A stretch of DNA of 64,000 bases. Origin: Nocardioides nitrophenolicus (GTDB lineage: Bacteria; Actinomycetota; Actinomycetes; Propionibacteriales; Nocardioidaceae). Of the stretch, positions 1 to 64,000 are shown piece after piece; within the stretch, counting starts at the first letter, position 1; each line of letters opens with the position of its first letter. Position numbers and translations under genes: made by a program. The stretch spans positions 1,674,001-1,738,000 of the forward strand of contig NZ_JAFBBY010000001.1 in the NCBI RefSeq assembly GCF_016907515.1, given 5' to 3'. Below the pieces are notes generated by a model. It worked only from the letters and a program-made list of their open reading frames with translations. It had not been told where the DNA came from and made no database searches.

Positions 1-347
1 GCGCCGATCGCCAGGTCCGGCGTGCCCTGGAAGGCGAAGTAGGCCTTCGCGTCGGAGTCGCCCAGGTGGTAGGCCACCTCCCGGCCCTTGAGCAGCACGT
101 TGAGCGGGACCACGGTCGCGCCGGCCTTGAGGATGCCGTAGTAGACGATCGTGAAGTAGGGCAGGTTCGGGCAGCTGAGCGCCACCTTGTCGCCCGGCTT
201 GATCCCCCGCGAGACGAGCAGGTTGGCGACCTGGTTGGCGGCGCCGTTCACCTGCGGGTACGACAGCCGGGTGTCCCCGAAGACGATGGCCGTGCGGTCG
301 GGATAGGACTGGGCGCTGTTCTCGAGGAACTCGGCGAGGTTCGTCAT
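1..347 (-). CDS. Fatty-acyl-CoA ligase (FadD-like, AMP-binding), N-terminal part only
   Basis: Only the first 115 codons are in the window; the gene runs off the left edge. The translation begins MTNLAEFLENSAQSYPDRTA and continues with the layout of the N-terminal acyl-adenylate-forming (ANL) fold: a TAIVFGDTRLSYPQVN stretch, a GIKPGDKVAL stretch and a YGILKAGATVVPLN stretch. Family members activate a carboxylic acid with ATP to the acyl-AMP and then the CoA thioester in the cytoplasm. The P-loop and A8 motifs that would narrow the substrate lie outside the window, so only the superfamily is firm. The ATG lies 7 nt after a TAGGTT -10 box and has no Shine-Dalgarno, suggesting a leaderless transcript. 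It reads the same way as purC, with a 267-nt gap between them that holds a repeat element. Confidence 0.88.
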   Translation of the reverse strand, partial: MTNLAEFLENSAQSYPDRTAIVFGDTRLSYPQVNGAANQVANLLVSRGIKPGDKVALSCPNLPYFTIVYYGILKAGATVVPLNVLLKGREVAYHLGDSDAKAYFAFQGTPDLAIG

Positions 348-354
348 GCCGCAC

Positions 355-360
355 AACCTA
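355..360 (-). promoter_or_regulatory. -10 box of a leaderless promoter for the acyl-CoA ligase
   Basis: TAGGTT read on the minus strand, 7 nt before the ATG. It matches the actinobacterial TANNNT -10 pattern at the spacing expected if transcription starts on the start codon. No Shine-Dalgarno is present. Confidence 0.55.
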
Positions 361-370
361 CTGGCCGGTC

Positions 371-384
371 GTGACCGCGGTCAC
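371..384. promoter_or_regulatory. 14-bp perfect palindrome upstream of the acyl-CoA ligase (putative operator)
   Basis: GTGACCGCGGTCAC is a perfect palindrome lying 11-24 bp upstream of the -10 box, where a regulator would overlap the -35 region. The binding protein is unknown; GntR- or TetR-type factors commonly use such sites. The assignment is by position and symmetry only. Confidence 0.4.
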
Positions 385-441
385 TGGTCGCGGGACCAAT
401 CCGCCCGGACCGGCCCTGTGCGCGGGCCCAACGGCCGTGCC

Positions 442-587
442 GGCTGGAACACGCTGCTCCGGGGCCGGTCGCGCTGTAACACGCTGTCCGCCTGACTACC
501 TGCCGCCTGCCAGCCGGAATGTGGCCTCGAACGCCGCTTTTCTGCTGACAGGTGGCGCCCAGTCCCGCAGACAGCGTGTTACAGCGC
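442..587. repeat. Palindromic intergenic element, copy 1 (117-bp core plus an outlying half-copy)
   Basis: The core spans 471-587. Its 21-bp ends are inverted repeats: the left arm starts GCGCTGTAACACGCTGT (471-491) and the right arm is its reverse complement at 567-587 with one mismatch. A degenerate direct copy of the arm, containing AACACGCTG, lies 30 bp upstream (about 442-462). The same architecture recurs at 51077-51233. The interior is not obviously conserved between the two copies. There is no ORF with gene-like codon use inside. The element fills most of the gap between purC and the acyl-CoA ligase. Confidence 0.75.
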
Positions 588-614
588 CGTCAGGTCGAGG
601 CCCCGCCCGCCGGG

Positions 615-1517
615 TCAGAACCGCTCGCCGGTGAGCCGCTCGTAGGCCTCGAGGTAGCGGCTGCGGGTGCGCTCGACGACCTCGGCGGGCAGCGGCGGCG
701 GCGCCTCGCCGGACGCCTTGTCCCAGCCGCTCTCCGGCGACAGCGCCCAGTTGCGCACGATCTGCTTGTCGTACGACGGCTGCGCGCGTCCCGGCTGCCA
801 GTCGTCGGCCGGCCAGTACCGCGACGAGTCGGGGGTCAGCACCTCGTCGGCGAGCACGATCGTCCCGTCACCGCCCGGAGCGACCCCGAACTCGAACTTG
901 GTGTCGGCGAGCAGGATCCCCTGCTCGCGGGCGATCTCCTCGGCCCGGCCGTAGACCCGCAGGGTCAGCTCGCGCAGCGCCGCCGCGGCCTCGGCCCCGA
1001 CGGTGGCGGCGACGGCGTCGTACGACACGTTCTCGTCGTGGTCGCCCAGCTCGGCCTTCGTCGCCGGCGTGAAGATCGGCTCGGGCAGCCGGCTGCCGTC
1101 CTCGAGGCCCGCGGGCAGGGCGATGCCGCAGACCTCGCCCGTGGCGCGGTAGTCGAGGAGGCCGGAGCCGGTGAGATAGCCACGGGCCACGCACTCGACC
1201 GGGAACATGTCGAGCCGCTCGCAGATCACCGCTCGGCCGCGGACGGCGTCGGGCACGTCGGTCGACACGACGTGGTTGGGCACCAGCGGCGCGAGCTGGG
1301 CGAACCACCACGACGACATCCGGGTCAGGATCTCGCCCTTGTCGGGAATCGTCGTCTCCAGCACGAAGTCGAAGATCGAGAGCCGGTCGCTGGCCACCAT
1401 GAGCAGCTTGCCGGCGTGGGGACCCTCGGTGAGCTCGTACAGGTCACGCACCTTCCCGGAGTGCAGGTGGCGGGCGCCGGGGAGCTGCGGGGCGGGCGGG
1501 ATGTTCGCGAGCGTCAC
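615..1517 (-). CDS. purC: Phosphoribosylaminoimidazole-succinocarboxamide synthase (SAICAR synthetase)
   Basis: PurC condenses CAIR with aspartate using ATP to give SAICAR, the seventh step of de novo IMP synthesis in the cytoplasm. The 300-residue protein is full length for the actinobacterial/eukaryote-like form. Family landmarks are HSGKVRDLYEL near the N-terminus (ATP site), LLMVASDRLSIFDFVL, the ECVARGYLTGSG block in the middle and DTKFEFG (catalytic/Mg region) followed by LADEVLTPDSSR. The start is a GTG at 1517, placed 7 nt after a TAGCCT -10 box, so it is probably leaderless. purB, purD and purA are also in the window but as separate units, so the pathway genes are dispersed rather than one operon. 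Confidence 0.97.
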   Translation of the reverse strand: MTLANIPPAPQLPGARHLHSGKVRDLYELTEGPHAGKLLMVASDRLSIFDFVLETTIPDKGEILTRMSSWWFAQLAPLVPNHVVSTDVPDAVRGRAVICERLDMFPVECVARGYLTGSGLLDYRATGEVCGIALPAGLEDGSRLPEPIFTPATKAELGDHDENVSYDAVAATVGAEAAAALRELTLRVYGRAEEIAREQGILLADTKFEFGVAPGGDGTIVLADEVLTPDSSRYWPADDWQPGRAQPSYDKQIVRNWALSPESGWDKASGEAPPPLPAEVVERTRSRYLEAYERLTGERF

Positions 1518-1524
1518 GGAGGAC

Positions 1525-1530
1525 AGGCTA
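1525..1530 (-). promoter_or_regulatory. -10 box of a leaderless purC promoter
   Basis: TAGCCT on the minus strand, 7 nt before the purC GTG, in the 37-nt gap after the anti-sigma gene. It implies that purC has its own promoter and is not only read through from the sigma operon. Confidence 0.5.
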
Positions 1531-1554
1531 GTGCCGCCGGCCGGAGCCCGGTCC

Positions 1555-2607
1555 CTACCCCTGCCCCGCGACGGCGGCCTCGTAGTCCTCCTTCGAGACC
1601 CACTGCGCCGAGGCCACCGCGTCGAGGAAGGCGGCCCGGGTCAGGCCGGTGCCCTCGAAGATGAGCAGGGTGCTCGGGGTGGCCGACAGTGCGGCGACGC
1701 GGTACTGCACGTCGCCCTCGCGCCACTCGGCCAGCAGCGCGCGCTGGCCCAGGACCCGGATCGGCCGGCGTACGTCGGCGCCGAGGTAGCGGTCGTAGGC
1801 GAAGGCGTCGGGGACGTTGCCGACCGTGGTCATCAGCACCCGTGCGTCGCCCCGCTCCCAGAACACGCTGTCGTCGACGCCCAGGGACCAGCCCGGCGCC
1901 CGGATCAGCGCCGGCCGCTCCGGAGCCGCCGGCAGACCGCGCGCCTCGGCACCCGGCCGGGTGTAGCCGTCGGCGGTGAAGGCCGCGCTCGGCAGCCGCG
2001 CCGCGAGGTCCTCGGTGCGGAGCGGGCCGAGGTCGGCCAGGACGTCGTCGTAGGCGGCGCGGGACAGGTGGCTGCCCCGGACCTCGAGGAGGTGGGCGCC
2101 GACGACCTCGCGCAGGGCGGTGTGGTCGTCGGCCGCGTACGACCACAGCCGGGCCGGCGCACCGAGGACCTCGACCCGATCGCCCGGGCCGAGGTCCTCG
2201 CGGTCGGCCAGGTAGCCGGCGTACTGGTCGGCGGGACGCCAGTCGATCTCCACCTCGGCGCCGTCGGCGGCGACGTAGTCGAGCTCGCCGCCCGCGTCGT
2301 CGACCCGGGCATGCTCGAGCCGCCATCCGGCGGCGTCGAGGACGGCGAGCTCGGGCGCGTCCGCCGCGGGCGTCGCGGACACGGCGGAGCCCGGGCCACC
2401 GGCCCGGCCGAGCCAGGTCGCGCCGCCGGCGACGGCCACCACCGCTGCGGCGGCGGCGACGAGCGGCAGCACGCGACGGTGCCGGCGGACGGGCGTGGGC
2501 TCGGTGGTCTCCACGGGGGCGAGGGTCATGATCTCCTCCAGCAGCTCGGCACGACCCTCGTGGATGGCCAGGCCGGCGACGCCGGCGTCGGTGATCGGAC
2601 GGTTCAT
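1555..2607 (-). CDS. Putative membrane-anchored anti-sigma/accessory protein of the upstream ECF sigma factor
   Basis: A 350-residue protein with a short cytoplasmic N-terminus (MNRPITDAGVAGLAIHEGRA), one membrane segment at about residues 45-66 (VLPLVAAAAAVVAVAGGATW) and a long extracytoplasmic region with no domain I recognise. The ATG overlaps the sigma-factor stop as ATGA and has a GGAGGAGG-type ribosome site, so the two are translationally coupled. Single-pass proteins in this position usually bind and silence their ECF sigma factor until an envelope signal arrives. No ZAS zinc motif (HxxxCxxC) is visible, so the anti-sigma role is inferred from context and topology only. Confidence 0.7.
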   Translation of the reverse strand: MNRPITDAGVAGLAIHEGRAELLEEIMTLAPVETTEPTPVRRHRRVLPLVAAAAAVVAVAGGATWLGRAGGPGSAVSATPAADAPELAVLDAAGWRLEHARVDDAGGELDYVAADGAEVEIDWRPADQYAGYLADREDLGPGDRVEVLGAPARLWSYAADDHTALREVVGAHLLEVRGSHLSRAAYDDVLADLGPLRTEDLAARLPSAAFTADGYTRPGAEARGLPAAPERPALIRAPGWSLGVDDSVFWERGDARVLMTTVGNVPDAFAYDRYLGADVRRPIRVLGQRALLAEWREGDVQYRVAALSATPSTLLIFEGTGLTRAAFLDAVASAQWVSKEDYEAAVAGQG

Positions 2608-3155
2608 CGGGGTGCCTCCTCCGGGGTCGTGGGGACGGGTTCTGCAGGGAGATGTCCGGGGCCGGGCGGATCGTTGCCGAGCAGGTCCCGCAGCCGGGAG
2701 CGGGCCCGCGAGAGCCGCGGCCGGACGACGCTGGCCGGCAGACCGAGCACCTCGGCGATCTCGCGCGGCTCGAGGCCCTCCCACAGGTGCAGCTGGAGCA
2801 CCTCCTCGTCGCGGGCGCTGAGCCGTCCCATCGCGGCCGTGACGTCGGCGCGGTGGACCACGTCGTCGGCGAGGTCGGCCACGGCGTGGGCGAGCTGGCG
2901 CCGCAGCCGGTCGCCGAGCGCGGCCCGGCGGCCCTCGCCACGGCGGTGGTTGGCGAGCGTGCGGCGGGCGACGCCGTACAGCCAGGGGCGGGCGGCCTCC
3001 CCCGGCGGGACGTGGGCGATCCGACGCCAGGCCACCAGGAAGGTGTCGGCCGCCACGTCGGCGGCGTCCTCGGGCCGGTCGGTGCGGCGCAGCGCGAAGC
3101 CGAGCACCGCGTCGAAGTGCGCGGCGTACAGCCGGCGGAAGTCGTCCTCACCCAT
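2604..3155 (-). CDS. ECF-type (group 4) RNA polymerase sigma factor
   Basis: A 183-residue sigma-70 family protein with the two ECF domains. Region 2 spans about residues 5-75 (MGEDDFRRLYAAHFDAVLGF; EDAADVAADTFLVAWRRI; RPWLYGVARRTLANHRR). Region 4 spans about 105-160 (SARDEEVLQLHLWEGLEPRE with the helix-turn-helix IAEVLGLPASVVRPRLSRAR). It would direct RNA polymerase to a dedicated promoter set. AGGAGGT precedes the ATG. It is first in a two-gene unit with the membrane protein at 1555-2607, and divergent from the sulfotransferase across an unusually AT-rich 92-bp gap. Confidence 0.93.
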   Translation of the reverse strand: MGEDDFRRLYAAHFDAVLGFALRRTDRPEDAADVAADTFLVAWRRIAHVPPGEAARPWLYGVARRTLANHRRGEGRRAALGDRLRRQLAHAVADLADDVVHRADVTAAMGRLSARDEEVLQLHLWEGLEPREIAEVLGLPASVVRPRLSRARSRLRDLLGNDPPGPGHLPAEPVPTTPEEAPR

Positions 3156-3247
3156 GCCTACCTCCTGTCCGGCAGCCAGACGATCGTTGCACCCGCCTTG
3201 TTGTCTATCTAGACTCAGTTACAAGACTTAATCGACCGGAGGCGCTC
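3156..3247. promoter_or_regulatory. Divergent promoter region between the sigma factor and the sulfotransferase
   Basis: This 92-bp gap contains the AT-rich stretch 3200-3233, unusual in this very GC-rich window. Within it GTCTATCTAGAC (3203-3214) is an interrupted palindrome (GTCTA-TC-TAGAC), and the pentamers CTTGT and ACAAG flank it as inverted repeats. Divergent promoters and an operator are likely, but no individual -35/-10 pair can be assigned with confidence. Confidence 0.45.
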
Positions 3248-4207
3248 ATGACCCGGGACCCCCGCCCCGACTTCCTGCTCGTGGGCGCACCGAAAGCCGG
3301 CACCAGCGCGCTCCATCTCGCGCTCGCCGCCCACCCCGACGTCTTCGTGACGACCCCCAAGGAGCCGAAGTTCTGGCTCTGCGAGGGCGCTCCCCCGCCC
3401 CACTGGGGCGGCCCCGGCGACCGGCACTCCCAGCAGGAGTGGATCTGGCGCGCCGACGCGTACGCCGACCTGTTCCGCCCCGCGCCGCCGGACGCCGTCC
3501 GGGGCGAGTCGACGCCCTTCTACCTGTGGCACCGGGGCGCCCAGCGCCGGATCGCCGACGCCCTGCCGGAGGTCCGGCTGATCGCCGTCGTCCGCGACCC
3601 GATCGACCGCGCGTACAGCAACTGGATGCACCTGTGGTCCGACGGACTCGAGCCGGAGGCCGACTTCGAGACCGCGTTCGCCCGCGAGGCGGAGCGGGTC
3701 GCCGCCGGGTACGCGCCCTTCTGGCGCTACCGCGAGCTCGGCCTCTACGGCGAGCAGCTGCGCGACCTGGTCAAGCTGGTCGACCCGGCGCGGATCCTCG
3801 TGGTCCGCTACCGCGACATCGTCGACCACCCGGTCCAGACCGTCGACCGCGCCTGCCGCTTCCTCGGCATCCGCGAGGGACAGGTCACCGAGATCCCGCG
3901 CGACAACTCCCGTCCGTACGTCGCGCCCGGCTGGCGTCCGCGCGTCCTCGGGCCCGTGGTCCGCGGCGGCGCCTGGGCCGGGCAGTTCGTGCCGCCCGAG
4001 CTGTGGCGCCGGGCCAGCGTCCCGGTCGTCGCCCGGCTGCAGACCCGGGACGCCCACCGCCCCTCGCTCAGCGCCGAGCAGCGGGCCCGGCTGCTCCCCG
4101 CCTTCGCCGACGACATCCGGCTGCTCGGCGAGATCACCGGCGAGGACTTCTCCGACTGGCTCTCCACGCGCGACCGGGGCTCGTTCGTGCAGCGCGCCGC
4201 GCGGTAG
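3248..4207 (+). CDS. PAPS-dependent sulfotransferase family protein
   Basis: A 319-residue cytosolic sulfotransferase fold. The PAPS 5'-phosphosulfate loop is VGAPKAGTSAL (about residues 12-22, Lys16 contacting the sulfonate). The 3'-phosphate motif is VRDPIDRAYSNW (Arg116 and Ser124 are the expected contacts). A central FRPAPPDAVRGESTPFYL block and a late PRDNSRPY stretch follow. Such enzymes move sulfate from PAPS to hydroxyl or amine groups of lipids, glycans or small molecules; the acceptor cannot be told from sequence. The ATG follows a good GGAGG site. It is a single-gene unit, and its TAG stop forms the outer end of the inverted repeat it shares with the convergent neighbour. Confidence 0.9.
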   Translation: MTRDPRPDFLLVGAPKAGTSALHLALAAHPDVFVTTPKEPKFWLCEGAPPPHWGGPGDRHSQQEWIWRADAYADLFRPAPPDAVRGESTPFYLWHRGAQRRIADALPEVRLIAVVRDPIDRAYSNWMHLWSDGLEPEADFETAFAREAERVAAGYAPFWRYRELGLYGEQLRDLVKLVDPARILVVRYRDIVDHPVQTVDRACRFLGIREGQVTEIPRDNSRPYVAPGWRPRVLGPVVRGGAWAGQFVPPELWRRASVPVVARLQTRDAHRPSLSAEQRARLLPAFADDIRLLGEITGEDFSDWLSTRDRGSFVQRAAR

Positions 4208-4263
4208 TCCCTGCTCAAAAGCACCGTTTCCGACGCGATTCCGGTGCTTTTGAGCAGGGACTA
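4205..4263. repeat. 22-bp perfect inverted repeat between convergent genes (likely bidirectional terminator)
   Basis: The left arm 4205-4226 (TAGTCCCTGCTCAAAAGCAC then CG) and the right arm 4242-4263 are exact reverse complements around a 15-nt spacer. The outermost three bases of each arm are the TAG stop codon of the sulfotransferase (plus strand) and of the propeller protein (minus strand). The hairpin could terminate both transcripts, although it lacks a clean U tract. Confidence 0.85.
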
Positions 4264-5154
4264 TGCCACCACGGTGACCAGGTCGTGCGCCCCGTCCGCG
4301 CGGGCCGCCTCGACGTAGAACCGGGTCCGCCCGTCGGGTAGCGGTACGGCGGCGGCGTAGCGCCAGGCGCCGTCACCGTACGGCGAGGCGATCGGCGGAC
4401 CGTCGGCGGCGACCAGGCGGGAGCCGTTCCAGGTGGCGACGCCGGTCGTCTCGAACCAGTTCGCCGCGGCGTCGGGCCGGCCGTCGTACAGCACCGTCAG
4501 GGGGGCGCCGGCCGCGGTCGGGAGCACCGTGGTCACCCGGGCGCCGCGCTCGTCCCACTCGCCGGGGCGGCCGGCGAGCACCTCGCCGTGGTCGGTCCAG
4601 GCCAGGCCGTCCGCACTGCGCAGCAGCCGGGTGGTCATCCGGTCCTCGTGTCCCGGCTCGGTGAGCGGGTGGCAGCACAGCCACATCTCCCAGCCGTCGG
4701 GGCCGAGGGTGACGACCGGGTCCTTGACCGCGACCGACTCGTCGCCGGGCAGCACCACCTGCCGCCGGCCGGCGGGCAGCTCCTCGGGCGTCGCGGCGGT
4801 GAGGCTGTCGACCCACCAGTGCTTCGAGCCGGGCGTCGCGCAGGACAGGTAGAGCCGCCAGCCCACGCCGGGCACCGGCACCAGCACCGGCCGCTCGAAG
4901 GACTCGCAGCCGAACGCGTCGCGGTGCACCTCGGCCACCGTCGAAAACCGCTCGCCGTCGTCGGAGCGCGCCACCACGACACTCACGCCGCGGCCCTCGT
5001 CGAGCGGGCGCCGAACCCGGTAGGTGAGCCAGAAGACGCCGTCGACCAGCACGGCACTGGCCGCACCGGCCCAGTTGCCGGCACCGGCGGCGGGAGCGGG
5101 GACGACGACCCGCGGGTCGTCGTACGTCGGGACGGCGAGGGCACCCAGAGTCAT
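4261..5154 (-). CDS. Predicted five-bladed beta-propeller protein (glycosidase-like), function unknown
   Basis: A 297-residue protein without signal peptide. It shows repeated beta-propeller blade motifs of the GH43/GH32-like fold: GNWAGAASAVLVDGVFWLTY near the start, VVVARSDDGERFSTVAEVH, WRLYLSCATPGSKHWWV, DPVVTLGPDGWEMWLCCHP, TTRLLRSADGLAWTDHGEV and LTVLYDGRPDAAANWFE. The SxDGxxW strings are typical propeller strand turns. Glycoside hydrolases, but also non-enzymatic sugar-binding proteins, use this fold; I cannot assign three catalytic carboxylates with confidence. The start at MTLGALAVP is 7 nt after a TATCAT -10 box, indicating a leaderless mRNA. It converges on the sulfotransferase. Confidence 0.72.
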   Translation of the reverse strand: MTLGALAVPTYDDPRVVVPAPAAGAGNWAGAASAVLVDGVFWLTYRVRRPLDEGRGVSVVVARSDDGERFSTVAEVHRDAFGCESFERPVLVPVPGVGWRLYLSCATPGSKHWWVDSLTAATPEELPAGRRQVVLPGDESVAVKDPVVTLGPDGWEMWLCCHPLTEPGHEDRMTTRLLRSADGLAWTDHGEVLAGRPGEWDERGARVTTVLPTAAGAPLTVLYDGRPDAAANWFETTGVATWNGSRLVAADGPPIASPYGDGAWRYAAAVPLPDGRTRFYVEAARADGAHDLVTVVA

Positions 5155-5161
5155 AGCCGGG

Positions 5162-5189
5162 ATGATACTCGATAAAGTCGAGCGACTTT
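5162..5189 (-). promoter_or_regulatory. Leaderless promoter plus palindromic operator for the beta-propeller gene
   Basis: TATCAT (5162-5167, minus strand) is a -10 box 7 nt before the ATG. Directly upstream, AAAGTCG-AG-CGACTTT (5174-5189) is a perfect palindrome, and it is interleaved with a second one, CTCGA-TAAAG-TCGAG (5169-5183). A repressor bound here would block the -35/-10 interval. Confidence 0.5.
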
Positions 5190-5262
5190 TATGCACCGGC
5201 GCGGCTCCGGCTCGCCAGGGGCCGCCGGTCGGAGCCCGGACGACGAATGGCAGAGTGTCGCC

Positions 5263-5625
5263 ATGACGGAGTCCGCGCAGCCGCTCATCGACAGCTCGTC
5301 CTTCGCCCCCGGCCAGGTGGTGTGGGAGGACGAGGTCTGGATCCTCGCCCGCCACGACGCCGGCACCCGGCTCGGGCTGACCCTCCACCACCGCGAGCCG
5401 GAGTCACTCGGCCAGCTCTCCGACGACCACGCCTCCCAGCTCGGCCGGATCGGCAACCGCCTGGTGCGGATCATCGAGCACCTGCCCGACGCCGGGAAGG
5501 TGCGGCTGGCGCGCACGTCCGACGAGCACGTCCAGCTGGCCTTCGAGGCCGAGGGCGTGCCGGAGAGCCGGCTGCACGACATCGCGGTCAAGCTCGCCAA
5601 CTGGGGCGGCGACGCCCGGGCCTGA
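5263..5625 (+). CDS. HIT-like fold protein lacking the histidine triad, function unknown
   Basis: A 120-residue protein whose strand/helix order resembles HIT hydrolases: VWEDEVWILARHDAGTRLGL, then LHHREPESLGQLSDDHASQL, then a helix GRIGNRLVRIIEHLPDAGKV and a final strand before EHVQLAFEAEG. The C-terminal HxHxHxx nucleotide-hydrolysis triad is absent; only a single His (DEHVQL) is near that place. I therefore infer a non-catalytic or diverged HIT-related protein. The start MTESAQ is chosen because a near -10 box (CAGAGT) lies 6 nt upstream and the homology begins soon after. An in-frame ATG at 5191 would add 24 low-complexity residues. Confidence 0.65.
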   Translation: MTESAQPLIDSSSFAPGQVVWEDEVWILARHDAGTRLGLTLHHREPESLGQLSDDHASQLGRIGNRLVRIIEHLPDAGKVRLARTSDEHVQLAFEAEGVPESRLHDIAVKLANWGGDARA

Positions 5626-5697
5626 GGCGAGCCTCACCAAAACGCCCACCGAGTCGGCGTCGCGACATTAAAGTTCCTCCGAAAGGGGGAGACGCCG

Positions 5698-8253
5698 ATG
5701 ACGGGACCGGTCCTCCTCGCGCGCCGTCGCCTGCACGACCGCCTGGACCAGGAGGATCCGCGGATCGCCGTCCTCTCGGCGCCCAGCGGGTCCGGCAAGA
5801 CCAGCCTGGTCCGGTGCTGGGTGGCGCCGCGCGACCCGAGCACGGTCGTGTGGGTGACCCTCGAGACCGACCACTTCCGCCGGGCCAGCTTCTGGCAGAC
5901 GGTGCTCACGTACGCCGGCCGGCTGGGCGTCCTGCCCGCCGACGAGGTCGCGGGCCTGGTGGGCGACGTCGAGCTCAGCAACGACCTGGCCGAGCTGGTG
6001 GCGGGTGCGCTGTCGGGGCGCGGACCGCTGGTCCTGGTGATCGACGCGCACGAGCGGCTGCGCGACGACACCGGCGCGGTCGACGCCGACCTGCTGCGGC
6101 TGGTACGGCTGGCGCCCGAGGTCCGGGTGATCGTCACCACCCGCACCGGCACCGGCCTGGCCAACCCCGGCCGCACCCTGCGCGGCGAGGTGCAGCTGCT
6201 CACCGGCGCCGACCTCGCGTTCACCGCGGCCGAGACCCAGGAGCTGCTGGCGACCTTCGGGGCGCCGGGCGTCGCCGAGCGGGCGGCCGAGCTGCAGGCC
6301 GCGACGGGCGGCTTCCCGCTCGCGGTCCGGGCCGGCATGCTCGCGCTGGCCCGCAGCGGCGCGGACCCGGAGCTCCCCGACTGGCAGTCGCTGGTCGCCG
6401 AGGACCTGCGGGTCCAGCTCGGCGAGGGGGCGGCCTACGAGCTGGTGCTCGCGACCTGCCTGCCGCCGTACTTCGACACCGACCTGGCCACCGAGCTGAC
6501 CGGCTCCGCCGACGTGAAGGGCCTCCTGGCCGAGCTGGAGTGGAACGGCTACGGCCGCTGGATCCCGTTCGCGCCGGGCCGCCAGGTCTTCCAGTACGTC
6601 GAGTCGCTGCGGACCGCGATGCTCGCCGACGCCGCCCGGCTGCCGGCCGCCCAGCAGGCGCGCGCCGCGCGCAGCACCGCCTTCTGGCTGCACCGCCACG
6701 GCAACTTCGAGACCGCCTTCGAGGTCGCCGTGGCCGGCCGGCAGTACGACATCGCGGGCCGCGTGTACGCCGACCTGGTGGCGAGCAATCCCGAGACGAT
6801 CACGACCAACCGCTTCGACCGCCAGCTCGCGACCGTCCCGCGCCGGGCCCTCAACCAGTACCCGGCGCTCGCCCTCGGCCGGGGCCTGGCCTGTCACCGC
6901 AATCCCGCGCTGCACGGCGCGGCGGCGGAGTACTTCCGGATCCCCGCCTCGTGGGTGGGCCCGCCGCCCCCGGACATGACGCCCGGCGAGGTGCTCATGG
7001 TCCACACCGCCAAGGTGGCCAGCCTGCGGGTGCTCGGCCGCTTCGACGACTCGGCGCGGGCCGCGCAGCAGGCGCTGGCCCTCTTCGACGCCATCCCCGA
7101 CGGGGAGCAGCACCACATCACCGACCTCGGCGCCACCACCCTGCGCCATCTCGCCTACTCGCTGTTCCAGGACGGCCGGGTCGACGCCGCCCGCAGTGTC
7201 GTGAACCGGGCGATCACGATGAGCAGCCGGCCGGACTCGCTCAACCAGACGGCGGTGTACGCCGTCGGCTTCGACGCCTTCGACGGCCGCTGCGCGGAGG
7301 CCCGCTCGGCGCAGGAGCACCTCGACCCGGCGGCCTGGCGGCCCGGCCAGACCTACAGCTACGTCAACGCGCTGGGCCGGATCGGGCAGGCCGCCCTGCT
7401 GCTCGACGACTTCGAGCTGGCGGCGTCGATCGCCGAGTACGACGGCTGCCGGTTCGCGGTCGCCTCGGAGTTCTGGCCGTTCGTCACCTGGACCCTGATG
7501 CACGCCCGCCTCGGCCTGGGGCACGCCGCCACCGAGGCGCACCGGGTCGAGACCGCGCTGGACCGCACCCCCGCCCCGCCCGGGACCGCCGACAGCCTGG
7601 GCGGGGCCGCCGTCCGGGCGACGCTGGCCGTGCTGTGGCTGGCCGCCGGGAACCGCACCAAGGCCGGTCCGCTGCTCCGCACCCGCACCCGGTACGCCGG
7701 CCAGCTGGCACCGGCCACCCTGCTCGGCCGGCTGCTCGCGGGCGAGCACGGCGAGGCGCTGGCCGCCCTCCCCCGCCTGGAGCTCCAGCCCGGCCACACC
7801 ACCCGCTCCCGGGCCGCCGTCCTGACGCTCGGCGCCGCGGCCGCGCTGCGCGCCGAGCACGGCGACACCGCGGTGGCCCTGCTCGACCGGGTCCTGGCCC
7901 TGGTCGGACCGGGCGGTGCGCGCGCCCACCTGATGTACCTCCCGGCCGCCGACCTCGCCGGCCTGCGCGAGCTGGCGCGGGCGCACGGCGACTCCGCGCT
8001 GCGCGACTACCTGGGTGGGCCGGTGCCCGACTGCATCGCGACCGACACGGTGAGCTTCTCACTGACCCCGCAGGAGCGGCTCGTGGTCGCGGCCTTCGCC
8101 CACCACCCGACCCGGGCCGCGGTCGCCGCCGCGCTGCACGTCTCGGAGAACACCGTGAAGACCCACCTGCAGCGGATCTACCGCAAGCTCGGGGTCAACT
8201 CACGCGACGGCGTCATCGAGAAGGCGATCGAGCTGGATCTCCTGGCGCGCTAG
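5698..8253 (+). CDS. Large ATP-binding LuxR-family (LAL/MalT-like) transcriptional regulator
   Basis: An 851-residue STAND-type regulator. The N-terminal NTPase has Walker A APSGSGKTSL at residues 28-37 and a Walker B-like LVLVIDAHERL near residue 117. The middle (about 330-780) is alpha-helical and TPR-like. The C-terminus (about 786-851) is a LuxR helix-turn-helix: LTPQERLVVAAFAHHPTR followed by ALHVSENTVKTHLQRIYRKL. Family members bind an inducer and ATP, oligomerise and activate promoters; the ligand here is unknown. A strong GGGGGAG ribosome site precedes the ATG. Its last 41 bp overlap the 3' end of the convergent MFS gene, so the recognition-helix region is also transcribed antisense. 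No metabolic operon adjoins it to suggest a target. Confidence 0.92.
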   Translation: MTGPVLLARRRLHDRLDQEDPRIAVLSAPSGSGKTSLVRCWVAPRDPSTVVWVTLETDHFRRASFWQTVLTYAGRLGVLPADEVAGLVGDVELSNDLAELVAGALSGRGPLVLVIDAHERLRDDTGAVDADLLRLVRLAPEVRVIVTTRTGTGLANPGRTLRGEVQLLTGADLAFTAAETQELLATFGAPGVAERAAELQAATGGFPLAVRAGMLALARSGADPELPDWQSLVAEDLRVQLGEGAAYELVLATCLPPYFDTDLATELTGSADVKGLLAELEWNGYGRWIPFAPGRQVFQYVESLRTAMLADAARLPAAQQARAARSTAFWLHRHGNFETAFEVAVAGRQYDIAGRVYADLVASNPETITTNRFDRQLATVPRRALNQYPALALGRGLACHRNPALHGAAAEYFRIPASWVGPPPPDMTPGEVLMVHTAKVASLRVLGRFDDSARAAQQALALFDAIPDGEQHHITDLGATTLRHLAYSLFQDGRVDAARSVVNRAITMSSRPDSLNQTAVYAVGFDAFDGRCAEARSAQEHLDPAAWRPGQTYSYVNALGRIGQAALLLDDFELAASIAEYDGCRFAVASEFWPFVTWTLMHARLGLGHAATEAHRVETALDRTPAPPGTADSLGGAAVRATLAVLWLAAGNRTKAGPLLRTRTRYAGQLAPATLLGRLLAGEHGEALAALPRLELQPGHTTRSRAAVLTLGAAAALRAEHGDTAVALLDRVLALVGPGGARAHLMYLPAADLAGLRELARAHGDSALRDYLGGPVPDCIATDTVSFSLTPQERLVVAAFAHHPTRAAVAAALHVSENTVKTHLQRIYRKLGVNSRDGVIEKAIELDLLAR

Positions 8254-9694
8254 CGACGACGACGGCGTCGACGGCGGCCGCGCGGGCGGTGGCGACCAGC
8301 ACAGCCGCGGCCACCAGCCCGGAGACGGCGCAGATCGACCACACCGCGTAGTAGCCGCCGAGGCTGCCCCCGTCGACCCGGATCCCGCCGGTGCGGGCCA
8401 GGCAGATCGCGAAGACCGAGGAGGCGAGGCCGCCGCCGACGGTCTTGGCGGCATTGGTGAGCCCGGTGGCCGAGCCGACCCGGCCGGGCGGCGCGACGGC
8501 CGCCGCGGCCGCCGGGATCGCGGCCACCAGGCCGCCGGTCCCGAGCCCGATCACGCCCATCACCGCCCACGCCGCGCCGGGGCTGGCGTGACAGGGCAGC
8601 CAGGCGGCGTACCCCGCCGCGTAGACCACGCAGCCCGCCGCCATCGCGTGCCGTACGCCGAGCCGCCGGCTCACCGGGCCGAGGGCCAGCGCGCCGATCG
8701 CCAGGCAGGCGACGTAGAACGCGATCCGGACCGACCCCTGCGCGGCCGTGAGCCCGAAGCCGTAGCCGTGGACGGCGGGGTCGCTGCGGAAGTAGGTCGA
8801 CAGCGGGACCTGCGCGCCGAGCAGGGACATGCCGACCAGGAGGGCGCTCGCCTGCACGCTCCACTGCGCCGGCCGCCGGAGCAGGGCGACGTCGACCATC
8901 GGGTCCGGGTGCCGGTTCTCGTAGCGCCACCACGGCACGAGCAGCAGCAGGCCGAGCCCGACCAGCAGCCAGGCCGGCGGCGAGGCGACGCCGTCGACCC
9001 GGATGGCGACCAGCCCACCGAGCACGGACAGGATCGCGGCGGCCAGCAGGCCCAGGCCGCCCCAGTCGAAGCGGCCGCCCGGCAGCCCGGGGATCTCCTC
9101 GAGCAGCGCGAGCAGCGGCAGGCACAGGGTGACGACGACGGCGGGCAGCACCAGCATCGTGGTGAGGGAGACCCGGTCGGCGAGCTGGCCGGCGAGCACG
9201 GCCGCGACGATGACCGACAGCTCCAAGGTGGCGACCAGGATCGCGGCGGCCCGCCGGGTCAGCCGGCCCTGGTCCGGCCGGCCCGCCGTGCGCCGGTGGA
9301 TCACGGCGACCTCGATCGGCAGCCAGACGACATAGGTGCCCTGCAGGGTCCAGGCGACCAGCAGCATCGGGAAGCTCGGCGCGAAGGCGATCCCCCAGGT
9401 GGCGAGCGCCGTCACCGCCGTCGCGACCAGGAGCACCCGCCGGTGACCGACCAGGTCGCCCAGCCGGGCCAGCGGCGGCACGACCAGCGCCGAGAACACC
9501 AGCTGGGCGGCCTCGAGCCAGTTCAGGTCGGCGTACCGGACGTCGAGGTCGTGGGCGAGGTCCACCATGACCGGGCCGTAGTAGCCCTGGATCACGCCGC
9601 TGGCGACCTCGACCGCGGCCAGCAGCGCGAGCACCGCGACGAGTGGGTGACTCGACGGGCGACATCCGCGACGGAGCATTGTCACGGTGCCCAT
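8213..9694 (-). CDS. Major facilitator superfamily transporter (drug/metabolite exporter type)
   Basis: A 493-residue integral membrane protein with about 12-14 hydrophobic segments from residue 16 onward. The cytoplasmic loop GDLVGHRRVLL between helices 2 and 3 is MFS motif A. A long amphipathic stretch (RRAAAILVATLELSVIVAA) and a central LPGGRFDWGGLGLL loop resemble the DHA2-like 14-helix exporters. The substrate is unknown. The first ATG (9694) is used; a second in-frame ATG at 9679 is possible, and neither has a clear Shine-Dalgarno. It is divergent from the lipoprotein gene and converges on the LAL regulator with a 41-bp 3' overlap. Confidence 0.9.
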   Translation of the reverse strand: MGTVTMLRRGCRPSSHPLVAVLALLAAVEVASGVIQGYYGPVMVDLAHDLDVRYADLNWLEAAQLVFSALVVPPLARLGDLVGHRRVLLVATAVTALATWGIAFAPSFPMLLVAWTLQGTYVVWLPIEVAVIHRRTAGRPDQGRLTRRAAAILVATLELSVIVAAVLAGQLADRVSLTTMLVLPAVVVTLCLPLLALLEEIPGLPGGRFDWGGLGLLAAAILSVLGGLVAIRVDGVASPPAWLLVGLGLLLLVPWWRYENRHPDPMVDVALLRRPAQWSVQASALLVGMSLLGAQVPLSTYFRSDPAVHGYGFGLTAAQGSVRIAFYVACLAIGALALGPVSRRLGVRHAMAAGCVVYAAGYAAWLPCHASPGAAWAVMGVIGLGTGGLVAAIPAAAAAVAPPGRVGSATGLTNAAKTVGGGLASSVFAICLARTGGIRVDGGSLGGYYAVWSICAVSGLVAAAVLVATARAAAVDAVVVASAPGDPARSPSR

Positions 9695-9759
9695 GGTGAG
9701 GGTTCGCTGGATCCGCCGGAGGCTCTCGTCCGGCCCTCGGAACGAAAGCTGCTCCCCTC

Positions 9760-10230
9760 ATGCGTTCTCGTCGCGCCCCCGCCTGCCCTCGTCGCCTCCG
9801 CGCCGAGACGCTCCTCGCGCCGGCCCTCCTGCTGGCGGCGGCCGGGTGCTCGGACGCCCCGCCGCGGGCGCAGCCCGAGGACGGACCGGCCTCGCGCGAG
9901 GTGCCGAGCTTCGCGGGCGTGCAGCACGAGCTGCCCTCCGGCTCCGCTCTCGACAACACGCCCGCGCTGTACGAGCAGGTCGCGCTGACCGGCTGCGACG
10001 CCACGCCCGACGGCTGGCGGGCCGAGGGCACGGCCGAGAACACCGGCGCCAAGACGCTGACCTACGCGGTGCTGGTGCTGTTCACCGACGCCCAGGCGCG
10101 GGCCGTCGACTCGGCCACGACCGAGGTCACCGTCGCTCCCGGCGAGACCGGCGCCTGGCGCGCCGAACGGGACTTCCAGGCACCCGCGGGGACGCTCTGC
10201 GTCGTCCGCGCCGTCACCCAGGCGAAGTGA
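9760..10230 (+). CDS. Putative secreted lipoprotein
   Basis: A 156-residue protein with a basic N-terminus, a hydrophobic core (LLAPALLLAAAGC) and a lipobox LAAAGC with Cys30 as the predicted lipidated residue. The rest is a small domain with alternating strands (WRAEGTAENTGAKTLTYAVL, VAPGETGAWRAERDF), consistent with a FxLYD-like beta-sandwich found on cell-surface lipoproteins; that fold call is tentative. It ends 8 nt before the giant sortase-fusion protein and is read in the same direction, so the two probably form an operon and may act together at the envelope. Confidence 0.72.
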   Translation: MRSRRAPACPRRLRAETLLAPALLLAAAGCSDAPPRAQPEDGPASREVPSFAGVQHELPSGSALDNTPALYEQVALTGCDATPDGWRAEGTAENTGAKTLTYAVLVLFTDAQARAVDSATTEVTVAPGETGAWRAERDFQAPAGTLCVVRAVTQAK

Positions 10231-10238
10231 GGACCACC

Positions 10239-13200
10239 ATGAAGCTCCCCCGGATCGCGCTCTCCGCGGCCCTCGCCGTCAGCGGCGCGCTGGTCGCCGC
10301 GTCCACGACGGCCGCGCCCGCCCGGGCCGCGGCGCCGACCACCGGCTGCGACACGCTGGCGGAGTCCGGCTACCGCCAGTCCATCATCGCCACCGGCGTG
10401 ACCGAGCCCCGTGGCATCGACGTCGACACCGCCGGCGTGGTCTACGTCGGCCATGGAGAACAGGTCGACAAGCTGACCCCGGCGGACGGCTCCTACACCA
10501 GAACCACTGCCGGCGGCTCCTTCACGCCGTACGCGATCGCGGTGGGGAACGACGGCACGATCTACGTGGCCGACCGGCCGAACGGCAAGGTGGAGAAGCT
10601 GGTCCCGTCGGGCGGGACCTACACCGAGCAGAACGTGGCCTGGGGCTACGGAGGCGGCCTCGCCGCTCTGGACGTCGACGCCTCGGGCGCGGTCTACATC
10701 GGCGACACCTCCAACCAGCGGATCACCAAGCTGACCCCGGGAGGCGGCGGCTACACCCCGTCCGGCGTGGACTCCCTTCCCCTGACCGAGGTCCGCGGCA
10801 TCGCCGTGTTCGGCACCACCTTGTGGTTCACGATGGACGACGACACCGTCCGTGCGCTGAACATCCCCGGCCACACGCCGGGCAACCCGATCCCGACGAG
10901 CGGGCTGTCCGGCCCGCGTGGCCTCGACCTCGACCCGTCCGGCCCGGCTCCGGCCCTCGTCGTGGCCGACACCGGCAACAACCGGGTGGTCCGGTTCAGC
11001 CTCGCGGGCGACGCTCTGCGCACCCTCCCGGCCGACGGCCTCGACCAGCCCCAGGACATCGCGGCCGGCCTGGACGGCAACCTCTACGTCGCCGACACCG
11101 GCAACGATCGCGTGGTCAGACTGACTCCTCTCGCGGTCGACGCCGACGCCGACACCGCGACGACGAGCGCCGGTGACGCCGTCACGGCCGACGTCCTCGG
11201 CAACGACACGGCCGACGGCACCGATCTGGCCGACGCGCCCACCATCGCGACGAACCCGGAGCACGGCACCGCGACCGTCAACCCGAACGGCACCATCACC
11301 TACGCCCCGGCGGCCGGGTTCTCCGGCACCGACACCTACGTATACGCCGTGCGGGACGCCTCCGGCACGGTGTGCGCGACGGCGAAGGTCACCGTCACCG
11401 TCAGTCAGGACAACGCCTGCGGCGCGATCGGCACCACCGGCCCGCTGACCCGGCTCCCCATCGAGACCGGCACCGACTACCCGACGTACGTCGACGCGAA
11501 CGCCGGCGGCGACCTGTTCGTCACCGACTCCGAGAACGGCCTGATCGCGAAGCTGACGCCGTCGGAGGCGGGCTACACCCGGTCGGTCGCGGCCACCGGC
11601 GTCGGCAATGTCGGCGCCATCGCGGTCGACGACTCCGACGACGACGGCCGGCTGTGGGTGGTGCGCTACCCGGGACAGGTGCTCGAGCTGACCCCGTCCG
11701 GGTCGACGTACGCCATCGCGAACACCTACAGCGGCGGCCTGCTGAACAACGTCGGCGGCATCGACGTGGCCCCGAACGGCGACGTCTACGTCAGCATCAA
11801 CGCCACCTCGTTCGGCACGGGCGGCGTCGTCCGACTGTCCGGACCGAGCAGGACGCAGACCCAGGTGATCAGCGGCCTCGACGTCCCGCACCAGGTGACG
11901 GTCGACGACGACGGCGCGGTCTACGTCGCCAGCTACACGCGCGTGGTGAAGTACGACGGCACGACCCAGACCGACGCGGTCACCGGTCTCGGCAGCGGCC
12001 AGGGAGTCGCCGTCGACAGCACCGGCACCCTGTGGATCAGCACCACCGAGGACCCCGGCGTCTGGACGGCGGCACCCGCCGGCGCCGGCTACGCCGCCAA
12101 GCAGCTCTACGCCCCCTGGGGCGCGAACAACGCCTACAACCTCGTCGTCACCGACGACGACACCGTCTTCGTGGCCGACTTCGAAAGGCTCTGGGAGTTC
12201 GGCCCGCTGACGGTCGAGGCGCAGGACGACACGGCCACCGTCGGCGCGAACGGCTCGGTCACCACCGACGTGCGGGCCAACGACGTCACCAACTCCTTCC
12301 TCGACGAGATCACCGTGGTGAGCGCGCCCGCCCACGGCACCGCCACCGTCAACGCCGACGCCACGGTGACCTACCGGCCCACTCCCGGGTTCTCCGGCGC
12401 CGACCACTACGACTACCTGGCCCGCGACGAGGACGGCCTGGTCTGCGCCGTGGCCCGGGTGACGCTCACCGTCACCACGTCCGACGGCTGCGGCGACATC
12501 CCGTCGAAGGAGTACGGCTACGACCTGGTCGTCAGCGACGACGACTTCGTCGAGCCGGCGGGCGTCGCGATCGACTCGAGGAACTTCGTGCTCATCGCCG
12601 ACGCGGCCGGGGCCCGGGTGAACGCGTGGGCCCCGGGTGCGGGACCCTCGCCGATCGACCAGGAGCCGGGCCTGGACCCGCAGGGCATCGCCACCGACGC
12701 GCAGGGCAACGTCTACTACGCCGACGAGGGCGAGCACGAGATCGTGAAGCTCACCTGGTCGGAGGACGACAACGACTACACCACCCGGACCGTCCTCGCC
12801 CAGGGGCTCCAGCGCCCGGCCGGCGTCGCCGTCGACGCGGACGGCGACGTCTTCTTCACCGAGCGCGCCAGCGGCCATGTCCACCGGCTGACACCGTCGG
12901 GTGGGAGCTACACGTCCTCGCTCGTCGCCTCCGGGCTGGGCAGCCCGCGCGGCATCGCCGTCGGCGCGGACGGCGACCTGTTCGTCGCCGACCGCAGCGA
13001 CAACCGGCTCGTGAGGCTGACGCCGTCCGGGGCCGACTACGCCCTGAGCGTCGTGTCCACCAGCCTGCTCGGCCCGGTCGGGGTCACCGTCCGGCCGGAC
13101 GGCGTACTCCTCGTGGCCGACACCGAGAACCGGCGGGTGCTGCAGCTGACGCCCAACGGCTCGGGCTACGCCCAGACCGTGGCCCAGCGCTGGGACACCC

Positions 13201-15932
13201 GCACCCCCACCTGGATCGCCGCGCCCGACAACGATCGGCTGATCGTCTCCGACCCGGAGAACGACGACATCCTGATGATGGTCGCGGTCGGCATCACGGC
13301 CGAGGACGACACCGCGACGACGACCCTGGCGGCCCCGGTGACCACCGACGTGCGCGCCAACGACATCGGCATCGACGGCGCCCCGGCCGTCACGACGGTG
13401 TCGGTGCCGCCCGACGGGGGCATGGCGAGCGTCGGCCCGGACGGGAGGATCACCTACACCCCGCAGGCGGGGTTCTCGGGGACGGACCGCTACGTCTACC
13501 AGAACCGGGTCACCCTGGAGGGCAGCGCCGAGTTCATCGGGATCACCGCCTACCTGCACATCGACGTCTGCGACTCCGCCGAGGTCACGGTGACCGTGCC
13601 CAACGTCTTCACCGCCGGTCCCGGCGTCACCACCCCGCAGAACGAGCCGGTGACGACGGCGATCGCGGCGATCGTGACCACGGGCGGCGCGGCGCTGGAC
13701 CCCACCGCCGTGACCCAGGCCCAGGCCCCGGCCCACGGCTCGCTGTCGGTCGACGGCGTCACCGGAGCGGTGACCTACACCCCCGACGCCGGCTACAGCG
13801 GCGCCGACTCCTACCGGGTCCGGGTGTGCGACACGGCCGACCCGGCCGAGTGCGCGGAGATCACCGTGCCCGTGACCGTCGAGGCGAACACCGTCACGGC
13901 CGAGGACGACACCGCCACCACGTCGGTCGCCGAACCGGTCGTCACCGACGTGGCGGCCAACGACGACAGCGCGTCCGGCCAGGCCTTCGGCACCATCACG
14001 GTCAGCACGCCGTCCGACAGCGGCAGCACCACCGTCGACGGCTCCGAGGTCACGTTCACACCGGACCCCGGCTTCTCCGGCGCGACCAGCTACGGCTACC
14101 GGATCTGCGACACCTCCACGCCCACCCCGGTCTGCGACCAGGCGACGGTGCACGTCACCGTCGACAACGTGTTCGTCGCCGGTCCCGGCCTGAGCACGCC
14201 GCAGAACCAGTCGGTGGCCGCGACGACGGCCGGGATCGCGACCACCGCGGGCATGCCGCTCGACCCGTCGGGATCGAGCATCGTGCAGCCCCCTGGCCAC
14301 GGCACGGCGATCCTCAGCAACGGCACCCTGACCTACATCCCGTTGCAGGGGTTCAGCGGCTCGGACTCGGTCGCCGTCACCGTGTGTGACACCTCGACGC
14401 CCCAGCAATGCGCCACCATCACGGTGCCCGTCACGGTCGGGGTCAACACGGTGACCGCCGGCGACGACACCGCCTCCACCACCGTCGTGACCGCGGTCAC
14501 CACCGACGTGGTCGACAACGACACCTCCACCTCGGGCCAGGCACTGGCCGAGCCGACGATCGACACGGCGCCCGGCCACGGCAGCACCGCCGTCGTCGGC
14601 GACGCGATCACCTACACCCCCGATGCCGGGTTCTCCGGTGACGACTCCTACGTCTACGAGATCTGCGACACCTCGAACCCGACGCCGGTCTGCGACACCG
14701 GGACCGTCACCGTGACCGTCGACAACGTCTTCACCACGGGCGCCTCGGTCACGACGGCGTACAACACGCCGGTCACGACCGGCCTCGACGACTACGCCAC
14801 CACCACCGGCAGGCCGCTCGCGCCGGCCGCGACCACCCTGGTCACCGGGCCCGGGCACGGCTCCATCTCGATCGACCCGACCACGGGCGCCGTCACCTAC
14901 AGCCCGAGCGCAGGGTTCAGCGGCTCCGACGGCTACACCGTCCAGGTCTGCGACAGCTCGGTGCCGGTCCAGTGTGCCGAGGCGAGCATCGACGTCACGG
15001 TCCAGACCAAGCCGGCGCCCACCAGCGGCCCCACCATCACCGTGCACGCCCCCGACAAGGCCACGCTCGAGGTCACCAAGGCGGGCAAGACCAAGCCGGT
15101 CGCCCTCACCGGCTCGGTCACCGTCACCGGCATCAACCCGGCCACGCGGGTCAGCGGCAAGGCGGTGACCGGCTCGGCGACCCTCTACGGCCCGGCGAAG
15201 AAGCCCGGTCCCGGGATGTGCACGCCGGCCGCAGCCGTCGCCACCGTCTCCTTCGCGCCCGTCAACGGCACCACGGCCCTGCCCGCGGTCACGGTGGACC
15301 GGCCCGGTCACTACACCTGGGTCGCCTCGACCAGCGCCGACGGCGACAACCTCGCCAGCACCCAGTCCTGCGGCGCTCCGGACTCGACCACGCTCGTCCA
15401 CCGACCGTCGCTGCCGGCCAAGATCACCGTCAAGACCGGGTACGCCGGCGTCGTCGCCGCCCCCGCGGCCCACGGCCGCCGGATCCGGCCGGTCCGGATC
15501 AGCATCCCCGCCCTGCGGCTCAACACCCGGCTCCAGACCGTCGGCATCCGCAAGCGGGACATGGTGATCCCGACCGACCCCGCGCGCGGCGGCTGGCTCG
15601 CCGGCTCCGCCGCCCCGGGCGAGTCCGTCGGCTCCACCGTCATCGCCGGTCACGTCTCCGACCGCGGCGACCGGCCCGGCGCCTTCGGCAGGCTGCGCCG
15701 GGCGCGCCCCGGTCAGGTCGTCGTCGTGAAGACCGCCGACGGCTCGGTGAGGCGCTACCGGATCGAGACCGTCACCACCCAGCCCCGCACCAAGGGCCTG
15801 ACCGGAGCCACGACCTCGACCACCGGCGAGCACCGGCTCACCCTGGTCACCTGCACCGGCCGGGTCACCTACCCCAACGGCCGGTTCCACTACACGAAGA
15901 ACCTGGTCGTGACCGCCGTGCCGATCGGCTGA
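10239..15932 (+). CDS. Giant secreted beta-propeller / Ig-repeat protein with a C-terminal class F sortase domain
   Basis: A 1,897-residue protein. A signal peptide covers residues 1-30 (MKLPRIALSA...PARA, cleavage after AxA). Three NHL-type propeller blocks with VADTGNNRV-like repeats lie at about 40-300, 390-655 and 750-1015. They are separated by two bacterial cadherin-like Ig domains (DVLGND..., TYAPAAGFSGTDTYVY), and six more such Ig repeats follow at about 1018-1595. A further beta-domain spans about 1596-1720. The C-terminus (about 1745-1897) is a class F sortase: VRISIPALRLNTRLQTVGI, STVIAGHVSD with His1805, TLVTCTG with Cys1872 and Arg1882 in NGRFHY, the expected His/Cys/Arg set. Class F sortases cleave sorting signals and transpeptidate, but are normally short membrane-anchored enzymes; fusion to a ~1,700-residue adhesin-like region is unusual. 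No C-terminal membrane anchor follows. A terminator hairpin lies downstream. Confidence 0.88.
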   Translation: MKLPRIALSAALAVSGALVAASTTAAPARAAAPTTGCDTLAESGYRQSIIATGVTEPRGIDVDTAGVVYVGHGEQVDKLTPADGSYTRTTAGGSFTPYAIAVGNDGTIYVADRPNGKVEKLVPSGGTYTEQNVAWGYGGGLAALDVDASGAVYIGDTSNQRITKLTPGGGGYTPSGVDSLPLTEVRGIAVFGTTLWFTMDDDTVRALNIPGHTPGNPIPTSGLSGPRGLDLDPSGPAPALVVADTGNNRVVRFSLAGDALRTLPADGLDQPQDIAAGLDGNLYVADTGNDRVVRLTPLAVDADADTATTSAGDAVTADVLGNDTADGTDLADAPTIATNPEHGTATVNPNGTITYAPAAGFSGTDTYVYAVRDASGTVCATAKVTVTVSQDNACGAIGTTGPLTRLPIETGTDYPTYVDANAGGDLFVTDSENGLIAKLTPSEAGYTRSVAATGVGNVGAIAVDDSDDDGRLWVVRYPGQVLELTPSGSTYAIANTYSGGLLNNVGGIDVAPNGDVYVSINATSFGTGGVVRLSGPSRTQTQVISGLDVPHQVTVDDDGAVYVASYTRVVKYDGTTQTDAVTGLGSGQGVAVDSTGTLWISTTEDPGVWTAAPAGAGYAAKQLYAPWGANNAYNLVVTDDDTVFVADFERLWEFGPLTVEAQDDTATVGANGSVTTDVRANDVTNSFLDEITVVSAPAHGTATVNADATVTYRPTPGFSGADHYDYLARDEDGLVCAVARVTLTVTTSDGCGDIPSKEYGYDLVVSDDDFVEPAGVAIDSRNFVLIADAAGARVNAWAPGAGPSPIDQEPGLDPQGIATDAQGNVYYADEGEHEIVKLTWSEDDNDYTTRTVLAQGLQRPAGVAVDADGDVFFTERASGHVHRLTPSGGSYTSSLVASGLGSPRGIAVGADGDLFVADRSDNRLVRLTPSGADYALSVVSTSLLGPVGVTVRPDGVLLVADTENRRVLQLTPNGSGYAQTVAQRWDTRTPTWIAAPDNDRLIVSDPENDDILMMVAVGITAEDDTATTTLAAPVTTDVRANDIGIDGAPAVTTVSVPPDGGMASVGPDGRITYTPQAGFSGTDRYVYQNRVTLEGSAEFIGITAYLHIDVCDSAEVTVTVPNVFTAGPGVTTPQNEPVTTAIAAIVTTGGAALDPTAVTQAQAPAHGSLSVDGVTGAVTYTPDAGYSGADSYRVRVCDTADPAECAEITVPVTVEANTVTAEDDTATTSVAEPVVTDVAANDDSASGQAFGTITVSTPSDSGSTTVDGSEVTFTPDPGFSGATSYGYRICDTSTPTPVCDQATVHVTVDNVFVAGPGLSTPQNQSVAATTAGIATTAGMPLDPSGSSIVQPPGHGTAILSNGTLTYIPLQGFSGSDSVAVTVCDTSTPQQCATITVPVTVGVNTVTAGDDTASTTVVTAVTTDVVDNDTSTSGQALAEPTIDTAPGHGSTAVVGDAITYTPDAGFSGDDSYVYEICDTSNPTPVCDTGTVTVTVDNVFTTGASVTTAYNTPVTTGLDDYATTTGRPLAPAATTLVTGPGHGSISIDPTTGAVTYSPSAGFSGSDGYTVQVCDSSVPVQCAEASIDVTVQTKPAPTSGPTITVHAPDKATLEVTKAGKTKPVALTGSVTVTGINPATRVSGKAVTGSATLYGPAKKPGPGMCTPAAAVATVSFAPVNGTTALPAVTVDRPGHYTWVASTSADGDNLASTQSCGAPDSTTLVHRPSLPAKITVKTGYAGVVAAPAAHGRRIRPVRISIPALRLNTRLQTVGIRKRDMVIPTDPARGGWLAGSAAPGESVGSTVIAGHVSDRGDRPGAFGRLRRARPGQVVVVKTADGSVRRYRIETVTTQPRTKGLTGATTSTTGEHRLTLVTCTGRVTYPNGRFHYTKNLVVTAVPIG

Positions 15933-15960
15933 CCGCCGGCGGCGCCCCCCGAGCGGCGGG

Positions 15961-15995
15961 CCCGGACGGACCGAATCCCCCCAGGTCCGTCCGGG
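15961..15995 (+). terminator. Hairpin terminator of the sortase-fusion gene
   Basis: CCCGGACGGACC (15961-15972) pairs perfectly with GGTCCGTCCGGG (15984-15995) around an 11-nt loop, 28 nt after the stop codon. There is no U tract, as is common for actinobacterial terminators. Confidence 0.7.
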
Positions 15996-16030
15996 TCACG
16001 CCTTGCGGGCGGGGATGAGGAGTCGCGCCC

Positions 16031-16036
16031 TAGGCT
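16031..16036 (+). promoter_or_regulatory. -10 box of the leaderless mhuD promoter
   Basis: TAGGCT lies 6 nt before the ATG at 16043. No Shine-Dalgarno is seen and the spacing fits transcription from the start codon. Confidence 0.55.
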
Positions 16037-16042
16037 CGGGTC

Positions 16043-16360
16043 ATGTCCGTCGTGAAGATCAACGCCATCCAGGTCCCGCCCAACGCCGGCCCCGAGCTGG
16101 AGAAGCGGTTCGCCGCCCGGGCCGGGGCGGTCGAGAAGGCGCCCGGCTTCCTGGGCTTCCAGCTGCTCCGGCCCACCGCCGGCGAGGACCGCTACTTCGT
16201 GGTGACCCACTGGGCCGACGAGGATTCCTTCGCCGCGTGGCGCGACGGCGACGCCCGGGCCGCCCACGCGACGCCCGAGGGCGAGGCGCCGCGCAAGCCG
16301 GTCGCGACCGGTGCCGACCTGCTGGAGTTCGAGGTCGTGCTCGACGTCAAGCCGGCCTGA
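16043..16360 (+). CDS. mhuD: Heme-degrading monooxygenase, MhuD type
   Basis: A 105-residue ferredoxin-like (antibiotic-biosynthesis-monooxygenase fold) protein, the same length and nearly the same sequence pattern as mycobacterial MhuD: MSVVKINAIQVP, ELEKRFAARAGAVEKAPGFL, GFQLLRP, YFVVTHW and LLEFEVVLDV. The three residues that define heme oxygenation in this family are at the same numbers: Asn7, Trp66 and the heme ligand His75. The enzyme degrades heme in the cytoplasm to release iron; in mycobacteria the product is mycobilin without CO release. It is a single-gene unit, and its 3' end overlaps the convergent SRPBCC gene by 14 bp. No iron-box operator was recognised upstream. Confidence 0.9.
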   Translation: MSVVKINAIQVPPNAGPELEKRFAARAGAVEKAPGFLGFQLLRPTAGEDRYFVVTHWADEDSFAAWRDGDARAAHATPEGEAPRKPVATGADLLEFEVVLDVKPA

Positions 16361-16748
16361 GCAGGTCCGCCGCGCGGCGCAGGTCGGCCGCCACGGCCGG
16401 CCGCGCGCCCACGGTGAGCAGCCGGCCCAGGCCGAGGCCGCGTACGCCGAAGTGCGCGGTCACCGTGCAGCGCTCGGCCCCGGTGGGGGCGAAGCGGAGC
16501 TCCAGCCGCGCCCGGAACGGGCCCCAGTCCCCCTCCTCGACCCAGCGGTGCGGCGGCTCGGAGAGCGTCGTGCGCATCCGCGGGCGTACCCCCGGCACCA
16601 CGGTGACGTCGGTCCACGCCGCCCCGCCGTGGCGTACGTCGGCGACCGCGCGCAGCGAGGACTGCCACAACGGGCGGTGGCGCGGGTCGGCGAGGTAGTC
16701 GAAGGCCCGGTCCGCGGGGACCGGGAAGGCGACCTCGACCGGGCTCAG
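16347..16748 (-). CDS. SRPBCC (START/Bet v1-like) family protein
   Basis: About 133 residues with the SRPBCC pattern: VEVAFPVPADRAFDYLADP, HRPLWQSSLRAVADV, TDVTVVPGVRPRMRTTLSEP, HRWVEEGDWGPFRARLELRF and a C-terminal helix VAADLRRAADLL. These helix-grip proteins bind hydrophobic ligands; the ligand is unknown. No ATG, GTG or TTG lies in frame near the homology start. The only sensible initiation codon is a CTG whose last two bases form the TG of purB's TGA stop (CTGA overlap), so translation is probably coupled to purB. The exact start is inferred. Confidence 0.72.
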   Translation of the reverse strand: MSPVEVAFPVPADRAFDYLADPRHRPLWQSSLRAVADVRHGGAAWTDVTVVPGVRPRMRTTLSEPPHRWVEEGDWGPFRARLELRFAPTGAERCTVTAHFGVRGLGLGRLLTVGARPAVAADLRRAADLLRPA

Positions 16749-18175
16749 AGGATCGCGCCCGGCTGGTAGTCGGCGGCGCCCGGGTGGGCGGCCACGACGG
16801 CCGCGACCCGGCGGCAGACCTCCTGGGTCTGGGCCACGGCGGCACCGGTGAAGGTGATCGGCTCGGCCACCAGCGACTGCAGCTGCTCCTCGGTGAGGCC
16901 GAGCCGCTCGTCGGCGGCGAGCTTGGCGAAGACGTCGTTCTCGGCCTGGCCCTGGCGCATCGCCAGGGCGGTGCCGACCGCCGCCTCCTTGATCGCCTCG
17001 TGCGCGCTCTCGCGGCCCACGCCGTTGCGGACCGCGGCCATCAGCACCTTCGTCGTGGCGAGATACGGCAGGTAGCGGTCCAGCTCGCGCTGGATCACCG
17101 CCGGGAAGGCGCCGAACTCGTCGAGCACGGTGAGGAAGGTCTGGAACAGCCCGTCGACGGCGAAGAAGGCGTCGGGCAGGGCCACCCGTCGTACGACCGA
17201 GCAGGAGACGTCTCCCTCGTTCCACTGGTCGCCGGCGAGCTCGCCGACCATGGAGAGATAGCCGCGGGTCACCACCGCGAGGCCGTTGACCCGCTCGCAG
17301 GAGCGGGTGTTCATCTTGTGGGGCATCGCGGAGGAGCCGACCTGGCCCTCCTTGAAGCCCTCGGTCACGATCTCGTTGCCGGCCATCAGCCGGATCGTGG
17401 TGGCGAGGTTGGACGGCGCCGCGGTCAGCTGGACCAGCGCGGACAGCACGTCGAAGTCGAGGGAGCGCGGGTAGACCTGCCCGACGCTGGTCAGCACCCG
17501 GTCGAAGCCGAGGTGCTGCGCGACCCGCTGCTCGAGGTCGGCGAGCTTGTCGGCATCGCCGCCGAGCAGGTCGAGCATGTCCTGCGCGGTGCCCATCGGG
17601 CCCTTGATGCCGCGCAGCGGGTAGCGACCGAGCAGGTCCTCGATCCGCTCCACCGCGATCATCAGCTCGTCGGCGACGGTCGCGAACCTCTTGCCGAGCG
17701 TGGTCGCCTGCGCGGCGACGTTGTGGCTGCGCCCGGCCATCACCGTGGTCTCGTGCTCGGCGGCGAGCCGGGCGAGCCGGGCGAGGGTCGCGACCGCACG
17801 CTCGAGCAGCAGCTCCAGCGACTGCTTGACCTGCAGCTGCTCGACGTTCTCGGTCAGGTCGCGGCTGGTCATCCCCTTGTGGATGTGCTCGTGACCGGCG
17901 AGCGCGGCGAACTCCTCGATCCGCGCCTTCACGTCGTGGCGGGTCACCCGCTCGCGGGCCGCGATGCTCGCCAGGTCGACGGCGTCCGCGCCCTGGTCGG
18001 CGACCTTCTCGTAGGCCTCGACGACACCGTCGGGCACCTCGATCCCGAGGTCGCGCTGCGCCTTGAGGACGGCGATCCACAGCTGCCGCTCGAGGACGAT
18101 CTTGTGCTCGGGCGACCAGATGGCGGTGAGGTCGGCGGCGGCGTAGCGGGTGGCGAGGACGTTCGGGACGGTCAC
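16745..18175 (-). CDS. purB: Adenylosuccinate lyase
   Basis: PurB cleaves SAICAR to AICAR plus fumarate and adenylosuccinate to AMP plus fumarate, thus acting in both the IMP and AMP branches. The 476-residue protein has the fumarase/aspartase superfamily signatures: TVPNVLATRYA at the start, IHKGMTSRDLTENVE, MAGRSHNVAAQATTLGKRFA and the mobile catalytic loop QVGSSAMPHKMN. I choose the GTG at 18175 because GGGAGA lies 9 nt before it and homologues begin at this point; an in-frame GTG at 18193 would add six residues. The SRPBCC gene follows with a CTGA overlap. Confidence 0.96.
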   Translation of the reverse strand: MTVPNVLATRYAAADLTAIWSPEHKIVLERQLWIAVLKAQRDLGIEVPDGVVEAYEKVADQGADAVDLASIAARERVTRHDVKARIEEFAALAGHEHIHKGMTSRDLTENVEQLQVKQSLELLLERAVATLARLARLAAEHETTVMAGRSHNVAAQATTLGKRFATVADELMIAVERIEDLLGRYPLRGIKGPMGTAQDMLDLLGGDADKLADLEQRVAQHLGFDRVLTSVGQVYPRSLDFDVLSALVQLTAAPSNLATTIRLMAGNEIVTEGFKEGQVGSSAMPHKMNTRSCERVNGLAVVTRGYLSMVGELAGDQWNEGDVSCSVVRRVALPDAFFAVDGLFQTFLTVLDEFGAFPAVIQRELDRYLPYLATTKVLMAAVRNGVGRESAHEAIKEAAVGTALAMRQGQAENDVFAKLAADERLGLTEEQLQSLVAEPITFTGAAVAQTQEVCRRVAAVVAAHPGAADYQPGAIL

Positions 18176-18227
18176 GGTGCGCCATTCTCCCACGTACCCG
18201 CCGCGACCCGGGTCTCGGCGCCACCGG

Positions 18228-18848
18228 TCACCGCACGTACCCGTCGACCGAGGCGAGGTGGATGAGGTGGTGGGAGTTGCCGGGCTGGTGCCCGTGCTGC
18301 TGGTACTTCTCGCGAACGCGCGCCAGATAGGTCTTCACCGCGCCGTCGCTGATCCTCAGCAACCGGCCCACCGCGCGCCGGTCCAGACCCTGGTCGATGG
18401 CGCGCAGGACCTGGACCTGGCGGGCCGAGAGGGCGGGCACTGCGGGGTTCAGCAGGGCGGGAGCCAGCGTCGCGGAGCAGACGAAGTCGCCGCCGGCGAC
18501 GTCCTCCACGGCCGCGGAGAGCAGGGCGAGCGGGTCGCGCTTCAGCAGCACGCCCGCGGCGCCGGCCTCGACCGCCCGGCGCAGCGGCACGACCCGCTCC
18601 TCGGCGGTGTACAGGAGCACGCGGACGCCCCGCTCCCGCAGCTCCGCGAGCGCCCGGAGCGCGTCGTCGTGCGGGCACGCATCGAGGAGGGCGACGTCCT
18701 GCTCGCCTCCCTGCCGCACCAGGCCCTCGACGCTCGGCACCGAGGCGGTCACGACCACCGTGCTCGACGTACGGCGCAGGTGGCACTCGATCCCGTGGCG
18801 CAGGGCGGGATGCGGATCGACGAGGGCCAACCGGGTTCGCAGCTCCAT
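18228..18848 (-). CDS. Orphan NarL/LuxR-type response regulator
   Basis: A 206-residue two-domain regulator. The receiver (about 5-120) has RLALVDPHPALRHGIECHLR at the acidic pocket, VALLDACPHDD with the likely phospho-acceptor Asp, and VLLKRDP with the conserved Lys. Only one acidic residue (LVDPHP) is present where most receivers have a DD pair, so phosphorylation may be altered. The output domain is a LuxR HTH: LSARQVQVLRAIDQGLD followed by LLRISDGAVKTYLARVREKY. No partner kinase is adjacent. It is divergent from the STAND/WD40 gene across 212 bp and may control it. The ATG at 18848 has a weak ribosome site. Confidence 0.87.
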   Translation of the reverse strand: MELRTRLALVDPHPALRHGIECHLRRTSSTVVVTASVPSVEGLVRQGGEQDVALLDACPHDDALRALAELRERGVRVLLYTAEERVVPLRRAVEAGAAGVLLKRDPLALLSAAVEDVAGGDFVCSATLAPALLNPAVPALSARQVQVLRAIDQGLDRRAVGRLLRISDGAVKTYLARVREKYQQHGHQPGNSHHLIHLASVDGYVR

Positions 18849-19060
18849 GGGACGACGATCTCGGTGATCGGGGCTGTCCGGACCCGGTCCGGGCACGGTC
18901 GCACAAGGTCGCACACACACCGCGGGCGGGAGGAGAAGTCGGCCCATCGGAGTACGCCGGATTGCGCACGATGCGCCGGTCGAGCGTTGAGCCCTCGCCG
19001 ATCCGCACCTAGCGTGCCGCGAGCGCGCTCGCCTGCGCGCCGGATCCGAAGGACTGACGA

Positions 19061-22000
19061 GTGCTCGATGCAGCGGTCACGACGGCGATGATCGAGGCGG
19101 TCACCGACCGCGCGCAGCTGGGGCAGCTGCTCACCCGGCTGCGCGCCGGGCGACCGGTCCGCGACCTGGCCACCGCGGTCGCCGAGCGGGTCGGCGAGCG
19201 GGACGCGGTCTCGTTCAGCACGATCTCCTCCTGGTGTCGGGGGGCGTCGGCGCCGAACCATCGGCAGTTCACGGCCTTCGGGGCGCTGCTGGCCGAGTGC
19301 GAGGCGGGCGACGCCGACCTCTGGTTCGACGCCGTACGACGGATCCGTGGCGCCGACGGTGCCGGACCGTCGCCCTATCCCGGCCTGGTGCCGTTCGCGG
19401 AGGCGGACGCCGCGGCGTTCAGCGGACGCGATGCCGTGATCGACGAGACGATGGCCTGCGTCGAGCGGGTCGCGGCGTCCGAGCAGCCTGATCGCGTCGT
19501 CGCCGTGATCGGCGCCTCGGGATCGGGCAAGACCTCGCTGATCCACGCCGGGCTGCTGCCACGGCTGCGCGCCGCGGACCGGGAGGCCACGGTCGTCGAG
19601 GCCGGGGACCAGCTCGACGACCTCCTCACCGCCGTCGACGCGACCATGGCGGCGAGCTCGGCGCTGGTCGTCGACCGCCTGGAGCAGCTGCTCCGCAGCG
19701 AGGTGTCCCACGACGTGCGGTCCGCCTTCTTCGCCGCCCTCACCGACGCGCGGCGGCAGGGCGTCACGATCCTGGTCCTCCGCGCGGACTTCTACGACCG
19801 CGCCGCGCAGCACCCGGTCGTGCTGCGGGCGCTGCGGACCGCGCAGGTCCTCGTCGGGCCGATGACGGAGGCAGACCTGACCGCCGCGATCGAGGGGCCC
19901 GCGCGCGCGGCCGGCTCCGTGGTGCCCGAGGGACTGGTCGAGCTGGTCAAGGCCGAGGCCGGGCGGGCGCCCGGCCTGCTCCCCCACCTCTCGCACGCAC
20001 TGCGGCAGACCTGGGAGCACGGCCGTCGCGGCCGGATGAGCATCGCGGACTATCGCGCCGTCGGCGGGGTCGCCGGCGCGATCGAGCAGACCGCCGAGGC
20101 GGCGTACGCCGAGCTCTCGCCCCGCGCGCGGGACGCCGCTCGCCGGGTCTTCCTCCGGATGGTCGACGTCGCCGACGACGTCCCGCTGACCCGGCGGGCG
20201 GTCACCCGGTCGGAGCTGTCGACGATCATCGACCCGGCCGTCGACGAGCAGGACCGCCGGGTCCTCCTCGAGCATCTCGTCGCCGCGCGCCTGCTGGTCG
20301 TCGACGGCGAGGAGGTCGAGGTCGTCCACGAGGTCCTGCTGCGGGCCTGGCCGCGGCTCGCGGGCTGGGTCGAGAGCGTCCGCGAGTCCCTGCGCACGCA
20401 GGCCGGCCTGCGCGTCGCGACGTCGCTGTGGCTCGACGGCGGCAGGCAGGACGCCGACCTGGCCCGCGGGGCCGCCCTCCACGGCTACCGTGCCGTGGTC
20501 GCCGACGGGGTGCTGGCTACGACGGTGACCGAGCGGGGGTTCGTCGAGGCGAGCGAGCGGGCGCTGCTGGAAGCCGAGGTCGCCCAGCGACGGCGGGTCC
20601 GCCGGCTCCGCCTGCTGCTGGCCGCGGCGTCCGCGCTGGCGCTGGTGGCCGCCACGCTCGCGGTCGTGGCGGTCGTCGCGGGTCGCGATGCGGCCGCGGC
20701 GCGCGACGGAGCGAGGCAGGCCCGCGACGACGCGCTGTCGCGGCAGGTCGCGGTGACCGCGCAGGGGCTGGTGGACAGCGACCCCTCGGTCGCCGCCCTG
20801 CTCGCGGTGAGCGCCTACCGGGTCGCACCCACGCTGGAGGCGCGCTCCGCCGTCCTGGAGATCGGCCACGAGCCGCTCCCCCAGCGGATCCTCGGCGGTG
20901 CGGGCAGCAAGGCCGTCGCGCTCTCCGCCGACGGTGGCCTGCTGGTGACCTCCGACGCGGTCGCGGGGACCGTCGAGCTGCTCGCGCGCGACCGGTCCGG
21001 CTCCTACCGCCACGCCGGCACCCTCGAGCTGGGCGAGGAGACCTACGCGCTCGCACTCGCGCCGGGCGGGAGGGTGCTGGCCGCCGGTGGCACCGACACG
21101 AAGGTCCGGCTCTGGGACGTCTCCGACCCCGCGGCACCGCGGGCGCTCGGTGACCCGCTGGTGGGGGTGCGGGGACCGGTCCAGCGGGTCGCCTTCTCGC
21201 CCGACGGGTCCGAGCTGGCCGCGGTGGGCCAGGGCGAGGGCGTCTACCGGTGGGGCCTGGCCGATCCCGCGGCGCCGTCGCGCCTGCCGACCTTCGCGGT
21301 CCCGTCCGGGGTGACCTGGAGTGTGGCCTACCGTCCCGACGGGCGAGCGCTCGCGGTCACCGACGACGAGGGCGAGGTGCACCTGATCCGCCACCGCGAC
21401 GGCCGGATCGTCGGCACCATCAGCCCCGCCGGGGAGCAGTCGGCGCGGGTCGCGAGCTTCAGTCCCGACGGCAGCCGGCTCGCCGTCGGCAGCGTCGTCA
21501 CCAATCTCTTCCAGGTGTGGGACGTGCGCTCGCTGCGGGCGCCCCGGGCGGTGCCCGACGCCGACGACACGTTCACCAGCTACGTCAACGACGTGCGCTT
21601 CAGCGCGGACGGCAGGTACGCCGCGGCCGCGTCCTCCGACAGCACGGTGAAGGTCTGGGACACCTCGACCTGGACCGAGGTCGTCGTCCTGCACCACGCG
21701 GGCCTGGTCACCCAGCTCGCGTTCGCCGAGGACGGCACGCTCGCCACGGCGGCCACCGACGGCACCACCCGGGTCTGGCAGCTGCCGCGAGACCTGCCGC
21801 TCGACGCGCCCGCGTCGGTCTTCAACGTCTCCCAGTCCGCACGCACCGGCATGGTGGCCGCCGTCGGGAACGGCCATCTCCAGCTGGTCCGCCCCGACCC
21901 CGACGGCAGGCTCACCCCGGCGCACGCCCGGTCGCTCCTCGCCCCGTCGGCGACCGGGGGCGGCGGCATCTCGCCGGACGGCCGGTTCGTGACCCAGGGT

Positions 22001-22813
22001 CATCGCGACGGCCGGCTGCAGCTGCACCCGGTGGATCCGGGTCCGCCGCGCGGCGTCACCGTGATGGACGACCCGGCGTTCGGGGCGGTGCGGGACGTGG
22101 CCTGGAGCCCCGACGGGCGGCTGGTGGCGGCGGTGGGCGACGTCGAGCTGCGCGTCTTCGACGTCAGCGACCCGGCCCACCCGCGAGCGACGGCCCGCAT
22201 CACCCAGGAGTCGCAGGCCGTGACCCTGGCCTGGCGCCCCCACGACCGGCTCCTCGCCGTCACCTACGGCCGAGGTCCGGTGCGCCTCTACGACGTGACC
22301 GACGCCGAGGATCCGGTGCTCGCCGCGGAGCTCGACTCCTCCTCCGGCGACGCCACCGCCCTGGCCTTCGACCCGTCCGGCGACCTGCTCGCCGTCGGTG
22401 GCGCGTCGGCGAGCGTCACCCTGTGGAAGGTCGCCGACACCACCCGGCCACGACGGGTCGGGGAGCCCCTGCGGGGTCCCACCTCCACGATCCAGTGGGC
22501 CGCCTTCTCACCCGACGACACGCTCCTGGTCGCGACGTCGAACGCCGGGGTGGCCTGGATCTGGGACGTCGGCGACCCCACGCGCCCTACGGACTTCGCG
22601 GTCCTGGGGCCCGTCGACGGGGCGCTCTTCGGAGTCGTCTTCGACCGGACCGGGGACCGGATCGCGGCCGGTGGGACGAACAACCGGCTCAATGTGTGGC
22701 CCGTCGACCTCGACCAGGTCGTCGCCCACGTCTGCGCCGACCTCGGCGCCGGCCTCACCGCGGAGGAGTGGCGCACCCACGTTCGCGGGGTGTCCTTCGT
22801 CGATCCCTGCTGA
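19061..22813 (+). CDS. STAND (nSTAND1-type) NTPase with N-terminal HTH, transmembrane segment and WD40 propeller
   Basis: A 1,250-residue multidomain protein. Residues ~15-95 form an XRE-like helical region (LGQLLTRLRAGRPVRDLATA, SFSTISSWCRGASAPNHRQF). The NTPase begins with PSPYPGLVPFAEADAAAFSG, has Walker A GASGSGKT at 151-158 and a Walker B-like ALVVDRLEQLL at 201-211. A winged-helix/helical region follows, then one membrane helix at about 517-542 (LRLLLAAASALALVAATLAV) and a coiled segment. A long series of WD40-type blades runs from about 605 to 1225 (VAFSPDGSELAAVG, VRLWDVSDPAAPRAL, VRFSADGRYAAAASSDSTVK and others). Such proteins are signal-sensing ATP switches; in bacteria many are suspected of defence or developmental roles, but the function here is unknown. 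A GTG start is preceded by GAAGGA at 7-nt spacing. Confidence 0.9.
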   Translation: MLDAAVTTAMIEAVTDRAQLGQLLTRLRAGRPVRDLATAVAERVGERDAVSFSTISSWCRGASAPNHRQFTAFGALLAECEAGDADLWFDAVRRIRGADGAGPSPYPGLVPFAEADAAAFSGRDAVIDETMACVERVAASEQPDRVVAVIGASGSGKTSLIHAGLLPRLRAADREATVVEAGDQLDDLLTAVDATMAASSALVVDRLEQLLRSEVSHDVRSAFFAALTDARRQGVTILVLRADFYDRAAQHPVVLRALRTAQVLVGPMTEADLTAAIEGPARAAGSVVPEGLVELVKAEAGRAPGLLPHLSHALRQTWEHGRRGRMSIADYRAVGGVAGAIEQTAEAAYAELSPRARDAARRVFLRMVDVADDVPLTRRAVTRSELSTIIDPAVDEQDRRVLLEHLVAARLLVVDGEEVEVVHEVLLRAWPRLAGWVESVRESLRTQAGLRVATSLWLDGGRQDADLARGAALHGYRAVVADGVLATTVTERGFVEASERALLEAEVAQRRRVRRLRLLLAAASALALVAATLAVVAVVAGRDAAAARDGARQARDDALSRQVAVTAQGLVDSDPSVAALLAVSAYRVAPTLEARSAVLEIGHEPLPQRILGGAGSKAVALSADGGLLVTSDAVAGTVELLARDRSGSYRHAGTLELGEETYALALAPGGRVLAAGGTDTKVRLWDVSDPAAPRALGDPLVGVRGPVQRVAFSPDGSELAAVGQGEGVYRWGLADPAAPSRLPTFAVPSGVTWSVAYRPDGRALAVTDDEGEVHLIRHRDGRIVGTISPAGEQSARVASFSPDGSRLAVGSVVTNLFQVWDVRSLRAPRAVPDADDTFTSYVNDVRFSADGRYAAAASSDSTVKVWDTSTWTEVVVLHHAGLVTQLAFAEDGTLATAATDGTTRVWQLPRDLPLDAPASVFNVSQSARTGMVAAVGNGHLQLVRPDPDGRLTPAHARSLLAPSATGGGGISPDGRFVTQGHRDGRLQLHPVDPGPPRGVTVMDDPAFGAVRDVAWSPDGRLVAAVGDVELRVFDVSDPAHPRATARITQESQAVTLAWRPHDRLLAVTYGRGPVRLYDVTDAEDPVLAAELDSSSGDATALAFDPSGDLLAVGGASASVTLWKVADTTRPRRVGEPLRGPTSTIQWAAFSPDDTLLVATSNAGVAWIWDVGDPTRPTDFAVLGPVDGALFGVVFDRTGDRIAAGGTNNRLNVWPVDLDQVVAHVCADLGAGLTAEEWRTHVRGVSFVDPC

Positions 22814-22826
22814 GCCTGCCCCGGGG

Positions 22827-23318
22827 TCACGCGCCTCGACGCACGGGGCGGACCAGCACCAGCTCGCCGTCCTCGGTGCTGCCGCGCACGCCGGTGAACC
22901 CCGCCTTCGCCGCCACCCGCAGGCTCGCGGCGTTGTCGGGCGCGATCGACGCCCGCACCCGCACGCCCGCCGCGTCGGCCCGGGCCAGCAGCGCGCCGAG
23001 CGCCTCGGTCGCCAGCCCGTAGCCGCGCGCCTCGGCGACCAGTCCGTAGCCCACCTCGACCTCGGGCAGGTCGTCGTCGGCCGGCTCCGGCGGGCTGAAG
23101 AAGCCGATCGAGCCGATCACCAGGCGCCGCTTGAGCGACACGATCGAGCGCGGGCCCCACGGGTCGCCGTCGCGCCAGAGGGTCGCCGCGCCGCGGTCGT
23201 CCTCGCGGGGGAAGTCGGGATGCCAGCCGGGCCGGCGCTCACCGGATCTCACGGCGGAGGCCGTCTCGGCGTCCCACAGGACGAGGGCCAGCCGTGCGGT
23301 CGTGACGCCATCCACCAT
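22827..23318 (-). CDS. GNAT family N-acetyltransferase
   Basis: A 163-residue GNAT with the ribosomal-protein-acetyltransferase layout: TTARLALVLWD at the N-terminus, VIGSIGFFSPPEP, EVEVGYGLVAEARGYGLATE containing the acetyl-CoA pyrophosphate loop (ARGYGLA), and NAASLRVAAKAGF before the last strand. It transfers acetyl from acetyl-CoA to an amine whose identity is unknown. The ATG at 23318 fits the homology and has a near -10 box (CACAGT) 6 nt upstream; a longer reading to 23378 adds 20 unlike residues. It ends 13 nt from the STAND gene on the other strand. Confidence 0.85.
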   Translation of the reverse strand: MVDGVTTARLALVLWDAETASAVRSGERRPGWHPDFPREDDRGAATLWRDGDPWGPRSIVSLKRRLVIGSIGFFSPPEPADDDLPEVEVGYGLVAEARGYGLATEALGALLARADAAGVRVRASIAPDNAASLRVAAKAGFTGVRGSTEDGELVLVRPVRRGA

Positions 23319-23367
23319 GGGTCCACTGTGCCAGCCTGCCGGGGTCGCGGACGGCCGGGTCGTGGCG

Positions 23368-23772
23368 TCAGTGCTCACGATCTCCGGCGCGGGCCACGAT
23401 CACCTCGCACGGCGGCCCGGATCGCTGCAGCCGCTCGTCGGTGGTCAGCAGCGGACAGCCGAACCGCTCGGCGAGGGCGACGTAGAGACCGTCGAGCACG
23501 CGCACCCGGTCCTGGAGCGCCATCGCTCTCGCGAGCAGCTCGCCGTCGAGGGGAACCTGGTCCTGCGACAGGCTGGCGGCATCGGACATCGCGGCCGTCG
23601 CCTCCGCCGGCGCCAGCTGCCCCCCGCGCACCATCCGGGCGATGGCGGAGAGCACCTCGGCGAGCTGATGGGCCGGAGCGGCGATCGGCTGCGCGAGATG
23701 TGCCAGCACGGCCGGCTTCGCGGGCTGGTCGGTCACGACGTCGACCAACGCCGAGGCGTCGAGGACGATCAC
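23368..23772 (-). CDS. vapC: VapC-type PIN-domain ribonuclease toxin
   Basis: A 134-residue PIN domain. The four acidic metal-binding residues are in place: Asp5 (MIVLDASALVD), Glu39 (AEVLSAI), Asp94 (RVLDGLYVAL) and Asp112 (LLTTDERL). Such toxins are Mg2+-dependent endoribonucleases, often cutting tRNA or rRNA, held in check by the cognate antitoxin. The GTG start overlaps the antitoxin stop as GTGA, the classic coupled order with antitoxin first. The 3' end is 49 nt from the GNAT start. Confidence 0.9.
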   Translation of the reverse strand: MIVLDASALVDVVTDQPAKPAVLAHLAQPIAAPAHQLAEVLSAIARMVRGGQLAPAEATAAMSDAASLSQDQVPLDGELLARAMALQDRVRVLDGLYVALAERFGCPLLTTDERLQRSGPPCEVIVARAGDREH

Positions 23773-23990
23773 GCGCCGAACTCTCCGCGCACCTCGTCCA
23801 TCAGGGCGGTGGTGTCGACCAGGTGGCTGGTGCGCGGCGCACGCGCGCGAGCGGCCGCGATCCAGTCGGCATTGGCGCGGGCGTCCAACGCGTCGCGGAA
23901 GGCCTGCTGGGCGATCGACGAGATCGGCAGCTCCGTGCGGCGGAGCTCGTCGTACAACGCGTCAGGGACGTAGATGTTCACCTTCGGCAT
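23769..23990 (-). CDS. vapB: VapB-type ribbon-helix-helix antitoxin
   Basis: A 73-residue protein starting MPKVNIYVPDALYDELRRTE, the single beta strand plus helix of ribbon-helix-helix DNA-binding antitoxins, followed by ISSIAQQAFRDALDAR. The C-terminal tail (TSHLVDTTALMDEVRGEFGA) would wrap the VapC active site. It probably represses its own promoter together with VapC. The ATG at 23990 is 6 nt after a TACATT -10 box and has no properly spaced ribosome site, so the toxin-antitoxin mRNA is likely leaderless. Confidence 0.88.
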   Translation of the reverse strand: MPKVNIYVPDALYDELRRTELPISSIAQQAFRDALDARANADWIAAARARAPRTSHLVDTTALMDEVRGEFGA

Positions 23991-23996
23991 ACCCCC

Positions 23997-24002
23997 AATG
24001 TA
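23997..24002 (-). promoter_or_regulatory. -10 box of the leaderless vapBC promoter
   Basis: TACATT on the minus strand, 6 nt before the vapB ATG. The spacer is GGGGGT, and a second GGGGGT lies immediately upstream of the box (a duplicated motif bracketing the -10), which may be part of an autoregulatory operator. Confidence 0.5.
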
Positions 24003-24071
24003 CCCCCAGCTGGCTGACCTGGTCCGCGGTCGCACGAACCGCCCCTCGGCGGCTCTCGTCGTCCACAGGCC

Positions 24072-24566
24072 TCAGCTGTCGAGCATCCGCTGCCACCACA
24101 CCACGTCGATCCACCTGTCGAGCTTGCGGCCGACCTCGCGCAGCACGCCCTGGCGCTCGAACCCGCAGGCGCGGTGCAGTCCCTCGGACGCGTCATTGGG
24201 CAGCGCGATGCACGCGAGGGCGGTCCGTACGCCGCCCGCGCGCATCCGGGCCAGCAGGTCGTCGTACAGCAGCCGGCCCAGGCCGCGACCGGCCGCCTCG
24301 GGCGCGAGATAGACGGTGACCTCGCGGGTGTGGTCGTAGGCGCCGCGGTCGCGGAACGGGCCGGAGTAGGCGAACCCGGCCACCTCCCCGGCCAGGTCGG
24401 CGACCAGGAAGTGGTCACCGGGGTGGGGGGAGGCCAGCTTCCGCTCCCACACCGCGCGCGGCGGTGGCTCGGTGTCGAAGGTCGCGTAGCCGGTGCGCAC
24501 CTCGTGGGCGTAGATCGCGGCGACCGCGTCGAGGTCGGCGTCGGTCGCGGGCCGGATCGTCGTCAT
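24072..24566 (-). CDS. GNAT N-acetyltransferase, phosphinothricin/methionine-sulfone acetyltransferase type
   Basis: A 164-residue GNAT of the Pat/MnaT group, recognisable from TIRPATDADLDAVAAIYAHE then RTGYATFDTEPPP, the acetyl-CoA loop APEAAGRGLGRLLYDDLL and NDASEGLHRACGFERQGVLR. Relatives acetylate phosphinothricin, methionine sulfone or related amino-acid analogues; which is used here is unknown. The ATG overlaps the purD stop as ATGA, so it is translationally coupled to purD, an arrangement with no obvious metabolic logic. Confidence 0.88.
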   Translation of the reverse strand: MTTIRPATDADLDAVAAIYAHEVRTGYATFDTEPPPRAVWERKLASPHPGDHFLVADLAGEVAGFAYSGPFRDRGAYDHTREVTVYLAPEAAGRGLGRLLYDDLLARMRAGGVRTALACIALPNDASEGLHRACGFERQGVLREVGRKLDRWIDVVWWQRMLDS

Positions 24567-25843
24567 GAGTCTGGGTCCAGGCTGAGCGAGGCGCCCTCGA
24601 CCACGCCCAGCGGCTCGGCGGCGATGTCGGAGCGGCGCTGCAGGCCCGGGAAGGCGATCAGGTCGGCGGCGGCGTACGCGCGGGAGCGGGCGTCGGCGAC
24701 GTCGTACCCGACGGCGCGGACGGCGAGCACCCGACCGCCCGCCGTGACCAGCGAGCCGTCGACGAGCGCGGTGCCGGCGTGGATGACGTCGACGTCGGCG
24801 ACCCCGTTCGCGCGGCCGACGCCGGTGATGACGTCGCCCTTCGACGAGGACTCCGGGTACCCGGCCGAGGCGAGCACGACGGTGACCGAGGCGCCGTCGC
24901 GGAAGCGCGGGGCGGCCACCTCCGCCAGCCGCCCGGTCGCCGCGGCGTGGAGCAGCTCGCCCAGCGGCGACTCCAGCAGCGCGAGCACCGGCTGGACGTC
25001 GGGGTCGCCGAAGCGGCAGTTGAACTCGATGACGCGCGGCCCGGCGGCGGTGAGCGCGAGCCCGACGTACAGGCAGCCGACGAAGGGCGCGCCCCGGCGG
25101 GCCATCTCGTCGAGGGTGGGCTGGACGACGGTGTCGACCACGGTGGCGGCGAGGTCGGCGGGCGCCCAGGCCAGCGGGGAGTAGGAGCCCATGCCGCCGG
25201 TGTTGGGGCCGCGGCCGCCGTCGAAGATCCGCTTGAAGTCCTGCGCCGGCTGCAGCGGCCGGGTGGTCGTGCCGTCGCAGACCGCGAACAGCGAGACCTC
25301 CGGTCCGTCGAGGAACTCCTCGACCACGACCCGCCCGCAGCCCGCCGCGTGGGCGAGCGCCTCGGCGCGGTCCAGGGTCACCACCACGCCCTTGCCGGCG
25401 GCGAGCGCGTCGTCCTTGACGACGTACGGCGCCCCGAACTCGTCGAGCGCCGCGGCCACCTCCTCCGGGGTGGTGCAGGTCCGCGACCCGGCGGTCGGTA
25501 CGCCGGCCGCGGCCATCACCTCCTTGGAGAACGCCTTGGAGCCCTCGAGGCGCGCGGCGGCCCGCGACGGCCCGAAGACCGCGATCCCCGCCTCGCGCAC
25601 GGCGTCCGCGACCCCGGCGACGAGCGGCGCCTCCGGGCCGACCACGACGAGATCGGCGCCCAGCGAGCGGGCCAGGGCGGCGACCGCCGCACCGTCCATC
25701 GCGTCGACGTCGTGGAGCGTCGCGAACGCGCCGATGCCCGGGTTGCCGGGGGCGGCGTGGACCTCGCTCACCCCGGGGTCGCGGGAGAGGGCGAGAGCCA
25801 GGGCGTGCTCGCGGCCGCCGGTGCCGATGACGAGGGTCTTCAC
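24563..25843 (-). CDS. purD: Phosphoribosylamine-glycine ligase (GAR synthetase)
   Basis: PurD makes glycinamide ribonucleotide from phosphoribosylamine, glycine and ATP, the second step of purine synthesis. The 426-residue protein has the ATP-grasp layout: KTLVIGTGGREHALA at the N-terminus, VVGPEAPLVAGVADAVREAG, FGPSRAAARLEGSKAFSKE, YVVKDDALAAGKGVVVTLD, the family signature RGAPFVGCLYVGLALTAAG and VIEFNCRFGDPDVQ. The GTG start lies 8 nt after a TAGGAT -10 box (leaderless). The GNAT at 24072 is coupled downstream. A kinase gene diverges upstream. Confidence 0.96.
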   Translation of the reverse strand: MKTLVIGTGGREHALALALSRDPGVSEVHAAPGNPGIGAFATLHDVDAMDGAAVAALARSLGADLVVVGPEAPLVAGVADAVREAGIAVFGPSRAAARLEGSKAFSKEVMAAAGVPTAGSRTCTTPEEVAAALDEFGAPYVVKDDALAAGKGVVVTLDRAEALAHAAGCGRVVVEEFLDGPEVSLFAVCDGTTTRPLQPAQDFKRIFDGGRGPNTGGMGSYSPLAWAPADLAATVVDTVVQPTLDEMARRGAPFVGCLYVGLALTAAGPRVIEFNCRFGDPDVQPVLALLESPLGELLHAAATGRLAEVAAPRFRDGASVTVVLASAGYPESSSKGDVITGVGRANGVADVDVIHAGTALVDGSLVTAGGRVLAVRAVGYDVADARSRAYAAADLIAFPGLQRRSDIAAEPLGVVEGASLSLDPDS

Positions 25844-25851
25844 GGACGTCG

Positions 25852-25857
25852 ATCCTA
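25852..25857 (-). promoter_or_regulatory. -10 box of the leaderless purD promoter
   Basis: TAGGAT on the minus strand, 8 nt before the GTG start of purD, without a Shine-Dalgarno sequence. Confidence 0.5.
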
Positions 25858-25939
25858 GGAGGCGGGGCCTCCGGGCCGGGCCCGAGGCCTGAACTCGGCA
25901 CCACGGGGCATGGAACGGCTGCACGGTCCTGCTCGGGCA

Positions 25940-25955
25940 GACTGTGCACACAGTC
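25940..25955. promoter_or_regulatory. 16-bp perfect palindrome upstream of the first kinase gene (putative operator)
   Basis: GACTGTG-CA-CACAGTC is an exact palindrome centred 36 bp before the kinase ATG at 25984 and about 105 bp from the purD start. It sits where an operator for the kinase promoter would be. The cognate regulator is unknown. Confidence 0.42.
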
Positions 25956-25983
25956 GGCTCGGGACGCATGGGGGTTTGGTCGG

Positions 25984-28170
25984 ATGCAGGTGCCGCAGGT
26001 GGGAGACGTCGTCGGGCGCTACCGGATCGAGCGCGAGCTCGGCCGCGGCGGCATGGGCGTGGTCCTCGCCGCGACCGACACCCGGCTCAACCGCACCGTC
26101 GCGCTCAAGGTGATCACCGGACCCCACACCACCGACCCGCACTTCCGCGAGCGCTTCGAGGACGAGGCCGCGATGCTCGCCCGGATCGACTCGCCGTTCG
26201 TGGTCCGGCTGCTCGACCACGACGGCCAGGGACCGAGCCCCTATCTGGTCACCCAGTACGTCGACGGGACCGACCTCGCGCGACACGTCCGCGCCCACGG
26301 GCCACTGCCCGCGCGGGACGCGCTGACCCTGTGCGCCCAGGTCGCGCGTGGGCTCGGCGCGGCCCACCGCGCCGGCATCGTGCACCGCGACCTCAAGCTC
26401 AGCAACATCCTGGTGCGCGATCTCGGCACCCCGGAGCAGCACGCCTACGTCTGCGACTTCGGCATCGCCCGCGGTGACGGGCTCCCGCGGCGGACCGCCG
26501 CCGGCGTCGTGGTCGGGAGCTGGACCAACCTCGCCCCGGAGCGGACCGAGGGCACGCCCGCCACCGCGGCCAGCGATCTCTACGCCCTCGGCTGCGTGCT
26601 GTGGACCTGCCTGACCGCCACGCCGCCGTACGCCGGCGGCGAGGGCGAGGTGGCGCTCGCCCACGCCCACGCTCCCGTGCCACAGCTCCCGGGGAGCGAC
26701 GCCTTCACGGTCCGGCTCAACGCCTTCCTGGCCCGGCTGCTCGCCAAGGACCCGGCCGCCCGGCCCGCCGACGCGGGCGAGGTGCGCGACGAGCTCGAGC
26801 GCCTGGTCGGCGCGGCGCCGCTGTCCCCGGCGGCCGCCGCGCGGCCCACGGTCGAGCGCCCGCTGCCCGCACCACCAGCAGCGCCACCAGCAGCGTCACC
26901 GGCCGCGCCGCCGCCCCCTCCTCCGCCGCGCCCCGGCCCCCTCGCCCGCCGCCGGCGCCGCTGGCCCTGGGCGGTCGTGGCGGTCGTCGTCCTGGCCGCG
27001 GGTGCGGCGGGCGCCGGCCTGGCGCTGCGCGACCACGAGAGCCCGTCGGCCACCCCGGCGGCCCGCGACGACGCGGTCACCGGCGACCTCGACGGCGACG
27101 GGTTCGGCGACCTCGCCGTCCTCGAGCTGTCCCCACCCGACACCAGCCGGCCCGACCAGCCGGCGGGCCGTCTCGAGCCGCACACCCGGTGGCGGCTGCT
27201 CTCCGACGGCGGCAGCTTCCGCGAGCGCACGGAGGCCACCGCCCCGGCCCCGACCTCGTGGCCCGACGGCACCGGCACCCTCACCCAGGCCGACGTCGAC
27301 GGTGACGGACGCCCCGATCAGGTCTGGACGACGGTCGACGACGGCGACCGAGCGGTGGTCGACGTGATCCCGGCGGAGGGCGGCCCGTGGCACGACAGCT
27401 GGCCCGGCGGCGACTGGTCCAACCAGGGCCGCCCGCTGGTGGCCGACCTCAGCCGGGACGGCCGGGCCGACCTGGTCTACCTCAACGAGTTCCACGAGGA
27501 CGACGAGCTGGTGATCGAGGTGGCCGTGGCGCACGACGACGGCTTCGCGGAGCCGGAGCCCTGGCTGGAGGCGGACGGCTACGCCTCCACGGCGCTCTAC
27601 CTCTACGCCGGCGACGTGGACGGCGACGGAGCCGACGACGTGGTCCTCCAGGTCTCCCGCACCGGCAACGAGTCGGACCTGGTCCAGGTGCTCACCTCCG
27701 ACGGCGGCTCCCTCACCCGCGAGGGCACCGAGCAGCGACTCGCGGTCCCCGGCTACACGCGGGGCATCCTGCTGCTCGCCGACACCGACGGCGACGGCGC
27801 CGACGAGCTGGTCCTCGCCGGCCGCCACGGCCTCGCGGCCCGTCGGTTCGCCGACGGCGCCCTCGCCGACCCGACGCCGTTGTGGACCACCACGCCCGAC
27901 CAGTACGACGACTGGCGGTTCCGCTCCCGCGACTACCAGAACACCTACTGGCGATCGCGGCTGTGGGCCGCCTCGGACGTCGACGGCGACGGGGACGACG
28001 ACATCGTCAACCTGCTCCCCGGACCGGACGGCTTCTCGATCGAGGTCTACCGCAGCGAGGGCGGCGCTCTCACCGCGCCGACAGCGTGGGGCACCCTGCC
28101 CTGCGGACCAGCGGGGGCCGACGGCACCCGCTGCCTCGACATCCCCCAGACGCTGCGAGTGGTGGGCTGA
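25984..28170 (+). CDS. Transmembrane Ser/Thr protein kinase with FG-GAP/VCBS-type ectodomain (kinase 1)
   Basis: A 728-residue PknB-type receptor kinase. The kinase domain (about 12-270) has the glycine loop LGRGGMGVV, Lys42 in VALKV, catalytic Asp136 in HRDLKLSN (the usual Pro after Lys is Leu) and DFG Asp158. A Pro/Ala-rich juxtamembrane linker precedes a membrane helix at about 327-348 (WPWAVVAVVVLAAGAAGAG). The outside part carries repeated D-x-D-G-D-G-x-x-D loops (GDLDGDGFGDLAV, ADVDGDGRPDQV, GDVDGDGADDVVL, ASDVDGDGDDDIV), typical of calcium-binding FG-GAP/integrin-like propellers. It ends WGTLPC...CLDIP, a Cys pair kept in all three paralogues. It overlaps kinase 2 by one base (TGATG). 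The ligand and kinase substrates are unknown. Confidence 0.93.
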   Translation: MQVPQVGDVVGRYRIERELGRGGMGVVLAATDTRLNRTVALKVITGPHTTDPHFRERFEDEAAMLARIDSPFVVRLLDHDGQGPSPYLVTQYVDGTDLARHVRAHGPLPARDALTLCAQVARGLGAAHRAGIVHRDLKLSNILVRDLGTPEQHAYVCDFGIARGDGLPRRTAAGVVVGSWTNLAPERTEGTPATAASDLYALGCVLWTCLTATPPYAGGEGEVALAHAHAPVPQLPGSDAFTVRLNAFLARLLAKDPAARPADAGEVRDELERLVGAAPLSPAAAARPTVERPLPAPPAAPPAASPAAPPPPPPPRPGPLARRRRRWPWAVVAVVVLAAGAAGAGLALRDHESPSATPAARDDAVTGDLDGDGFGDLAVLELSPPDTSRPDQPAGRLEPHTRWRLLSDGGSFRERTEATAPAPTSWPDGTGTLTQADVDGDGRPDQVWTTVDDGDRAVVDVIPAEGGPWHDSWPGGDWSNQGRPLVADLSRDGRADLVYLNEFHEDDELVIEVAVAHDDGFAEPEPWLEADGYASTALYLYAGDVDGDGADDVVLQVSRTGNESDLVQVLTSDGGSLTREGTEQRLAVPGYTRGILLLADTDGDGADELVLAGRHGLAARRFADGALADPTPLWTTTPDQYDDWRFRSRDYQNTYWRSRLWAASDVDGDGDDDIVNLLPGPDGFSIEVYRSEGGALTAPTAWGTLPCGPAGADGTRCLDIPQTLRVVG

Positions 28171-30257
28171 TGGCCGCCCGGCTCGGGCCCGGCGCCACCC
28201 TGGGCCGCTACCGGATCGACCGCGAGCTCGGCCGCGGCGGCATGGGCGTCGTGTTCGCCGCGACCGACCTGCGCCTGGGCCGCACCGTCGCGCTCAAGGT
28301 GATCACCGGGCCCCATGCGAGCGACGCCGCCTTCCTGCACCGGTTCCACGCCGAGGCGACGGTGCTCTCCTCGCTCGCGTCGCCCCACGTCATCGACATC
28401 CACGACCACGACGAGATCGACGGCACCCCGTTCATCGTCACGCAGTACGTCGACGGGCCGGACCTCGCGCAGTGGCTGGCGGTGCGCAGCCCGCTGCCCG
28501 CCGACCAGGCGCTGCGCCTGTGCGCGCAGGTCGCGCGCGGCCTGAGCGATGCCCACCGGGCCGGCGTGATCCACCGCGACGTGAAGCCGGCCAACGTGCT
28601 GCTGCGCGATCCGGGCACGCCCGACGAGCACGTCTACCTGTGCGACTTCGGCATCGCGCGCGGCGACACCGGCGGGCTCACCGCCACCGGCGCGATCGCC
28701 GGCACCTGGGCCTATCTCGCGCCGGAGCGCACCCGCGGCGAGGCGGCGACGGTCCGCAGCGACCTGTACGCCCTCGGCTGCGTGCTGTGGGCCTGCCTGA
28801 CCGGTGCGCCGCCCTACAGCGGGTCCGACGTGCAGATGGCGATCGCCCACTCCCAGGCCCCTGTCCGTCAGCTGCCCGGGACCAGCCCGTTCGCCGTCGA
28901 GCTCAACGGGCTGCTCGCGCGGCTGATGGCGAAGGACCCCCAGGACCGGCCCGCCGACGCGGCCCTCGCCCGGGCCGAGATCGAGCAGCTCGCCGCCGGC
29001 GCGCCCCACGACGTCCTCGCACCGCCACCGCCGCCGACCGTGGCCCCGGGCACCGGCCCCGCCGTGGCGCCGACCCAGCCACCCCCGCCCCCACCTCCGT
29101 CCCCGGCGCCGACCTCACGGCGGCGGCGCTGGCCGGTCGTCGTCGCCGCGCTGACCGCCCTGGCGGTGGGCGGTGGCGCGGTGGCGTGGACGGTGCTGCG
29201 GAGCGAGGAGGACCCGGCCCCCGGCCCCGGCGCGAGGACCACGACGGTGCGGGGCGACCTCGACGGCGACGGCTACGGCGACGTGGTGGTGCACGAGCCG
29301 GCGAGCGACGGCGCCAACGGGGTCGTGTGGGCGGTCCGCTCCAACGGCGGCGCCTTCGTGACGCCCGAGCCGGTGCCGGCGGAGCCCGGCGATCCCCACC
29401 TGGCCGACGTCGACGGCGACGGCGTGCCGGAGCAGGCGTGGGTCTACCGCGCCGGCGCCGAGGACGACCTCCACCTTCGCATCGTCGGCGACGAGGGCCG
29501 GATCGACCAGGCGACGGTGGCGATCCCCGAGGAGCTGGCCGGCTTCTCGGGCTCGCGGTACTTCGCCGACGTCGACGGAGACGGCGACGACGACCTGGTG
29601 CTCGACGGCGCCACGGACGCGGGGTCGGTCGTCGCGGTCGCCCCGGCCGACGACGGCGGCTTCGGCGAGCTGACCCGCTGGCACGACGGCCTCGGCGTCG
29701 ACTCCCAGATCGTGGCGTTCGGCGACTTCGACGACGACGGCGACGACGACGCGGCCGTGCTGCTGCTCACCGAGGGCGCCCCCGACGCCGAGCACCTCAC
29801 CCGCAACCTGGTCCTGCTGCGCGCCGACGACGACCACTTCACCGACGGTCCGCCCCTCGCGCTGCCGGCGCTGACCTGGAACGACGCCGCCTGGCTGGCC
29901 GGAGACGTCGACGGGACCGGCGCCGACGAGCTGGTCGCCGTGCAGGGCGTCGGCGGCCAGGCCGGCGTCGCGACCCTCGACGGCGACGGCTTCACGCAGT
30001 TGCGGACCGCGTGGGCGGGCAACGTGAGCGCGGAGGAGTGGAACCGGCGGATCGCCGAGGGGCCCGCCCTCCCCCCGGACCGCTACCTGCTCTCCGACGT
30101 CGACGGCGACGGCGACGGCGACCTGGTCCGGTTCGAGGGCGACTACGGCGACCGGCTCGGCGTCCTGCTCAACGACGCGGGCCGGTTCGCCGACCCGGTC
30201 CCGTGGGGTGAGCTGCCCTGCCGCCTCTGCGAGGAGCTCCCCCGGATGGTCGACTGA
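28170..30257 (+). CDS. Transmembrane Ser/Thr protein kinase with FG-GAP/VCBS-type ectodomain (kinase 2)
   Basis: A 695-residue paralogue of the preceding kinase. Catalytic features are LGRGGMGVVF, Lys43, HRDVKPAN with Asp137 and DFG Asp159, followed by GTWAYLAPER in the activation segment. A proline-rich linker leads to a membrane helix at about 321-343. The ectodomain again has DGDG calcium-loop repeats (GDLDGDGYGDVVV, DVDGDGDDDLVLDG, GDFDDDGDDDAAV, SDVDGDGDGDLVR) and ends WGELPCRLCEELPRMVD with two cysteines. The ATG overlaps the kinase 1 TGA (TGATG), so the two are translationally coupled and likely made in equal amounts, which could favour heteromeric signalling. The 3' end is only 3 nt from the convergent hydrolase gene. 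Confidence 0.93.
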   Translation: MAARLGPGATLGRYRIDRELGRGGMGVVFAATDLRLGRTVALKVITGPHASDAAFLHRFHAEATVLSSLASPHVIDIHDHDEIDGTPFIVTQYVDGPDLAQWLAVRSPLPADQALRLCAQVARGLSDAHRAGVIHRDVKPANVLLRDPGTPDEHVYLCDFGIARGDTGGLTATGAIAGTWAYLAPERTRGEAATVRSDLYALGCVLWACLTGAPPYSGSDVQMAIAHSQAPVRQLPGTSPFAVELNGLLARLMAKDPQDRPADAALARAEIEQLAAGAPHDVLAPPPPPTVAPGTGPAVAPTQPPPPPPPSPAPTSRRRRWPVVVAALTALAVGGGAVAWTVLRSEEDPAPGPGARTTTVRGDLDGDGYGDVVVHEPASDGANGVVWAVRSNGGAFVTPEPVPAEPGDPHLADVDGDGVPEQAWVYRAGAEDDLHLRIVGDEGRIDQATVAIPEELAGFSGSRYFADVDGDGDDDLVLDGATDAGSVVAVAPADDGGFGELTRWHDGLGVDSQIVAFGDFDDDGDDDAAVLLLTEGAPDAEHLTRNLVLLRADDDHFTDGPPLALPALTWNDAAWLAGDVDGTGADELVAVQGVGGQAGVATLDGDGFTQLRTAWAGNVSAEEWNRRIAEGPALPPDRYLLSDVDGDGDGDLVRFEGDYGDRLGVLLNDAGRFADPVPWGELPCRLCEELPRMVD

Positions 30258-30260
30258 GCC

Positions 30261-31121
30261 TCACGCGGCGAGCCCGTGGCGCTCGAGGAACGCGAGCGCG
30301 GCGTCGGCGACCGCGCGCCAGCGGCTGTCGATCACCAGCGAGTGCCCGACGCCGGGGATCTCCACGATCTCGGTCGCGTGGTGCCGGTTCCGGCGCTGCC
30401 GCTTGTACGCCGCGTTGGCCAGGGCGAACGGGACGATGTTGTCCTTCTCGCCGGTGACGACGAGGAGCGGTCCGCGGTCGGCGTTGGTCTTGACCGCCTT
30501 GGTCTTCGCCCAGGGGTTGAGGTTCGCGGTGGCCGCCTGGAACAGCGGCCGGCCCGGGGCGGGCGTGTGCAGGCTCTCGTAGAGCTCGCGGGCCTCCTGC
30601 TCGGACACGGCGTTGGCGAAGCCGTAGCGGAACTCCTCGAAGCTCAGCGTCACGGTGCGGCCGCGGTTGAGCGGGTTGCCGAGGACCGGGAAGGACGCCT
30701 TGAGCGCCGAGAACGGCAGCGGGAGCACGCCCTGGCTGGGCGCCGGGTCGATGGCGACGGTGCCCGCGGCGAGGCCCCGCCCGGCGATGATCTGGGCGAG
30801 CAGGCCACCGAACGAGTGACCGATCACCACCGGCCGGCGGTCGAGGCCCTCGATCACCTGCTGGACGTGGTCGGCGACGTCGGGGACCGAGGTGCCGGCG
30901 AGCGTGTCGGGGTGGGCGTGGGCGGCGTCGTACGTCGGCTCGTCGCCGGGCCAGTCGACCGCGACCGCGGCGTACCCGCGGTCCTCGACGTGGGCCTTCC
31001 ACGCGTCCCAGCTGCCCTGGAGCAGCCAGAGGCCGTGGACGAAGACGATCGGCTGACGGCCGGAGGCGTTGGCGGCGGCGACCTCGGCGGCCTCGCGGGC
31101 GGTGACGGTGGTGGTGCTCAT
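30261..31121 (-). CDS. Alpha/beta hydrolase family protein
   Basis: A 286-residue alpha/beta hydrolase without signal peptide. The oxyanion region is PIVFVHGLWLLQGSWDAW, the nucleophile elbow GHSFGG (Ser103), the acid probably Asp in TGEKDNIVPF and the catalytic His in GVGHSLVIDS. The fold covers esterases, lipases, haloperoxidase-like and C-C hydrolases; the substrate is unknown. GAGGAG precedes the ATG. It is divergent from the TetR gene and shares a 38-65 bp control region holding a palindromic operator, so it is probably the regulator's target. Confidence 0.88.
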   Translation of the reverse strand: MSTTTVTAREAAEVAAANASGRQPIVFVHGLWLLQGSWDAWKAHVEDRGYAAVAVDWPGDEPTYDAAHAHPDTLAGTSVPDVADHVQQVIEGLDRRPVVIGHSFGGLLAQIIAGRGLAAGTVAIDPAPSQGVLPLPFSALKASFPVLGNPLNRGRTVTLSFEEFRYGFANAVSEQEARELYESLHTPAPGRPLFQAATANLNPWAKTKAVKTNADRGPLLVVTGEKDNIVPFALANAAYKRQRRNRHHATEIVEIPGVGHSLVIDSRWRAVADAALAFLERHGLAA

Positions 31122-31141
31122 GGCTTCTCCTCGTAAGATAG

Positions 31142-31159
31142 AGAGAACGTTCGTTCTCT
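31142..31159. promoter_or_regulatory. TetR-type operator between the hydrolase and tetR genes
   Basis: AGAGAAC-GTTC-GTTCTCT (7-bp arms, 4-bp spacer) lies between the divergent hydrolase (start 31121) and TetR (start 31187) genes. Its position and symmetry fit a TetR dimer controlling both promoters. Confidence 0.68.
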
Positions 31160-31186
31160 TTGCTGGCTCAACCATGGAGGAGCGCC

Positions 31187-31792
31187 GTGCATTCCGTCAA
31201 GCACGAGATTCGTAGGATCGGGCCCGTGAAGGTGTCCGAGCCCCGCGAGCGCCTGCTCCGCACCGCGACCCGCCTGTTCTACGAGGAGGGCATCAACGGC
31301 GTCGGAGTGGACCGCGTCGTGGCCGAGGCCGGCGTCACCCGCGCCACCATGTACCGGCACTTCCCCGGCAAGGAGGCGCTCGTCGTCGCCTATCTCGAAC
31401 ACGAGGACGCCGTCATCCGCGGACTGTTCGCGGCCGCCGCGGAGCACGCGGCGGCCACCGACGCGAGCCCCGCCGACCTGCTCGCCCTCGTCATCGACGG
31501 GATCGCCGACGACGCCACCCGGCTGCACACCCGCGGCTGCCCGTTCATCAACGCCAGCGCGGAGTTCCCGGACGCCGACGGGCCGGTGCGCGCCGTCGTC
31601 CGTCGTCACCGCGCGTGGTTCCGCGCGACGCTCACCGAGCTGACGACCGCCGCCGGGGCCGCCGATCCCGCTGCCACCGCCGCCTCGCTGGTGCTCCTGC
31701 GCGACGCCATGCTCGTCGGCGGCTACCTCGACGGCACCGACGTCGCGACCGACTTCCGGGCTACCGCGCGGCAGGTGGCCGGACTGGCGTGA
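31187..31792 (+). CDS. TetR/AcrR family transcriptional regulator
   Basis: A 201-residue repressor. The N-terminal helix-turn-helix is ERLLRTATRLFYEEGINGVG then VDRVVAEAGVTRATMYRHF and PGKEALV. The C-terminal ligand-binding helices include TRGCPFINASAEFPDADGPV, typical of a TetR subgroup that controls nearby oxidoreductases or hydrolases. The GTG at 31187 is chosen because GGAGGAG ends 4 nt before it; a GTG at 31226 is an alternative that still keeps the HTH. Together with the divergent hydrolase it forms an insert between kinase 2 and kinase 3. Confidence 0.9.
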   Translation: MHSVKHEIRRIGPVKVSEPRERLLRTATRLFYEEGINGVGVDRVVAEAGVTRATMYRHFPGKEALVVAYLEHEDAVIRGLFAAAAEHAAATDASPADLLALVIDGIADDATRLHTRGCPFINASAEFPDADGPVRAVVRRHRAWFRATLTELTTAAGAADPAATAASLVLLRDAMLVGGYLDGTDVATDFRATARQVAGLA

Positions 31793-31838
31793 GGCACACT
31801 GACCCGGGTCCGGCCCCTCGACTCGGGAGAGAGACCTC

Positions 31839-33905
31839 ATGCGCGTGCCCACCGTCGGCGAGCAGTTCGGCCGCTACCGCCTGGACCGGGTGCTCGGTCG
31901 CGGCGGGATGGGGGTGGTGTTCGCGGCGACCGATCCCCGGCTGCAGCGCACCGTCGCGCTCAAGGTGATCACCGGCGCGCTCGCGAGCTCACCCGAGTTC
32001 CGGCAGCGCTTCCAGGCGGAGGCGGCGGCGCTGGCGCGGCTGGACTCGCCGCACGTGATCGCGATCCACGACCACGACGAGGTCGACGGGACGCCCTACA
32101 TCGTGACGCAGTACATCGACGGCAGCGACCTGTGGACCTGGCTGCGCGAGCACGGGCCGTTGCCGGCGCGCTCGGCCCTCCAGCTGTGCGCCCAGCTGGC
32201 CCGTGGCCTCGCCGACGCCCACCGGGTCGGCGTGGTCCACCGCGACGTGAAGCCGTCCAACGTCCTGATCCGCGACCCGGGCACGCCCGACCAGCACGCC
32301 TACCTGTGCGACTTCGGCATCGCCCGCGCCGACGGCGTCGACGGACCGGTGCCGACCGCGGCCGGCTCGGTCGCCGGAACCTGGTCCTATCTCTCCCCCG
32401 AGCGCGCCGAGGGCCTGCCCGCGACGCCGTCGAGCGACGGCTACGCCCTCGGCTGCGTGCTGTGGGCCTGCCTGACCGGGCACGAGCCCTACCAGGGCAC
32501 CGACGTCCAGGTGGCGCTCGCGCACCAGCAGGCGCCGATCCCCCGGCTGGCCGGGGACTCCGCGTTCACCGCCGCGCTCAACGCCGTCATCGCACGGGCG
32601 CTGGCGAAGGACCCCGCCGACCGCTACCCCGACGCCACCGCCTTCCGCGTCGACCTCGAGCGGCTGGTGCCCCTCGCACCGCCCGACACCCGTGAGGCGC
32701 CGGCTCCCCCGACCGGTCCCGGCACCTCCGTACGCGGCGCGGCGCCCGTCGTACGACGGCGCTCGCGGTGGCCGCTGGCCGTCGCCGCGACCGTGGCCCT
32801 GGCCCTCGTCGCGGGCCTCACCGCGTGGCTGGTCACCCGCGACCGCACCCCGACCGCGGAGGCCGAGGACGCCGAGAAGGCTCCGGCCGCGGCGGTCCAG
32901 GGCGATCTCACCGGCGACGCGTACGGCGACGTCCTCATCCACCAGACCCGCTTCGAGGCGCTCAGCCCGCTCTCGATCTGGACGGTGCCCTCGACCGGGC
33001 TGCAGTTCGGCTCGCCCCGGCGCGTCGGGGCCGAGGCCGGCCGGCCGCTGCTGGGCGACCTCGACGGCGACGGCCGTTCGGACGTGCTGTGGCTCGACGA
33101 GGACGACGACCGGCTGAGCGTCGTGGTCGTGCCCGCCCGCGGCGAGCGCTGGACGGCCGAGCTCGACCTCGACCCGGCGTTCGACATCAAGGACTACAAC
33201 GCGGCGCTCGCCGACCTCGACGACGACGGTCGCGACGACCTGGTCCTCTACGGCGACCCGTCCGACGAGCTCGACAGCCTCCACGTCGCGCTGGCGCAGG
33301 ACCGCGGGTTCGCCGCGCCCACCCAGTGGTACTCCTCCGACCTGTCCGACACCCTGCCGCGGGCCGGCGACTTCGACGGCGACGGCCGCGACGAGCTGAT
33401 CGTGTCCGGCACCGACGCGCAGAACGTCGACCAGCTGCGCCTGCTGCGCCCCGAGGACGGGCGCCTGGTCGCGGTCGCCGAGAAGGCGCTGGGTGGCGCC
33501 GCCGTCGACCCGCTCCTCGCCGGCTGGCTGGTCGGCGACGTCGACGGCGACGGTGCCGACGAGCTGGTGGCGTCGAACGCCACCGGCCGAGCGGTCTTCG
33601 TCTACGAGATCGCCGACGACGCCTTCGCGCCCCGCACCCGGTGGCACGCCACCCGGCTCTCGGTCGACGAGGCCCGCAAGAACGTCTGGGACAGCGGTGT
33701 CGCCGGCGAGGGCCTGAGCGACGTCGACGGCGACGGCACCGCCGACCTCGTGCAGCTGCGCTACACCGCCAACGACGGCTCGAAGGACGACGGCCTGAAC
33801 CTCCTGGTGCAGCTCTCCGACGGCGCCGCCTTCGGCGACCCCCAGCCCTGGGGAGCGCTGGCGTGCGCGCCGGAGTGCGACGACGGGTTCACCATCGTCG
33901 ACTGA
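31839..33905 (+). CDS. Transmembrane Ser/Thr protein kinase with FG-GAP/VCBS-type ectodomain (kinase 3)
   Basis: A 688-residue paralogue of the two kinases upstream. Catalytic elements are LGRGGMGVVF, Lys42 in VALKV, HRDVKPSN with Asp136 and DFG Asp158, then GTWSYLSPERAEG. In the APE-following helix SSDGYALG replaces the usual SDxYALG. A membrane helix is at about 311-333 (WPLAVAATVALALVAGLTAW). The ectodomain has DGDG-type loops (GDLDGDGRSDVL, ADLDDDGRDDLVL, GDFDGDGRDELIV, GDVDGDGADELVA, SDVDGDGTADLVQ) and ends WGALACAPECDDGF with the shared cysteine pair. GGGAGAGAG precedes the ATG. It is separated from kinases 1-2 by the TetR/hydrolase pair and converges on the histidine kinase. Confidence 0.93.
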   Translation: MRVPTVGEQFGRYRLDRVLGRGGMGVVFAATDPRLQRTVALKVITGALASSPEFRQRFQAEAAALARLDSPHVIAIHDHDEVDGTPYIVTQYIDGSDLWTWLREHGPLPARSALQLCAQLARGLADAHRVGVVHRDVKPSNVLIRDPGTPDQHAYLCDFGIARADGVDGPVPTAAGSVAGTWSYLSPERAEGLPATPSSDGYALGCVLWACLTGHEPYQGTDVQVALAHQQAPIPRLAGDSAFTAALNAVIARALAKDPADRYPDATAFRVDLERLVPLAPPDTREAPAPPTGPGTSVRGAAPVVRRRSRWPLAVAATVALALVAGLTAWLVTRDRTPTAEAEDAEKAPAAAVQGDLTGDAYGDVLIHQTRFEALSPLSIWTVPSTGLQFGSPRRVGAEAGRPLLGDLDGDGRSDVLWLDEDDDRLSVVVVPARGERWTAELDLDPAFDIKDYNAALADLDDDGRDDLVLYGDPSDELDSLHVALAQDRGFAAPTQWYSSDLSDTLPRAGDFDGDGRDELIVSGTDAQNVDQLRLLRPEDGRLVAVAEKALGGAAVDPLLAGWLVGDVDGDGADELVASNATGRAVFVYEIADDAFAPRTRWHATRLSVDEARKNVWDSGVAGEGLSDVDGDGTADLVQLRYTANDGSKDDGLNLLVQLSDGAAFGDPQPWGALACAPECDDGFTIVD

Positions 33906-33949
33906 GCCGACCTGGCGACCGGACGACCGGCCGACCGGCCGACGGGTCG

Positions 33950-35833
33950 TCAGGAGCGCGGGATCTCCGGCTGCACCGGCAGGTCGAGCACGAACGACGG
34001 CCGGCCCGAGTCGTCCTCGACGTAGCTCGCCTCACCGCCGTGGAGGCGCGCGATCTCGCGCACCAGGTAAAGCCCCAGCCCGGTCCCGGCGGCCGGACCG
34101 GCGTGGGCGAAGCGGTCGAACAGCCGGCCGGCCAGGCGCGGCTGGACGCCGGTGCCCCCGTCGCTGACGGCGATCCGCACCCCCCGCGCGGTGCGCTCGC
34201 CCACCACGGCGACGGGCGGGCGGCCGTGGCGGATCGCGTTCTCGAGCAGGTTGTCGAGCGCCTGGCCCAGCCGGGAGGGGTCCGCGACCAGGTCGACGTC
34301 CCGGTCCACCCGCACCTGGATCCGGGCACTGCTGCCGTGCGCGGCCCGGACCCGGTCCGCCGAGGCCGACAGCGCGCTGCCGAGCGACATCGACTCCGGC
34401 GCCAGCGCGAGGGCCTCGGCCTGCACGTCGGAGGCGGTGCCGAGGTCGGTGATCAGGCGCTGGAGGCGCAGCACGCTCGACGACATGGCGTCGAGGACCT
34501 GCTCGCGGCGCTGCGGATCGAGCTCGTCGCCGTCGCGGAGCATCGCGACGGCACCGTCGATCACCGCCGCGGGGGTGCGCAGCTCGTGGGCGGTGACCGT
34601 GAGCAGGTGCGCCTGCTGCTCGAGCGCGCGACGCCGCTCCTCCTCGTGCGCCCGCTGCTCGGTCTGGTCGCGGGTCACCTTGGCGAACCCGCGGTGCCGG
34701 CCGTCGTCGTCGTACACCGCCGTGATCACGACCCGGGCCCAGAAGGTGCTGCCGTCGCGCCGCACCCGCCAGCCCTCCTCGGCGTACACCCCGTCGCGCA
34801 GCGCCATCTCCAGGTTGTGCTCGGGATGCCGGGAGGCCTGCTCGGCGGTCGGGTAGAAGACCCGGAAGTGCTGCCCGACGATCTCGGCCGCCGAGTAGCC
34901 CTTGATGTACTCCGCGCCCGCGTTCCAGCTCGCCACGCGGCCGTCGACGTCGAGCAGGAAGATCGCGTAGTCCTTCACCGCGGTGACGAGCAGCCGGAAC
35001 ACCTCCTCGCTGCGCCGCAGGGTCAGCTCGGTGGTGACGTCCTGGACCTGCGCGAACACATAGAGCGGCTCGCCCCGCGAGTCCCGGACCGGGGTGAGGG
35101 TGACCCGGGCGGTGCGGTCCGCCTCGACGCCGATCGGGTGCTCGAAGGCGACGAGCGGCTCGCCGCCCTCGGTGATCCGGGCCAGGGCGTCGTCGAGCTG
35201 GTCGCCGTGCTGACGCGTCAGCACGCCGTAGTCGAGCCCGACCAGGTCCCCGGCGGGACGCCCGACCATCGCGACCAGCGCCCGGTTGGCCCGCACGATA
35301 CTCCCGTTCAGGGTCATCGTGGCCATGCCGATGGTCGCCTGGTCGAAGACCTCGCGGTAGCGCTCGAGGTGCTCGTCGAGCACCCGCTGGTCGCGCGAGG
35401 ACGAGTCACCCACGCTCGCCAGGCGCAGCGGGCGGCCGCTCGGGCGCACCGACTCCGCCCGGTCGTCGACCTGGCGCCACAGCCGCTCGACCAGGGTGTC
35501 GAGCGGCGCCGACTTCTCGACGAAGTCGCTGGCCCCGAGCTCCCGCGCCCGGTCCGCCAGGCCCGCGGCCTGGAACCCGGTGTACATCACCACCCGGCTC
35601 TCCGGCGAGACCGCCAGCAACAGCGGCAGGCACTCCAGGCCGTCCAGCACCGGCATCGAGGTGTCGAGCAGCACCAGGTCCGGCTGGTGCTGGTGGGCGA
35701 GCAGCAGCGCGGCACCACCGTCGCCGGCCTCCGCCACCACCTCGAACAGTCCCGACGCCTCCAGCCGCGCGCGCACCACGTTGCGCAGCTCGGCGGAGTC
35801 GTCCACGATCAGCACGCTCGGCCGCTGCGCCAC
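33950..35833 (-). CDS. Hybrid sensor kinase with N-terminal receiver, two PAS domains and histidine kinase core
   Basis: A 627-residue cytosolic protein (no membrane segment). The receiver at about 5-120 has VLIVDDSAEL, phospho-acceptor Asp57 in LVLLDTSMPVLDG, MYTG and VEKSAPLD. Two PAS sensors follow (ATIGMATMTLNGSIVRANRA; VKDYAIFLLDVDGRVASWNA with EGWRVRRDGSTFWARVV and a PAC-like GFAKVTRDQTEQ). The HisKA helix carries His416 (VTAHELRTPAAV). The ATPase domain has NLLENAIRHG, VSDGGTGV and GTGLGLYLV. Having the receiver first suggests it is controlled by another kinase's phosphotransfer. I pick the GTG at 35833 (GAGGA seven nt upstream); in-frame starts at 35854 and 35899 are possible. purA lies just upstream on the same strand. 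Confidence 0.9.
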   Translation of the reverse strand: MAQRPSVLIVDDSAELRNVVRARLEASGLFEVVAEAGDGGAALLLAHQHQPDLVLLDTSMPVLDGLECLPLLLAVSPESRVVMYTGFQAAGLADRARELGASDFVEKSAPLDTLVERLWRQVDDRAESVRPSGRPLRLASVGDSSSRDQRVLDEHLERYREVFDQATIGMATMTLNGSIVRANRALVAMVGRPAGDLVGLDYGVLTRQHGDQLDDALARITEGGEPLVAFEHPIGVEADRTARVTLTPVRDSRGEPLYVFAQVQDVTTELTLRRSEEVFRLLVTAVKDYAIFLLDVDGRVASWNAGAEYIKGYSAAEIVGQHFRVFYPTAEQASRHPEHNLEMALRDGVYAEEGWRVRRDGSTFWARVVITAVYDDDGRHRGFAKVTRDQTEQRAHEEERRRALEQQAHLLTVTAHELRTPAAVIDGAVAMLRDGDELDPQRREQVLDAMSSSVLRLQRLITDLGTASDVQAEALALAPESMSLGSALSASADRVRAAHGSSARIQVRVDRDVDLVADPSRLGQALDNLLENAIRHGRPPVAVVGERTARGVRIAVSDGGTGVQPRLAGRLFDRFAHAGPAAGTGLGLYLVREIARLHGGEASYVEDDSGRPSFVLDLPVQPEIPRS

Positions 35834-35919
35834 GCCACCATCCTCAGCTCCCACGAGTCCCCACGTCCTCTGCGCGGTGCCCGGCGGCGCGGATCCCATA
35901 CCCTCGCGGGGCCGCGAGC

Positions 35920-37203
35920 TCAGCGCAGGGCGTGCCTGACGACCGCCTGCTCGCGCTCCGGACCCACGCCGACGACCGAGATCCGCGCGCCGGAGCGCTC
36001 CTCGACGAACTCGACGTACTCCTGCGCGGCCTTCGGCAGCTCGTCGAAGGACCGGCAGCCGGAGATGTCCTCGGACCAGCCGGGGAGGTTCTCGTAGATC
36101 GGCACGGCGTGGTGGAAGTCGGTCTGGTTGACCGGCATCTCGTCGTGGCGGACCCCGTCGACGTCGTACGCGACCGCGACGGGGAGCTCGGGCAGGCCGG
36201 TGAGGGTGTCGAGCTTGGTCAGCACGAAGTCGGTGACGCCGTTGACCCGCGCGGCGTAGCGGGTGATCACGGTGTCCATCCAGCCGCAGCGGCGGGGGCG
36301 GCCGGTGGTGGTGCCGTACTCCCAGCCGGCCTTGCGCAGGAACTCGCCGTTGTCGTCGTGGAGCTCGGTCGGGAACGGGCCCTCGCCGACGCGGGTGGTG
36401 TAGGCCTTGGCGATCGCGATCACCTGGTCGATCCGGGTCGGCGGGATGCCGGTGCCGGTGCACGCGCCGGCCGAGATCGCGCTGCTGGACGTCACGAACG
36501 GGTAGGTGCCGTGGTCGACGTCGAGCAGCGTCGCCTGGCCGGCCTCCATCAGCACGACCTCGTCGCGGTCCAGGGCCTGGCTGAGCAGCAGCCCCGTGTC
36601 GCAGACGTACGGCGCCAGCCGCTCCGCGTGGGCCAGCAGGCCCTCGACGGTCTGCTCCACCGAGGGCGCGCGGCGGTTGTAGATCTTGGTGAGGATCTGG
36701 CCCTTGAGCTCGAGGGCGCCCTCGACCTTCTGGGTCAGGATCTTCTCGTCGAACAGGTCCTGGACCCGGATGCCGATCCGGTTCATCTTGTCGGCGTACG
36801 TCGGGCCGATGCCGCGGCCCGTCGTACCGATCCGGCGGGAGCCGAGGAAGCGCTCGGTGACCTTGTCGATGGTGCGGTTGTAGTCGGCGATGACGTGCGC
36901 GTTGGCGCTGAGCTTGAGCTTGCTCGTGTCGACACCGCGGCCCTCGAGGCCGTCGATCTCCTGGAAGAGCACGTCGATGTCGACGACCACGCCGTTGCCG
37001 ATGACGGGCGTGCAGCCGGGGGTCAGGATGCCGCTGGGCAGCAGGTGGAGGGCGTACTTCTCGTCGCCGATGACCACGGTGTGGCCGGCGTTGTTGCCGC
37101 CGTTGAACTTCACGACGTAGTCGACCTGGCTGCCGAGGTGGTCGGTCGCCTTGCCCTTGCCCTCGTCGCCCCACTGGGCTCCGACGATCACGATTGCCGG
37201 CAT
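35920..37203 (-). CDS. purA: Adenylosuccinate synthetase
   Basis: PurA forms adenylosuccinate from IMP, aspartate and GTP, the first committed step to AMP. The 427-residue protein is full length, with the GTP-site signature [14 protein letters not shown] at the N-terminus, [22 protein letters not shown] in the middle, [11 protein letters not shown] and the C-terminal TKLDTLTGL guanine-recognition motif. AAGGAG precedes the ATG. It is monocistronic or leads into the histidine kinase 86 nt downstream. The 199-bp upstream region contains a strong hairpin and the divergent ketosteroid isomerase promoter. Confidence 0.97.
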
Positions 37204-37294
37204 CTTGGCTGCTCCTTCGCACGGACGGAGTCCCTCCGCCCCGGCGTACCGGGTCGGCTGCTCAACGCACCACTGTTGTTGGTGTCCTCACATG

Positions 37295-37324
37295 CAAGGA
37301 GCCCCGGCAAGACCGGGGCTCTTG
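37295..37324. other. Strong hairpin in the purA / ketosteroid isomerase intergenic region
   Basis: CAAGGAGCCCCGG (37295-37307) pairs with CCGGGGCTCTTG (37313-37324): a 12-bp stem with one bulged G and a 5-nt loop. It lies between two diverging genes, so it is not a simple 3' terminator. It could be an attenuator-like element in the purA leader, the end of an unannotated small RNA, or a protein site. It lacks a U tract on either strand. Confidence 0.5.
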
Positions 37325-37373
37325 CGGCGTCACGTTACCAAATCGCGACCTGCCCGCTAAGTTGAGCCGAAAC

Positions 37374-37387
37374 GAGAACACGTTCTA
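37374..37387. promoter_or_regulatory. KstR-like operator upstream of the ketosteroid isomerase gene
   Basis: GAGAACACGTTCTA matches the steroid-regulon operator TnnAACnnGTTnnA at every defined base except the first (G for T); AGAAC-AC-GTTCT is an exact inverted repeat. It ends 15 nt before the ATG of a ketosteroid isomerase-type gene, where bound KstR would block transcription or early elongation. AGGAG (37391-37395) is the ribosome site. Confidence 0.65.
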
Positions 37388-37402
37388 GTCAGGAGCACAG
37401 CC

Positions 37403-37777
37403 ATGGGCGCCAGCCGCGAGACCATCCTCGAGACCATCCAGCACTACGTCGACCTCGTCGCGACCGGTTCGTCGGCCGACGTCGTCGCGCTGTACGCCGA
37501 CGGAGCCACCGTCGAGGACCCGGTCGGCTCCGAGGTCCGCACCACCCGCGAGCAGATCGCCGAGTTCTACGGCACCCTCGACGGCCTCGAGCAGACCGGC
37601 CGCCTGCTGTTCGCCCGGGTCGCCGGCAACGAGGCCGCGTTCTCCTTCGAGCTCGCCACCAAGGCCGGCGACCAGACCTACACCCTCGCCCCCATCGACG
37701 TGATGACCTTCGACGACGACGGCCGGATCCTCAGCATGCGGGCGTTCTGGTCCGGCGAGGACATGGTCGTCAGCTGA
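37403..37777 (+). CDS. Steroid delta-isomerase (ketosteroid isomerase family)
   Basis: A 124-residue SnoaL/NTF2-fold protein of the length of bacterial 3-oxo-delta5-steroid isomerase. The catalytic set of Comamonas KSI (Tyr14, Asp38, Asp99) appears as Tyr15 (TIQHYVDLV), Asp39 (TVEDPVGS) and Asp99 (LAPIDVMTF), and the C-terminal MRAFWSGEDMV is typical of actinobacterial members. It would move the delta5 double bond to delta4 in 3-oxosteroids, an early step in sterol catabolism. The KstR-like site directly upstream supports this. No other steroid-catabolic gene is adjacent, although an acyl-CoA ligase and a carboxyltransferase occur in the window. It converges on the carboxyltransferase gene. 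Confidence 0.85.
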   Translation: MGASRETILETIQHYVDLVATGSSADVVALYADGATVEDPVGSEVRTTREQIAEFYGTLDGLEQTGRLLFARVAGNEAAFSFELATKAGDQTYTLAPIDVMTFDDDGRILSMRAFWSGEDMVVS

Positions 37778-37786
37778 CCGTCCCTA

Positions 37787-37885
37787 CCGCCGACCCGGCA
37801 GAAAGTAGTGCCGGTTTTCCGCCGACCCGGCAGAAAGTAGCGCCGGGTCAGCGGAAATCAGGAGCCACTTTCTGCCGGGTCGGCG
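37787..37885. repeat. Palindromic repeat cluster overlapping the 3' end of the carboxyltransferase gene
   Basis: Two 28-bp direct copies, beginning CCGCCGACCCGGCAGAAAGT, occur at 37787-37814 and 37819-37846 (one difference). An inverted copy, ACTTTCTGCCGGGTCGGCG, is at 37867-37885. The inverted arm lies inside the coding region of the carboxyltransferase and encodes part of its last residues (LADPAES). The hairpins lie between two convergent genes and may terminate both. Confidence 0.78.
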
Positions 37886-39306
37886 AGACGGGCGGCGATC
37901 TCCGCCACGACCGCCCGGGCGAGCGTCTCAGGGGTGTCCCCCTCAGCCTCCGGTACGACGCCGTGCACGTCCCCGTCCGCGAGCAGGTCCAGCGCGCCCA
38001 CCTTCTGCCGGGCGGCCATCTCGGCGGCGCGGGACGGCTCGCCGTGCACGATCACGCTGGCGCCCTCGGGCGGCAGCGGCGACAGCCAGCCGCGCTCGGT
38101 CGCGAGCACGGTGCGGGCGGGCAGCAGGGCGAGTGCGCCGCCGCCGCAGCCCTGGCCGAGGATGACCGAGACCGTGGGCACGGTCATGGTGACCAGACCG
38201 GCGATGCAGCGGGCGATCTCGCCGGCCATCGCGCCCTCCTCGGCGCGCTGCGACAGCTCGGCACCGGGGGTGTCGATGACGGTGACGAGCGGCAGCCGCA
38301 GCTCCTCGGCGAGCTCCATCGCGCGCCGCGCCTCCCGCAGCGCGCCCGGTCCCATCGGGGTCGCCGGCGTCTGGCGCGAGCGGTCCTGGCCGACGAGCAC
38401 GCACGGCTGCCCGTCGAGCCGGGTGAGGGCGATGAGAACGGTGTCGTCGCGCTCGCCCTCGTCAGTGCCCTTGAGCCGCAGGGTGCTGGCGGCGCCGTAC
38501 CTGATCAGGTCGCGTACGCCGACCCGCCCGTCGCCCCGCGTGGCCTCGATGTCCTCCCACACCGGGTGGTCGAGCGTCGTGCCGGGCGCGACCGGGTCGC
38601 GGCGCTCGAGGGCGGGCGCCGACGGCGGGTCGACGAGTACGCCGAGCGCGTGGTCGACGAGCGCTGGGATGCTCTCCACCGGGATGACGGCGTCGATCAC
38701 GCCGTGGGCGGCGAGGTTCTCGGCGACCTGCACCCCGGACGGGAACGGCTCGCCGTTGAGCGCCTCGTAGACCTTCGGCCCGAGGAAGCCGACCAGCGCG
38801 CCCGGCTCGGCGACGGTGACGTGCCCGAGCGAGCCCCACGAGGCGTAGACGCCGCCGGTGGTGGGATGCCGCAGGTGGACGAGATACGGCAGCCCGGCGC
38901 CGCGGTGCTCCATCAGCGCCCGCGAGATCTCGACCATCTGCACGAACGCCCGGGTGCCCTCCTGCATCCGGGTGCCGCCCGACGACGTGCTCGCCAGGAC
39001 GGGCAGGCCCTCGGCCGTGGCGCGGCGTACGGCGGCCGCGATCCGGGTGGCGGCGGCGACGCCGATCGAGCCGGCCAGGAACCGGAACTCGTTGACCACG
39101 AAGGCCACCGGCCGTCCGCGCACCGTCCCACGGCCGGTCAGCACGGACTCGTCGGTGCCGGCCTTCTCGGCGGCCGCGCGCAGCTCGGCCTGGTACGCCG
39201 CGCCGTGCCCACTGATGTCGACCGGCGTGTCCCACGACTCGTAGGAGCCCTCGTCGAGCACGAGGTCGATCAGCTCACGGGCGGTCCAGCGGCGAGGGGA
39301 GCTCAT
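37858..39306 (-). CDS. Acyl-CoA carboxylase carboxyltransferase, fused beta and alpha (AccD-AccA) halves
   Basis: A 482-residue crotonase-fold carboxyltransferase. The first half (about 1-230) is AccD-like: GRGTVRGRPVAFVVNEFRFL, LASTSSGGTRMQEGTRAFVQ, GGVYASWGSLGHVTVAEPGA and FPSGVQVAENLAAHGVIDAV. The second half is AccA-like: DRSRQTPATPMGPGALREAR, LVTVIDTPGAELSQRAEEGA and VILGQGCGGGALALLPA. It would move CO2 from carboxybiotin to an acyl-CoA. The AccD zinc ribbon is missing, and no biotin carboxylase or BCCP gene is nearby, so its partner is encoded elsewhere. The C-terminal tail derives from a repeat element. No Shine-Dalgarno is seen before the ATG. Acetyl- versus other acyl-CoA specificity is undetermined. 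Confidence 0.88.
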   Translation of the reverse strand: MSSPRRWTARELIDLVLDEGSYESWDTPVDISGHGAAYQAELRAAAEKAGTDESVLTGRGTVRGRPVAFVVNEFRFLAGSIGVAAATRIAAAVRRATAEGLPVLASTSSGGTRMQEGTRAFVQMVEISRALMEHRGAGLPYLVHLRHPTTGGVYASWGSLGHVTVAEPGALVGFLGPKVYEALNGEPFPSGVQVAENLAAHGVIDAVIPVESIPALVDHALGVLVDPPSAPALERRDPVAPGTTLDHPVWEDIEATRGDGRVGVRDLIRYGAASTLRLKGTDEGERDDTVLIALTRLDGQPCVLVGQDRSRQTPATPMGPGALREARRAMELAEELRLPLVTVIDTPGAELSQRAEEGAMAGEIARCIAGLVTMTVPTVSVILGQGCGGGALALLPARTVLATERGWLSPLPPEGASVIVHGEPSRAAEMAARQKVGALDLLADGDVHGVVPEAEGDTPETLARAVVAEIAARLADPAESGS

Positions 39307-39362
39307 GACGGGGATACAACCACGGCCACGCACGGCGTACGTCGGCAAGTTCTGCCAATCCC

Positions 39363-39368
39363 TAGGCT
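39363..39368 (+). promoter_or_regulatory. -10 box of the leaderless lipid-kinase-like gene promoter
   Basis: TAGGCT 6 nt before the GTG at 39375, with no ribosome site between. Confidence 0.55.
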
Positions 39369-39374
39369 GTCCGC

Positions 39375-40265
39375 GTGGCCACGAGACTGCTCCTCATCAC
39401 GAACGGCGGCGCGGGTACGGCGGACCGCGAGGCCGTGGACGCCGCCCTGGCCGTCCTTCGCGAGCACGCCGAGGTCGAGGTGGTCGCGACCTCCTCGCCG
39501 GAGGAGCTCGACGACGTGCTCGACACCGCGGCCGAGCGCACCGTCGTCGTCGCGGGCGGCGACGGCAGCGTGCACGCGGTCGTCCAGGCACTGCACACCC
39601 GCGGCGACCTGACCGGCCGTACCCTCGCGCTGATCCCGCTCGGCACCGGCAACGACTTCGCCCGCACCCTCGGCCTGCCCCTCGACGCCGCCGAGGCGGC
39701 CCGCGTGGTGACCGGCGGCGTGACCCGCCCCACCGACCTGGTGGTCGACGAGGACGGCCAGGTGACCGTCAACAGCGTCCATCTCGGCGCCGGCGCGGAG
39801 GCGGGCAAGCGCGGCGCGCGGTGGAAGGAGCGGCTGGGCCGGGTCGGCTACCCGATCGGGGCGCTGCAGACCGCGCTCAACCCGCCCAGCCTGCGGGTGC
39901 GTGTCGAGGTGGACGACGCGGTGGTCGTCGACGTCGACCAGCCGGTGCTCATGGTCGCGGTCGGCAACGGCGCCTCGGTGGGCGGCGGCACCGAGCTCAC
40001 CCCCGACGCCGAGCCCCACGACGGCGAGGTGGACGTGCTGGTCGCGACGCCGCGCGGACCGCTCGCGCGCCTGGGCTACCTGGTGCGGCTGCCGTTCGCG
40101 CGTCACGAGCAGCACGGCGACGTCCGCATCCTGCGCGGGCGCACGGTCCGGGTGAGCGGCACGCCGTTCGACTGCAACAGCGACGGGGAGATCGACGGCC
40201 CGGTGCGCTCGCGGACCTGGCGGGTGCTGCCGGCGGCGTACGGGATGGTGGTCCCGCGCTCCTAG
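39375..40265 (+). CDS. Diacylglycerol/lipid kinase family protein (YegS/DgkB-like)
   Basis: A 296-residue DAGK catalytic-domain protein. The nucleotide-binding region includes RLLLITNGGAGTADRE, VVVAGGDGSVHAVVQAL (the GGDGS motif) and LIPLGTGNDFARTLGLP. The C-terminal beta-sandwich carries NGASVGGGTELTPDAEPHDG and FDCNSDGEIDGPV. Members phosphorylate diacylglycerol, sphingoid bases or related lipids at the inner membrane face. The substrate is not determined by sequence. The GTG start follows a TAGGCT box. It is divergent from the carboxyltransferase across 68 bp and is followed 19 nt later by lysyl-tRNA synthetase, which has its own promoter. Confidence 0.92.
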   Translation: MATRLLLITNGGAGTADREAVDAALAVLREHAEVEVVATSSPEELDDVLDTAAERTVVVAGGDGSVHAVVQALHTRGDLTGRTLALIPLGTGNDFARTLGLPLDAAEAARVVTGGVTRPTDLVVDEDGQVTVNSVHLGAGAEAGKRGARWKERLGRVGYPIGALQTALNPPSLRVRVEVDDAVVVDVDQPVLMVAVGNGASVGGGTELTPDAEPHDGEVDVLVATPRGPLARLGYLVRLPFARHEQHGDVRILRGRTVRVSGTPFDCNSDGEIDGPVRSRTWRVLPAAYGMVVPRS

Positions 40266-40270
40266 CCCCC

Positions 40271-40276
40271 TAGGCT
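40271..40276 (+). promoter_or_regulatory. -10 box of the leaderless lysyl-tRNA synthetase promoter
   Basis: TAGGCT 8 nt before the GTG at 40285. It lies within the short gap after the lipid-kinase-like gene, so LysRS can be expressed independently. Confidence 0.5.
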
Positions 40277-40284
40277 TGGGCGCC

Positions 40285-41982
40285 GTGGCACGTGGACAGA
40301 GCAACCAGCAGCAGGACCCCGCCGACTGGGTGACCCGGACCGCCGACCTGGCGCTGCGGCACGCCGAGCAGGTCAACGGCGGCACCCTGCCCGACCTGGT
40401 GACCTGCGCGTCCGGGATCAGCCCGTCCGGACCGATCCACCTCGGCAACCTGCGCGAGTTCCTCACCGTGCACTTCGTGGCCGAGGAGATCCGCCGCCGC
40501 GGCATCAACGTGCGCCACCTGCACAGCTGGGACGACTACGACCGCTTCCGCAAGGTGCCGGCCGGCGTCGACACCGCCTGGAACGAGCACATCGGCCGCC
40601 CGCTGTCGGCCGTTCCCGACCCGACCGGGGAGTTCGCCAACTGGGGCGAGCGCTACAAGGCGCCGCTGCGGGCAGCGCTGGTCGAGATGGGCTGCGACAT
40701 GGTCGAGGTCGACCAGACCGCGATGTACCGCTCCGGCGCCTACCGGGAGCAGGTCCTCACCGCGATCCGCAAGCGCGGCGAGATCGAGACCGTGATGGCC
40801 CGCTTCCGCACCAAGAAGGTCGAGGGCGCTGCGGAGGCCGACGAGTCCACCGCCGAGGAGGAGTCCGGGCACGGCTCGACCGAGGACCTGGCCCGCTTCC
40901 CCTACAAGCCCTACTGCCGCGGCTGCGGCCGCGACACCGTCACCCTCACCTCGTACGACGACGAGACGACCGACCTCGCCTACACCTGCGACGTGTGCGG
41001 CGACTCCTACGTCACCAACGTCGCCACCCAGGACGAGGGCAAGCTGGTCTGGAAGGTCGACTGGCCGATGCGGTGGACCTTCGAGGGCGTCCACTTCGAG
41101 CCCGGCGGCGTCGACCACGCGTCCCCGGGGTCGTCCTACACCGTCGGCAAGGAGATCGTCGGCCCGATCTTCGGCGGCACCGCGCCGTCGTTCGTCGGCT
41201 ACTCGTTCGTCGGCGTCGCCGGCATGCCGAAGATGTCGTCGTCGAAGGGCGGCGTGCCGACCGCGGCCGAGGCGCTGCGGATCCTCGAGGCGCCGATCCT
41301 GCGCTGGCTCTACGCCCGCAGGCAGCCCAAGCAGGCGTTCAACGTCGACTTCGGGCAGGAGGTGCTGCGCCTGTACGACGAGTGGGACGCGCTGACGAGG
41401 AAGGCCGCGATCCCGGAGAAGCGGGACGCCGCGGTGCTCGCGTGGGAGCGGGCCTCGGCGACGTCGACGGCGGGGACGCTGCCGACGCCGGCGGTCGTCG
41501 TCCCCTTCCGGATGCTGTCGTCGGTCGCCGACGTGACCGCCGGATCGCGGGAGATCACCGCGCGCACCGTCGGCGCCGCCGAGGCCGACCTCGAGCCGCG
41601 GCTGACCAAGGCCGCCACCTGGATCACCGCGTACGTCGACCCCGACGAGCGCACCACCGTCCGCGCGAGCGCCGACACGGCCCGGCTCGCCGCACTCGAC
41701 GCCGACGAGGAGCGCTGGCTGGGCCTCCTGCTCGACGGCCTGCCCGAACGCTTCGACTCGGCCGACTCGGTCGAGGAGCTGACCACGCTGATCTACGGCG
41801 TGCCCAAGCTGGCCCGCGGCCTGGCCGTCGAGGACGCGCCCACCGACGAGGTGAAGGCCGACCAGAAGGCGTTCTTCAAGCTGCTCTACCACCTGCTCGT
41901 GGACGCCGAGCGCGGGCCGCGGCTGCCGACGCTGTTCGCGGCGCTGGGTCCGGAGCGGGTGCGCGCGCTGCTCGCCCGCTGA
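40285..41982 (+). CDS. lysK: Class I lysyl-tRNA synthetase
   Basis: A 565-residue class I LysRS, structurally unrelated to the class II enzyme of most bacteria. The HIGH-type motif is ISPSGPIHLGN (about residues 45-55) and the signature loop is KMSSSKG starting at Lys316. Zinc-ribbon cysteines are in YCRGCGRDTVTL and YTCDVCGDSYV. The C-terminal helical domain is present. It charges tRNA-Lys with lysine. Many actinobacteria carry this enzyme alone or beside the class II form; which applies here cannot be seen. An in-frame TTG at 40276 is disfavoured because it lies inside the -10 box. Confidence 0.94.
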   Translation: MARGQSNQQQDPADWVTRTADLALRHAEQVNGGTLPDLVTCASGISPSGPIHLGNLREFLTVHFVAEEIRRRGINVRHLHSWDDYDRFRKVPAGVDTAWNEHIGRPLSAVPDPTGEFANWGERYKAPLRAALVEMGCDMVEVDQTAMYRSGAYREQVLTAIRKRGEIETVMARFRTKKVEGAAEADESTAEEESGHGSTEDLARFPYKPYCRGCGRDTVTLTSYDDETTDLAYTCDVCGDSYVTNVATQDEGKLVWKVDWPMRWTFEGVHFEPGGVDHASPGSSYTVGKEIVGPIFGGTAPSFVGYSFVGVAGMPKMSSSKGGVPTAAEALRILEAPILRWLYARRQPKQAFNVDFGQEVLRLYDEWDALTRKAAIPEKRDAAVLAWERASATSTAGTLPTPAVVVPFRMLSSVADVTAGSREITARTVGAAEADLEPRLTKAATWITAYVDPDERTTVRASADTARLAALDADEERWLGLLLDGLPERFDSADSVEELTTLIYGVPKLARGLAVEDAPTDEVKADQKAFFKLLYHLLVDAERGPRLPTLFAALGPERVRALLAR

Positions 41983-42037
41983 CCCGGCGGCGCGGGCCGC
42001 GCGGAGAAAATTCGCGGATCCGCGTGATGAACCGCGA

Positions 42038-42064
42038 GGAATCCCGTCCAGACAGGAGTACGTC
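42038..42064 (+). promoter_or_regulatory. Possible ECF-sigma promoter upstream of the small membrane protein
   Basis: GGAATC (42038-42043) and CGTC (42061-42064) separated by 17 nt resemble ECF (SigE/SigR-like) -35 and -10 elements. The start site would lie just before the AAGGAGG ribosome site (42071-42077). Two ECF-type sigma genes occur in the window, but no link can be proven. Confidence 0.35.
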
Positions 42065-42083
42065 TCGGACAAGGAGGATCCTC

Positions 42084-42254
42084 ATGCAGAGCACACCCAC
42101 GCCCCACAAGCACCGCGCGAGCGAGCCGGTTCCGCCCGGCGAGCGGCCGGCCACGACCCGCGCCCACCGCGGCTCACGCACCACCGACCTGCCCATCGCG
42201 GCCGCACTCGGCCTGATCCTGCTGCTCGTGGCGGCCTGGCTGACCGTGCGCTGA
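42084..42254 (+). CDS. Small single-pass membrane protein (56 residues), function unknown
   Basis: A short ORF with an excellent AAGGAGG site 6 nt before the ATG. The product begins MQSTPTPHKHRASEPVPPGE, has a hydrophilic, proline- and arginine-rich N-terminus of about 35 residues and ends in one membrane helix (DLPIAAALGLILLLVAAWLT) with a short VR tail. This fits a C-terminally tail-anchored (N-in) topology. The ribosome site, codon use and a stop right after the helix argue that it is real. No family is recognised. A possible ECF-type promoter lies upstream, which would fit a stress-response micropeptide. Confidence 0.7.
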   Translation: MQSTPTPHKHRASEPVPPGERPATTRAHRGSRTTDLPIAAALGLILLLVAAWLTVR

Positions 42255-42312
42255 GCGGGCTCAACATGGGCGACGTGACACTTGGCTACAAGTGACCGCT
42301 GCTGGCCGCGGC

Positions 42313-42735
42313 TCAGCCCAGCAGCTCGTCGTACGCCGTGGGGCTGGAGTCGCGCAGGAAGCCCGAGCAGCGCTCCCACTCGTCGCTCTCGCCGATCGCG
42401 CGGGCGGCGAGGGCCAGCAGCGCCAGCGAGCGCAGGAAGCCGCGGTTCGGCTCGTGCTCCCACGGCACCGGGCCATGGCCCTTCCAGCCGTTGCGGCGCA
42501 GCAGGTCGAGCGAGCGGTGGTAGCCGACACGGGAGTAGGCGTAGACCGTCACGTCGTCGGCGCCCTCGTCGCGGGCCTGCTCGGCGAAGGCCGCCCAGGC
42601 GAGGGGCGAGGCGGGCAGCCGTCGTACGACGTCGGCGGGCGCGTGGCCCTCCTCGAGGAGCGCCTCCGCGGGGTCGACGGGCAGGTGCGTGGGCGGGGGG
42701 CCGGCCATCAGGTCGGCGCCGGGCGTGATGCTCAT
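42313..42735 (-). CDS. DUF3151 family protein
   Basis: A 140-residue soluble protein of the actinobacterial DUF3151 family: HLPVDPAEALLEEGHAPADV, RLPASPLAWAAFAEQARDEG, VTVYAYSRVGYHRSLDLLRR, NGWKGHGPVPWEHEPNRGFL and SDEWERCSGFLRDSSPTAYD. It is all-helical and TPR-like in pattern, with no catalytic motif. The function is unknown. In actinobacteria it is often found near fructose-bisphosphate aldolase, as here (fbaA is about 3 kb away). It is divergent from the MFS gene across 58 bp. Confidence 0.86.
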   Translation of the reverse strand: MSITPGADLMAGPPPTHLPVDPAEALLEEGHAPADVVRRLPASPLAWAAFAEQARDEGADDVTVYAYSRVGYHRSLDLLRRNGWKGHGPVPWEHEPNRGFLRSLALLALAARAIGESDEWERCSGFLRDSSPTAYDELLG

Positions 42736-42793
42736 GGGGACATTGTCGCCCGACCCGGAAGAAGTGTCGGAGCCCGGGTGTTCACTGGTCTTC

Positions 42794-44287
42794 GTGACCC
42801 GGAACGCACCCTCCTCCGCTCCCACCGAGACGCCCGGCCAGGCGCTGAACCCCTGGCCGGCGCTGTGGGCGCTCGTCCTCGGGTTCTTCATGATCCTGGT
42901 CGACCTCACCATCGTCACCGTGGCGACGCCGACGATCATCGAGGACCTCGACGCGTCGGTCAACGACGTGGTGTGGGTCTCCAGCGCCTACATGCTGGCC
43001 TACGCCGTCCCCGTGCTGATCACCGGCCGCCTCGGCGACCGCTTCGGCTCCAAGTACCTCTACCTCGCGGGCCTGACCGTCTTCACGCTCGCCTCGCTGT
43101 GGTGCGGGCTGACGACCACCGTCGAGGGGCTGATCGTCGCGCGCGTCGTCCAGGGCTTCGGCGCGTCGATGATGACGCCCCAGACCATGGCGATCATCAC
43201 CCGGATCTTCCCGCCCGCCCAGCGCGGCAGCGCGATGGCGGTCTGGGGGGCCACGGCCGGCGTGGCGATGGTGGTCGGGCCGCTGCTCGGCGGCGTGCTC
43301 ACCGACGGGCTGGGCTGGGAGTGGATCTTCTTCGTCAACATCCCGGTCGGCCTGGTCGCCTTCGTGATGGCCTGGCGCCTGGTCCCGGCGCTGCCCACCC
43401 ATGCCCACCGGTTCGACTGGCTGGGCGTCGCGCTCTCGGGCGCGGCCATGTTCCTGCTCTGCTTCGGCATCCAGGAGGGCCATCAGAAGGACTGGGCGCC
43501 GTGGATCATCGCCATGATCGCGGGTGGCGCCGTGGTGCTCGTGGCCTTCATCGCCTGGCAGCGGTTCAACCGGGCCGAGCCGCTGGTGCCGCTCGAGCTG
43601 TTCCGCGACCGCAACTTCTCGGTCTCCACGGTCGCGATCACCTGCATGGGCGCGATCGCCGCCTCGTTCGGGTTCCCGCTCATGCTCTACGCCCAGGCCG
43701 TGCGGGGCTACTCCCCCACCGGCGCCGCCCTGCTGATGCTGCCGATGGCCGTGATGTCGATCCTGCTCGCCCGGCTGGTCGGCCGCCTCTCCGACCAGCA
43801 GCACCCCCGCTGGGTCCTCGGCTTCGGCTTCGCGACCAGCCTGGTCGGCTTCCTCGGCCTGATCTGGCGCCTCGAGCCCGGCGTCGCGGTCTGGGAGCTC
43901 GCCGTACCCATGGCGCTGATCGGCGTCGGCAACGCCTTCATCTGGGCGCCCACCGCCACCACCGCCAACCGCAACCTCCCGATGCACCAGGCCGGCGCCG
44001 GCGCCGGCGTCTACAACGCCACCCGCCAGGTCGGCTCGGTCCTCGGCGCCGCCGCCATCGCCGTCCTCATGGACGCCCGCCTGGCCCACTACCTCCCCGG
44101 CGCGGCCGCCCACGGCGAGGCCGGCGCCGCCCAGATCCCCGACCCCCACATCGCCGACCTGTTCAGCAGGGCCATGCAGCAGTCACTGTGGCTGCCCGCC
44201 GCGATGTACCTCGTCGGCCTGGTCGCGGTGATGTTCTACGAGCGACCACGGCACGAGGGGTTCGGGCAGGCCGCGGTGCAGGAATAA
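42794..44287 (+). CDS. MFS transporter, DHA2 (14-helix drug exporter) family
   Basis: A 497-residue membrane protein with about 14 predicted helices. DHA2 hallmarks are FFMILVDLTIVTVATPTIIE in helix 1, ITGRLGDRFGSKYLYLAGLT (motif A), RVVQGFGASMMTPQTMAII and the antiporter motif C GPLLGGVLTDGLGWEWIFFV. Family members export toxic or signalling compounds in exchange for protons. The substrate is unknown and no regulator adjoins it. The start is taken as the GTG at 42794 (VTRNAPSS); longer readings run into the DUF3151 control region. It converges on ilvA across a palindromic repeat. Confidence 0.91.
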   Translation: MTRNAPSSAPTETPGQALNPWPALWALVLGFFMILVDLTIVTVATPTIIEDLDASVNDVVWVSSAYMLAYAVPVLITGRLGDRFGSKYLYLAGLTVFTLASLWCGLTTTVEGLIVARVVQGFGASMMTPQTMAIITRIFPPAQRGSAMAVWGATAGVAMVVGPLLGGVLTDGLGWEWIFFVNIPVGLVAFVMAWRLVPALPTHAHRFDWLGVALSGAAMFLLCFGIQEGHQKDWAPWIIAMIAGGAVVLVAFIAWQRFNRAEPLVPLELFRDRNFSVSTVAITCMGAIAASFGFPLMLYAQAVRGYSPTGAALLMLPMAVMSILLARLVGRLSDQQHPRWVLGFGFATSLVGFLGLIWRLEPGVAVWELAVPMALIGVGNAFIWAPTATTANRNLPMHQAGAGAGVYNATRQVGSVLGAAAIAVLMDARLAHYLPGAAAHGEAGAAQIPDPHIADLFSRAMQQSLWLPAAMYLVGLVAVMFYERPRHEGFGQAAVQE

Positions 44288-44390
44288 CCGGTTGACCGGT
44301 TGTTCCTGCACTTGTCGGGTTCTTCCTGCACTTGTCGGGCGTTGCAACGGCCGACAAGTGCCAGTTTCACCGGTCGACCGGCGATTCCGA
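44288..44390. repeat. Palindromic intergenic element between mfs and ilvA, related to 62042-62112
   Basis: Two direct copies of TTCCTGCACTTGTCGGG (44303-44319, 44323-44339) face an inverted CCGACAAGTG (44351-44360). CACTTGTCGG / CCGACAAGTG form a 10-bp stem around GCGTTGCAACGG. Outer parts (CCGGTTGACCGGT and ACCGGTCGACCGG) also pair imperfectly. The segment 44339-44390 is nearly the same as 62058-62108. It lies between convergent genes and may terminate both. Confidence 0.75.
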
Positions 44391-44421
44391 CACCGAACCG
44401 ACGCCGGCATCCCGCCGCCCC

Positions 44422-45720
44422 TCAGGACAGCACGAACCCGAACAGCGGACTGTCCGGCGGCACCTTCTGCACCCGCAGCCGCGACTCCTCCATCCGGGCC
44501 AGCAGGCCCACGAGGTCGTCAGGCGACTGCATCTCGATGCCGACCAGGGCCGGACCGGTCTCGCGGTTGTTGCGCTTGGTGTACTCGAAGAGCGTGATGT
44601 CGTCATCGGGACCGAGGACGTCGTCGAGGAAGCGCCGCAGCGCGCCCGGCTCCTGCGGGAACTCGACGAGGAAGTAGTGCTTGAGCCCCTCGTGGACCAG
44701 TGCCCGCTCGACGATGTCGGCGTACCGCGAGACGTCGTTGTTGCCGCCGGACACGACCACGACCACCCGGCTGCCGGGTGCGAGTCCCGCCGGCCCGGCG
44801 CCGCCCGGGAAGGGCAGCCGCAGCGCCGCGGGAGCCAGCGCGCCGGCCGGCTCGGCGATGATGCCGTCGACCTGGTACAGGTCGAGCATCTCCACGCAGA
44901 TCAGCCCCTCCGGCACCGCGACCACCGACAGGTCGACGTCGGCGCGGGCGCTCGCGACGGCCCGGTAGGTCAGGTCCCCGACCCGGCGGACGGCGGCGCC
45001 GTCGACGAACGGGTCGACGGCGTCGAGCTCGACGGGACCGCCGGCCGTCAGGGCGGCGGCGAGGGAGGCGGCGCCGGCGGGCTCGGCGGCGAGCACGCGG
45101 ACGCCGGGGAGGCGCTCGCCGAGGACGGTGAGGCAGCCGGCGATGAGGCCGGCACCGCCGACCGGCAGCACGAGCGCGTCCGGCTGCCACCGGAGCTCGG
45201 CGGCCTGGGTGAGGATCTCGGCGGCGACGGTGCCCTGACCGGCGATGATGCCGGGATGGTCGAAGGCGGGGACGGCGGTGGCGCCGGAGGCGGCGGCGAA
45301 GTCGGCGGCGGCGACCGCGGCGTCGTCGTACTGGTCGCCGGCGATGACCACCTCCACCTGGTCACCCCCGAGGGCGGCGACCCGGTCCCGCTTCTGCCGC
45401 GGGGTGGTGCGGGGCAGGAAGATCGTGGCGTGGACGCCGGCCCGGGCGCACGCGAACGCGACACCCTGCGCGTGGTTGCCGGCGCTCGCGGTGGTCACGC
45501 CGCGGGAGCGCTCCTCCTCGGTGAGGCCGGCGAGCACGGTGTAGGCGCCGCGGGCCTTGTAGGACCGCACCGGGGTGAGGTCCTCGCGCTTGAGCCAGAC
45601 GTCGTACCCGGTCAGCGCCGATAGCCGGTCGGCCCGCTGCAGCGGGGTCGGCGGGATGACCGAGCCGAGCAGCCCGGCCGCCCGGTCGACGTCCGCCGCG
45701 GTGGGCAGGTCCGGAGCCAA
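44422..45720 (-). CDS. ilvA: Threonine dehydratase (threonine ammonia-lyase), biosynthetic
   Basis: IlvA deaminates threonine to 2-oxobutanoate, the first step to isoleucine. The 432-residue protein has the fold-type II PLP core with Lys in PVRSYKARGAYTVL, TASAGNHAQGVAFACARAG, the phosphate-binding LPVGGAGLIAGCLTVL and VVVVSGGNNDVSR. A single ACT-like regulatory domain follows at the C-terminus (HYFLVEFPQEPGALRRFLDD), as in corynebacterial enzymes that are inhibited by isoleucine. The start is a TTG at 45720, with no better in-frame codon or clear ribosome site. It lies 16 nt after fbaA in the same direction. Confidence 0.94.
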   Translation of the reverse strand: MAPDLPTAADVDRAAGLLGSVIPPTPLQRADRLSALTGYDVWLKREDLTPVRSYKARGAYTVLAGLTEEERSRGVTTASAGNHAQGVAFACARAGVHATIFLPRTTPRQKRDRVAALGGDQVEVVIAGDQYDDAAVAAADFAAASGATAVPAFDHPGIIAGQGTVAAEILTQAAELRWQPDALVLPVGGAGLIAGCLTVLGERLPGVRVLAAEPAGAASLAAALTAGGPVELDAVDPFVDGAAVRRVGDLTYRAVASARADVDLSVVAVPEGLICVEMLDLYQVDGIIAEPAGALAPAALRLPFPGGAGPAGLAPGSRVVVVVSGGNNDVSRYADIVERALVHEGLKHYFLVEFPQEPGALRRFLDDVLGPDDDITLFEYTKRNNRETGPALVGIEMQSPDDLVGLLARMEESRLRVQKVPPDSPLFGFVLS

Positions 45721-45736
45721 GGGATCAGCCGACGGG

Positions 45737-46768
45737 TCAGCCGACGGACTTGCCGGCCGAGCGCAGGTTCTCGGCGGCCTCGACGACGCGGGCGGCCATG
45801 CCGGCCTCGGCGGCCTTGCCCCAGGCGCGCGGGTCGTAGGCCTTCTTGTCGCCGACCTCGCCGTCGATCTTGAGGACGCCGTCGTAGTTGCGGAACATGT
45901 GGTCGGCGGCCGGTCGGGTGAAGGCGTACTGGGTGTCGGTGTCGACGTTCATCTTCACCACGCCGTAGTCGACGGCGGCGGCGATCTCCTCGGCGGTCGA
46001 GCCGGAGCCGCCGTGGAAGACCAGGTCGAAGGGACGGGAGCCGTCGGCGAGACCGAGCTCGGCCACGACAGCGGCCTGCGCGTCGCGCAGGATCTCGGGA
46101 CGCAGCTGGACGTTGCCGGGCTTGTAGACGCCGTGCACGTTGCCGAAGGTCAGCGCGGTGAGATAGCGCCCCTTCTCCCCGACGCCGAGCGCGCGCACGG
46201 TCGCCAGCGCGTCCTCGGGGGTGGTGTAGAGCTTCTCGTCGATCGCGCCGACGATGCCGTCCTCCTCGCCGCCGACGACGCCGACCTCGATCTCGAGGAT
46301 CACCTTGGCCGCGGCGGCCTTGGCGAGCAGCTCCTCGGCGATGAGCAGGTTCTCGTCGAGGGGGACGGCCGACCCGTCCCACATGTGCGACTGGAACAGC
46401 GGCGCCTCGCCGCGGGCGACCCGCTCGGCGGAGAGGGCGAGCAACGGCCGGACGAAGCCGTCGAGCTTGTCCTTGGGGCAGTGGTCGGTGTGCAGCGCGA
46501 TGTTGACCGGGTAGTTCTTGGCGACCTCTACGGCGTACGCCGCGAAGGCGACCGAGCCGGTGACCATGTCCTTGACCGACGGTCCGGAGAGGTACTCCGC
46601 GCCACCGGTGGAGACCTGCAGGATGCCGTCGGAGCCGGCGTCCGCGAAGCCCTTGAGCGCCGCGTTGAGCGTCTGGGAGGAGGTGACGTTGATGGCCGGG
46701 AAGGCGAACGAGCCGGCCTTCGCGGCGTCGAGCATCTCGGCGTACTTCTCAGGGGTGGCGATAGGCAT
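45737..46768 (-). CDS. fbaA: Class II fructose-bisphosphate aldolase
   Basis: A zinc-dependent aldolase of glycolysis/gluconeogenesis that interconverts fructose 1,6-bisphosphate with DHAP and glyceraldehyde 3-phosphate. The 343-residue protein is full length, with FAFPAINVTSSQTLNAALKG, zinc-binding IALHTDHCPKDKLDGF, EIEVGVVGGEEDG, TFGNVHGVYKPGNV (zinc His) and LVFHGGSGSTAEEI, then VVKMNVDTDTQYAF for phosphate binding. AGGAG precedes the ATG at 46768. ilvA follows 16 nt downstream, an unusual glycolysis/isoleucine pairing that may just reflect read-through. Confidence 0.96.
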   Translation of the reverse strand: MPIATPEKYAEMLDAAKAGSFAFPAINVTSSQTLNAALKGFADAGSDGILQVSTGGAEYLSGPSVKDMVTGSVAFAAYAVEVAKNYPVNIALHTDHCPKDKLDGFVRPLLALSAERVARGEAPLFQSHMWDGSAVPLDENLLIAEELLAKAAAAKVILEIEVGVVGGEEDGIVGAIDEKLYTTPEDALATVRALGVGEKGRYLTALTFGNVHGVYKPGNVQLRPEILRDAQAAVVAELGLADGSRPFDLVFHGGSGSTAEEIAAAVDYGVVKMNVDTDTQYAFTRPAADHMFRNYDGVLKIDGEVGDKKAYDPRAWGKAAEAGMAARVVEAAENLRSAGKSVG

Positions 46769-46880
46769 GCGATGGGCTCCTGCGCAGGGTGCGGTGACGT
46801 CCACCTCAACCTACCGTGACAACCGATCGCTGTCGGCGTGCGTATCCCTGGTTGAGTGAACCCCACCCCCAGGAGGAGCG

Positions 46881-47492
46881 ATGCAGGACCTCACCGACCG
46901 GCTCGACGCCGAGTTGCGCACCCCACCGCCGGCGACCTTCGACGTCGCCGCGACGGTGGGCGCCGGGCGCCGTGCCGTACGCCGTCGGCGGCTCGCCGCG
47001 GGCGGCGCGGCCCTCGCTCTGGCCCTCGTGGTCGGCGGCGCGGGCGTGGCCGTGACCTCGCGGTTCGGCGACGGCCGGGTCACGCAGCAGGACCGGGTCC
47101 AGGTCGCCGCCGGCGTCTCCCCCGAGGGCCTGGCCCCGACGGACGGTCTCGTCGAGGACCTCCCCGCGGGCTACGACCCGCAGCACGACGGCGTGGTCCT
47201 GGTCCGTGACGGCTGGGAGGTCGTCGAGCGGATCGACGACCCGGTCACCGGCCTGTACGCCGACTCCCAGCCGCAGCCGATCGACGACTCGGTCGCCCTC
47301 GACCTGCGCAAGGGCGGCGAGGTGCGCTGGGTGGTGCTCTACCAGCACCCCGCCCAGGACGACGGCAACGGCAGCCACAGCCGTCCCGGCGGCGCGATCT
47401 CCGGGCCCGACGAGGGCATCGACCTCCCCGACCTGAGCAGCTGGCTCGCGGACCAGCGGACCCTGAACTTCTCGACGACGGCGGCCGGCTGA
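46881..47492 (+). CDS. Single-pass membrane protein paired with the downstream sigma factor (putative anti-sigma)
   Basis: A 203-residue protein: a cytoplasmic N-terminus (MQDLTDRLDAELRTPPPATF), a basic stretch (RRAVRRRR), one membrane helix at about 38-58 (LAAGGAALALALVVGGAGVA) and an extracytoplasmic domain without recognised fold. AGGAG precedes the ATG. Its TGA overlaps the sigma-factor ATG (TGATG), which couples their translation. The topology matches anti-sigma partners of SigE-family regulators, but no sequence motif proves binding. The gene order (membrane protein first) is the reverse of the sigma module at 1555-3155. Confidence 0.72.
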   Translation: MQDLTDRLDAELRTPPPATFDVAATVGAGRRAVRRRRLAAGGAALALALVVGGAGVAVTSRFGDGRVTQQDRVQVAAGVSPEGLAPTDGLVEDLPAGYDPQHDGVVLVRDGWEVVERIDDPVTGLYADSQPQPIDDSVALDLRKGGEVRWVVLYQHPAQDDGNGSHSRPGGAISGPDEGIDLPDLSSWLADQRTLNFSTTAAG

Positions 47493-47986
47493 TGCGGCGC
47501 GCCGAGCGCGAGGCGGCGTACGTCGAGTTCGCCACCACCCGCCGCGACCAGCTGCGCCGGATCGCCTACGGCATGTGCGGCGACTGGCACCGCGCCGACG
47601 ACCTGGTGCAGACCGCCCTGGTCCGGCTGTACGTCGCCTGGCCGCGGGTCTCCCGCAGCGGCACCGAGGAGGCCTACGTCCGCAAGATCCTGCTGAACGC
47701 CGCGATCGACGAGTCGCGGCGCGCGGTCCGCCGCGAGGTGCCGACCGAGACCCTCCCCGAGCTCGCCGCGGCGACCGGCCTCGACGTCGAGGAGCGCGAC
47801 TCCCTGGTCGCCGCGCTGCAGACACTGCCCGCCCAGCAGCGGGCCACGGTGCTGCTGCGGCACTGGCTGGGCCTGCCGGTCGCCGAGGTCGCGGCCGAGC
47901 TCGGGATCTCCGAGGGGACGGTGAAGAGCCACACGTCGCGCGGGATCAGCGCGCTGCGGGCGAGGTTGTCCGCCGCCGGCGCGTGA
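47492..47986 (+). CDS. SigE-family ECF RNA polymerase sigma factor
   Basis: A 164-residue ECF sigma factor of the actinobacterial SigE family: YVEFATTRRDQLRRIAYGMC, DWHRADDLVQTALVRLYVAW (region 2.2), TEEAYVRKILLNAAIDESRR and the region 4 HTH LPAQQRATVLLRHWLGLPVA followed by ELGISEGTVKSHTSRGI. It is coupled to the upstream membrane protein by a one-base TGATG overlap. Its 3' end overlaps the convergent FUSC gene by 41 bp. Target promoters are unknown. Confidence 0.93.
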   Translation: MRRAEREAAYVEFATTRRDQLRRIAYGMCGDWHRADDLVQTALVRLYVAWPRVSRSGTEEAYVRKILLNAAIDESRRAVRREVPTETLPELAAATGLDVEERDSLVAALQTLPAQQRATVLLRHWLGLPVAEVAAELGISEGTVKSHTSRGISALRARLSAAGA

Positions 47987-48980
47987 GCACCGCCGCGCCG
48001 AGCCCGATCGCGGCCCCGACCGCGGTCTCGACGAAGCGCGAGCCGAGGAGCTCACCGAGCGGCTCGGGGTGGGCCAGGTCGGTCACCAGCAGCGCGAGCG
48101 GGGTGATCAGCACCAGCGCGAGCCCGTAGTGCCGGGTGACGACCAGCTCGGTGCCCGCCTGCAGCAGCGCGACCACCACGATCGTCGCCAGTGCCGGGAG
48201 CGGCAGCACGAGCAGCAGCCCGGCCAGGACCAGGCCGAGCAGCGTGCCGATCACCCGGTGCACGCCCCGGGCGACCTGCTGGCGCAGCGTCGTCGCCGCC
48301 AGCGGTACGACGGCCGCCACCATCGCCCAGTACGGGTGCGCCAGCCCGGTGCTGGTCATCAGGCCGCCCGCGACGAGGACCACGACCACGCAGCGCACGG
48401 CGTGCAGCCGCTGCCGGCCCGGTGGCAGCGGCGGCAGCGGTGGCGGGTGCTCCGGAACGTCGCCGCGGCGTACCTCGATCGCGGTCTCGACCACGGCCAG
48501 GGTCACCGCGAAGGCGGCGGTCGCCGCGCACACGCCGATCGCGACGGGCACCCGGCCGAGCTCGGTCGGTACCGACGCGCAGGTGGCGGCGGCGAAGACC
48601 AGGAACACCGGCCCGGGCGGGCGCCAGCGCCACCGGTCGGACCCGGCGGCGCCGATGCCGGACCAGAGCGCGGCGACGAGCACCGCCCACCAGGCGCGAT
48701 GCTCGCTGGTGGCGGCCAGCGAGCCGGTCGCGACGGCGCCGGTGAGCACCACGGCGAGCGCCACCTGCTGGCGCCAGCGGCGACGGTACGGGACGGCGCC
48801 GCCGTAGATCGCGGCGAAGGCCCCGAAGGTGGCCGCCGCACCCAGCTCCATCGCGTCCGCGGCGTGCAGCACGAGCAGTGCGACCAGCAGGGTGCCCCCG
48901 GCCCGCACCGCGGCCCAGCGGGTGACCGGCGGCGGGCCGACCCGGCGCAGCTCCTCGAGGAGCGGCGTCAGCCGCGCCAT
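47946..48980 (-). CDS. FUSC family (aromatic acid exporter-like) membrane protein
   Basis: A 344-residue membrane protein with two hydrophobic blocks, each of several helices (AAVRAGGTLLVALLVLHAAD onward, and LHAVRCVVVVLVAGGLMTST onward), joined by a Pro-rich loop (EHPPPLPPLPPGRQ). The second block contains HPYWAMVAAVVPLAATTLRQ and RGVHRVIGTLLGLVLAGLLL, the hallmark of the FUSC/YccS-like family linked to export of aromatic acids. The substrate is unknown. The ATG lies inside the 3' end of the TrmH-family gene (13-bp overlap), so the two are probably co-transcribed. Confidence 0.87.
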   Translation of the reverse strand: MARLTPLLEELRRVGPPPVTRWAAVRAGGTLLVALLVLHAADAMELGAAATFGAFAAIYGGAVPYRRRWRQQVALAVVLTGAVATGSLAATSEHRAWWAVLVAALWSGIGAAGSDRWRWRPPGPVFLVFAAATCASVPTELGRVPVAIGVCAATAAFAVTLAVVETAIEVRRGDVPEHPPPLPPLPPGRQRLHAVRCVVVVLVAGGLMTSTGLAHPYWAMVAAVVPLAATTLRQQVARGVHRVIGTLLGLVLAGLLLVLPLPALATIVVVALLQAGTELVVTRHYGLALVLITPLALLVTDLAHPEPLGELLGSRFVETAVGAAIGLGAAVLTRRRRTTSPAAR

Positions 48981-49681
48981 GCGTCGTCGCCGCTCAGGTC
49001 GGCGTGCTGGCGGATCCACGAGTGCATCGCGATGGCCGCGGCGGCCGACGCGTTGATCGACCGGGTGGAGCCGAACTGGGCGATCGAGAAGGTGCCGTCA
49101 CAGGCCTCGCGCGCCGCCTCGGACAGCCCCGGGCCCTCCTGGCCGAACAGGAAGCAGACCCGCTCGGGCAGCCGCATCGTCTCCAGGTGCGCGGAGCCCG
49201 GCAGGTTGTCGATGCCGAGCAGAGGTACGCCGTCGGTGGCCAGGTAGGCGTGCAGCTCGGCGACGCTCGGATGGTGCCGGACGTGCTGGTAGCGGTCGGT
49301 CACCATGGCACCGCGCCGGTTCCAGCGGCGGTTGCCGACGATGTGCACCTCCGCGGCGAGGAAGGCGTTGGCCGAGCGCACGATGGTGCCGATGTTGAAG
49401 TCGTGCTGCCAGTTCTCGATGGCGACGTGGAAGCCGTGGCGGCGCCGGTCGAGGTCGGCGACGATCGCCTCGAGCGACCAGTACCGGTAGCGGTCGACGA
49501 CATTGCGCCGGTCGCCCTCGCGGAGCAGGACCTCGTCGTACACCTCGCTCCCGGGACCCTCGGGCCAGGCGCCGGGCCAGGGTCCGACCCCGACCTCGGG
49601 CGGCCCGTGGGGCATCGGGTCGTAGGGGGCGCGCTCCTCCTCGTCCGCGGGCGGGTCCACCGGCTGATCCACGGATGGCAC
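48968..49681 (-). CDS. TrmH/SpoU-family RNA 2'-O-methyltransferase
   Basis: A 237-residue SPOUT-class methyltransferase. Motif 1 is WQHDFNIGTIVRSANAFLAA with the catalytic Asn/Arg. The cofactor-binding knot motifs are FLFGQEGPGLSEAAREACD and IAQFGSTRSINASAAAAIAM. It would methylate a ribose 2'-OH in tRNA or rRNA using S-adenosylmethionine; the exact nucleotide cannot be inferred. The N-terminus is an acidic, Pro-rich extension. The GTG at 49681 is preferred (GGGGTG 9 nt upstream); a GTG at 49672 is possible. It is divergent from dedA. Confidence 0.88.
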   Translation of the reverse strand: MPSVDQPVDPPADEEERAPYDPMPHGPPEVGVGPWPGAWPEGPGSEVYDEVLLREGDRRNVVDRYRYWSLEAIVADLDRRRHGFHVAIENWQHDFNIGTIVRSANAFLAAEVHIVGNRRWNRRGAMVTDRYQHVRHHPSVAELHAYLATDGVPLLGIDNLPGSAHLETMRLPERVCFLFGQEGPGLSEAAREACDGTFSIAQFGSTRSINASAAAAIAMHSWIRQHADLSGDDAWRG

Positions 49682-49712
49682 CCTAACCGTCACCCCGTTG
49701 GGCGGCGGCCGG

Positions 49713-49718
49713 TAGCGT
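49713..49718 (+). promoter_or_regulatory. -10 box of the leaderless dedA promoter
   Basis: TAGCGT 6 nt before the GTG at 49725, with no ribosome site. Confidence 0.5.
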
Positions 49719-49724
49719 GGCGTC

Positions 49725-50456
49725 GTGAACTCGCTGGTGGCGACCCCGTTCGTCGTACCCATGCTGCTCGGCATCAAGTGGCTCGACCCCGAGTGGCTGC
49801 AGCACGAATACGGCACCACTTTCATCTGGATCGCGATCGCCATCGTCTTCGTCGAGTGCGGCCTGTTCTTCCCCTTCCTGCCCGGTGACACCCTGCTGTT
49901 CGCGCTCGGGCTGTTCATCGCGGGCAGCAACAAGACCGGGTACTCCGTGGTCGGCATCTCCAACGAGCCCGTCGAGCTCGTCATCGCCTGCGTGCTGCTC
50001 GTGATCGCGGCCTTCGCCGGCAATGTCGCCGGCTACGAGATCGGCCGCAAGCTCGGTCCGCCGCTCTACGAGCGCGACGGCCGGATCCTGAAGAAGAAGT
50101 ACTTCGACAACACCTCGGCCTTCTTCGACAAGCACGGCAACAAGGCGCTGGTCATCGGTCGCTTCGTTCCGTTCGTGCGCACCTACATCACGGTCGTCGC
50201 CGGCGTCACCATGATGGAGCGGCGCCGCTTCTTCACCTGGAGCGCGATCGGCGCCGTGCTGTGGGTCGTCTCGATCACCCTCCTCGGCTACTTCCTCGGC
50301 GCCGCGATCCCCGCCCTCGGCGAGAACATCGACTACGTCACCCTCGCCATCCTGGCCTTCTCCGCCGTACCCATCGCATGGGAGTGGTGGCGCCACAAGC
50401 GGCCCGGCGCCAAGCGCTCCGGCGACACCGTCGAGGTCGACTCGCCGGTCGAGTGA
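49725..50456 (+). CDS. DedA family membrane protein
   Basis: A 243-residue integral membrane protein of the DedA/VTT superfamily, proposed to scramble or flip lipids such as polyprenyl phosphate. Landmarks are FVECGLFFPFLPGDTLLFAL (re-entrant loop with FLPGD), GNVAGYEIGRKLGPPLYER, FFDKHGNKALVIGRFVPFVR and a second re-entrant loop TYITVVAGVTMMERRRFF. Conserved acidic and Arg residues of the family (Glu in VFVECG, Arg in GRFVPFVR) are present. The C-terminus is basic and cytosolic. Leaderless start at a GTG. Confidence 0.93.
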   Translation: MNSLVATPFVVPMLLGIKWLDPEWLQHEYGTTFIWIAIAIVFVECGLFFPFLPGDTLLFALGLFIAGSNKTGYSVVGISNEPVELVIACVLLVIAAFAGNVAGYEIGRKLGPPLYERDGRILKKKYFDNTSAFFDKHGNKALVIGRFVPFVRTYITVVAGVTMMERRRFFTWSAIGAVLWVVSITLLGYFLGAAIPALGENIDYVTLAILAFSAVPIAWEWWRHKRPGAKRSGDTVEVDSPVE

Positions 50457-50561
50457 TCCCGGGTCCTCCTGGGCGATGACGGTGTCGGCGGCCGGCGCGA
50501 TGATTTCCGGACCGGCCGGCGGTCCATCCCGGCGTCCACCCACACCGACCAGGGAGCAACC

Positions 50562-50999
50562 ATGGCGATCAACCTCAACCCCTACATCAACTGGCGCGGC
50601 CAGGCCCGCGAGGCGATGGAGTTCTACCAGTCCGTCCTCGGCGGCGAGCTCACCGTGATGACCTTCGCCGACATGGGCGGCGCCGCGATGGACGTCGCCG
50701 TGGCCGATGGCGAGGCCGACTGGGTGATGCACGCCGCCCTCTCCGTCTCCCCCACGGTTCTGCTCATGGGCGCCGACCACCCCACCCACGTCCCCGGCGA
50801 GCCGCAGACCCAGCAGGTCAGCATCAGCGGCCCCAGCGAGGACGAGGCCACCCTCCGGTCCTGGTGGGAGGGCCTCTCCGACGGCGCCACCGTCTACCAG
50901 CCGCTGGAGAAGGCGCCCTGGGGCGACAGCTTCGGCATGCTGCACGACAAGTACGGCGTCGACTGGCTGATCAACATCGCCGGCGCGCCCCAGAGCTGA
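50562..50999 (+). CDS. VOC-superfamily (PhnB/glyoxalase-like) protein
   Basis: A 145-residue VOC-fold protein of the PhnB type: INLNPYINWRGQAREAMEFY, QSVLGGELTVMTFADM, TVLLMGADHPTHVP, QQVSISGPSEDEATLRSWWE and WGDSFGMLHDKYGVDWLINI. The paired beta-alpha-beta-beta-beta modules usually hold a metal, but many PhnB-like members have no known activity. AGGGAG precedes the ATG. A monocistronic gene after dedA; the 457-bp region that follows contains only repeats. Confidence 0.86.
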   Translation: MAINLNPYINWRGQAREAMEFYQSVLGGELTVMTFADMGGAAMDVAVADGEADWVMHAALSVSPTVLLMGADHPTHVPGEPQTQQVSISGPSEDEATLRSWWEGLSDGATVYQPLEKAPWGDSFGMLHDKYGVDWLINIAGAPQS

Positions 51000-51076
51000 C
51001 CCCCAGCACCCCGCCTCGCACCTTCCAGCGGCGAGCGATTCAAGGGTGGATCGCTTGTCGCTGGGTGCTTCGGGGC

Positions 51077-51233
51077 GGCTGTAACACGTTGTTCGCTGGT
51101 GTGGGCGCCAGTTCTCCGCTGTAACACGGTGTTCGCTGCCCTACCGGACCCCTGCCACCTGTACCGGACCCGCACAGACCCCGAATTCCGCCGTCAACGG
51201 TCGGGTAGGCCGGCGGACAACGTGTTACAGCGC
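51077..51233. repeat. Palindromic intergenic element, copy 2 (118-bp core plus an outlying half-copy)
   Basis: This element has the same design as 442-587. The core spans 51116-51233: the left arm (51116-51136) contains GCTGTAACACGGTGTTCGC, and the right arm (51213-51233) reads GCGGACAACGTGTTACAGCG plus C. A further direct copy, GGCTGTAACACGTTGTTCGC, is at 51077-51096. The interior differs from copy 1. It lies in the 457-bp region 51000-51456, which otherwise holds only the 12-bp tandem repeat at 51298-51389 and no supported gene. Confidence 0.75.
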
Positions 51234-51297
51234 CCGGACCAGCAGATGCCCAGGACCCACGCCCCCGGACCGACAGGCCGCCGGGAATCACGGCACC

Positions 51298-51389
51298 CCA
51301 CGGGGTCCGCCACGGGGTCCGCCACGGGGTCCGCCACGCGGTCCGCCACGCGGTCCGCCACGCGGTCCGCCACGCGGTCCGCCACGCGG
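51298..51389. repeat. 12-bp tandem repeat array upstream of the five-gene operon
   Basis: Seven full copies of a 12-mer (three of CCACGGGGTCCG, then four of CCACGCGGTCCG) and an 8-bp partial copy. The unit length is a multiple of three, so all frames stay open, but no ORF through it has a ribosome site or continues into the next gene. It ends 67 bp before the SWIM-gene ATG. Confidence 0.85.
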
Positions 51390-51456
51390 CAGGCAAGGAG
51401 GCATCCATCGGTGCGATCGACGAAGAGTCGGTGGGATCGACCATGATGAACCCACC

Positions 51457-52752
51457 ATGCCCCGCTGGAACCTGGCGGCCGTCGAGAAGGCCGCGCCGGA
51501 CGCCTCCTCCCTGACCGCCGCCCGCAGGCTCGCGGTGCCGGGCCCGTGGTCCGAGACCGGCAGCACCGACACCCTCGTCTGGGGCCGTTGCCAGGGCAGC
51601 GGGCGGACGCCGTACCAGGTGTCGATCGACCTGGCCGCGCCGGCGTACCGATGCAGCTGCCCGAGCCGGAAGTTCCCGTGCAAGCACGCCCTGGCGCTCC
51701 TGCTGCTGTGGGTGCGCGCCGACGGTGCGGTTGCCGATGCGGCCGAGCCCGCGGGGTTCGCCGGCGACTGGGCGGCGACCCGGGCCGGGCGAGCAGCGGG
51801 CGCCGCGGCAGCCGAGGCCCGACGATCGGTCGACCCCGTGGCCCGTGCCCGCCGGGTCGAGGAGCGGCGGGCGACGATGTCGGCGGCGTTGGAGGACTTC
51901 GCGCAGTGGCTGGCCGACCTGGCCCGCGGCGGTACGGCGACCGCCCGCCGCCAGCCGTGGACCTGGTGGGACGCCGCGGCGGCGCGGCTGGTCGACGGGC
52001 AGGTGCCGGGACTGGCGGAGCGGCTGCGCGACATGGCGGGCGCGGTGGGCGGCCGCGAGGACTGGGCGGAGCACCTGCTGACCGAGGCGGGCCGGTGGTG
52101 GCTGGCGGTGCAGGCCTGGCGCCGGTGGGAGGAGCTGACGCCCCAGACGCAGGGCGATCTGCGCACCTACCTCGGCTGGTCGTGGGGCGCCGACGACCTG
52201 CCCGACGCGGAGCCGGCGGCGGGCTGGCAGGTCCTCGGCGCGCACCGCGACGAGACCGGCCGGCTCAAGGAGCAGCGCACCTGGCTGCGCTCGGTCGCGA
52301 GCGGCGAGCTGGTCCTGGTCCTCGACTTCGCCGGCGGCCCGCAGCCGCTGCCGGTCCCCCAGCTCGACGGCAGCATCCTCGACGTGCCGCTCGTCCGCTA
52401 CCCCGGCTCGGCCCCCACCCGCGCCCGCTTCGCCGCCACTCCCGCTCCGCTCGCGCTCGACGTCCCGCTGCCGACCGGCGGCTCGCTCGCCGACGCCCGC
52501 GGGACGCTGAGCGAGCTGTGGCGGCGCAACCCATGGGCGGTGCGGGTGCCGGCGGTGGTGCGGGGCCGCCTCGTCCCGCCCGCCGACGGCGTCCCGGCCC
52601 GGCTCGTCGACGAGTACGGCGAGGAGGCCGACGTGCTCGGGCCGGACCCGTGGGACGCGCTGGCCGCGACCGGCGGCGCGGTGACCGACGTGTTCGGCGA
52701 GCTCGAGGAGCGCGGGCTGCGGCCGCTCAGCCTCGCGGGGGTGGACCGGTGA
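51457..52752 (+). CDS. SWIM zinc-finger protein, first gene of the MoxR/VWA operon (YehQ-like)
   Basis: A 431-residue protein with a SWIM zinc finger CxCx6CxH near the N-terminus: Cys66, Cys68, Cys75 and His77 in YRCSCPSRKFPCKHALALLL. The rest is mostly helical then beta-rich (WGADDLPDAEPAAGWQVLGA, GELVLVLDFAGG), with no enzyme motif. SWIM fingers bind DNA or proteins. The stop overlaps the next start as GTGA. In E. coli the SWIM protein YehQ accompanies YehL (AAA+), YehM and YehP (VWA), the same set as here. No clear ribosome site precedes the ATG. Confidence 0.85.
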   Translation: MPRWNLAAVEKAAPDASSLTAARRLAVPGPWSETGSTDTLVWGRCQGSGRTPYQVSIDLAAPAYRCSCPSRKFPCKHALALLLLWVRADGAVADAAEPAGFAGDWAATRAGRAAGAAAAEARRSVDPVARARRVEERRATMSAALEDFAQWLADLARGGTATARRQPWTWWDAAAARLVDGQVPGLAERLRDMAGAVGGREDWAEHLLTEAGRWWLAVQAWRRWEELTPQTQGDLRTYLGWSWGADDLPDAEPAAGWQVLGAHRDETGRLKEQRTWLRSVASGELVLVLDFAGGPQPLPVPQLDGSILDVPLVRYPGSAPTRARFAATPAPLALDVPLPTGGSLADARGTLSELWRRNPWAVRVPAVVRGRLVPPADGVPARLVDEYGEEADVLGPDPWDALAATGGAVTDVFGELEERGLRPLSLAGVDR

Positions 52753-54092
52753 GCGCGAGCTGGTGGCAGCAGACCACCGCCGCCGCGCTGCTCGGCACCG
52801 AGCGCCGTGAGCCGCCGCCGCTGCCCCCTGAGCTCGGCGTCGCGCCCCGTGCCGGGAGCACCCCCGAGACGGCGCTGCTCGACGCCGCCGCCGTCGGCGG
52901 CGCCCTGCTCCGCGCCCGGCTTCCGGCGTGCCCCGCGGGCGAGCTGCCCGAGCCGGCCGCGCCCGACGCCATCCCGCTCGCGCCGCCGGCCGCCGTCCAG
53001 CTCCTCGGTCTGCTCGTCGACCAGCCGCCGGTCGCCGCGCGGCTGCGCCCGCTCGCTCTCGAGCGGTGGCTGCAGGCCGCCGCCGACCGCGGCGTCCGGG
53101 TCCCGGCACGCGCCCTGCCCCGGCTGCTCGCCCTGGCCACCCAGCAGTCGGAGCTGCGCGCCGCCACCCGGCCGGTCATCGGCGAGCGCGGCCGGTGGCT
53201 CGCCGGGCTGCGGTCCGACTGGACCTGGGCGGTCGCGCCCGAGCCGGCGCCCGTCGCGGCTACGCCAATCGCGCCCGACGACTGGCACGCCCTCCCGGCC
53301 GCCGCCCGCGCCGACGCGCTGCCGGCCGACGACCTCGATCTGCTCGAGGCAGCCCTCGACGACCGCTCCGACAAGGTACGCCGCCAGGCGCTCGCCCTGC
53401 TCGACGCGGCCCCGACCTCGGCGCGGGCCGCCCGGATGGCCGCGCGGCTGCGCCCGCTCCTGGCGTCGACCGGCCGGCTCCGGCGCGGTCTCGAGATCAC
53501 CCTGCCCACCGCCCCCGACGCGGCGGGCGTCCGCGACGGGCTGACCACCACCCGCGGCGGCTCGCAGCGCGAGCGCTGGCTGGAGCTGATCGCGGCCGGC
53601 GCACCCCTCGCCGTGTGGACCGAGGTCACCGGCAAGGATCCGGCCCACACCTGGCCGCTGATCACCCAGCCGGCGGCCCGGGCCGGCGTACTCCGGGCGG
53701 TCCGGGCGCGGGGCGAGCTCGCCTGGGCGGCGGCCGCGGTCGCTGACAGTCCCGACCTGCTGGCGGTGCTGCCGGTCGACCACCAGGACGCGACCGCGCT
53801 CCACCTGCTGCGCACGACGAAGGCCCCGGCCGCCGTCGCGGCGGTGGTCCGCCACGTCTCGCCGCCGTGGAGCCCGGCGCTGAGCGCGGCCGTGGTCGAC
53901 CTCCTTCGCCACACCACGCCGGCCGGCGGGTCCGCCGCCGTGGCGCTGCCGTCCCTGGCCGCCGGCCTGCACCCCTCGGTGCGTCCCGCGGTCTCCGCCT
54001 GGGCCCGCGCCGAGAGCCGGTGGGGCTCGCTGCCCGCCGACCTCGACCAGTACCTCTCGTTCCTACCCGCGATCACGGAGGCCTTCCGATGA
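52749..54092 (+). CDS. DUF5691-type protein, second gene of the MoxR/VWA operon
   Basis: A 447-residue helical protein beginning SASWWQQTTAAALLGTERRE. The body is a series of HEAT/ARM-like helix pairs (LDLLEAALDDRSDKVRRQAL, ARAARMAARLRPLLASTGRL), which suggests a scaffold. The family assignment to DUF5691 rests on the N-terminal pattern and operon position, and the molecular function is unknown. The GTG overlaps the SWIM stop (GTGA) and the TGA overlaps the MoxR start (ATGA), so translation is coupled on both sides and a stoichiometric complex is likely. Confidence 0.75.
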   Translation: MSASWWQQTTAAALLGTERREPPPLPPELGVAPRAGSTPETALLDAAAVGGALLRARLPACPAGELPEPAAPDAIPLAPPAAVQLLGLLVDQPPVAARLRPLALERWLQAAADRGVRVPARALPRLLALATQQSELRAATRPVIGERGRWLAGLRSDWTWAVAPEPAPVAATPIAPDDWHALPAAARADALPADDLDLLEAALDDRSDKVRRQALALLDAAPTSARAARMAARLRPLLASTGRLRRGLEITLPTAPDAAGVRDGLTTTRGGSQRERWLELIAAGAPLAVWTEVTGKDPAHTWPLITQPAARAGVLRAVRARGELAWAAAAVADSPDLLAVLPVDHQDATALHLLRTTKAPAAVAAVVRHVSPPWSPALSAAVVDLLRHTTPAGGSAAVALPSLAAGLHPSVRPAVSAWARAESRWGSLPADLDQYLSFLPAITEAFR

Positions 54093-55186
54093 CCCAGACC
54101 GAGCCGACCGACGGGGTGCTGCGCCGACACGCCGAGGACGAGTACGCCCACGAGCTCGCCGCGCTGGCCGCCGCCGACGACCGACCGCGGCCACCGCGGT
54201 GGCGGCTCTCGCCGTGGGCGGTGACCACCTACCTCCTCGGCGGGCGGCTCGATGACGGCACCGTGATCAGCCCCAAGTACGTCGGGTCCCGCCGCCTCAT
54301 GGAGATCGCCGTCGCCTCGCTGGCGACCGACCGCGCACTGCTCCTCCTCGGCGTCCCCGGCACCGCCAAGTCCTGGGTCAGCGAGCACCTCGCGGCCGCG
54401 ATCAGCGGCAGCTCGACGCTGGTCGTGCAGGGCACCGCCGGCACGCCCGAGGAGTCGCTGCGGTTCGGCTGGAACTACGCCCGCCTGCTCGCGGAGGGGC
54501 CCTCACGTGAGGCGCTGGTGCCGAGCCCGGTGCTGCGGGCGATGGAGGCGGGCGCGCTGGTGCGCGTCGAGGAGCTCACCCGGATCCCGGCCGACGTGCA
54601 GGACGCGCTGATCTCGATCCTCTCCGAGAAGACGCTGCCGATCCCCGAGCTCGATGACGAGGTGCAGGCGCGGCGCGGGTTCAACGTGATCGCGACCGCC
54701 AACAACCGCGACAAGGGCGTCAACGAGCTGTCCTCGGCGCTCAAGCGCCGGTTCAACACCGTGGTGCTGCCGCTTCCCGACAGCCTCAGCGAGGAGGTCG
54801 AGATCGTCCGCACCCGGGTCGCGAGCATCGGCCAGGGTCTCGCGCTGCCCGACGAGCTCGCGGCGACGCCCGAGATCGAGCGGGTGGTGACCATCTTCCG
54901 CGAGCTGCGCGGCGGGATGACGCTCAACCAGCGCACCACCGTGAAGTCCCCGTCGAGCACGCTGTCCACCGCCGAGGCGATCTCGGTGATGACCAACGGC
55001 GTCGCCCTCGCCGCCCACTTCGGCGACGGCGTGGTCCGCGCCGACGATCTCGCCGCCAGCATCACCGGCGCGGTCGTCAAGGACCCGGTCCAGGACGCCA
55101 TCGTGTGGCAGGAGTACCTCGAGACCGTCGTCAAGGACCGCCCCGAGTGGGCCGACCTCTACCGCGCCTGCCGGGAGCTGAGCTGA
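54089..55186 (+). CDS. MoxR-family AAA+ ATPase (YehL-like)
   Basis: A 365-residue AAA+ ATPase. Walker A is GVPGTAKS at 88-95, Walker B is ALVRVEELTRIPADVQDALI, sensor 1 is NVIATANNRDKGVNELSSAL and the Arg finger region KRRFNTVVLPLP. MoxR ATPases act as chaperones that load metals or remodel partners, nearly always with a von Willebrand factor A protein, which is two genes downstream here. The ATG overlaps the upstream stop (ATGA), and its own TGA overlaps a CTG that probably starts the next gene. Confidence 0.93.
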   Translation: MTQTEPTDGVLRRHAEDEYAHELAALAAADDRPRPPRWRLSPWAVTTYLLGGRLDDGTVISPKYVGSRRLMEIAVASLATDRALLLLGVPGTAKSWVSEHLAAAISGSSTLVVQGTAGTPEESLRFGWNYARLLAEGPSREALVPSPVLRAMEAGALVRVEELTRIPADVQDALISILSEKTLPIPELDDEVQARRGFNVIATANNRDKGVNELSSALKRRFNTVVLPLPDSLSEEVEIVRTRVASIGQGLALPDELAATPEIERVVTIFRELRGGMTLNQRTTVKSPSSTLSTAEAISVMTNGVALAAHFGDGVVRADDLAASITGAVVKDPVQDAIVWQEYLETVVKDRPEWADLYRACRELS

Positions 55187-57396
55187 CCACGAGCGCCCGG
55201 GTCGAGATCCTCGGCGTACGCCACCACGGCCCGGGCTCCGCACGCTCGGTCGCCGGCGCGCTCGACGAGCTCGCGGCCGACGCGGTGGTGATCGAGGGGC
55301 CGCCGGAGCTCGACTCCCTGGTCCCCCACGTCGGCGACGGGCTGGTGCCGCCCGTGGCCGGCCTGGCCTATGCCACCGCCGAGCCCTGGCGGGCCGCGTT
55401 CTACCCGATGGCCGCCTTCTCCGCCGAGTGGGTCGCGCTCACCTGGGCGGTCGAGCACGGCGTACCCGTCCGGTTCGCCGACCTGCCCGCCGCCCACGCC
55501 CTCGCACCGACCGACGCCGACCAGGACCCCGACGAGCCGGAGCAGCGCACCGACCCGATCACCCTGCTCGCCACCGCCGCCGGCTACGACGACCCCGAGC
55601 GCTGGTGGGAGGACGCCGTCGAGCACCGGGCCGAGTCGTCGCTCGCGCGGTTCGCGCTGCTGCGCGAGGCGATGGCCGAGGCCCGCGCGTCCGGCCCGGT
55701 GAGCGCCGACAACCTGCGCCGCGAGGCGGCGATGCGCAAGGTGCTGCGGGCGACGATCAAGGCCGGCCACGAGCGGATCGCGTTCGTGTGCGGCGCCTAC
55801 CACGCGCCCGCGCTGGACCCGGCGGGCTTCCCGTCCCAGGTCGCCGACGCCACGCTGCTGTCGCGGCTGCCGAAGGTGAAGGTGACCACGACCTGGGCGC
55901 CGTGGACGGCGGGCCGGCTGGCCTATGCGAGCGGCTACGGCGCCGGGGTCACCTCGCCCGGCTGGTACCAGCACCTCTTCGCCTGCTGGGCCGCGGACCG
56001 ACCCGGCGACGTCGTCCCCGGCTGGCTGACCCGAGTCGCCCGGGCGCTGCGCGACGACGGCCTGGACGCCGCTCCGGCGAGCGTGGTCGAGGCGGTGCGG
56101 ATGGCCGAGGCGCTGGCCGCCGTGCGCGGGCGGCCGTCGGCCGGCCTCGACGAGCTGATGGACGCCAGCCAGAGCGTGCTCTGCGGCGGCTCGGCGGTCC
56201 CGCTCGGGCTCGTCGAGCGGCGGCTGGTCATCGGCGAGGAGCTCGGGCGGGTGCCCGACACCGTGCCCCTGGTGCCGCTCGCCGAGGATCTCGCCCGCAC
56301 CCAGCGCCGGCTCCGGCTCAAGCCGTCCCCGACGCCCACGACGATCACTCTCGACCTGCGCAAGGAGGGCCAGCTCGACCGCTCCCGGCTGCTCCACCGG
56401 CTGGCCCTGCTCGGCATCCCGTGGGGCACGCCCGCCGACGCCGGCCGCACGACCGGCACCTTCAAGGAGGCCTGGGAGCTCGAGTGGCAGCCGGAGTTCG
56501 CCGTGTCCCTGGTCGAGGCCGGACTGCTCGGCACCACCGTCCGCGGCGCCGCGGAGACCCGGGTCCGGGAGGCGGCCGCCGCCGCGGGCGACCTGGCCAC
56601 GCTGGGCCGGCTGATCGAGTCGGCTCTGGTCGCCGACCTCCCCCGCGCACTCGCCACCGTGGTCGACGCGCTGGCCGCCGCCACCGCCCACCAGCACGAC
56701 ACCCGCTCGCTGCTCGACGCCGTCGAGCCGCTGGCCCGCACCCAGCGCTACGGCGACGTCCGGCGTGCCGACCTGGGCCGGGTCCGCGAGGTGCTCGCCA
56801 CCGTCGTCGTCCGGGCAGCGGTCGAGCTGCGCGCGGCCTGCAGCGGTCTCGACGACGACGCGGCCGCGGCGCTGCGCGCCTCGATCGACAGCGCCCAGCG
56901 CGGGATCGCGCTGGTCAGCGTCGGCGCCGACCGGTGGCGCGAGGCGCTGTCGGCCGTGGCCGCCGACGACCGGGTGCACGGCTCGGTCGCCGGCCGGGTC
57001 AACCGGATCCTCCTCGACGGCGCGCACCTCGCGAGCGAGCGCGCCGCCGAACGCCTCAGCCGTCAGCTCTCGGTCGGCGCCGACCCGGTCCGCGCCGCCG
57101 CCTGGCTCGACGGCTTCCTCGAGGGCGAGTCGGTGCTCCTGCTCCACGACCCGACCCTGCTGGCCATGGTCGACGAGTGGGTCGGCCGGGTCGACGAGGC
57201 CGTCTTCGAGGACCTGCTGCCGTTGCTGCGCCGCACCTTCGCCCGGTTCCCGCCCGCCGAGCGGCGCCAGGTCGCGACCCGGGTCTACAACCTCGACCAC
57301 GACCACGCCGACGCCGTGCCCGACCTCGACCTGGTCGCCGGCCGCGACGCCGCCCGCCGGGTCGCCGCGCTCCTCGGCCTGGAGGTGAGCCGATGA
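55183..57396 (+). CDS. DUF5682-type protein (YehM-like)
   Basis: About 737 residues. The N-terminal signature RVEILGVRHHGPGSARSVAG followed by DAVVIEGPPELDSLVPHVGD resembles TraB/haem-binding-uptake-like folds; FVCGAYHAPAL and KVTTTWAPWTAGRLAYASGY are other conserved stretches, and the C-terminal half is helical. Function unknown. The start is odd: no ATG, GTG or TTG lies between the MoxR stop and the GVRHH motif. A CTG at 55183 shares its TG with the MoxR TGA (CTGA), giving the natural N-terminus TTSARVEILG. An in-frame GTG at 55105 inside moxR is the alternative. Its TGA overlaps the VWA ATG. Confidence 0.82.
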   Translation: MTTSARVEILGVRHHGPGSARSVAGALDELAADAVVIEGPPELDSLVPHVGDGLVPPVAGLAYATAEPWRAAFYPMAAFSAEWVALTWAVEHGVPVRFADLPAAHALAPTDADQDPDEPEQRTDPITLLATAAGYDDPERWWEDAVEHRAESSLARFALLREAMAEARASGPVSADNLRREAAMRKVLRATIKAGHERIAFVCGAYHAPALDPAGFPSQVADATLLSRLPKVKVTTTWAPWTAGRLAYASGYGAGVTSPGWYQHLFACWAADRPGDVVPGWLTRVARALRDDGLDAAPASVVEAVRMAEALAAVRGRPSAGLDELMDASQSVLCGGSAVPLGLVERRLVIGEELGRVPDTVPLVPLAEDLARTQRRLRLKPSPTPTTITLDLRKEGQLDRSRLLHRLALLGIPWGTPADAGRTTGTFKEAWELEWQPEFAVSLVEAGLLGTTVRGAAETRVREAAAAAGDLATLGRLIESALVADLPRALATVVDALAAATAHQHDTRSLLDAVEPLARTQRYGDVRRADLGRVREVLATVVVRAAVELRAACSGLDDDAAAALRASIDSAQRGIALVSVGADRWREALSAVAADDRVHGSVAGRVNRILLDGAHLASERAAERLSRQLSVGADPVRAAAWLDGFLEGESVLLLHDPTLLAMVDEWVGRVDEAVFEDLLPLLRRTFARFPPAERRQVATRVYNLDHDHADAVPDLDLVAGRDAARRVAALLGLEVSR

Positions 57397-58607
57397 CCGA
57401 CTCCCCCGCGCCCGAGCCACGCGACCGGCTCACCCGCTGGCGGCTGGTCCTCGGCGGCGACGAGGCAGACCCCGACGACGTCCAGCTCTCGGCCGAGGAC
57501 CTGGTCCGCGACCGCGCCCTCGCCCAGCTCTACGACGGCGGCGCCCCCGGCTCCGGCCGACCCGGCGGCCCCCGCCGCGGCGGCCTGGGCCGCTCCGCGC
57601 CCGGCGTGAACCGCTGGCTGGGCGACATCCGCACCTACTTCCCGTCCTCGGTGGTGCAGGTGATGCAGGCCGACGCGATGGACCGCCTCGGCCTCCACGA
57701 GCTGCTGCTGGAGCCGGAGACGATGGCGGCGGTGCAGCCGGACCTCAACCTGGTGACGACCCTGGTCGGCCTCAACCGCGTCATCCCCGAACACAGCCGC
57801 GCCACCGCCCGCGCCGTCGTGCGGGCGGTCACCGACCAGCTCGAGCAGCGGCTGCGCAGCAAGACCGTCCAGGCGGTCTCGGGCGCGGTCGACCGGGCCG
57901 CCCGCACCCGCCGCCCCCGGCACCACGAGATCGACTGGCGGCGCACCATCGCCGCCAACCTCGAGCACTACCTGCCCGAGCACCGCACCGTCGTCCCCGA
58001 GCGACTGCTGGGGCACGCCCGCCGCAGCCGCCAGACCCAGCGCCACATCATCTTGTGCATCGACCAGTCCGGCTCGATGGCCGAGTCGGTCGTCCACTCC
58101 AGCGTCTTCGGCGCGGTGCTCGCCTCGCTGCGGGCGGTGTCGACGCGACTCGTCGCCTTCGACACCGAGGTCGTCGACCTCACCGACGAGATCGAGGACC
58201 CGGTCGACGTGCTCTTCGGCGTCCAGCTCGGCGGCGGCACCGACATCAACCGCGCCCTCGCCTACTGCCAGTCGCTGATCGAGCGGCCGGAGGAGACGGT
58301 GCTGGTGCTGATCAGCGACCTCTACGAGGGCGGCATCGCCGAGGAGATGCTGCGCCGCGCCCACGCGATCACGTCCTCCGGCGCGGTCATGGTCGCGCTG
58401 CTCGCGCTCAGCGACTCCGGCGCGCCGTCGTACGACGCCACCCACGCCGCCGCCCTGGCCGCGATCGGCGTACCCGCCTTCGCGTGCACGCCCGACCAGT
58501 TCCCCGACCTGATGGCCGCGGCGATCGAGAAGCGCGACCTCGCCCAGTGGGCGGCGGCCAACGACATCGTCATCGCCAGCGCCGTGGAGGACGACGAGGG
58601 CGGCTAG
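57393..58607 (+). CDS. Von Willebrand factor A domain protein (YehP-like), last gene of the MoxR/VWA operon
   Basis: A 404-residue protein. The N-terminal half is helical (DVQLSAEDLVRDRALAQLYD; RWLGDIRTYFPSSVVQVMQA). The C-terminal VWA domain carries an intact MIDAS: Asp224 in IILCIDQSGSMAES (DxSxS), Thr in GGGTDINRAL and Asp in LVLISDLYEGG. A bound metal lets VWA domains grip partners, typically a MoxR ATPase client complex. The ATG overlaps the upstream stop (ATGA). The gene ends the operon, with a 4-bp overlap with the convergent small membrane protein. Confidence 0.92.
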   Translation: MTDSPAPEPRDRLTRWRLVLGGDEADPDDVQLSAEDLVRDRALAQLYDGGAPGSGRPGGPRRGGLGRSAPGVNRWLGDIRTYFPSSVVQVMQADAMDRLGLHELLLEPETMAAVQPDLNLVTTLVGLNRVIPEHSRATARAVVRAVTDQLEQRLRSKTVQAVSGAVDRAARTRRPRHHEIDWRRTIAANLEHYLPEHRTVVPERLLGHARRSRQTQRHIILCIDQSGSMAESVVHSSVFGAVLASLRAVSTRLVAFDTEVVDLTDEIEDPVDVLFGVQLGGGTDINRALAYCQSLIERPEETVLVLISDLYEGGIAEEMLRRAHAITSSGAVMVALLALSDSGAPSYDATHAAALAAIGVPAFACTPDQFPDLMAAAIEKRDLAQWAAANDIVIASAVEDDEGG

Positions 58608-59119
58608 CGGTCCGGGGTCCACCGGTAGCCGGCGGCCGCCACCGCGGCACGCAGCTCCTCGTTCGAGTACTGGCCAGGGGCCAGCGCACCGTCGACCACC
58701 GCGAGCACCACGCCGCAGTCCGACTCCGCGTCGAGGTCGGCCCGGCACCTCCGCACGAGGTCGGCCGGTGGTGGCGCCGTGCCGATGCTGTTGGGCTTCT
58801 CGTTCATCGGCAGGTCGCAGGCGGTGACATCGATGTCGTCTCCCTCGAGTGCGTCGCCCGGCGGCACCGACGGCAGACACGTCGCCAGCTCGGGCGGGAG
58901 CTTCCCTCCCTCGTGACCGTCCAGGAACCGCTGCTCCTGCTCGGTCAGGGGCGCGACGGTGAAAGCCGCCGCCGCATCCGAGCGCATGGTCCACTTGCCT
59001 CCGGAGGCGTCCGAGGAGGGCTCACGGTGGGCGATCGAGACTCCGACCATTCCCATCACGAGGGCAACCGCGCCGACGAGCGTCGCGATGCGCACGCCGG
59101 GCCGCGCGAAGTGCTCCAT
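58604..59119 (-). CDS. Hypothetical membrane-anchored protein
   Basis: A 171-residue protein with an N-terminal membrane helix (IATLVGAVALVMGMVGVSIA, about residues 11-30) acting as a signal anchor and an extracytoplasmic domain. The domain contains five cysteines (ATCLPSV, VTACDLP, RRCRAD, ESDCGVV) that could form disulfides. No family is recognised. A TAGCCA box 7 nt before the ATG is a weak match to the local leaderless promoter pattern. The stop is within the last codons of the convergent VWA gene. Confidence 0.65.
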   Translation of the reverse strand: MEHFARPGVRIATLVGAVALVMGMVGVSIAHREPSSDASGGKWTMRSDAAAAFTVAPLTEQEQRFLDGHEGGKLPPELATCLPSVPPGDALEGDDIDVTACDLPMNEKPNSIGTAPPPADLVRRCRADLDAESDCGVVLAVVDGALAPGQYSNEELRAAVAAAGYRWTPDR

Positions 59120-59197
59120 GCCGGCATGGCTAGGCCGGGCGCGAGCACCACGACAGAGGGCGTTCGCGAATCGACGACCCCGCTCGGCGCGCTCCCC

Positions 59198-59743
59198 TCA
59201 GGCCCGGGCGGCCGTCCGCGCCTCGTCCAGCTCGGCCTTGGTCAGCACCGCACGCACCTCGAGCGCGACGTCGGCGAGCGGGTTCTCGCCGGCCGGGCTG
59301 CGGTCGATCGCGCACACGACGGTCTCGACGACGGCGCCGCCCTCGCGCAGCGCGTTGGTCGCGTCGCGGACCGCACCACCGGTGGTGATCACGTCCTCGA
59401 TCAGCACGACCTTCCTGCCGTCGTACGACGGACCCTCGGCGAGCTTGGCCGTGCCGTACTCCTTGGCCTTCTTCCGCACGAACACCACCGGCAGGCCGAC
59501 CAGCTGGCTGACCGCGGTGGCGATCGGGATGCCGCCCATCTCCAGGCCGCCGAGCAGCTCGGCGTCGGCCGGGAGGAGCTGGGCGACCTCGCGCGCGACG
59601 CGGGCGAGGAGGAGCGGGTCGGCCTCGAAGAGGTACTTGTCGAAGTACTCGTTGCTGACCTGGCCCGACCGGAGCACGAACTCGCCGGTGAGGCGGCAGG
59701 TGGCGTCGATGTCGGCGGCGAGGGCGGTGTCCGTGGTCGTCAC
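59198..59743 (-). CDS. pyrE: Orotate phosphoribosyltransferase
   Basis: PyrE converts orotate and PRPP to OMP in pyrimidine synthesis. The 181-residue protein is full length, with the PRPP-binding motif VVLIEDVITTGGAVRDA and the flexible loop VFVRKKAKEYGTAKLAEG, plus LLGGLEMGGIPIATAVSQLV. The GTG start lies 6 nt after a TAGCCT -10 box (leaderless). It is divergent from the aminotransferase gene with only 27 bp between the start codons, so the two promoters nearly touch. Confidence 0.95.
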   Translation of the reverse strand: MTTTDTALAADIDATCRLTGEFVLRSGQVSNEYFDKYLFEADPLLLARVAREVAQLLPADAELLGGLEMGGIPIATAVSQLVGLPVVFVRKKAKEYGTAKLAEGPSYDGRKVVLIEDVITTGGAVRDATNALREGGAVVETVVCAIDRSPAGENPLADVALEVRAVLTKAELDEARTAARA

Positions 59744-59749
59744 CGGGAC

Positions 59750-59763
59750 AGGCTATCTATCGT
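59750..59763. promoter_or_regulatory. Back-to-back leaderless promoters of pyrE and the aminotransferase gene
   Basis: Minus-strand TAGCCT (59750-59755) is 6 nt before the pyrE GTG, and plus-strand TATCGT (59758-59763) is 7 nt before the aminotransferase ATG. The two -10 boxes are only 2 bp apart, so RNA polymerase cannot occupy both promoters at once. Confidence 0.5.
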
Positions 59764-59770
59764 GTGCCCC

Positions 59771-60958
59771 ATGCCTGCTGCTGCCCGACGCGTCGCCGGG
59801 ATGGGGACGACCATCTTCGCCGAGATGTCCGCGCTCGCGGTCCGGACCGGCGCCGTCAACCTCGGTCAGGGCTTCCCCGACACCGACGGGCCGCCGGTCA
59901 TCCTCGACGCGGCCGTCGCGGCGGTGCGCGGAGGCGCCAACCAGTACGCGCCCGGGCCCGGCGTGCCCGCGCTGCGCCAGGCGATCGCGCGCCATCAGCA
60001 GCGCCACTACGCCATCGAGCTCGACCCGGACCGCCAGGTCGTGGTGACCACGGGCTGCACCGAGGCGATCGCCGGCGCGCTGCTCGGGTTGGTCGACCCG
60101 GGCGACGAGGTGGTGGTGCTCGAGCCCTACTACGACTCCTACACCGCGATGATCGACTTCGCCGGCGGCGTACGGCGACCGGTCACCCTGCGTGCTCCCG
60201 ACTTCCGGCTCGACCCGGCCGAACTGGAGGCCGCGGTGACCGGGCGGACCAAGCTGATCCTGCTCAACACCCCGCACAACCCGACGGGCCGGGTGCTCGA
60301 CGCCGACGAGCTGGCCGCCGTCGCACGGGTCGCGATCGCGCACGACCTGCTGGTCGTGACCGACGAGGTCTACGAGCACCTCACCTTCGACGGCCGCCCG
60401 CACGTGCCGATCTCGACGCTGCCCGGCATGGCCGAGCGCACCCTCACCCTGTCGAGTGCGGGGAAGTCCTGGTCGGTGACCGGCTGGAAGGTCGGCTGGG
60501 CGACCGGCCCGGCCGAGCTGGTGGCGGCGGTCAGCGCCGCCAAGCAGTGGCTGACCTTCACCTCCGGCGCGCCGCTGCAGCCCGCGGTGGCCGCGGCCCT
60601 CGACGCCGGCGACGCCTTCCCGGCCCGGCTGGCCCGGGACCTCGAGGCGCAGCGCGACCAGCTGGTCGCGGGGCTGCGCGCGGCCGGGCTGACGACGTAC
60701 GTGCCCGAGGGCACCTACTTCGCCACCACCGACGTCACCACGCTCGGCTGGGCCAGCGGCCGCGACTTCTGCCGCGCCCTGCCCGAGCGCGCCGGGGTGG
60801 TCGCGATCCCCTCGGAGGTGTTCTACGACGACCCGGACGCGCCCGGCAGCGGACGCCGGCTGGTCCGCTGGGCGTTCTGCAAGCGACCGGAGGTCATCGC
60901 CGAGGCGGTACGCCGGCTCGGCGCCGCCGACCTCAGCGCCCGACGTACCAGCGACTGA
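59771..60958 (+). CDS. PLP-dependent aminotransferase (DapC / kynurenine-aminotransferase-like, class I)
   Basis: A 395-residue fold-type I aminotransferase. NLGQGFPDTDGPPVILDAAV at the N-terminus, NQYAPGPGVPALRQAIA, EPYYDSYTAMIDFAGG, NTPHNPTGRVLDADEL, VTDEVYEHLTFDG and the PLP lysine Lys232 in SSAGKSWSVTGWKVGWATG are typical. Actinobacterial relatives act as N-succinyldiaminopimelate aminotransferase (DapC) in lysine synthesis or on aromatic/methionine substrates, and the specificity is not certain. Probable leaderless ATG. Its last 26 bp overlap the convergent membrane-protein gene. Confidence 0.9.
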   Translation: MPAAARRVAGMGTTIFAEMSALAVRTGAVNLGQGFPDTDGPPVILDAAVAAVRGGANQYAPGPGVPALRQAIARHQQRHYAIELDPDRQVVVTTGCTEAIAGALLGLVDPGDEVVVLEPYYDSYTAMIDFAGGVRRPVTLRAPDFRLDPAELEAAVTGRTKLILLNTPHNPTGRVLDADELAAVARVAIAHDLLVVTDEVYEHLTFDGRPHVPISTLPGMAERTLTLSSAGKSWSVTGWKVGWATGPAELVAAVSAAKQWLTFTSGAPLQPAVAAALDAGDAFPARLARDLEAQRDQLVAGLRAAGLTTYVPEGTYFATTDVTTLGWASGRDFCRALPERAGVVAIPSEVFYDDPDAPGSGRRLVRWAFCKRPEVIAEAVRRLGAADLSARRTSD

Positions 60959-61994
60959 CCTCGGGCCGCAGCAGCAGGCTGGTCGTGCCGGCGAGGGCGG
61001 CGACCAGGATCACCAGCGGCCAGGCGCCGAGCGCGAGGAAGAGCGCGAGCGCGGCCCCGGAGGCCGCGCCGATGGCGAGCAGGATCCGGGCCCAGTTCTG
61101 GCCGACGAACGCCAGCGCGGCCAGCACGATCGCGCCCAGCGCGCAGGCGGTGACACCGGCCAGGAGCACGTAGATGCCGGCCACCAGGTCGCGCTCGGTG
61201 ACCTGCGAGGTGTCCAGCCACGACGGCTGGTCCCGCATCACGTCGGCGAACACCTGCTCGCTGTTGGCCGCGACGTAGGCGACCATGCCGGCCACCACCA
61301 GCACGACGGTGACCGCCACGACGCAGGTGATCGCGCACGCGGCCACCAGCGCCGGCGGCCGGGGTCCCACCACCGGCCCCCGCAGGGGCGGCGCGGCGCC
61401 GATCACCGGTCCGGCGACGGGACCGGGCAGGTGACCGGGCAGGTGACCGGGCTGGTGGGGCTGCTGGCTGGGGCCGGGCGGCGGCGTCCGGGTCGAGCGG
61501 CCGGACTGGGTCGCGGACCGGATCGCCGCCAGGCGCGCCGCCTGGCGCTCCTCGAGGCGCTGGGCCCAGGGCCGGCCGGCGTACCAGTCGCGGGTGGGCT
61601 GCAGCCACAGCAAGGCGATCCCGGCGAGCACCATCGGCGCCAGGAAGCCGGCCGTCGCGAGACCGCCGACGAACAGCAGCGGCGCCAGCGCGGTCAGCGC
61701 GACCCGGGCGCTCGCCGAGCGCTTGAAGACCTGGATGCCGAGGATCGCCGACGCCGTCGCCGCCCCCGCGCCGACCAGGCAGAGGATCCGGATCATGGTG
61801 GCGAGCCCATCGGCGTCCAGGCCGAGGTCGGCGGTCATCGGCTCGGTGAGGACCTTCTGCAGCTCCTCCTGCACCGCGATGGTGTGCAGCGTGGAGATCC
61901 GCTGCCACGCGGCCAGGACGACGAACACCGACCCGCCGATGATCAGCGCGCCCGCCAGCGTCGCCTGTCCCGGCCGGGGCTGCTGCTCGCTCAT
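60933..61994 (-). CDS. Multi-pass membrane protein with proline-rich central loop, function unknown
   Basis: A 353-residue protein. Two membrane-embedded blocks (about residues 12-150 with four helices: GALIIGGSVFVVLAAW, ILCLVGAGAATASAILGI, ALTALAPLLFVGGLATAG, FLAPMVLAGIALLWL; and about 225-345 with four more) flank a cytoplasmic-looking linker rich in Arg, Pro and Gly (SGRSTRTPPPGPSQQPHQPG, then HLPG repeats). No transporter or enzyme motif is recognised. GGGAG precedes the ATG. It is downstream of clpB on the same strand, separated by a strong palindrome. Confidence 0.75.
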   Translation of the reverse strand: MSEQQPRPGQATLAGALIIGGSVFVVLAAWQRISTLHTIAVQEELQKVLTEPMTADLGLDADGLATMIRILCLVGAGAATASAILGIQVFKRSASARVALTALAPLLFVGGLATAGFLAPMVLAGIALLWLQPTRDWYAGRPWAQRLEERQAARLAAIRSATQSGRSTRTPPPGPSQQPHQPGHLPGHLPGPVAGPVIGAAPPLRGPVVGPRPPALVAACAITCVVAVTVVLVVAGMVAYVAANSEQVFADVMRDQPSWLDTSQVTERDLVAGIYVLLAGVTACALGAIVLAALAFVGQNWARILLAIGAASGAALALFLALGAWPLVILVAALAGTTSLLLRPEVSRWYVGR

Positions 61995-62041
61995 GGCTCC
62001 CATTCCACCAGATCGCCCCACACGTCACACTTGACGGGCGT

Positions 62042-62112
62042 TTCTTGCGCTTGTCCTGCGTTGCAACGCCCGACAAGTGCAGGAATCGCCGGTCGACCGG
62101 CGATTCCTGCAC
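62042..62112. repeat. Palindromic intergenic element after clpB, related to 44288-44390
   Basis: It contains a 36-bp perfect palindrome at 62077-62112 (left half GTGCAGGAATCGCCGGTC) and the flanking GCGTTGCAACG (62058-62068) that is also found at 44339-44349. The palindrome ends 10 nt from the clpB stop codon, so it could be the clpB terminator. Confidence 0.8.
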
Positions 62113-62121
62113 CCGCTCACC

Positions 62122-64000
62122 TCACCCCGCCAGCACCAACCCGTCCTCCCCCCGGTCGACCGTGACCGACCCACCGTCGGCGACCTCGCCGCCGATCAGC
62201 ATCCGGGCGAGCGGGTCGCCGATGGCGGTCTGGATCAGCCGCCGCAGCGGCCGGGCGCCGTACGCCGGGTCGTAGCCGGTCTCGGCCAGCCAGGCCCGCG
62301 CCTCGGGCGTGACCGACAGCGAGATCCGGCGGGCGGCGAGCCGCGCCTCCAGGGAGCGGAGCAGCAGCTCCACGATCTGGGCCAGGTCCTCGCGGGAGAG
62401 CGCGTCGAAGGTGACGATCTCGTCGAGCCGGTTGAGGAACTCGGGCTTGAAGGACGCCCGCACGACCCCCAGGACCGCCTCCCTCTGCACGTCCGGGGCC
62501 ATGGTCGGGTCGACCAGGAACTGCGAGCCCAGGTTGGAGGTGAGGATCAGGATCGTGTTGCGGAAGTCGACCGTGCGCCCCTGCCCGTCGGTGAGCCGGC
62601 CGTCGTCGAGCACCTGCAGCAGGATGTCGAAGACCTCGGGGTGCGCCTTCTCGACCTCGTCCAGCAGGACGACGGAGTACGGACGCCGGCGGACCGCCTC
62701 GGTGAGCTGGCCGCCCTCGTCGTACCCGACGTAGCCCGGAGGGGCGCCGACGAGCCGCGCGACGGAGTGCTTCTCGGCGTACTCGCTCATGTCGATGCGC
62801 ACGATCGCCCGGTCGTCGTCGAACAGGAAGTCGGCGAGCGACTTGGCGAGCTCGGTCTTGCCGACACCCGTGGGACCGAGGAACAGGAAGGAGCCGGTGG
62901 GTCGGTTCGGGTCGGAGATCCCGGCCCGGGCCCGGCGTACGGCGTCGCTGACGGCTCGCACCGCGTCGGCCTGGCCGATCAGGCGGGCGCCGATGACCTG
63001 CTCCATGTCGAGCAGCTTGGCGGTCTCGCCCTGCAGCAGGCGTCCGGTGGGGATGCCGGTCCAGGCCTCGACCACTTCGGCGACCTGGGTGGCCCCGACC
63101 TCCTCGCCGACGAGCTTCTCGCCGGCCGGCTCGGCGTCCTCGGCCGCCTCGACGGCCTTGATCTGCTGCTCCAGCGCGGGGATCTGGCCGTAGAGGATGG
63201 CGCTCGCACCACCGAGGTCGCCCTCGCGCTGCAGCCGCTCGGCCTCGACGCGGAGCTGGTCGAGCTGACGGCGCAGCACGCCCTCGCCCTCGAGCTCGGC
63301 CTTCTCCCGCTCCCAGCGGGCCTCCAGCCCGCGCAGCTCCTCCTCCTTGTCGGCGAGGTCGCCCCGCAGTACGTCGAGCCGCTCGCGGGAGGCGTCGTCG
63401 GACTCCTTGGCGAGCGCGAACTCCTCCATCTTGAGCCGGTCGACCTGACGGCGCAGCTGGTCGATCTCCTCCGGGGAGGACTCGATCTCCATCCGCAGCC
63501 GGGACGCGGCCTCGTCGACGAGGTCGATCGCCTTGTCGGGGAGCTGTCGGCCGCTGATGTAGCGGTCGGACAGGGTCGCGGCGGCCACCAGCGCGGCGTC
63601 GGTGATCCGGACGCCGTGGTGGGCCTCGTACTTCTCCTGGATGCCGCGCAGGATCTGGATGGTGTCCTCGACCGAGGGCTCGCCGACGAAGACCTGCTGG
63701 AAGCGACGCTCCAGCGCGGGATCCTTCTCGATCGACTCGCGGTACTCGTCGAGCGTGGTCGCGCCGATCATGTGCAGCTCGCCCCGGGCCAGCATCGGCT
63801 TGAGCATGTTGCCGGCGTCCATCTGCGAGTCGCCGCCCGCGCCCGCGCCGACGACGGTGTGCAGCTCGTCGATGAAGGTGATGACCTGGCCCTCGGACTG
63901 CTTGATCTCGTCGAGCACGGCCTTGAGCCGCTCCTCGAACTCACCGCGGTACTTCGCGCCCGCGACCATGCCCATCAGGTCCAGGCTCAGCACGCGCTTG
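62122..64000 (-). CDS. clpB: ATP-dependent disaggregase ClpB (N-terminus outside window)
   Basis: The last ~626 residues of ClpB are present; the N-domain and first Walker A lie beyond the right edge. Visible are the end of AAA-1 ([20 protein letters not shown], Walker [15 protein letters not shown], arginine fingers in [17 protein letters not shown]), the coiled-coil middle domain ([20 protein letters not shown] through [11 protein letters not shown]), AAA-2 (Walker [15 protein letters not shown], Walker [25 protein letters not shown]) and the C-terminal domain ([20 protein letters not shown]). With DnaK it threads and frees aggregated proteins. Heat-shock operators would be upstream, off the window. 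A 36-bp palindrome follows the stop. Confidence 0.97.

Follow-up and report, generated by a model that had tools for sequence, protein, structure and literature searches.

A conserved five-gene MoxR-VWA operon of Nocardioides nitrophenolicus encoding a putative TraB/Tiki-like hydrolase, DUF5682

Within the 64,000-nucleotide stretch of Nocardioides nitrophenolicus DNA analysed here (the window), five ORFs lie in a row, encoding a SWIM zinc-finger protein, a DUF5691 protein, a MoxR-type AAA+ ATPase, a DUF5682 protein, and a VWA protein, and this arrangement raises the question of whether the five products act as one machine, and what such a machine would do. DUF5682 and DUF5691, together with DUF4132 of related operons, are by name Pfam families or domains of unknown function. 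No mention of DUF5682 or DUF5691 was found in the open-access literature searched, and no paper on the function of the related E. coli genes yehLMPQ was present among the best-ranked open-access matches.

Organisation and conservation of the operon

Overlaps of 4 bp at all junctions (GTGA, ATGA, CTGA, and ATGA), as described in the first-pass annotation, are reproduced by the ORF call (Table 1), with the overlap between MoxR and DUF5682 depending on a CTG start for DUF5682 that is uncertain. Other in-frame starts lie upstream at GTG 55147, which would give a 40-bp overlap with MoxR, and at GTG 55105. Of the 72 co-directional loci of relatives, 36 have an in-frame NTG that overlaps the TGA stop of MoxR (GTGA in 12, CTGA in 11, TTGA in 7, and ATGA in 6), making the CTG start plausible rather than proven. 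Overlapping AAA and VWA models apart, only five Pfam families are matched by the five proteins above the cut-off.

Table 1. Features of the operon, in window coordinates.
Feature	Position	Strand	Basis or conservation
12-bp tandem repeat, 7.7 copies, CCACGCGGTCCG	51298..51389	.	~70 bp upstream of first gene (SWIM)
SWIM zinc-finger protein, 431 aa	51457..52752	+	ATG start; ORF call, Pfam
SWIM finger C66-x-C68-(x6)-C75-x-H77	51652..51687	+	Ligands kept in 83-84/86 aligned sequences
DUF5691 alpha-solenoid (HEAT/ARM-like) protein, 447 aa	52749..54092	+	GTG start; GTGA overlap with SWIM gene
MoxR-type AAA+ ATPase, 365 aa, YehL counterpart	54089..55186	+	ATG start; ATGA overlap
Walker A GVPGTAKS (K94/S95)	54350..54373	+	G88, G91, K94 invariant in 106/106 aligned sequences
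Walker B region R-V-E-E, Glu at usual Asp place	54563..54574	+	R159, E161, E162 invariant in 106/106
DUF5682 protein, 737 aa if CTG start, YehM counterpart	55183..57396	+	CTGA overlap
N-terminal TraB/Tiki-like alpha/beta domain (predicted), ~residues 1-262	55183..55968	+	Predicted fold, motif comparison
First motif G11-V-R-H14-H15 (GxxH-like)	55213..55227	+	H14 64/64, H15 63/64, G11 56/64 (Pro 8)
Second motif C203-G204-A-Y-H207 (GxxH)	55789..55803	+	G204, H207 in 64/64
C-terminal part of DUF5682, mostly alpha-solenoid (predicted)	55969..57393	+	Predicted fold
VWA_CoxE-type VWA protein, 404 aa, YehP counterpart	57393..58607	+	ATG start; ATGA overlap
MIDAS DxSxS (D224-S228)	58062..58076	+	D224, S226, S228, D309 in 104/104; T283 in 101/104

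The five-gene set is real, with a gene order beyond chance. All five families are present, in seven phyla, at 59 of the 61 named DUF5682 loci with enough flanking sequence, and DUF5691, where found above the cut-off, is always accompanied by DUF5682 in the same genome (18/18 in a sample of 296, and 5/5 in a sample of 249). Among 82 fetched loci each holding all five families, 61 match the window operon in the order and orientation of their genes, SWIM and DUF5691 are divergent in 13 and form a single ORF in 7, and the remaining locus is rearranged. In actinobacterial regions DUF5682 lies beside MoxR and VWA in 29 of 29, six of which have DUF5682 and VWA as a single ORF. The earlier proposal that the five families belong to one unit, which turned on their conserved co-occurrence, is thus upheld by linkage, gene order, and genome co-occurrence.

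The core of MoxR, DUF5682, and VWA is found with two nearly exclusive companion sets, the first being SWIM and DUF5691, and the second DUF4132, either alone or accompanied by a YehQ-like SWIM protein. The DUF5682 tree mostly tracks phyla, with 8 label changes compared with 23.4 when shuffled, the exceptions being the Pseudomonadota and Planctomycetota, which need 4 and 3 label changes respectively. DUF4132 apart, 4 of the 82 neighbour clusters occur in at least two phyla, all of them common families. The neighbour clusters surveyed include no obvious client gene that recurs next to the operon, no respiratory, Rubisco, CODH, or chelatase genes were recognised among the recurring neighbours, and no relatives were found in viral contigs.

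The motor pair, its companions, and DUF5682

The MoxR and VWA proteins match Pfam AAA_5 (E = 7.3e-37, 126.9 bits) and VWA_CoxE (E = 3.3e-53, 180.8 bits) respectively. The P-loop, the MIDAS, and the four SWIM ligands are intact, as initially described, with these residues conserved in relatives; the window VWA protein carries the full MIDAS set D224-S226-S228-T283-D309, and the sensor 1 and arginine finger of MoxR are likewise intact (N205 and R221 invariant in 106/106, and R220 in 105/106). The canonical Walker B motif is Asp-Glu, a form that varies among AAA+ proteins and does not define the MoxR-VWA kind. Here the canonical pair is absent, with Glu-Glu observed in all 106 MoxR sequences, including E. 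coli YehL, and this substitution is not taken to suggest loss of ATPase activity.

A MoxR-clade AAA+ protein with P-loop and sensor, encoded in the same operon as a VWA_CoxE protein with an intact MIDAS, is shared with NorQD, CbbQO, CoxDE, RavA-ViaA, and Mg-chelatase. In contrast to these systems, the pair described here occurs with DUF5682, usually together with one of the two companion sets. The SWIM protein of the window matches PF04434 (E = 2.6e-7) and DUF5691 matches PF18944 (E = 4.4e-72); the latter is an alpha-solenoid, its HEAT/ARM-like nature, as first suggested, being supported by weak matches.

The GxxH, Glu, Arg, and GxxH residues define the TraB/Tiki superfamily. Motifs of this pattern occur in order in DUF5682, with the matching residues H14, E38, R180, G204, and H207 invariant in 64/64 DUF5682 sequences across operon types, whilst the Pfam match (PF18934, E = 1.2e-231) begins at residue 23, past the first motif. 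In structure comparisons, the first-ranked match points to TraB both in the PDB realignment (VIA) and in a viral-structure search with DUF5682, with Foldseek's own PDB ranking lending weak support to the likeness. Alignment of DUF5682 with TraB/Tiki by hhalign gives a weak profile match (p = 8.6e-4 and 0.0024, probability 12-23%), and Pfam matches of TraB/Tiki type fall below the cut-off, in one member each. DUF5682 resembles TraB/PrgY/GumN and ChaN of the Tiki superfamily in the order and rough spacing of the motifs, and probably in its predicted N-terminal fold, but differs from these in the replacement of the first Gly by Pro in some members (Table 1), in sequence similarity below Pfam thresholds, in its fusion to a large solenoid, and in its tie to MoxR-VWA. 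No signal peptide was seen on inspection by eye, and the protein is probably cytosolic. The invariant TraB-type residues and predicted TraB-like fold argue that DUF5682 is probably not a mere scaffold, one of the two roles first suggested for it, and is probably an enzyme-like protein in which a TraB/Tiki-like hydrolase domain is joined to an alpha-solenoid. Its putative active site makes DUF5682 a candidate enzyme, for which specific residues can be chosen for mutation.

Proposed role and alternatives

We favour, at a probability of about 0.5, a MoxR-VWA remodelling machine that would activate or load DUF5682 as its client enzyme, with the other proteins as adaptors. The observations described above are the linkage of the genes, the ORFs that join two families, the conservation of catalytic-type residues, and the predicted folds. 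That the proteins form a complex, that DUF5682 acts as a hydrolase and depends on a metal, and which way the remodelling runs are inferred. The operon would encode one ATP-driven machine of the MoxR-VWA kind, in which the MoxR AAA+ ring may pull or twist the CoxE-type VWA protein, with ATP hydrolysis turning on a dedicated client, the putative TraB/Tiki-like hydrolase domain of DUF5682 on its alpha-solenoid, by metal insertion, opening of the active site, or clearance of either an inhibitor or a product. The solenoid protein DUF5691 would form, with the SWIM protein, an adaptor arm that recruits substrate or docks the machine, a place that DUF4132 and a YehQ-like SWIM protein may fill in the E. 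coli-type version. A wider claim, which we hold tentatively and as appreciably less probable, is that these operons encode cytosolic machines of a class not described before, ATP-dependent and with exchangeable recognition arms (SWIM and DUF5691, or DUF4132 and YehQ), whose MoxR-VWA motor acts on DUF5682 as a metallohydrolase of TraB/Tiki type, in at least seven bacterial phyla and including the near-core yehLMPQ of E. coli.

An identical anatomy would serve an ATP-dependent proteolytic machine, with SWIM and DUF5691 recognising substrates, MoxR-VWA unfolding these or handing them over, and the TraB/Tiki-like domain cleaving them, making the enzyme a working subunit rather than a client. Tiki proteins are metalloproteases, the two solenoids, one in DUF5691 and one in the C-terminal region of DUF5682, fit substrate recruitment, and the constant position of DUF5682 beside MoxR and VWA in actinobacterial regions, at times within one ORF with VWA, also favours this alternative. 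Not all Tiki/TraB relatives are proteases, however, and we regard a proteolytic role as unlikely, with MoxR-VWA pairs of known function mostly remodelling dedicated partners rather than feeding proteases, according to PMC7159879, which also gives a YebA-coupled system as likely involved in peptide degradation. Somewhat less probable still is a chaperone for an unlinked client, with DUF5682, DUF5691, and SWIM all structural and the TraB-like domain catalytically dead. The large solenoid content of DUF5691 and DUF5682, and the lack of an obvious client gene recurring beside the operon, are consistent with this role, for which RavA-ViaA, a chaperone acting on respiratory enzymes, provides a model. 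Against this reading, strict conservation of the TraB-type polar residues would not be expected of a dead domain.

A MoxR-vWA pair with a third protein is also the layout of ternary conflict systems, as described in PMC7159879, and the P. aeruginosa arc2 locus (PA4317-23), which includes MoxR and a VWF-domain protein, shields from a rival's ColA toxin, according to PMC8926400. The third component and effector would here be DUF5682, rather than the VMAP, iSTAND, or beta-propeller of known systems; neither Pfam nor PADLOC searches revealed a third component of VMAP, iSTAND, propeller, or FtsH type together with variable effectors. The match of the window operon to bpMoxR (PF20030) falls below the cut-off (23.3 compared with 27 bits), the only PADLOC match is IetA (E = 0.019), and the words SWIM, TraB, EreA, and yeh are absent from the main text of PMC7159879. 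Furthermore, the DUF5682 tree mostly follows phyla, neighbours shared between phyla are common families, viral contigs yielded no relative, and in E. coli at least 80% of yehLMPQ is present in 5162 of 5426 genomes, with 5320 of 5322 sites chromosomal. A conflict or defence role, raised in the first-pass annotation, is thus unsupported, and we consider it the least probable of these alternatives.

Relationship to the E. coli yeh cluster

The E. coli cluster, yehI-(yehK)-yehLMPQ, encodes the MoxR ATPase YehL, the DUF5682 protein YehM, the VWA protein YehP, and the SWIM protein YehQ, with the DUF4132 protein YehI upstream. The MoxR-DUF5682-VWA core is common to both operons in identical order, as is the presence of a SWIM-finger protein, with YehM sharing the TraB-type residues of the window DUF5682, and YehL the Walker B sequence R-x-E-E. 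The counterparts proposed earlier hold for yehL, yehM, and yehP, with yehM matching PF18934 at 2.4e-98 and YehM showing 25% identity to the window DUF5682, but less so for yehQ; the profile similarity between YehQ and the window SWIM protein is weak (p = 0.017), leaving orthology uncertain, and YehQ differs in having two SWIM fingers and in lying last in its operon. DUF5691 was found neither in the yeh stretch nor in the E. coli genome used as a control, and none of the five window proteins has a Pfam match to DUF4132, the window operon carrying SWIM and DUF5691 in place of DUF4132 and YehQ. As the core recurs with two swappable arms, E. coli yehLMPQ may offer a tractable model for a machine of many phyla; of the genomes of this species that were searched, ~95% carry DUF5682 (yehM).

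The five-gene unit and its distribution

The SWIM, DUF5691, MoxR, DUF5682, and VWA genes form a real and broadly conserved five-gene unit. Reading of the window sequence places the genes where the first-pass annotation had put them, with junction overlaps of GTGA, ATGA, CTGA, and ATGA in gene order, and the proposed family identities are borne out by Pfam matches to SWIM, DUF5691, AAA_5, DUF5682, and VWA_CoxE, all above the cut-off. The sole doubtful point of the operon is the start of DUF5682, which may be the CTG at the overlap or either of two GTG codons; of 72 co-directional loci in relatives, 36 show an in-frame NTG here that overlaps the stop codon of MoxR.

Features of the operon and its upstream region (window positions)
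Feature	Position	Remark
Tandem repeat	51298-51389	12-bp unit CCACGCGGTCCG, 7.7 copies, 98% matches; ~70 bp ahead of the SWIM gene
SWIM	51457-52752	
DUF5691	52749-54092	
MoxR AAA+	54089-55186	
MoxR Walker B position	54563-54574	R-x-E-E
DUF5682	55183-57396	start at overlap CTG
DUF5682, alternative start	55147	GTG
DUF5682, alternative start	55105	GTG
VWA	57393-58607	

The five families, whose products had been proposed to form one machine, do co-occur in other genomes. Among 296 genomes sampled from the same phylum, DUF5682 is present in 21 and DUF5691 above the cut-off in 18, all within the 21, and among 249 Pseudomonadota genomes DUF5682 is present in 11 and DUF5691 in 5, all within the 11, with sub-cut-off DUF5691 matches in further genomes lacking DUF5682 (3 and 2, respectively) left out of these counts. 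MoxR and VWA genes adjoin DUF5682 in all 29 actinobacterial regions fetched, with SWIM and DUF5691 also present in 17. Scanning named genomes separately yielded 80 loci, an uneven sample because they are the best 80 of 586 in order of their resemblance to an alignment headed by the window protein; all five families are found in 59 of the 61 loci with enough flanking sequence. The two exceptions are both cyanobacterial, with DUF5682 alone in one (L095), and DUF5682 and VWA in the other (L109). A Deinococcus plasmid carries all five families and one small hypothetical protein.

The order and strand seen in the window are kept in 61 of the 82 five-family loci fetched, with the remainder showing a divergent SWIM-DUF5691 arrangement (13), SWIM and DUF5691 in one ORF (7), or a rearrangement (1). 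DUF5682 genes at four cyanobacterial loci (L078, L082, L095, and L109, the first two close to contig ends) stand without some or all partners nearby, so the partner genes may be located in another part of the genome or may not be required in these bacteria. In Streptomyces/Catenulispora-type loci, including L032-L039, nearby ORFs include sucC/sucD-like ones and one that, by eye, resembles a B12-binding mutase domain; a comparison of recurring neighbours revealed neither type of cluster in other phyla.

Subunits and companion genes

The predicted structure of DUF5691 is helical nearly throughout (pLDDT 88.8), and it weakly resembles HEAT/ARM solenoids, in line with the earlier description of this protein as HEAT-like. 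The VWA MIDAS and the SWIM ligands, noted previously as intact, are also nearly always retained in aligned relatives. The Walker B position of MoxR, the usual form of which is Asp-Glu, reads R-x-E-E in all 106 aligned sequences, including E. coli YehL, and in 12 of 12 Pseudomonadota regions added later (11 by pattern, and L191 by reading).

Where DUF5691 is absent, the companion is often DUF4132. In E. coli this is the product of yehI, which lies upstream of yehLMPQ and is separated from it by the small yehK. DUF4132 is present in 8 of the 12 actinobacterial loci lacking DUF5691 (L049-L056), lying several kilobases away in the six of these where DUF5682 and VWA form one ORF, and in 7 of the 8 such Pseudomonadota loci, with DUF4132 frames sitting between DUF5682 and VWA in L196. 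In the eighth, L194, no DUF4132 is seen over ~7 kb on the upstream side, and on the downstream side only 350 bp remain before the end of the contig. Among the five-family loci searched, DUF4132 occurs additionally in L123 only. A YehQ-type SWIM protein is identified by profile in E. coli, L050, L051, L192, L193, L195, and L197, the matches in L050, L192, and L195 being weak (27-33 bits). The remaining four actinobacterial loci, L057-L060, carry a divergent VWA-MoxR-DUF5682 variant in which neither companion set was seen, and a scan of a piece of L058 returned no hit to the Pfam DUF5682 family at E 0.5.

A proposed MoxR-VWA machine and its possible role

The operon belongs, as a variant, to the MoxR-VWA kind, and the papers found hold no description of the function of the five-gene system. 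PMC7159879 presents MoxR-VWA pairs as capturing dedicated partners via the VWA protein and restructuring them with ATP, and PMC13036017 assigns metal insertion to NorQD. DUF5682 is the component with a predicted enzyme-like active site, as judged from sequence and modelled structure. Given this site, the presence of MoxR and VWA alongside in all 29 actinobacterial regions, and the sharing of one ORF by DUF5682 and VWA in 6 of them, the simplest reading is that DUF5682 is the client or catalytic subunit of the machine and that the solenoid and zinc-finger proteins serve as its adaptors. ATP might then serve to load metal, to open the site, or to feed a substrate. The hypothesis that DUF5682 is an enzyme is testable.

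A conflict or defence function had also been entertained; several lines of evidence make an old cellular function the more likely reading. The DUF5682 gene tree largely tracks phyla, requiring 8 label changes compared with 23.4 when labels are shuffled (one each for Actinomycetota, Cyanobacteriota, Chloroflexota, and Bacteroidota, three for Planctomycetota, and four for Pseudomonadota), PADLOC returned nothing useful for the window operon, and only 5 of 82 recurring neighbour clusters cross phyla, these being DUF4132 and four common families. Furthermore, yehLMPQ is present in 5162 of 5426 E. coli genomes, almost always on the chromosome.
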